Assembly: GCF_000003605.2 (NCBI RefSeq)
Contig: NW_003141313.1
Location: 337,227-361,759 of the forward strand
DNA: 24,533 nucleotides
Source of the DNA: Saccoglossus kowalevskii
Lineage: Eukaryota; Hemichordata; Enteropneusta; Harrimaniidae
Reading direction: 5' to 3'
A program made the translations under genes and the position numbers. This document shows, piece after piece, positions 1-24,533 of this stretch (within the stretch, counting starts at the first letter, position 1; each line of letters starts with the position of its first letter). The notes beneath the pieces are model-generated. The model did no database searches, had not been told where the DNA came from, and was given only the letters and a program-made list of their open reading frames with translations.

Positions 1-434
1 CAGAAATGGGAATTTAAGTCCAGGCACAGAGTTAAAAGGTCATAAAACATTTGCTTAAATGTTGTGTATGTAAATATAGGACAACATCTGATGAACATTC
101 ATATCACATGAATACAAAAAAATAACTCTTAGTCACTATAAGGAGATATCCAGATATCTGTTTACAGTCAAAAGCTATTTATAAATTTATCTCTCAGAAT
201 TGTGTTTATGAAGTGATATTTTAAAAAATGCAATGGGCTACTACCAATTAATTCACTCCAAGAAAAAATAGCAAAAACATCTAGAGAAATAAATAGGTTA
301 AGTATTAAACACAAAAATGACATAGACATGGTCAAAAGGTTTTATAGTTTTACATACTGTTGGCTTGACACAAACAATAACTATTCTTATATGTTAGCTG
401 TTATCGAGAATCAAAAGAGTAAGAAATAAACTAA
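1..434. other. Unassigned AT-rich sequence
   Basis: I see no coding frame, RNA gene or clear repeat here. I looked for the reverse transcriptase catalytic box (YADD-type) that should precede the LINE fragment on the right and did not find it, so this stretch is probably flanking DNA rather than an upstream part of the element. Confidence 0.4.
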
Positions 435-1535
435 ATGGCCACCAGTCAGCCATTTTTAATACATTTGTTGATCTATAACATGATTTGGAAAAGAAATCAA
501 TATAAAGATTTCAATTATCTTGGCTTAACTATGAGCCCAAATGGTAAATTTAAAGATGCCATGAAAAACCTAAAAAGAAAAGGAATAAAAGCCTTATTCT
601 CATTAAAGACCAAAATTGGATCTGGTAATCTGGACATGTCCATACTACTGTCACTATTTGATAAACTTATCAGACCAGTTATTGTGTATGGGAGTGACAT
701 TTGGGGAGAAGAAAGCTCTACAAAATCAATTGTAGAGGATGTTCAGCTTACATACTATCGGTACATTCTTGGTATCTCAAAAAATACACCAATCATGGCA
801 ATATATAGTGAATTGGGAAAATTACCTCTTGACTCTTTTATTAAGAAACAAATGATAAAATATGCCAATCGTATTGCAAATTCCACAAATACTCTACTTC
901 AAGAAGCATACTATGTCAATAAAATTATTAAAAGTAAATGGTTTAAAAAACTTGATCTGATATTAAATAATATTAACCATTCTTATCTTTTAAATGAAAC
1001 AAATATTATCTCATTATCAAAATTAAAAACAATTGATGAGAAATTAAAAGAAGAGTTTACAACTGAGTGGAAAAATGAAATAAATAATGACAATAGGAAA
1101 AAATCAAATTCTAAAAATAAACTAAGAACCTACAAACTTTTTAAAACCAAAATAGAACAAGAAAACTACTTAACAATTATGAAAAACAGTGAACTTCGCA
1201 AATCCTTAACAAAATTTAGACTTGGCAACCACTGTCTGAAAATTGAAACAGGCCGGCATACAGGATTGGATTTTAAAGACAGAGTCTGCAATATGTGCGA
1301 CAATGACCATGTTGAAGATGAACAACATTTTGTCACAAATTGTCCTCATTACAATGAAATAAGATCAAAACTTTACATTGTAGCTAATAAACGTATACCA
1401 AATTTTGACAAATTTAGTAATGAAAATAAATTCATATCATTACTAAGTGACGAGAAAATGTCAATTCCTTTAGCGCAATATTTAAAAAACTGTTTTAATA
1501 CAAGACAGCAGCACCTACATAAACTAAGCCAGTAA
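435..1535 (+). CDS. LINE ORF2 C-terminal fragment (366 codons open)
   Basis: This is the C-terminal third of a retrotransposon polyprotein. The FNYLGL motif at residues 26-31 is the conserved segment just after the RT palm (thumb start). KLIRPVIVYGSDIW near residues 77-90 is the usual thumb-region follow-on. Near the C-terminus there is a CCHC-like knuckle, C285-X2-C288-X9-H298-X4-C303, common in LINE C-terminal domains and thought to bind nucleic acid. The rest is lysine- and asparagine-rich. The first 20 or so residues do not look like LINE protein and are probably flanking sequence read in frame by chance, so the ATG at 435 is not a real start. No stop or frameshift interrupts the 1.0 kb of element coding sequence, which points to recent insertion. 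The RT active site is missing, so no activity is expected. Confidence 0.75.
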   Translation: MATSQPFLIHLLIYNMIWKRNQYKDFNYLGLTMSPNGKFKDAMKNLKRKGIKALFSLKTKIGSGNLDMSILLSLFDKLIRPVIVYGSDIWGEESSTKSIVEDVQLTYYRYILGISKNTPIMAIYSELGKLPLDSFIKKQMIKYANRIANSTNTLLQEAYYVNKIIKSKWFKKLDLILNNINHSYLLNETNIISLSKLKTIDEKLKEEFTTEWKNEINNDNRKKSNSKNKLRTYKLFKTKIEQENYLTIMKNSELRKSLTKFRLGNHCLKIETGRHTGLDFKDRVCNMCDNDHVEDEQHFVTNCPHYNEIRSKLYIVANKRIPNFDKFSNENKFISLLSDEKMSIPLAQYLKNCFNTRQQHLHKLSQ

Positions 1536-1687
1536 TACATTCCTTGTATTCAACTTATTATCTTTTTTTTTTTTTTAATGCCTTTTTGTTCCCTTACTCT
1601 TTATGTGGTTATTTTTCTTTTACTAATATCTGATTTGTAACCCTTTTCATCCCCTCCGAGGGATGTTGTGTGTTAATAAATAAATAA
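480..1687 (+). mobile_element. 5'-truncated LINE (non-LTR retrotransposon), 3' end
   Basis: The element keeps only the part of ORF2 after the reverse transcriptase palm, a 3' UTR of about 150 bp and a short A-rich tail made of AATAAA-like repeats at 1674-1687. The left boundary is estimated: recognisable element protein begins just before the FNYLGL motif (about 510), while the open frame starts at 435. The catalytic RT and endonuclease domains are absent, as expected for a copy cut short during target-primed reverse transcription, so this copy cannot move by itself. A repeat-unit tail instead of a pure poly(A) is seen in CR1/L2-like and RTE-like families; I cannot assign the clade from this fragment. 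Target-site duplications were not identified. Confidence 0.8.
1648..1665 (+). other. 3' UTR hairpin of the LINE
   Basis: CATCCC at 1648-1653 pairs perfectly with GGGATG at 1660-1665 around the six-base loop CTCCGA. It lies about 9 nt before the tail. In several LINE families the reverse transcriptase recognises a 3' stem-loop in its template RNA; this hairpin is well placed for that role. The pairing is seen directly; the function is inferred. Confidence 0.55.
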
Positions 1688-2159
1688 GATACTAGGCATA
1701 ATGTAAAGGTCTCAGAACTTGAGCACTGATACTAGGCATATTGTGGAGGTCTCAGACCTTGAGCACTGATACTAGGCATAATGTAAAGGTCTCAGAACTT
1801 GAGCACTGATACTAGGCATATTGTGGAGGTCTCAGACCTTGAGCACTGATACTAGGCATAATGTAAAGGTCTCAAAACTTGAGCACTGATACTAGGCATA
1901 TTGTAGAGGTATCAGAACTTGGGCACTGATACTAGGCACATTATAGAGGTCTCAAAACTTGAGCACTGATACTAGTCATATTGTAGAGGTCTCAGAACTT
2001 GGGCACTGATACTAGGCATATTATAGAGGTCTCAAAACTTGAGCACTGATACTAGTCATATTGCAGAGGTCTCAGAACTTGGGCACTGATACTAGGCATA
2101 TTATAGAGGTCTCAAAACTTGAGCACTGATACTAGGCATATTGTAGGGGTCTCAGAACT
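1688..2159. repeat. 40-bp tandem satellite, about 11.8 copies, 80-bp higher-order unit
   Basis: Units start every 40 bp from 1688 (1688, 1728, 1768 and so on to 2128) with no indels. Each begins GATACTAGGCATA and contains AGGTCTCA followed by GAACTTGAGCACT or a variant. Two kinds of unit alternate. Units 1-4 alternate ATGTAAAGG with TTGTGGAGG. Units 7-12 alternate a TTATAGAGG/CAAAACTTGAG form with a TTGTAGAGG/CAGAACTTGGG form. The array starts exactly where the LINE tail stops. Confidence 0.95.
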
Positions 2160-2924
2160 CAGAATACTTAGCACCTTAGATTTATCACAGATATCTTGGA
2201 CTTTCATTGCTGCAACTCTTCAACTAATGAACAAGTCATGAAAACTACACTGGCACTGAATGTTTTTCATACATATATTACTTTTTATAAACTATCGAAC
2301 TGTCATTAATATCTTTTATGTTGCAGCAACAGCATATCTTCAACTTTAGAAATATTACTTATACTTGCAGTGCTATGACCAGCAACAATAATATAGGGTA
2401 GTGGAATAGATGCTTGGCAGTATGTTCTGTACATGCGATGAATGGCTGTGCATTAAACTATTTTCTCTTGGTGATTTTTTTTTTTCAGTTGCTGATATAC
2501 AAGACATGCAATGGGGATAATAAAGATGCATTCCTGTGACGATAAAGTTTTTTTTCAGCTATTTGGACAAGATAAACGTGTAACAAGTGTGTGTAATTTG
2601 ATAACCTGCGATTGGATGTCCACCTTGAGCTGTCAGAGAGGGGAGGGAGATCACATCAGAATGCTGAAACAAAAATAACGTTAGTAAAAGTACATAAGAA
2701 CCACTGCTACCTTAGGAGAACCAAGGTTCTCACTCCCTTACTCTTCTTCCTCTCCTCCTGCTGTCATAATTTTATCCAATGTGCCTTTCACGTTTCCTCC
2801 CCTAATGACTGGTCTCTCCTTATGAACAGGCTAAATTTACCAGGAAAGAAATTGTAAAAAGATTTTGTGTCAACAATCAACAAATATTTACCTGTTGTTA
2901 CCAGACATCTGACATATGGGACAC
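2160..2924. other. Non-coding sequence downstream of, or in the 3' UTR of, the troponin T gene
   Basis: No gene is supported apart from the alternative terminal exon candidates on the minus strand (2738-2801 and 2892-2936; see findings). No AATAAA polyadenylation signal on the minus strand is evident between 2925 and 1700, so the transcript end could not be placed. The 81-codon plus-strand frame at 2612-2857 has no recognisable content. Confidence 0.4.
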
Positions 2925-2936
2925 TTAGTTTTTCTT
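2925..2936 (-). CDS. Candidate terminal coding exon of troponin T (KKN, stop)
   Basis: A strong acceptor (TTAACATTTTTCAG) is followed in phase 0 by AAG AAA AAC TAA, giving a C-terminus ...FTEELQAEKKN after exon 21. The intron would be about 1.6 kb. It is the best-looking 3' splice site I found downstream, but other minus-strand acceptors exist (for example before 3644 and 3505) and would also give very short ends, so the call is tentative. Confidence 0.4.
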   Translation of the reverse strand, partial: KKN

Positions 2937-5900
2937 CTGAAAAATGTTAATTGAAAAATCATACATAATGTCAATCAGGTTAAGAAATAATTAGTTTGAC
3001 TTTCCACACTAGTGTTTCACTTATTTTAATTTAAGTTTTAACCTGATTGAAAATAAACTGCAACAGGATGTCTTGCGGAACGATGAACTTGAGATCACAA
3101 AACTCACATATTCTGTTGTAAGCACAGTTATGTGTTGAAAGTCATACTAAAGTCAGTGAAAAAACAACATTAAAAGAAAGTGAAAATAATTATTAAAAAA
3201 AGAGCAGTTGTAAAATAATTGTGTAGAAAAAATTTGCATTCAAACTTCTGTAAGCAAGCCATGTTAGTAACCAGAAACCAGTATCTTTGCTTAGTATGTG
3301 TTTTTGAAAATTCAATTAGTACAGACACTCCATGTCGTGTGATTTGCCATATAATATAGCGACCGAGGCAGAGAAATCATTTTGTAAAAAATAGAAATCA
3401 TGTCATTATATCATGACAGATAAATATTAAATTTTGAATGCTGGTTCTTCATTATTATTTTGATTATTTTTATAAATAGGAATTGACCATCAGAAACTCT
3501 AGGGAGGGTAAAATTCTCAGAGACTATTTTGAAAAAAATACTACAAAAAAAAGCTGTATTTATAAGAGACATTCGGTACCTAAGTAAAGCAACAACAAAA
3601 AACAAATTTACCACAACACCATCCTGAAATAAAAATCTAGCTCAAAACTAGGGAAAAAATAATAGTTTTTGTATTCTAGCATCTCCCCTCTCAGAGTGTC
3701 TAATGCCCAACGTCTTACTAGATAACGAAGAAAGAATAAAGCAGCAAGGTATTGTAGATGAAAAATTAATGGATTAGACAAGATATCAGTGTATACGGTA
3801 ATTTATACAACACACTTAGAGCCATTGATATCACAGAACACAGTACATTAAACATTCATACAAGGTAAATTTTATAAAATGTCAATATAAGTGGCATATT
3901 GAAAATATCACATGTCAAATTTCATCTTTTGTGTGATGCAATTTGACATATAAGTCATGTTAAAAGTCATCAGTCATGACATGTCATCATCAGGTAAACA
4001 AAAATGAATTAACTTATATTATTATATTTTTGCACGACACTGCACGCAAGTTGGCATGATATAGAACATTGTTTATCATGACATGACATGACACGACACG
4101 ACATGTGCTGTGACATGGATTATTAGGTACCACAGCATCATATTTAAGTAATTATGTGCCAAAATATGGTCATAGGTCAGGATTATTGATGATATATTTC
4201 ATGTGAAATATGACATGGGTCATTATGAGCTTATATGACATATGTCACATAAACTATAACATATGTCATTATGAGCTTCAATGACATATGTCACCAGACA
4301 CACACAGACTTTTATAATATCACATCAAAGCGACATGGTTAAAGCATAGTGTTGCTGGTGAAGATTCTGACAGCTGTCAAGAAGCATAACACATTAATAA
4401 GAAAGTAATCACATTATATATCGGTGATCAGCTTTTAACATATTAATCAAACAAAAACATTATATATGAATATATAAATTCATTTTTTTGGTTAACATGT
4501 TATAGTGAGCCAAGACATACCTCTGCTTGTAACTCCTCTGTGAATTTGCTTTTCCTATGATAAAAAGACAAAAAAACAAAAACGTTAATTTTGTTAATTA
4601 TTTTTTCACCTAAAATATAAATATTTCCATGTTCATGTTTTGAATTGATTTAATGAATGTTAACTTACTTGTCAGTACTCGCCATTAGTTTAGCGACATC
4701 CTTCTTAGGACTGGTAGGACAAAGAAAAACAAACATAGATCATTAGAAATTATTGTGCTCAATTATTATGCTTCAATCAACACTGTATTTTGAAATACCA
4801 CACGTTATCTTTAGTATTAGCTGAGAATAACCTCTAATTATTTACCAAAATATATGTCACATACTGTAAAAATGGAATTATTTTTTCGCTGATAAAACAC
4901 TTTATTTTCACTGATTTTTGATCAGTTTAATGTAAAATATATAAAAAAAATTCATTGGATTTATTCTCACTGATTTATCCCTTCAGTAAAAATAGAAAAA
5001 TAAATTCAAGTAAAAAAGCGTCATTTCAAAATGTTGTAAAAGTTTTTCTTACTTCTTTTGCATGTCCTTAAAACGCTCTGTTAGTTCATGAATCTATAAA
5101 ATGAGAAAATAAAAATTTATTTGTAAGTAAAAATCATGATGTATCACACATGACAACTGATGACATCACAATTCACATGTATATATCTCCTCATGATCTG
5201 ATATCACATAAACTTACCGGAAATATATTTCATATCACACATTATGTAAATTGATGACATCCAATGTAAATTAATGACATCCAATGTAAATTGATGACAT
5301 CACATGAAAATTGATGACATCACATAAATTGATGACATCACATGTACATTTATGACATTACATGTAAATTGATGACATCACATAAATTGATGACATCACA
5401 TAAATTGATGACATCACATGTACATTTATGACATCACATGTACATTTATGACATCACATGTAAATTGATGACATCACATAAATTGATGACATCACAAGTA
5501 CATTTATGACATCACATGTAAATTTATGACATCACATGTGAACTGACAAAATCACAATTCATTGCACATTTATTTGACATGACATTCCAACACATAAACA
5601 TAACAACACATTAATTCATGACATTCGTGATTAAGTTTGAAAACTTACATCATATTTCTGGCGCTTCTGCTTTTGGGTCATATCATAAATTGCTCCCAAG
5701 CATTCAGACAATTTTCCCTTAAAATCATTTGCATACTCTCGTAGACGTTCAGGACTGGTCATTGCTCCAATCATCAAGTTGGGAATTCTTTCAGCCATGA
5801 CTTTCTGTTTTTCTTCCTCTTTTTCCACTGCACTCTTGGTAGAAGCTTTGGCCTTTTGGATTGCGCCCTATAAATAAATAAAATATTTAATTTCAGTATG

Positions 5901-8900
5901 TTTTTAATTCATCTAATATAAGATTGATTCTAGTCAACACTTTATAATGTCTTTACATTATTGTGAAACTGAAAATAAATAATTAGTATATTCTTACCTT
6001 GATATCAGAACCTCCAAGATGTTGGCCAATACCTTGAAACTGCATTTGACGAGTCTGCTCACGAGCACGTCGTTTATTCTGAGCAGCAGTTTTCCTAGCC
6101 TCCATTTCTTCTTTGCGTCTCAATGCTTCCTCCTGTGAAGTGGGAAAAAACAGGGTGTAACTAGTGTATGCTTTTCCTGTATTATTTTATATAAATTGAC
6201 ATTCAGAAATTAATATGCAAGGTAATTTAAATATTACGGTTGGGAATATATCAACTATTATTGCATAGCCGATTTATTATACATGTATCAATATAACCTT
6301 GCATCTCATTAATTATCTTACCTCTGCTTTCTTTCTCTTTGCTTCCTCTCTCTCAAGAGCCAAACGGTCTCTCTCTTTTCTCTCAATTTTACGTTTCTCC
6401 TATAAAATAAAAACAATGAGATCATATTTTACACTCAAGTATATAATATTCTCATGTACAATCATAACACCTGTTTTTGGATATTGTAAAACAAACTTAG
6501 ATTGGCAAAGTTTGGACTTTAAAAATTAAAATTAAAAAATTAATAAAGTTAATTGTTAATTTAGCCTTTTTAGCGTGGCCGTGAAAACTAGCATGACCGC
6601 GAAAGAAATCCCTTGCGAAAAGAAGTCCCGACTTTGCCAGTCTAAAACAAACTATGTATAGCAATATCTGAAACCTTAAAATTAAAAAGTAATTTTTTGC
6701 AACAAAAACAAAATAATAATTACATTTTGTATAAGGACACATTTTTTTGTGAAAACTAGAAAATAGAAATCGACAACCACATATTATATTCTTTCATACT
6801 TTTAGCATGCAAATATCAATTAACCTTTATCAACGTTGATATAAAAAAAAGAAAAAAAATGCTTACTCGTCTTTCACGAAGTGCTGTCAATTCAGCAGCT
6901 AATGCTTCTCTATCTTTACGTAGTTGTTCAATGGCCTCTGCCAACATTACATCTTGTTCTTGCTTTCTCTTTTCCTGCATTTCCTGTTAACATAGACAAG
7001 AGACGATATAAGTTTAATAATCCTTTCTGTGCCATAATTTGTTGATTTGAATTAAATAAATACAACTTCCAATTCCCAAATGATCTTGATCTTGATTTTC
7101 GAAGAAATATAGAAAAAAATCATGCAAATTTGTTTTGTGAAAAATAACACTCAAAGTGTTATTGACACTCAAAGTGTTATATATAATGTAAACAAAAACA
7201 AGCAGCCTGTCGGCTGAGATAGCCCCGCTGTTAGCAATGCACATTTCAAATAAAGAACAGAAGATATCATTAGAAAATGAACAACATGTATAGTATCAAA
7301 GCAATCGGACTTGCTGTTTTCAACAAGAAGTCAAAAATATAACTTTTTACCAAAAATAAAAAAAATATTCACCAAAATTAGAGAATTAAAGATATCATTA
7401 TGAAATGAACAAATCCAAGAGAGGTCTACCCAAGGTACATATACACCAAGTATCAAAGCATTCAGGTTTGTAGTTTCCAAGAAGGAGTCAAAAAAGTGAA
7501 AAGTTGACACAGACAACAGCCGACGCCGGATGCCGCTCGACAAAGTCGACAGCGGAGCTAAAAAAGGTGCCTGACTACTTCAAAGAAATTCAATGGCTGA
7601 ATGTAGTTACTAGGAATTTAAGGATATACAACATGTAGTAGGTTTGTTTGACACATTTTAATCAAAATGAACTTTTTATACTATATAGAATCTTAGCTTT
7701 TATAATTCTCTATAAAAAAAACTTACAAGTATCTAATGTATGACATGCTATCGTAGTTGCCAGGATAATGAATTATAATGTGATTATATTTTTAGAAATT
7801 TTTAGAAAAAATTAAACGGTGCATTTGGTAAGATTTCATAGATCAAAACAATTTTGAACTGAACATCAGATCCTATGATGATTGCTACACAAAATGAAAC
7901 ATAGGATGTACAATTGCATTGTGGTCTTACCCTCATCTCTCGTTCTGCATCTGTTTCCTGTCTCACCACTGGGGCAATCTCAGGCACAGGTTGGGGTCTG
8001 GTGGGGAAGAAAAAAAAATGTTGACAATTACAACAAATAATATTAAATACCATATCATAATTAGAAAATGACAAGAATTATCAATGATATACTTCCTATT
8101 TTTGAATTCAAAATCATATGCATCAGAGCGTATTCATATCATATTTGGAATGAAATAGGACCTGACAAGTCTGAAATTGTTGATGTTCAAACTTTTTATT
8201 CTTAATTTAAATTAATCAGATTTAAAAAACTAAATTATGCACATACAGAAACTACTTTTAACATTTGCTTCATTGTTATCATGATTTAAAGCCCTTCATA
8301 GGGGAACACTTTTATGAAAGCCACTCTGACATGTTTTCCGCTACAAATTGTCCCTGATATTAACTAAACTAAAAATACATTACTTCTTTTCTTGTTTCTT
8401 CTCTTCTGGTGGTGGAGGCGTTGGTTCAGGTTCAGCCACAGGTTCTGGCTCAGGTGCTGGCACCTAAAAGTAAAAAGAAATTGCAATAAGAACAGATATT
8501 GCTTAAAAAACAGGATTCTTAAAGAATTTATTCAAACATGGGAAAGACAATCAAGGAAGGGAAAAATAGTTAAATACATGCAAATCAAACACTGGAAGTA
8601 GTCAGTTTTGGTGAGCATAGGGAAAAGTACCAAATGGTATCCAGGTTTACACACCAGATGGTATCCAGGTATGGGTACCATATGGTATACATGTATAGGT
8701 ACCAGATGGTAACCAGGTATAGGTACCAAATGGTATCCTGTCATAGGAACCAGATGGTATCCGGGTATAGATTTAGGGTGGATGCTGGGTGTGGGAGGTA
8801 ATGCACAACAAACACACATACAGGAATCATGGGGTCACTGCAAACTTTGTACAACTAACTTACTTCTGCTGGCTCTTCCTCAGCTGGGGCCTCCTGTAAG

Positions 8901-11900
8901 TTTATTTTAATAAGTTGAATTATAAATGAAAGAAAAATATGATATAAAAAATTAAACTAATTCATGCAGAAGAAGTATACATGTATATTTGAAAACATAA
9001 TTTCAAACAAGTGTTTTGTGAGGTATAGTGAGAATTATGAGATCCATGATGTAAACAGCAACTTGATGTAGTATGGTTAGAGATGAGAAAGACAAGATCA
9101 ATTTGTCATAGTTTGTCACTGCAAGCATTGTACAACACATTTACTTCAGCTGCATAGGCTTCCTCCACTGGAACATCATTATAAATTTGGTTCGCAATCA
9201 GACGGAAAAAGGAAATTATAATATAGTCAAATTAAACAAATCAGTTTGGTGTGCCAGCAGAAAAAACAGAAGTAAAATATAACTTTCAGGCAACAATAAT
9301 GATAAAGGAATACATGCAATATTGAGGACGGGCATTTTCCATGTAAAAGGTGTTGTAATACAGGGAAAACTGCAAACCAGACACACCCACTTACTTCGGC
9401 AGGGGGTTCTTCAGCTGGGGTCTCCTTAGATTTGTTTTAATAGCAAAAATGGGAGTTGAGAATAGAAAAAGGAATAAAATATAATAAAAATTAAATTAAA
9501 CTAAAATTTAAAAAATGCACCATGCATATAATCACAAAGAAAATGAAAGCAAATAACCAAATATTATTTTTAAATAAATTAATCCAGCATACTGGGGTTG
9601 GGATGAGGTGGTATTTGTGGAGTTGGGATGGTGTGTAACTGAAAGATGGGAATAAAGAGAAATCACAACACTACAAACATTGGGTATATTAGAATAGGGA
9701 AAACTGCAAACCAGGCACACCCACTTACTTCAACAGGGGCTTCCTCAGCTGGGGCCTCCTTGTTTTTTTTTTATAGCAAATAATGGAATTTTGAATAAAG
9801 AAAAAAAAGGAAATAAATATTATAATAAAATTAAAATTAAATAAAAAGCATCATGCACAGTCACAAAGTAAGTTGAAGCAAATATAAGACTCAATACATA
9901 TTTTTTAATATGAATATGGTACACTGTGGTTAGGGGGCTTTTTGGTAGGGATGGTATTTAATGTGGCGATCAGAATAAACTGAGAAATACAAAAAAACAC
10001 TGCAATATGTGGCACATCATAAAACTTGGCTAATACAGCTGATTTGGAGGTATAAACATTGGGTACATTAGGATAGGGAAAACTGCAAACCAGGCACACC
10101 CACTTACTTCGGCAGGGGCTTCCTCAGCTGGGGCCTCCTTGTTTTTTTATATAGCAATTAATGGAGTTTTGAATAAAGAAAAGAAAGGAAATAAAATATA
10201 ATAAAATAAAAGCATCATGCATAGCCACAAAGTGAGTAAAAAAAAAGCAAATAAAAGATTTAATCAAAGTTTTTCATTATTAGGGTGGGGTGGGGGTGAG
10301 GGAGGTTGGTTGGCAGGGGTGGTGTGTGACATGAAGATGAGAACAAACTGGGAAATCACAAACACTTGTGCAAGATAGAACACATCAAACAGCTTGGGTC
10401 TGTAATACACCTGATTTGAGGTATAAACGTTGGGTAAATTAAGGGTTGGGAGAACCGCAAACCAGGCACAACCACTTACTTCGGCAGGGGCTTCCTCAGC
10501 TGGGGCCTCCTTAGATTTGTTTTAATAGCAAAGAAAAGAAAGAAAATAAAATATAATAAAATTAAAATAAAATAAAAAGCATCATGCATAATTACAGGAT
10601 AAGTGAAAGCAAATAAAATGATAATGCAAAATATTGGTTATAATATGGAAATAAGCAGAATGCTAAATGTGGCATATTATAATTGTTCAACCAATGGGAA
10701 AACTGCAAACCAGGCACAACCACTTACTTCGGCAGGTGCTTCTTCAGCTGGGGCCTCCTTAGATTAGTTTTAATAGCAATTAATGAAGTTGTGAATAAAA
10801 AAAATAAAAAAAATAGCATTATATAAAATTATAAAGCAATAAATAAACAAAATCAGTAGAAATAAAGATTTATAATAAAACAAAGATTTCATGCATAAAA
10901 AAGAAGCACTAAAGGCATGTAAGGCACTGGGAAAACCAAACAATTCTCTGTAGACAAAATCCCTGTTATTTGTTTTGGAATCATACACACACAAAAATAT
11001 TTTCTCATGTCCTGCCGGTTGTTCAATTCCCAGTTTCAAACAGGAAAAGAAAAAAAAGTAGAAGATATGTCATGCAAATATAACAAAATAAACCAGTTAT
11101 AGGATAACCACACTGCACACTGCTTCAAGATGTGGTGATGTACACACATGCAACAATCACTGTGGAGAAGAATCCCTAGCAGACAGGAACAAAGTGTTGA
11201 CAAAAAGTGTGGTTGCCGGGCAATTGGAACAAAGTGTGGGACAGTGTGGTTGCTGGGAGATAGGAAGAAACATATGTGAGACAGAAAGTGTGGTTGCTAG
11301 GAGATAAGAAACCCATGTGAGACAGAAGGTATGGTTGCTAGGCAACAGAAACAAACCCATGTGAGATAGGTGTGGTTGCTGGGCAATGGGAATTCACAAA
11401 CTCATATGAGATGGAAGGTGTGGTTGCTGGGAGATAGAAAGAAACCTATGAGCGACAGAAGGTGTGGATGCTAGGGAACAGAAACAAACCCATGTGAGAT
11501 AGAGGGTGTGGTTGCTGGGAAATAAGAAGAAACCCAAGTGAGACAGAAGAAGTGGTTGCTAGGGAACAGAAACAAACCTATGTGAGATAGAGGGTGTGGT
11601 TGCTGGGAAATAAGAAGAAACCCAAGTGAGACAGAAGATGTGGTTGTTAGGCAACAGAAACAAACCCATGTGAGATAGAATGTGTGGTTGCTAGGCAATA
11701 GAAACACACCCATGTGAGACAGAAAGTGTGGTTGCTAGGAGATAGAAACAAACCCGCATGGGGTAGAACATAACTGGTTGCATATAGGGATGAGATACAC
11801 TGGGGTCACTGCAAACATAGGTATATAAGCATGTGACAACCCACTTACTTCAGCAGCTGGTTCTTCAGCTGGGGCCTCCTTGGATTACATTGTAGTTGGG

Positions 11901-14199
11901 GTTAAATGGTTTTATAAATAAATAGTCAGATTCTAAATGCATAACATGCAAAAATCAAAGAAAATCAACGCAAACTCCAATTGGATACTGACAGACAATA
12001 TCAGACTTATTCATCACATACTTCTTTTAAATGCAATGCAAAGATAATAAAATAGCACATAGATTTTCAAAACAAAAATGATAAAAATTATATATGCAGG
12101 GATACTTGGCTATCTACAAAGTTATTTAATCTTTCACCATCAGTAATACTATCACTCACTTATGCTGAGTTTGTTGGATTTCATTTCACATTGTTTATAA
12201 AATTTAAATGTAAAATAATCTCTAATATATTTGTGAGTAGTATAGTGTTGATGAAAGGATTAAATACTAATACATCAATCACAGCAATATATAGATATAA
12301 TGGATAAGATGTATTTGCTCTATTAGTAGCACATGCACTTAAATGACAGAAGTATATCGATAATCAAAATAAGTCATATTTTTATGATTCAGCATACAAT
12401 AAAGGCATTTTTTGTTTTCTGTGCACTTCTATTGGAGATATGCTTCTACTAGAGCAAATATGGTATAAGGAGAAAATTGGATCACATTAAATTTGTGCAT
12501 GCTGAGGTTGCCAGGAAACAAAGATGGGGGTAACTTCAAATGGATGGAAGGGATCACTACAAAAAGAGGATAGGTTTCACTATAATGGAAGGGTTCACAG
12601 CAATGGGGAGGGTCACTCATTAAACTTACTTCAGCGGGTGCTTCCTCAGCTGGAGCTTCCTAACACAGGGAAATTAAAAAGCAAGCGATAAAAACAAAAA
12701 AATGGAGCTCTTAAAATGACTAGCATCAGATGCGAACACAAAACAGTAGCCCAATCTGCACAATCGTTCAAATCAAGTCAACATGCTGAGAAACTAGACC
12801 ATTGCATTGCATTCTTTGGGAAATGGAGATTAAATATATGTACAGGAAGAGAAACAATTAAAGCAACACGGCTCAAATAAAACACAGCTCAGAATGTAAG
12901 ACATGTCGCCAACTTGAGAACAGAAACAACACACTATGCAATCAATTTGAACACACTGCCGATTGGTTAGATTTACACATTTTATCATCACTTTTTTTAT
13001 TCAAAAATGATGTAATCTTCACGCTGAAAGGGGACATGCAACAGCAACTGTAATTGCAGTAGCAGAGGAGATTGTTGCACAATTTAAGGGTGGCATGGGA
13101 TCACTGCACACAAGGAGGGGGGTCACTCAACTTACTTCAGGGGCTTCATCTCCTTCCTAAATATATATGGAAAATGTACCAAATTATCAGATCATAGTAT
13201 TTCACAAATTTGAATGATTGTAAATCTGCTACAATGTCATTTTAAGGGTGTCAGGTTTTGATAGCATGTTTAACTCTTTCAATACCTTACAAAATGAAAC
13301 CACATAATTTGTTTTCACATATATTTTTTTGAATGTTCAAATGATGTCTGTTTGATGGAAATTAAAAAAGAACTTTCAGAAAGAAACATTTTAATAAACA
13401 TATATTGGCATTTCAAAGAGTTAATATTGGCAATATTTTTAAGAAGTAATACAAACAAATATACGGTTCAAAAATTCAACAGTCTATCATCATCTCCCCA
13501 AGATTTCAAATGGTACACCCCTTAGAGTCAATTATGTATATTAATACCATCCACGTGTATGTGGTATTTTTCATTGATCAACAATTACTAACACTATTAT
13601 ATGATTGTCTGACAACTCACCTCAGCGGGAGCTTCACCAGCCCTGTAAACGTAAAACAAATAGTATGAATGAAAATCTATTTTTGTGTCAAACGAAATGA
13701 AAAAAAGTTGTCATGAGGGCGCTGTTCAAGTAAAATTCAACGGAATTCACACTGAACGTAAAGCATAAACATTGGGGACAGAAGTGCATGCAAACAACAT
13801 CTCGCGTGTTTTGATTTGCTTTTAAAATAATAGTAAATCATTTTAATATATAGCTAACACATAAGCAAATACATATTGCCATCATGGTGTATAAGGTCCC
13901 GGTATAAAGTATACATCTCGTCACTGAAATACTTTTATCTGGTATGTTGATATCGGGTGTGGTGTGCACAGCCTGTAGTATGTAACACCAACTGACACCA
14001 GCTTGCACCGTATCCCGGTGATACCAAAACTCCTGGCACGTTGTTTAGTATTCGATAATATACAAACCAAATTGTAAACAAATATTTGGTCGTATTATAA
14101 ACAATATTTAATTCGACAGCCTGTAACTTACTTTTCGGCTTCTCTTCTTCTCCTGCGTTCTTCACGGCGGCGGGCGCGTTCGTCTGCTTCGTCTGCCAT
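2925..14199 (-). CDS. Troponin T, spliced gene (20 coding exons traced plus candidate last exon)
   Basis: Troponin T anchors the troponin complex to tropomyosin on the thin filament and passes the calcium signal from troponin C and I. Exons were joined by GT-AG sites and phase; together they give an open frame of 388 codons before the last exon. The order is: a basic start MADEADERARRREERRRRRE; an acidic Pro-Ala-Glu repeat region from microexons; a Pro/Glu/Lys-rich linker; a Lys/Arg/Glu-rich coiled-coil (ELTALRERR, then EKRKIERKERDR); IGQHLGG, matching the vertebrate MGAHFGG site; and LREYANDFKGK through KQKRQKYD, matching the troponin I/C-binding coiled coil that ends KLKQQKYE in vertebrates. 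The vertebrate C-terminal GRWK-type end is absent. Without the eight 30-nt repeats the protein would be about 310 residues, close to vertebrate troponin T. The exact 3' end is uncertain. Confidence 0.93.
3860..4300. repeat. Intronic region rich in TGACAT/ATGTCA palindromes
   Basis: Short motifs ATGACAT, TGACATG and their complements recur many times. The 12-bp perfect palindrome TGACATATGTCA occurs twice (about 4236-4247 and 4282-4293), each copy preceded by a shared TTATGAGCTT segment. ACATGACACGACACGACATG-like runs lie at about 4080-4105. It shares the GACAT core with the tandem repeat at 5238-5552, suggesting a common origin. Confidence 0.7.
4521..4554 (-). CDS. Troponin T exon 21, 34-nt exon near the C-terminus
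   Basis: The acceptor CTATG-context TCATAG and donor GTATGT bracket 34 nt that read K-KSKFTEELQAE, entering in phase 2 and leaving in phase 0. Since 34 is not a multiple of three, skipping it changes the downstream frame. Confidence 0.8.
4669..4710 (-). CDS. Troponin T exon 20
   Basis: 42 nt, acceptor CCTACCAG with a good pyrimidine run, donor GTAAGT, phase 2-2. It reads NPKKDVAKLMASTD, and its last two bases (AA) await one more base from the next exon. This phase matters for the C-terminal switch described in the findings. Confidence 0.88.
5053..5093 (-). CDS. Troponin T exon 19
   Basis: 41 nt, acceptor TTTATAG, donor GTAAGA, phase 0 to 2. It encodes IHELTERFKDMQK, continuing KYD as KYDIHELTERF, which aligns with KYEINVLYNRI of the vertebrate protein. 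Confidence 0.92.
5238..5552. repeat. 17-20 bp tandem repeat with TGATGACATCACA core
   Basis: About 16 copies of AAATTGATGACATCACATGT or shorter forms lacking the ATGT part lie in the intron between exons 18 and 19. Variants with TTTATGACATC and TGACATCCA occur. The AT-rich flanks and core spacing vary between 17 and 20 bp, so it is an imperfect array. Confidence 0.9.
5649..5867 (-). CDS. Troponin T exon 18, troponin I/C-binding coiled coil
   Basis: 219 nt, acceptor ATTTATAG, donor GTAAGT, phase 0-0, 73 residues and the largest exon. ERLREYANDFKGKLSECLGA and the end KQKRQKYD match the vertebrate helix LREKAQEL...LKQQKYE that pairs with troponin I in the core IT arm. There is a single Cys, in SECLG. 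Confidence 0.95.
5998..6132 (-). CDS. Troponin T exon 17, contains IGQHLGG
   Basis: 135 nt, acceptor CACTTCACAG, donor GTAAGA, phase 0-0, 45 residues. Near its end FQGIGQHLGGSDIK aligns with the conserved vertebrate troponin T segment around MGAHFGG, the linker between the tropomyosin-binding helix and the troponin I/C-binding domain. This is the most diagnostic short motif of the gene. Confidence 0.95.
6322..6399 (-). CDS. Troponin T exon 16, charged helix
   Basis: 78 nt, acceptor TTTTATAG, donor GTAAGA, phase 0-0, 26 residues beginning EKRKIERKERDRLALERE. It is almost all Lys, Arg and Glu, as in the central helix of troponin T. Confidence 0.92.
6497..6645. mobile_element. Small MITE-like element with 23-bp inverted ends
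   Basis: The left arm 6497-6519 and right arm 6623-6645 are inverted repeats matching at 20 of 23 positions (core TGGCAAAGT). The interior of about 100 bp has an AT-rich left half and a GC-richer part with GTGGCCGTGAAAA. It lies in the intron between exons 15 and 16. Short length, terminal inverted arms and no coding capacity fit a non-autonomous DNA transposon; no target-site duplication was confirmed. Confidence 0.55.
6867..6983 (-). CDS. Troponin T exon 15, tropomyosin-binding coiled coil
   Basis: 117 nt, acceptor GTTAACAG, donor GTAAGC, phase 0-0, 39 residues. It includes AEAIEQLRKDREALAAELTA and then LRERR, corresponding to the vertebrate segment ending ALKERIERR that binds the tropomyosin head-tail overlap. 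The heptad-like spacing of Leu/Ile/Ala among charged residues fits a helix. Confidence 0.92.
7145..7180. repeat. Tandem pair of small hairpins
   Basis: ACACTCAAAGTGTTATTG-like sequence occurs twice in a row. The first copy holds AACACT and AGTGTT as perfect arms around CAA (7146-7160), and the second holds the same hairpin with one arm mismatch. Confidence 0.7.
7220..7560. mobile_element. Interspersed repeat, MITE/SINE-like, with internal duplication
   Basis: TAGCCCCGCTGT at 7220-7231 is the inverse of ACAGCGGAGCTA at 7549-7560 (11 of 12). Between them lie two related segments: 7263-7340 and 7387-7495 share AGATATCATTA, GAAATGAAC or a near match, GTATCAAAGCA, and AAGAAG/GGAGTCAAAAA. The right end contains GACGCCGGATGCCG, a GC-rich block similar to ends I associate with abundant bivalve repeats (from memory, unverified). 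It is non-coding. Confidence 0.5.
7931..7997 (-). CDS. Troponin T exon 14
   Basis: 67 nt, strong acceptor (long T/C run, CCACCAG), donor GTAAGA. It enters in phase 2, leaves in phase 0 and encodes PQPVPEIAPVVRQETDAERE followed by MR. It starts the transition into the charged tropomyosin-binding region. Confidence 0.88.
8384..8463 (-). CDS. Troponin T exon 13, Pro/Glu linker
   Basis: 80 nt, acceptor CTTTTAG, donor GTAATG. It encodes 26 residues starting VPAPEPEPVAEPEPTPPPP and ending in a Lys-rich stretch (EEKKQEK), and leaves in phase 2. The run of Pro-Glu suggests an extended, disordered rod that separates the acidic tail from the coiled coil. With exon 14 it forms a frame-neutral pair (147 nt). 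Confidence 0.9.
8626..8769. repeat. 24-bp minisatellite, six copies
   Basis: Units start at 8626, 8650, 8674, 8698, 8722 and 8746 and follow GGTACCAGATGGTATCCAGG plus TATA. Since 24 is a multiple of three, the minus strand reads through it as repeats of GYHLVPIP, part of a 95-codon frame (8532-8819) within the intron between exons 12 and 13. I regard the frame as a by-product. Confidence 0.95.
8864..8893 (-). CDS. Troponin T exon 12, 30-nt cassette 8 (EAPAEEEPAE)
   Basis: Phase 0-0, acceptor AACTTACAG, donor GTAAGT. The CAG acceptor is better than those of the central group. It is the last cassette before the linker exon. Sense-strand TGCATG lies at 8963-8968, about 70 nt upstream. Confidence 0.9.
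9145..9177 (-). pseudogene. Decayed troponin T cassette exon (acceptor lost)
   Basis: This 33-nt segment aligns with the 30-nt cassettes and would read DVPVEEAYAAE in frame. The base pair that should be the acceptor AG is AT (TAAT for TAAG), and the donor is GTAAAT rather than GTAAGT. The nearest AG is inside the exon (TTCCAG) and would leave 23 nt, which breaks the frame. The upstream flank keeps a sense TGCATG (9313-9318), and the downstream flank keeps the shared CACTGCAA-like block. It is most likely a dead duplicate, although a rare non-canonical acceptor cannot be excluded. Confidence 0.7.
9395..9424 (-). CDS. Troponin T exon 11, 30-nt cassette 7 (ETPAEEPPAE)
   Basis: Phase 0-0, acceptor AATCTAAG, donor GTAAGT. 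It has Thr and an extra Pro but keeps frame and acidic charge. Sense-strand TGCATG lies at 9521-9526, about 100 nt upstream. Confidence 0.9.
9729..9758 (-). CDS. Troponin T exon 10, 30-nt cassette 6 (EAPAEEAPVE)
   Basis: Phase 0-0, donor GTAAGT, acceptor AACAAG after about nine As. One codon change gives Val at residue 9. Sense-strand TGCATG lies at 9852-9857, about 95 nt upstream. Confidence 0.9.
10108..10137 (-). CDS. Troponin T exon 9, 30-nt cassette 5 (EAPAEEAPAE)
   Basis: Phase 0-0, donor GTAAGT. The acceptor AACAAG is preceded by a run of A rather than pyrimidines, one of the weakest in the gene. The exon sequence is identical to cassette 4. Sense-strand TGCATG lies at 10216-10221. Confidence 0.9.
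10480..10509 (-). CDS. Troponin T exon 8, 30-nt cassette 4 (EAPAEEAPAE)
   Basis: Phase 0-0, acceptor AATCTAAG, donor GTAAGT. It is almost base-identical to cassettes 3 and 5. Sense-strand TGCATG lies at 10583-10588, about 75 nt upstream. Confidence 0.9.
10728..10757 (-). CDS. Troponin T exon 7, 30-nt cassette 3 (EAPAEEAPAE)
   Basis: Phase 0-0, acceptor AATCTAAG, donor GTAAGT. It belongs to a group of five cassettes (9395-10757) with near-identical exons and flanks. TGCATG on the sense strand lies at 10890-10895, about 130 nt upstream. Confidence 0.9.
11190..11770. repeat. About 44-bp minisatellite, about 13 copies, with 88-bp higher-order repeat
   Basis: The block GTGGTTGCTRGG recurs about every 36-50 bp (11210, 11247, 11290, 11333, 11371, 11420, 11464, 11507, 11551, 11596, 11640, 11682 and 11727 approximately), separated by AACAGAAACAAACCCATGTG-type spacers. 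Positions 11471-11558 are repeated at 11559-11638 with about one mismatch, showing recent expansion of a two-unit block. Minus-strand frames over it (LLPSNHTF-like) are repeat artefacts. It lies in the intron between exons 6 and 7. Confidence 0.92.
11849..11878 (-). CDS. Troponin T exon 6, 30-nt cassette 2 (EAPAEEPAAE)
   Basis: Phase 0-0, acceptor ending ATCCAAG, donor GTAAGT. The acceptor has A at -3 and a poor pyrimidine tract, predicting weak use. A sense-strand TGCATG lies at 11945-11950, about 70 nt upstream. A minisatellite-bearing intron of about 1.1 kb follows. Confidence 0.88.
11880..12629 (-). other. Intron 5, no features seen
   Basis: AT-rich intronic sequence between cassettes 1 and 2. 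Apart from TGCATG motifs at 11945 and 12332 on the sense strand I see nothing. I looked for a remnant cassette (CAGCTGGGGCCTC on the plus strand) and did not find one. Confidence 0.5.
12630..12659 (-). CDS. Troponin T exon 5, 30-nt cassette 1 (EAPAEEAPAE)
   Basis: Phase 0-0, with acceptor GTGTTAG after a fair pyrimidine run and a GTAAGT donor. This is the most 5' of eight 30-nt cassettes. Its codons (GAA GCT CCA GCT GAG) differ from the closely related downstream group, so it is an older copy. Confidence 0.88.
13136..13156 (-). CDS. Troponin T exon 4, 21-nt microexon (EGDEAPE)
   Basis: It lies between the acceptor TATTTAG and a GTAAGT donor and encodes seven residues in phase 0-0. Because it is symmetrical it can be included or skipped without changing frame. 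It resembles the later 30-nt cassettes (EAP core) and may be a shortened relative. Confidence 0.85.
13621..13642 (-). CDS. Troponin T exon 3, 22-nt microexon
   Basis: It is flanked by TTTACAG and the donor GTGAGT. Its first base completes a Lys codon, and the rest reads AGEAPAE. It enters in phase 2 and leaves in phase 0, so skipping it alone would shift the frame; it is probably constitutive. Confidence 0.85.
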
Positions 14200-14212
14200 G
14201 CTGATTAAATTT
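14132..14212 (-). CDS. Troponin T exon 2: start codon and basic N-terminus
   Basis: The acceptor TATCACAG precedes 13 nt of 5' UTR, then ATG at 14199. The coding part (14132-14199) reads MADEADERARRREERRRRRE and then AE, and ends in phase 2 before a GTAAGT donor. MADE/MSDE-type starts followed by charged residues are usual for troponin T. Seven of the 12 residues at positions 8-19 are Arg and consecutive Args dominate, which is unusual next to the acidic tail that follows. Confidence 0.9.
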
Positions 14213-14600
14213 CTGTGATACGAAAACAACACTTTAATATCCACTGAAAATTTCACACTCTACCTAGAATCACTATTCATACTAGTGTAAATTTACGCGT
14301 TCCTAAAATACACCTGACAAAATGACAAAATTTCGAAATGTTAGAATATAATGTGAGCTGATTGAAAATGTATAATACGATGAAAATTGTAGAAATTACA
14401 TTTAAATACCACAAATATTTCAAGTGTTTTAATATAAATAGCACCACTATTGGCTACTCGCGCTGGCAATGACTTGGCGTGTACATAACGCCACTAGAAG
14501 ACCTACTTTTCATAATACCAAACCAATTTGCCGTCAAGTATCAAAGAATGTAAAAGTTCTAATCATAAGTGTTCAATATAAAGTAGTATGCTATCTCTAG

Positions 14601-14714
14601 CGTTTGTGCTATAGCCTAGAAAGAGGGAAATACATATACGGCGAAGATATTCCAAACATTCACGTCATCATCCAGGCTCCGCCACCACCGTACGGTAAGC
14701 CATCTTCCATGTGA
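14601..14714 (+). other. Short open frame ending at a GC-rich island with a splice donor
   Basis: The plus strand is open for 37 codons and ends HVIIQAPPPPYGKPSSM before TGA. The consensus donor GTAAGC sits at 14695. On the minus strand the same island encodes a 16-codon mini-frame starting MEDGLPYGGGGAW. I recognise neither; the island stands out only by base composition and codon-like texture. Confidence 0.2.
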
Positions 14715-14935
14715 GTTCACCAGGACAGGGTATCGGAGGGTCAGTGCTAGATTTAATATATCGGCATTAACAATTTGTGAAGATTATCGCTAATTCAATT
14801 CGTGCATCGCAGTTGACAATCGTATCAATGAGATTTATTTTGAATGTATTTTGAAAATATTACCACCACAAATTTCATAATAAAACGAGAAAGAGAGAGA
14901 CTAAAACATACTGGTACCCCTAAATGGGGCCCTTT

Positions 14936-14955
14936 AAATGAGTGCGCATGCTCAT
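14936..14955. promoter_or_regulatory. NRF1-like site
   Basis: The segment AGTGCGCATGCTC at about 14941-14953 contains TGCGCATGC, matching the core of the NRF1 motif often found near metazoan promoters. It lies between the divergent candidate start regions. Weak evidence on its own. Confidence 0.25.
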
Positions 14956-15489
14956 TCTTAAAAAAGTTCACATATCTTGCATACTTTTGGTTATGACTGA
15001 AGATCGAATCGGGCGATTTAATTAAATATGTCAGGGGGAACGGAGATTTGTGGTATTAGACTAGAATAACAATGTCAAGCCGTGAATAGTAGGATGAACA
15101 ATTAATTGGAAGCGAAAACACGATCGAAAAGTTTGCAAAATAACCCGTAGGTTTTGCTACTCAACGAGACATTTAAACCGACATGACTCCATTTATGGTA
15201 ATGCTGAGAATTCTCCTAGCAATGGCTTCCATTTCAGTAGGCTCTGCAAGTTCTCCGTTTTTATCGAAAATGGAATTCGAGGCGGAATTGCAAGCATGCA
15301 TTGAGTATTAAAAATATATTTTTTAATAGGGTAAGAAAGTTCATCGCTACCGTAGTGAGATTGTAAAAAAAAACAACCGGTAAAGTTGTAAATCTGAAAA
15401 TGGAAAATTACGGTGTTAGACTAGCAAAAGAATGCTCCAACTAAAACAGAAGTTAGTCTAAATGAAATAAGCATTTTAAAAGAACTTAC

Positions 15490-15730
15490 CAGAAATGTGT
15501 TGGAATGGAGAATAGAGAAACAGGCAGATGCAGATCGCCAAGAGATGGGACAGTGAAGAGGATAACTCGACAAGTAATCTATCCACACTGTGCCGTGTGC
15601 AAAAATTTCACTTTCTCCAAAGCAGTAATGTTCGTATCTATGTGCGATATGTGAACAGCTGATCTGAGTGGGCGTTCGAAAGCAGCAATGCACCAATACG
15701 GAGACCCCGGAGATGCGTTTTCTTAGCAAG
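15490..15730 (-). promoter_or_regulatory. Candidate non-coding first exon and promoter of troponin T
   Basis: CTG followed by the donor GTAAGT (15484-15489 on the plus strand) is the only strong minus-strand donor found upstream of exon 2 within 2 kb. The sequence above it is less AT-rich than its surroundings and includes an E-box CAGCTG at 15656-15661. A CArG-like CCATATATCG lies farther up at about 15839. E-boxes and CArG sites bind myogenic bHLH proteins and SRF in muscle promoters; their use here is inferred. No TATA box or start site could be fixed, so the 5' limit is arbitrary. Confidence 0.35.
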
Positions 15731-16199
15731 TGATGAAACCCGACACTGGATGTATTAATGAGCTCGTCTCATAGCCTGCCCATTGGTTCTCGGGGTAAAC
15801 TTCACGCGTAGACCGTGTCATGTTTCCCGCATATACTTCCATATATCGTAGTGAGTGGGAAAAACATGTCTGATTTGTTCGTTTGAAATTAAAGGAAAGT
15901 TACATGCATGACAAGGGACGATATCAGTCTCGTATTTTTGTTTATTTGCAGTTTTAACAACTTGGAATCGGCGAGGTAAGTCGAAAACGTAACACAGAAC
16001 TACGTAGGTCGGCATCACATAATCAATTATAGCATAGAAATAAAAGATTTTTTTTCATATATTCGAAAACATTAATGCAATGCAACAACAATGCATGTTT
16101 TTCGCCGAAATACAAACTTTGGGAAGTTTCTCTCAAGTTATTTAAATTTTGCACACGTCACGCAAGCGCTGTCAAATGACCCCCTCGATTGCTGTTTTA

Positions 16200-16288
16200 T
16201 TTACACTTCTTGGTTGGTCGCTGGTATTTCAGGTCGCAGCCGAGTCTTCGAAACTGTCCTTGCTGACTTCTTTAAGACACTTGTTGAG
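16200..16288 (+). other. Candidate first exon of a divergent plus-strand gene
   Basis: A plus-strand donor TTGAG|GTAAGA ends at 16288. An acceptor-like TGGTATTTCAG at 16222-16232 would make a 56-nt internal exon; otherwise it is the end of a longer first exon. No coding exon follows in the 8 kb to the window end, so if real this is probably 5' UTR with a long first intron. Confidence 0.25.
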
Positions 16289-19200
16289 GTAAGACTAAAC
16301 GGCCACAGTGTGTCTATAATCTTATCAATCATGATTGGAGCTTTCTCGAGGCGCCGTTGGTGCTATTTTCTAGCCGACTTTGAGCATTGATCGAGTTGGT
16401 GGGGATAGGTAGTACTGATACCTGTTCTACTAATTTGCATAAAGACAGGTACAACACAGTTATGTGGTAGGATGCTCTACCTGTTTTGTCGCGACAGTCA
16501 CCCTCGATGGTACCGCGGCACTCGTGTATTAGTGCTTCTGGAAAATTGGTTTATCTAGGGCCGGAAATAAATAAGAATTACAAACTCTGTGAATCTGGAA
16601 GAATTTTTCTAAGTATGAATATTAATGAGCCCAGCCCCAATATGGCTTCTTAACACTTAAAATATACTGTAATGGGTGGGATATTTTTTCCGATTAACGA
16701 TGGGTTCTTAAAGGTCAAATATGTTGGTTTTGATATATTTTTGTAGTTTGTTCTCGTGAAAGGTATGTTGTAATCGAATGGGCTCTGACAGTACTTTGAC
16801 CCCCTGATTACTAACTTAGCCTGACCCTGACTTATTGCTTTGATTCGGGTCATTGTGTGGTGTCGTAGCTTTTCCATTCTTCTGTGACAGTGACATATGC
16901 CGATATACATTGACGTTCTAATTAGTAAGAATTGCAAAGTTAGAGAGAAACTTAAAAAAGATTATTCCCAATGATAACCCAGTTTAGACCCAGCGTGATT
17001 GACTTCATGGTTGGTGCAAGCTTTCGATGGGGCCAATTTGTATTGTGAATCTGGACAAATTTGGTTATTGGTACAGCCCAGACAACTGAATGCGAGTACT
17101 GTTTAGCCATTTGTTCCGTGGTGACCAGTGACCTGGGAATCAGTAAAGAATAGCACATATACCTGAAGGGACCAAGTGGCTGACAATAAGCTGATATCTG
17201 GCAATGCTAATGATAGGGTCTTGGCAGGGGCTTCTAGTTTCATTATTTGTTTTACAGGCGTCATATTACACATTGTCTCACTTGAGTGAACTTTAAGTTT
17301 TTTTGCATATCAACCGGAAAGTCATTGAACTTTAAAAAATGTCAAGTAAATGAACTTCCATACCATGGCAGGATTCTTGATATTAAAAAACCATAGAATA
17401 CTTAAGTCAGCTGAAATTTATTTTTGTTGCAAATCACACTTTTGTGTGTTACATGCAGTAATGGAATGAAGTATATTTTCAGTTCATTCTTATTTTTCTG
17501 ATTTACCATACAGGGAAAATAAGTCAGAACACGTTTGTGATATAATGCACAATACTTGTACTTAACAGTATGTTAACAGTAAATTTTCTTTCAATGGCTT
17601 TGTTATGTAACAAGTTACACAATTATAAATTGACAGAATCTATTGTTTCCTGTTCCAACTCTTCAACTCAGATGATATTACCTATTTGTATTTTACTTTC
17701 CATTTCAATTAAAATTCCTAAATGTGTTTCTGTTGCATGTTTAGTCCGGGAAATTACAGGAATCATTAACCATTAATTTTAATTCTAGTGTGCAAGACAC
17801 TGTGAGAAAAATAATGCCAGTTTGTAAGTGGAGTTTCCATAGTAACAGTGAAACCTGTAGAAGAATCCTGCTATAATACAGTTATATTTTTACAATGACG
17901 TTACTGTCAAATTTTTTTCCCTTTACGATTTAAATGTTGCATACAGTGTATAGCAATGGTATTTCAAATATTTTAATATATGCAGAACAAGCTTTAGTGA
18001 AAGTGAAATAGTGTAGATATAGGGAATAAATTAAAAATAAATTTGTGTGTAGGTAGATAAAAAAAACTAAACTGTTATTTTGTTACAAATACACTAGAAC
18101 TGAGATATTAGATTCATAATCTATATGTTGTTGGCATCCTATGTTTTAACAGAGGAGAGCTTCATGCTTTTCTATGTTCAATATTTGTATATACCAGTAT
18201 TTATTTGTTTTGATAGAACTGCTATTCCAATTCCATTGAAAATGCATAGTAGTCAATTTCAAACAATGCAGTAACTTAATTATTATGTGAGAGTCCTTTG
18301 AGAGCAATGTTAACTGGTGTGAGAGAATAAACATTTGCCCCTCTTCAAATGTGTGGTTAAAATTGTGGATTTAAAAATTACAGTTCATATAGTCCCCATG
18401 GATTTGATCGTCTGTGTTGTTTTTTGCAACAAATTGTACCCCTTAAAAATGTTCACTTCATATATTAACTATGATCTTTAATATAATTATCTTAAATTTT
18501 CTTACCATTGATAATGAATATTTTCATTTCATACAATAACATGCTCTATAAATACCATGGTTACCTGGTTACAGCTATGAAAACAATTCAGAATACAATA
18601 ATGTGTGTGAATGTATTTTCCATTTGTGGAGTGGGGAATCGGTGAGATAGACGCATAACTGACTGTAACCCTAGATCTTGCAGTGCCCGTAATCTCAATT
18701 CAAGGAGGAGAGTCCACGTGATAATTTGATAATGGAACCAATGCCAATACTCCGTGTAAAAGTTTCACACATAATTTCAATGAAATCACTGACTGGAAGA
18801 ATTTTAATGTTTGTTTTGGATTCAGATTCATGAGAAAAGTCTAAAATAGGTCAGAAATATAATGATATTAATCAATTATTAGCATATTTGCTATTCAATT
18901 AACTTTTATACAAGTATTTTCTATGTACTATAGCAAAGTTTGTATTGAAAAAAAAAAATCTTTAATTTGAAATGATAATATCATACCAAAAGCATGCACC
19001 CAGCTATATATTAATTTATTTCTGCACTTTAGGCTACCGGCTTTAATGTCCACAACATTGATATGAATTAACATTTGGTTGAAGTCTCATGAATACATTG
19101 TATGTAGACCCACAAACTAACTTGGGTGGAATAAATTTGCCGAAACGAGACACCATTCTGAGTTTGCCATGACAAACACTTTATATGACACTTCATTCAA

Positions 19201-20029
19201 AGCTGTTTACCAGCCGTAAGGCCCTTTTTATTCCCATTCAATAGACTTCTGTTTATTTTCTTTATTTGTGTTGTTTACCTTTTTACCTGAGAGTTTATGA
19301 CCACTGAATTTATGATGCAGAATACACAATGCAGGAAGAGTGTCCACACAATAGTCACTGTGCATATGTGTATATGGCTGCTTGGTTTTGTAGTAGAGTT
19401 TAATCGAGAAAAGTGAATTTCAAGGAATTTGGTACTTAAATAAAACAAAATTGTGTGTTTTTACTTAATTATTATTACTTTTCAATTATGTAATTTTGTC
19501 ATATATTGAACATATGCTGCAATTACGATTAAGATTTTTCAGTTTCTGATTGCATGCTTTCTCTGTCATGCTCCTTAGTTTCGGTCTACAACTCGTGACT
19601 GCATAGATGAACGTCCAACGGTAACTAGTGTTTAATCCCCAATCAGAATATAGACTGAAAATCAAGTAATTACTTTGAGAAAACTATGAATTGCCCACCC
19701 GCCTGTGTTTAGTTTTAGTTTTCCAATTTGTCTGATTTGTTTTTTCGGTTAGAAAATTTACCTTATAGTGTATAATGTCGTTCATTAATTGGACGCTGTT
19801 GTGAGGGATGGCACCTAGCAACACCTGGCAACCTGATGCTTACTTGCACTTTCATTATTGGCCTCCTAGATGCATGTATGTGTGTCAGCTGTTTCATGAG
19901 TTCCATTGTCAGTGTGGTATGCTGTAATGCCAGTGTATCGTCAAGCGCCAGTGACAGTTTATGAAATATGCATGCACACTGAATGGTGATCTATGTTCTG
20001 TCACACTGAAAACATTGCTACAAATTTGT

Positions 20030-20050
20030 GGGTGAGGGTGAGGGTGAGGG
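20030..20050 (+). other. Predicted G-quadruplex
   Basis: Four GGG runs (20030-20032, 20036-20038, 20042-20044 and 20048-20050) are separated by identical TGA loops, a textbook three-tetrad motif. It is also a GGGTGA hexanucleotide repeat. Confidence 0.75.
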
Positions 20051-20481
20051 TGATCCTTTCCAATGACGTAACTACCACATTGCATTATAGAAAATGTGTA
20101 TGAGCTCTAAATCAACCCCTGCTGTTTTTTCAATTTTAGATTTATTCAATAACCTAACATTTATTCTGAATTTAAAATGGAATGATTCCTATCCCATTGT
20201 TTTAGTACTTGTAATTTGTAGTACTGGTATATGTTTTGTAGAAATCAGATAGTGGGCTAAAACTAATTACTTACTAATTGAGTTCTTTCTTAGAGAATAT
20301 ATTTGGTCTGATCAGCAACTTGGATTATTAAAACGTTGCATTTCAAAATACTCTGAATGTCATATATTTTTACTTTGTCATTTTCGTTAGTGGAAAAACA
20401 ATAATTAAGGGATTATTATATCATGGGAAATCTATGGAATTTAGCTTGCACTGAGCATGAAGTAGTTATGTCTATACTTAC

Positions 20482-20501
20482 AGGTCAGAGGTCAGAGGTT
20501 A
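20482..20501 (+). promoter_or_regulatory. Triple DR1 nuclear-receptor half-sites
   Basis: AGGTCA, AGGTCA and AGGTTA follow one another with a single G between each. DR1 spacing is bound by RXR, HNF4 and COUP-TF type receptors. Chance or a simple 7-bp repeat is possible. Confidence 0.4.
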
Positions 20502-21898
20502 ACTGCTAATGTTTGTTTACCCGGATATGAGAGTGAGTAGGTCTCAGTGTTTAGTGAAGCTAGGGACGAATCTATGTGAAGTTTAAACCTGTCTGCAGAT
20601 TATTATATTGTATTTAATGTTAGGTAGAGAAAAAACTAGTTAAAAATTGATCTGTGATTCAGGCCATTTCTAAAAGTTACTAAGAATGCTACCAAAGGCT
20701 TACCTATTTCGTAGATCAAAAAGATCTAAATAAAACACAAAGAAATAAAGAAAGGGGTACTTCACTAAAACAATATGACAAGAAGTGGCAAAAAATCAGT
20801 CAAGTCAAGGAGTCAGTGAAAGGTGATGGTCATTGTGCCATGATGTGTTTGAAGTATGTAATGCATGTACATGTTCAGTTGGTGTCGATATGTATTTATT
20901 GAAACAGATTTTTAAATAATTGACCCAGAGTGTTAGAATTAAAATGTGAATTAGAAGTTGAATCTTCCCTAGTGTTTATGTTTGTTTTTTTGCTTCCTTT
21001 AAAAAGATGTTTATTTGATGAATGTAATCATGGCATGACATCACAAAGCATTGTTCATTTTGCAATATCAGAAAATATTCTTTCATTAGCTAGTAATGTA
21101 ATTTAGTGTGACTGTCATGCGTACAACTTTACAAGCAACTCCAAATTGTTATTACCCCTCTGGGAAGGTTATTCCACTACAATAAATGACAATAACTGTT
21201 TACCGGTACCTCTTCTACATTCTAAAATGAATGACGTATCACGCCTTTGATCTTTACTGTAAATGTCAATCTCCTGATGCTATGCAAGTTAAAGTCCTTG
21301 AAATTTATGCTATATAAACTAATGCCCCATGGATTTAAAGCAGGGTACAAGTCATAAAATGTTTAAGTAGATATAACTACCATTAAAAACACACAGGTAA
21401 CCCCATTCTTATTACCTCTAAAAACGTATATACAGTAAAAATGAATGGTCACTTGAATGAGGTAGAATTGTAACTTTTTGTGACCCTGGATAGCAGACAA
21501 GGTTTACTGAGCTGATTTTAAACATTTACAATTTGACCTCTGATCCATTACTTCCTGGTGATGTTAAAGTGTACTAAACTTTGAAGTGTGTGTGATACCA
21601 CATTAAACATGTGACCCTCCCACAGCTTAAATATGACAACATCACCAATCAACTGCAAAATACTGTTTATAATTTTGTGTTTTGTTTTTACACACAATAT
21701 TTTAATGAATTGATCTTTTATAACCATATTCACAAACCAAGGATTATGAATATGGCTGTGAAGTAGGAATCACATAGCTTTGTAATTTGGATGAGCTGTC
21801 AACAAGCATGTCAGCTTGGGCTCTTCAATGCATAATATGTACTTTTGGTAGATGTTGTATCTGATATCGACATCAATATGCAAATGTACTGAAATCGT

Positions 21899-21913
21899 GG
21901 GGGGGGGGGGGGG
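21899..21913 (+). repeat. Poly(G) run of 15
   Basis: Fifteen consecutive G, rare in this AT-rich context. Its length may be uncertain because of sequencing error. Confidence 0.9.
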
Positions 21914-22572
21914 CAAATGAATATTATTTGAAGCAGCAACTAAAAAAACAAACTCTTTACATTTACTGGATATCCTTTATTTGGTAGTTTTTAATTACTG
22001 GCCATCCAATGACCTTGTCCAGATAAAGATTCCATGCATTATTATCATACTACAGAGAATGCTGGGAGACATTCCTTTGGAATCTGTGATGTCATATATG
22101 GTAATTGTGTCTCCCTATCTTGGTAACTAATTGTTGTACAGGGATGGGGGAGGGGTATTCATGTTGTTTAAGAACAGTTTAGATTTAAAAGCAAATAACT
22201 TTGTTCTTCTCTTAACATATTGTTGTAGTTAGTCATTCCCTTAAAATATTGTTTTTAAACTGTTACAGTTAGATCTTCCAAACCTATTTATGATTTAGGG
22301 AAAACAAATTATGAAGCCTTAGGATATGCTGTTTTTCAATCTGTTTTCCCAATAGGATTTCTGCATTTCTGTTGTGATACTAAAAACATCTGTTTATAAT
22401 AGTTTTCCTCAGATTTGTCCATTGGTGTTAACGGTAATGTATTTTTAGCCATCCTAGGGCATAAAGGTTTGCAATAATCTGGTATTTTGAGACACTTGAA
22501 ATATGTTACATATGACAGGAATTTCAAAATAAATGTAATTCATTTGAAAAGGTCATAGTTCCCTGTAACCTG

Positions 22573-22790
22573 TTTGCTACATTTATTAAACTGCTTTAGA
22601 AGACTGATTTTCTTTTTTCTATTTTTGAAAATTATAAATTTCTGACAGGGAATATATACTTAATTGTTTGTTATATATTTTAAAGTTTTGTTACGTATAT
22701 TAAACTGTTTCAGAAGATTGGATTTCTTTTTTTATTAATCAGAGAATTATGATTATAATTTCTGACTATGTATATATACCTAATTACCAT
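22573..22790. repeat. Diverged tandem duplication, about 115-bp unit
   Basis: The segment from 22573 recurs from 22688: TTGYTACRT then ATTAAACTG, TTAGAAG/TCAGAAG, GATTTTCTTTTTT-like, an AATTATRA stretch, TTTCTGAC and TATATACYTAATT all appear in the same order. Confidence 0.75.
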
Positions 22791-24533
22791 TGTATCGGTT
22801 GTGGGAACACTAGAAGTTTATGTTTTGAAATGTATGAAAATAGAACAGATCAGTCATTCATACCGTAATTGCATTTCACATCAGACTGAGTGCAATAGTT
22901 CATCTATAAATGTTCATTTCCATAATAGTAGTTTTTGCTGAGTGGTCATGTAAAAACATTGTATACATTTATGAATTATTTTTAGTAGGCCAAAGAGAAC
23001 AAAAATTTCCGGGCAATAGTCAAAATCAATGTTGTTGTGTATTTTTAAATTGTCTTTTTTTGCTGTTTTTTCAAAATTTTTAACTAAAAAATTAAAACAA
23101 AAGCCATGACGAACACATTTTGAACTGACACTCACAATGACCGGAATAATAATTATTCTTCTGGAGCTTACAGCATACAGACAGGCTGTAAATTGGCAGT
23201 ATTGGTATCCTGTTATTATATATCACAATTGTTGACTTGTGTTCAGTGTAAAAGGGCCCATGTTTTACTGACTATGCACTGACATCTGTAATCACTGGGG
23301 TATTTATGGGTTATTGCTTAGCACATAGTAATATTTGGTATACTAAGGTATGTAAGTATAGTAACCTTTTATGACCCGTTGACTATTCAAGCTGTCTGTC
23401 TGGTAGAATAATTTAAATTTAGATACAGACTTAAAGTCATGTTGCCTTTAACTGACTGTAGTTACGTAGAATGAATGCAAGCAATCACAACAAATAATAC
23501 TTGCTTATATATGGTATACATTTTCTTTTATGGTCCTGGTGGTGGTGACTTACAAATGTTCTGAATTTCTGGTATTCAAGTGATTGTGGTACACTTAGCA
23601 ACATACTGTTGTCAAGGTTTGTAATATGATTCTGACCTTGGTCATAGACAGCAATGGAATTTATAAATTAGGAAAAACTTTTGCGTTTACATTATGTGTG
23701 AAATGTAAATGTAGTTATAACATTCCTTGAATAATATTATTTAAAAGCCCATATTGTAAAAAGGTTTCAGCAGAAGTAAATGTTCACAAGAACAATGACA
23801 GAGAAATAACTGATAATAATGTAGAAAATAGGAATTCAGAATCCTACCTAACAGGGCCTTTACCCTCTTTGAATGTTACAGTTGAAATTTGTCAAACTAT
23901 TAACATTATGCATATTTTTTATGTATTTTTCTAGAATTTGATGATTTTAAACCAAATTAATGTAATTTTACATTGGCTACACGCCTTGATCAACATTTTT
24001 GACTTGTGGACACAAAAGATTTAACATGCATCATCATTTCCATGTTTTTCAAAAAATAGTGAATAAAGTAACCAATTGGAATTTTGGTTCACAACTAACA
24101 GTGGAAGTGTCCACCATGCATTTAAATTACTTGCATCAATTTTTTATTATTTTTTAATAGGAGATTAAACTTGCTACACTTTTTTCTGGAAAAATTTTTC
24201 ATGTAAAAGATATTTACATAATATATTTCATAGCTTACATCATTGACATAGTTAAAATATTGAAACTAAAATATTCCATTTGTCATTTTTAACAATCTGT
24301 ATTTCTATTAAACAATTTGATAGCTTTGATATAAATATTGGTTCTAGTCCTGTGGATTTCCACATTATAATGATATTGCATGACATTCCTATACATGATT
24401 ATATGATTTTGGATAACCACAATTAGGGAGGGAATAGATAAGCTGCCTACTGCTTGAGTGTTGTATGTGTAACTTGAGTTGAGATTCAAAATATGTTAAC
24501 AAAATTATGGTTAAACAATTTTATAGATAATAA

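Follow-up and report, generated by a model that had tools for sequence, protein, structure and literature searches.

A putative length-and-charge dial coded by a tandem micro-exon array in a troponin T gene

Described systems and the gene in the window

The closest described counterpart of the locus considered here is the fast troponin T gene of galliform birds, in which seven tandem P exons code for pentapeptide repeats (PMC11016001, PMC7581897). In galliform and craciform birds these exons form the Tx segment, a tandem micro-exon array coding repeats in the N-terminal region whose AHH[A/E]E units are rich in histidine and have affinity for transition metals; calcium and zinc binding has been reported for the avian segment (PMC11016001). 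In chicken muscle, calcium sensitivity is higher where the troponin T tail is more negative, and affinity for tropomyosin is lower where the tail is long and charged; a review gives the significance of such N-terminal variants as yet unsettled (PMC11016001). Exons 4 to 8 of human fast troponin T (TNNT3) are likewise alternatively spliced near the 5' end, most of them in one phase class; they are not described as near-identical copies in the available part of that source (PMC2447309), whereas the exons reported here are one amplified family. Another troponin T has a long acidic extension that was proposed to be a calcium reservoir, although it lies at the opposite end of the protein, is poly-Glu, and comes with no exon array in the accessible text (PMC7581897). 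A paper on scallop muscle mentions troponin T and, in the part available, no such array (PMC5963113). Among the top results of the literature searches, in which subscription papers were mostly absent, no exon array in troponin T of a mollusc or other invertebrate was found. Outside the troponins, the PEVK region of titin has many small frame-neutral exons that code for Pro- and Glu-rich repeats, and the skipping of groups of them sets its length; unlike the troponin T array, it is an elastic spring within a giant protein. The PEVK array is mentioned in passing in PMC13322953.

To a sequence-only reading of the present DNA, its tandem array looked like an independent, lineage-specific solution; so worded, the claim is not supported, as it leaves out the precedent of the avian P exons. 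The type of array is already known from those birds; what is new is the longer, histidine-free unit and a repeated control unit, with no new class of mechanism. Each unit here is 30 nt long and codes for two EAPAE-type pentapeptides. From its sequence, the array would act like the avian P exons but differs from them in unit length, peptide and metal site and would not belong to the same family; it probably arose independently of them.

The window (the whole stretch of DNA that was analyzed, 24,533 nt) carries on its minus strand a gene model of 21 coding exons with a single open frame and matched phases. The first exon of the model, at 14199-14132, supplies the ATG and the last, at 2830-2738, the stop codon; all 20 introns have GT-AG ends. 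The array makes up exons 4 to 11 of this model (Table 1). Pfam Troponin was matched at 5.3e-6 (27.2 bits; cut-off, 26.2). When the core was searched against solved structures (PDB), 18 matched; the top 15 were troponin T, the best at 1.5e-7, and the next was troponin I, at 0.073. A profile of two sequences, the gene and a paralogue, gave nine matches, of which eight were troponin T and one was an unrelated protein at 0.52, with troponin I absent. These results bear out the earlier naming of the gene, which is almost certainly a troponin T. Troponin I had been a candidate because part of the core looked similar, and it was ruled out by the PDB ranking and by the troponin-I-free profile matches; a vertebrate troponin I query against the genome gave one match with an E value of 6.29 and was uninformative. 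Extensin_1 from Pfam also scored 26.2 bits over the Pro-Ala-Glu region, far under its cut-off of 105.

One core exon, used as a genome query, matched two places, namely, the present gene and the paralogue, which lies on contig C3956. With the paralogue's exon ends set by eye, the two genes were 41% identical over a 185-column alignment. The first exon of the paralogue is basic and similar to that of the array gene, and a scan of the readable part of the paralogue revealed no cassette array. A 60-residue array query gave 12 genome matches at E values up to 10, the best being 0.00157, and the two that were inspected lie on C3956.

Table 1. Positions of exons, UGCAUG motifs and intron elements in the window
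Feature	Positions	Strand	Remarks
First coding exon of the troponin T model	14132..14199	-	MADEADERARRREERRRRREAEK; basic head, net charge +2
22-nt exon	13621..13642	-	AGEAPAE; phase 2 to 0
21-nt exon	13136..13156	-	EGDEAPE; phase 0-0; cassette-type intron element downstream (12/14)
UGCAUG	13035..13040	-	96 nt past donor of 21-nt exon
Cassette c1	12630..12659	-	EAPAEEAPAE; strong acceptor
UGCAUG	12332..12337	-	c1-c2 intron, 459 nt before c2 acceptor
UGCAUG	11945..11950	-	72 nt before c2 acceptor
Cassette c2	11849..11878	-	EAPAEEPAAE; weak acceptor
Intron element after c2	11802..11815	-	TTTGCAGTGACCCC, 14/14
UGCAUG	11147..11152	-	c2-c3 intron, 395 nt before c3 acceptor
UGCAUG	11071..11076	-	c2-c3 intron, 319 nt before c3 acceptor
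UGCAUG	10890..10895	-	138 nt before c3 acceptor
Cassette c3	10728..10757	-	EAPAEEAPAE; weak acceptor; 149 nt AG-free upstream
UGCAUG	10583..10588	-	79 nt before c4 acceptor
Cassette c4	10480..10509	-	EAPAEEAPAE; weak acceptor; 151 nt AG-free upstream
UGCAUG	10216..10221	-	84 nt before c5 acceptor
Cassette c5	10108..10137	-	EAPAEEAPAE; weak A-rich acceptor; 208 nt AG-free upstream
UGCAUG	9852..9857	-	99 nt before c6 acceptor
Cassette c6	9729..9758	-	EAPAEEAPVE; weakest acceptor, A-rich; 129 nt AG-free upstream
UGCAUG	9521..9526	-	102 nt before c7 acceptor
Cassette c7	9395..9424	-	ETPAEEPPAE; weak acceptor
UGCAUG	9313..9318	-	141 nt before decayed copy
Decayed ninth copy	9145..9177	-	AT instead of acceptor AG; weaker donor GTAAAT
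UGCAUG	8963..8968	-	75 nt before c9 acceptor
Cassette c9	8864..8893	-	EAPAEEEPAE; fairly weak acceptor
Intron element after c9	8831..8844	-	TTTGCAGTGACCCC, 14/14
UGCAUG	8577..8582	-	119 nt before acceptor of 80-nt exon
80-nt exon	8384..8463	-	VPAPEPEPVAEPEPTPPPPEEKKQEKK; after array
Other nine coding exons	2738..7997	-	67, 117, 78, 135, 219, 41, 42, 34, 93 nt; end GGEEEE-stop

Cassettes and their duplication

The array comprises eight cassettes within 8864-12659 on the minus strand, each exactly 30 nt long, in phase 0-0 and bounded by an acceptor AG and the donor GTAAGT; they are called intact on the basis of frame and GT-AG only, since c5 and c6 have A-rich acceptors of very low strength. The sequence-only reading had counted eight intact, frame-neutral cassettes coding for EAPAEEAPAE variants that add up to 80 residues, and the exon coordinates and a matrix scan confirmed both the count and the neutrality. 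Four cassettes encode EAPAEEAPAE, the variants EAPAEEPAAE, EAPAEEAPVE, ETPAEEPPAE and EAPAEEEPAE occur once each, and histidine is found in none of the eight translations. When both strands of the whole window were scanned with a matrix built from the same eight cassettes that it scores, the cassettes scored 46.7 to 57.2 and the next site, the decayed copy, scored 15.9; since the highest score in 20 windows simulated with a first-order Markov model was 9.6, the array is not a product of chance. A 71-base query around c4 gave seven matches in the 572-Mb assembly, all seven in the array (c2 to c7 and c9); the query missed c1, and its sensitivity is thus limited.

Each cassette consists of two 15-nt halves that code for a pentapeptide each and differ mostly at third codon positions. 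Between the halves, 27.5 synonymous and 5.5 nonsynonymous changes were counted over 29 and 91 sites, respectively (pS = 0.948; pN = 0.060), and the 28 pairs of cassettes, which are not independent of one another, gave a pS value of 0.384 and a pN value of 0.066. The distribution of variable columns by codon position (6 of 10 versus 5 of 20; P = 0.108) is a weak test. These counts lend moderate support to conservation of the cassette peptide as a coding sequence.

The direct repeats of the array run on into its introns, and across 9675-10532 a unit of exon plus intron, about 372 bp long, recurs, which indicated that the array grew by tandem duplication. The 21-nt exon, the eight 30-nt cassettes and the dead copy are ten related micro-exons, and their sequences showed a common origin through repeated duplication of an exon together with its intron. 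In comparisons that took in 120 nt of upstream and 45 nt of downstream flank, c5 and c6 were 92% identical, c4 was 81 to 82% identical to c5 and c6, and c3 and c7 were 70 to 74% identical to c4 through c6; the identities of c1, c2, c9 and the 21-nt exon to the other copies were only 40 to 61%. By their similarity, c5 and c6 are probably young. These graded flank identities, together with the dead copy, indicated that older and younger copies stand side by side and that one has died.

Identity is not spread evenly along the unit. Among c3 to c7 it was 91% in the exon, 93 to 95% over the first 32 bases of the downstream intron, 51% thereafter, and 76 to 83% upstream. An intron element, TTTGCAGTGACCCC, whose pattern was derived from c2 and c9, recurs in similar form downstream of all ten array exons, the 21-nt exon and the dead copy included, at 10 to 14 of 14 positions (10 to 12 of 14 outside c2 and c9); a level of 10 of 14 is also reached by 4.5% of random window segments and by 1 of the 10 other exons tested (the 41-nt exon). 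A decoy acceptor (TTTGCAG) following each donor was considered and rejected, since its AG is missing in c4 and several constitutive exons have nearby acceptor-like sites with similar or higher scores, so that a decoy role is not specific.

Splice sites and UGCAUG motifs

The cassette donors are identical in all eight cases (GAA/GTAAGT), and their strength was not different from that of constitutive donors (P = 0.49). Scored with matrices of approximate frequencies that were not trained on the present animal, the acceptors averaged -0.3 for the eight cassettes versus 12.7 for the nine constitutive internal exons. Seven of the eight lay between -7.0 and 4.6, against 10.3 to 14.7 for the constitutive internal exons, the exception being c1, at 10.0; the difference held when the last exon, scoring 6.3, was included (Mann-Whitney test, 8 versus 10; P = 0.0006). 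Judged by these scores, c5 and c6 may have acceptors too weak for use.

The sequence ahead of the acceptors also sets the cassettes apart. T content from -20 to -1 was 0.15 to 0.35 for c2 to c9 (dead copy included) versus 0.45 to 0.65 for the nine constitutive internal exons, and from -60 to -21 it was 0.40 to 0.80 for c3 to c7, so that U-rich sequence is displaced upstream. In human alternative micro-exons, T is scarce immediately upstream and more frequent beyond 20 nt, and those repressed by PTBP1 have weaker splice sites (PMC4317164). Stretches free of AG extended for 149, 151, 208 and 129 nt before c3, c4, c5 and c6, respectively, versus 26 to 92 nt before the ten constitutive exons, the last one included. 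An AG exclusion zone of at least 100 nt thus precedes 4 of the 8 intact cassettes and 0 of the 10 constitutive exons; the shuffle probabilities were 0.014 to 0.12 for copies that are related, and one constitutive exon, with 92 nt free of AG, also had a value of 0.014. Alternative splicing is commoner among exons with exclusion zones of at least 100 nt (PMC1431707), and the long AG-free stretches here are no more than suggestive. Strong donors combined with weak acceptors (except that of c1) and a displaced U-rich tract indicate that inclusion of the cassettes probably needs help or derepression.

All nine introns between the 21-nt exon and the 80-nt exon contain the Rbfox site UGCAUG; it is present in 3 of the 11 other introns and, on the opposite strand, in 1 of the nine. 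Three other hexamers occurred in all nine array introns, namely, GTAAGT (the donor itself), CTTTTT and TTTTTA, and these were found in 4, 7 and 8 of the 11 introns elsewhere. Counting the dead copy as a boundary gives ten introns, and UGCAUG was the sole hexamer of 4,096 to occur in all ten; in nine of them it lay at -72 to -141 from the acceptor. Within the array, 11 sites were observed versus 1.97 expected, with a maximum of 6 in 500 simulated sequences. The product of the shuffle probabilities was 3.6e-8 with the introns taken as independent, 1.9e-5 with c3 to c6 collapsed, and 1.6e-3 with a harder collapse; the sites before c3 to c7 sit in related copies. UGCAUG in the flanking introns therefore exceeds chance, although less strongly once related introns are collapsed.

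One contig of the genome holds two Rbfox-like RRM exons, 92% (24 aa) and 66% (41 aa) identical to the human RRM; the exon between the two was not located. UGCAUG in every array intron suggests that an Rbfox-type factor probably governs inclusion, and such a factor would set cassette inclusion by muscle type or stage; for Rbfox itself as the regulator, the motif pattern leaves the odds evenly balanced. Each array UGCAUG lies upstream of one cassette and also downstream of the preceding one. In vertebrate Rbfox maps, sites upstream of an exon usually repress it. Human alternative micro-exons show up to twofold enrichment of UGCAUG downstream (PMC4317164). Because every UGCAUG here adjoins two cassettes and the human enrichment is downstream, we do not commit to a direction for any Rbfox effect. 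The human micro-exons regulated by RBFOX and PTBP1 resemble the cassettes in their short length, T-poor and then T-richer upstream sequence, UGCAUG enrichment and weaker splice sites but differ in their brain setting and in a UGCAUG enrichment that is downstream (PMC4317164), whereas the motif lies 72 to 141 nt upstream of most cassettes here. In Drosophila, Rbfox1 maintains fiber-type isoform expression and affects troponin I, but knockdown of Rbfox1 left the tested troponin I splice events, which depended on Bruno1, unchanged (PMC8742874).

Cassette inclusion and tail length

Nearly every cassette carries its copy of one putative control unit, made up of UGCAUG, a displaced U-rich tract, a weak acceptor, a strong donor and a conserved downstream element. 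These DNA features point to regulated cassettes, and it is likely that some of them, at least, are alternatively included under regulation. Were all intact cassettes constitutive instead, the gene would make only one troponin T, whose acidic spacer would always be 80 residues long and would owe its length to exon duplication. In favor of this, all of them are in frame, with GT-AG ends and strong, identical donors, and their coding appears conserved. The acceptors of seven of the eight cassettes nevertheless fall below those of all nine constitutive internal exons and of the last exon, and the T profile and the UGCAUG motifs match alternative, not constitutive, micro-exons; we regard a fixed spacer as unlikely. 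It is also quite improbable that unequal exchange left most of the copies as by-products that are seldom spliced in, with one or two (e.g., c1 and c9) functional and the rest decaying. The decayed copy at 9145-9177 fits such an origin, as do c5 and c6, with their very weak A-rich acceptors and near-identical, probably young sequences, but the differences between halves are mostly at third positions, the peptide is conserved among the copies, and all eight donors are identical.

Near-identical tandem exons could also form a mutually exclusive cluster, one cassette per transcript, like other tandem exon clusters. Judging by the AG-free stretches, the branch points may be distant, and such branch points sometimes promote exclusivity when they lie near the upstream exon (PMC1431707). 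However, the frame is kept under multiple inclusion, so that there is no penalty for it, the introns of 218 to 1,091 nt pose no obvious steric bar, and none of nine inverted-repeat pairs links the cassettes in series. These nine pairs, found among repeats up to 1,500 nt apart, included nothing convincing as RNA pairing between cassettes, and a consensus fold of the c3 to c7 units had compensatory change in 0 of 20 pairs. Since neither a frame penalty, a steric bar nor docking/selector pairing was found over that range, a mutually exclusive cluster was rejected as very improbable.

The reading that we prefer, with a probability of roughly 75%, is that of a troponin T in which the micro-exon array codes for the variable N-terminal region, with alternatively included cassettes that would make up a dial of length and charge. 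A more specific form of it is possible but tentative, namely, a splicing rheostat in which the level of one factor, e.g., Rbfox, would set how many cassettes are included and not which ones, so that a graded tail would tune thin-filament activation between muscles; such a device would have arisen separately from the avian P exons and would still be in turnover. What makes the locus interesting is the likely convergence with those exons and the repetition of the control unit. If the preferred reading is true, galliform birds and the present animal, which belong to distant lineages, would have built the same kind of device for tail length and charge, and the version without histidine would test whether selection tunes tail length and charge itself and not a particular sequence or metal site. 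The array also offers a natural repeat experiment in splicing, with eight micro-exons that are nearly identical, share one donor sequence, differ by degrees in acceptor strength and have UGCAUG in every intron.

The sequence-only reading had allowed up to 256 isoforms. There are indeed 256 subsets of the cassettes, but these yield only 104 distinct proteins, in nine lengths, because four cassettes encode the same peptide; with the optional 21-nt exon the number is 208. Each cassette has a predicted net charge of -4 or -5, and full inclusion would give 80 residues with a net charge of -33. The acidic tail sits between the basic head (+2) and a Pro-rich linker, so that frame-neutral cassettes would form a dial running from 0 to 80 residues and from 0 to -33 between that head and the region that binds tropomyosin. 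If vertebrate troponin T is a guide, lengthening the tail and making it more acidic would weaken its affinity for tropomyosin and increase calcium sensitivity. There is about an even chance that cassette inclusion works as a functional dial. Avian-type zinc binding is not expected because the array is without histidine; the acidic tail may, by the same kind of comparison, loosely bind calcium through its glutamates.

A second gene with EAPAE-coding exons

Tandemly duplicated EAPAE-coding exons were also found in a second gene, which lies on the same contig as the troponin T paralogue, on the opposite strand and some 14 kb away from that paralogue's last readable exon. Since the troponin T and troponin I genes of vertebrates are neighbours, these exons could code for an N-terminal extension of troponin I, the remainder of the candidate gene being unreadable. 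The first exon of the paralogue itself (METEDIDFEREERRKRREERRRMREAAR) is basic and resembles that of the array gene, and no cassette array was found in the part of the paralogue that was readable and scanned.

Features located in the window and on contig C3956 of the genome assembly (G000)
Feature	Position	Strand	Stretch
Open frame, 366 aa	window 435-1535	plus	
Troponin T paralogue	G000:C3956:114394-118203	plus	L018
EAPAE exons of second gene, 75 and 81 nt (DEAEEAPAEEAPAEEAPAEEAPAAE and DDASADEAPAEEAPAEEAPVEEASVAK)	record 133195-133269 and 135012-135092	minus	L019, G000:C3956
Next exon after the EAPAE pair, Glu/Gln/Arg-rich	record 132585-132659	minus	L019, G000:C3956
Reading frame upstream of the EAPAE exons	record 136301-136621	minus	L019, G000:C3956

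Arg-rich head and candidate regulator

Whereas vertebrate troponin T is acidic at its N-terminal start, the array gene codes for an Arg-rich head (window 14132-14199) that could pair intramolecularly with the acidic cassettes. In the Rbfox-like gene, UGCAUGCAG immediately precedes the RRM exon (L026, record G000:C1916:130179-130301, minus strand), a placement that would fit autoregulation.

Repeats and the plus-strand frame

In the array intron that separates c2 from c3, window 11244-11755 is taken up by a minisatellite with a 44-bp unit and roughly 12 copies. Further tandem repeats, with units of 24, 20, and 40 bp (window 8627-8770, 5244-5539, and 1688-2159), are sited in introns of the array gene and past the 3' end of its coding part. 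The 366-aa open frame had no Pfam match at an E value of 0.01; its C-terminal Cys/His pattern is reminiscent of LINE-type elements.
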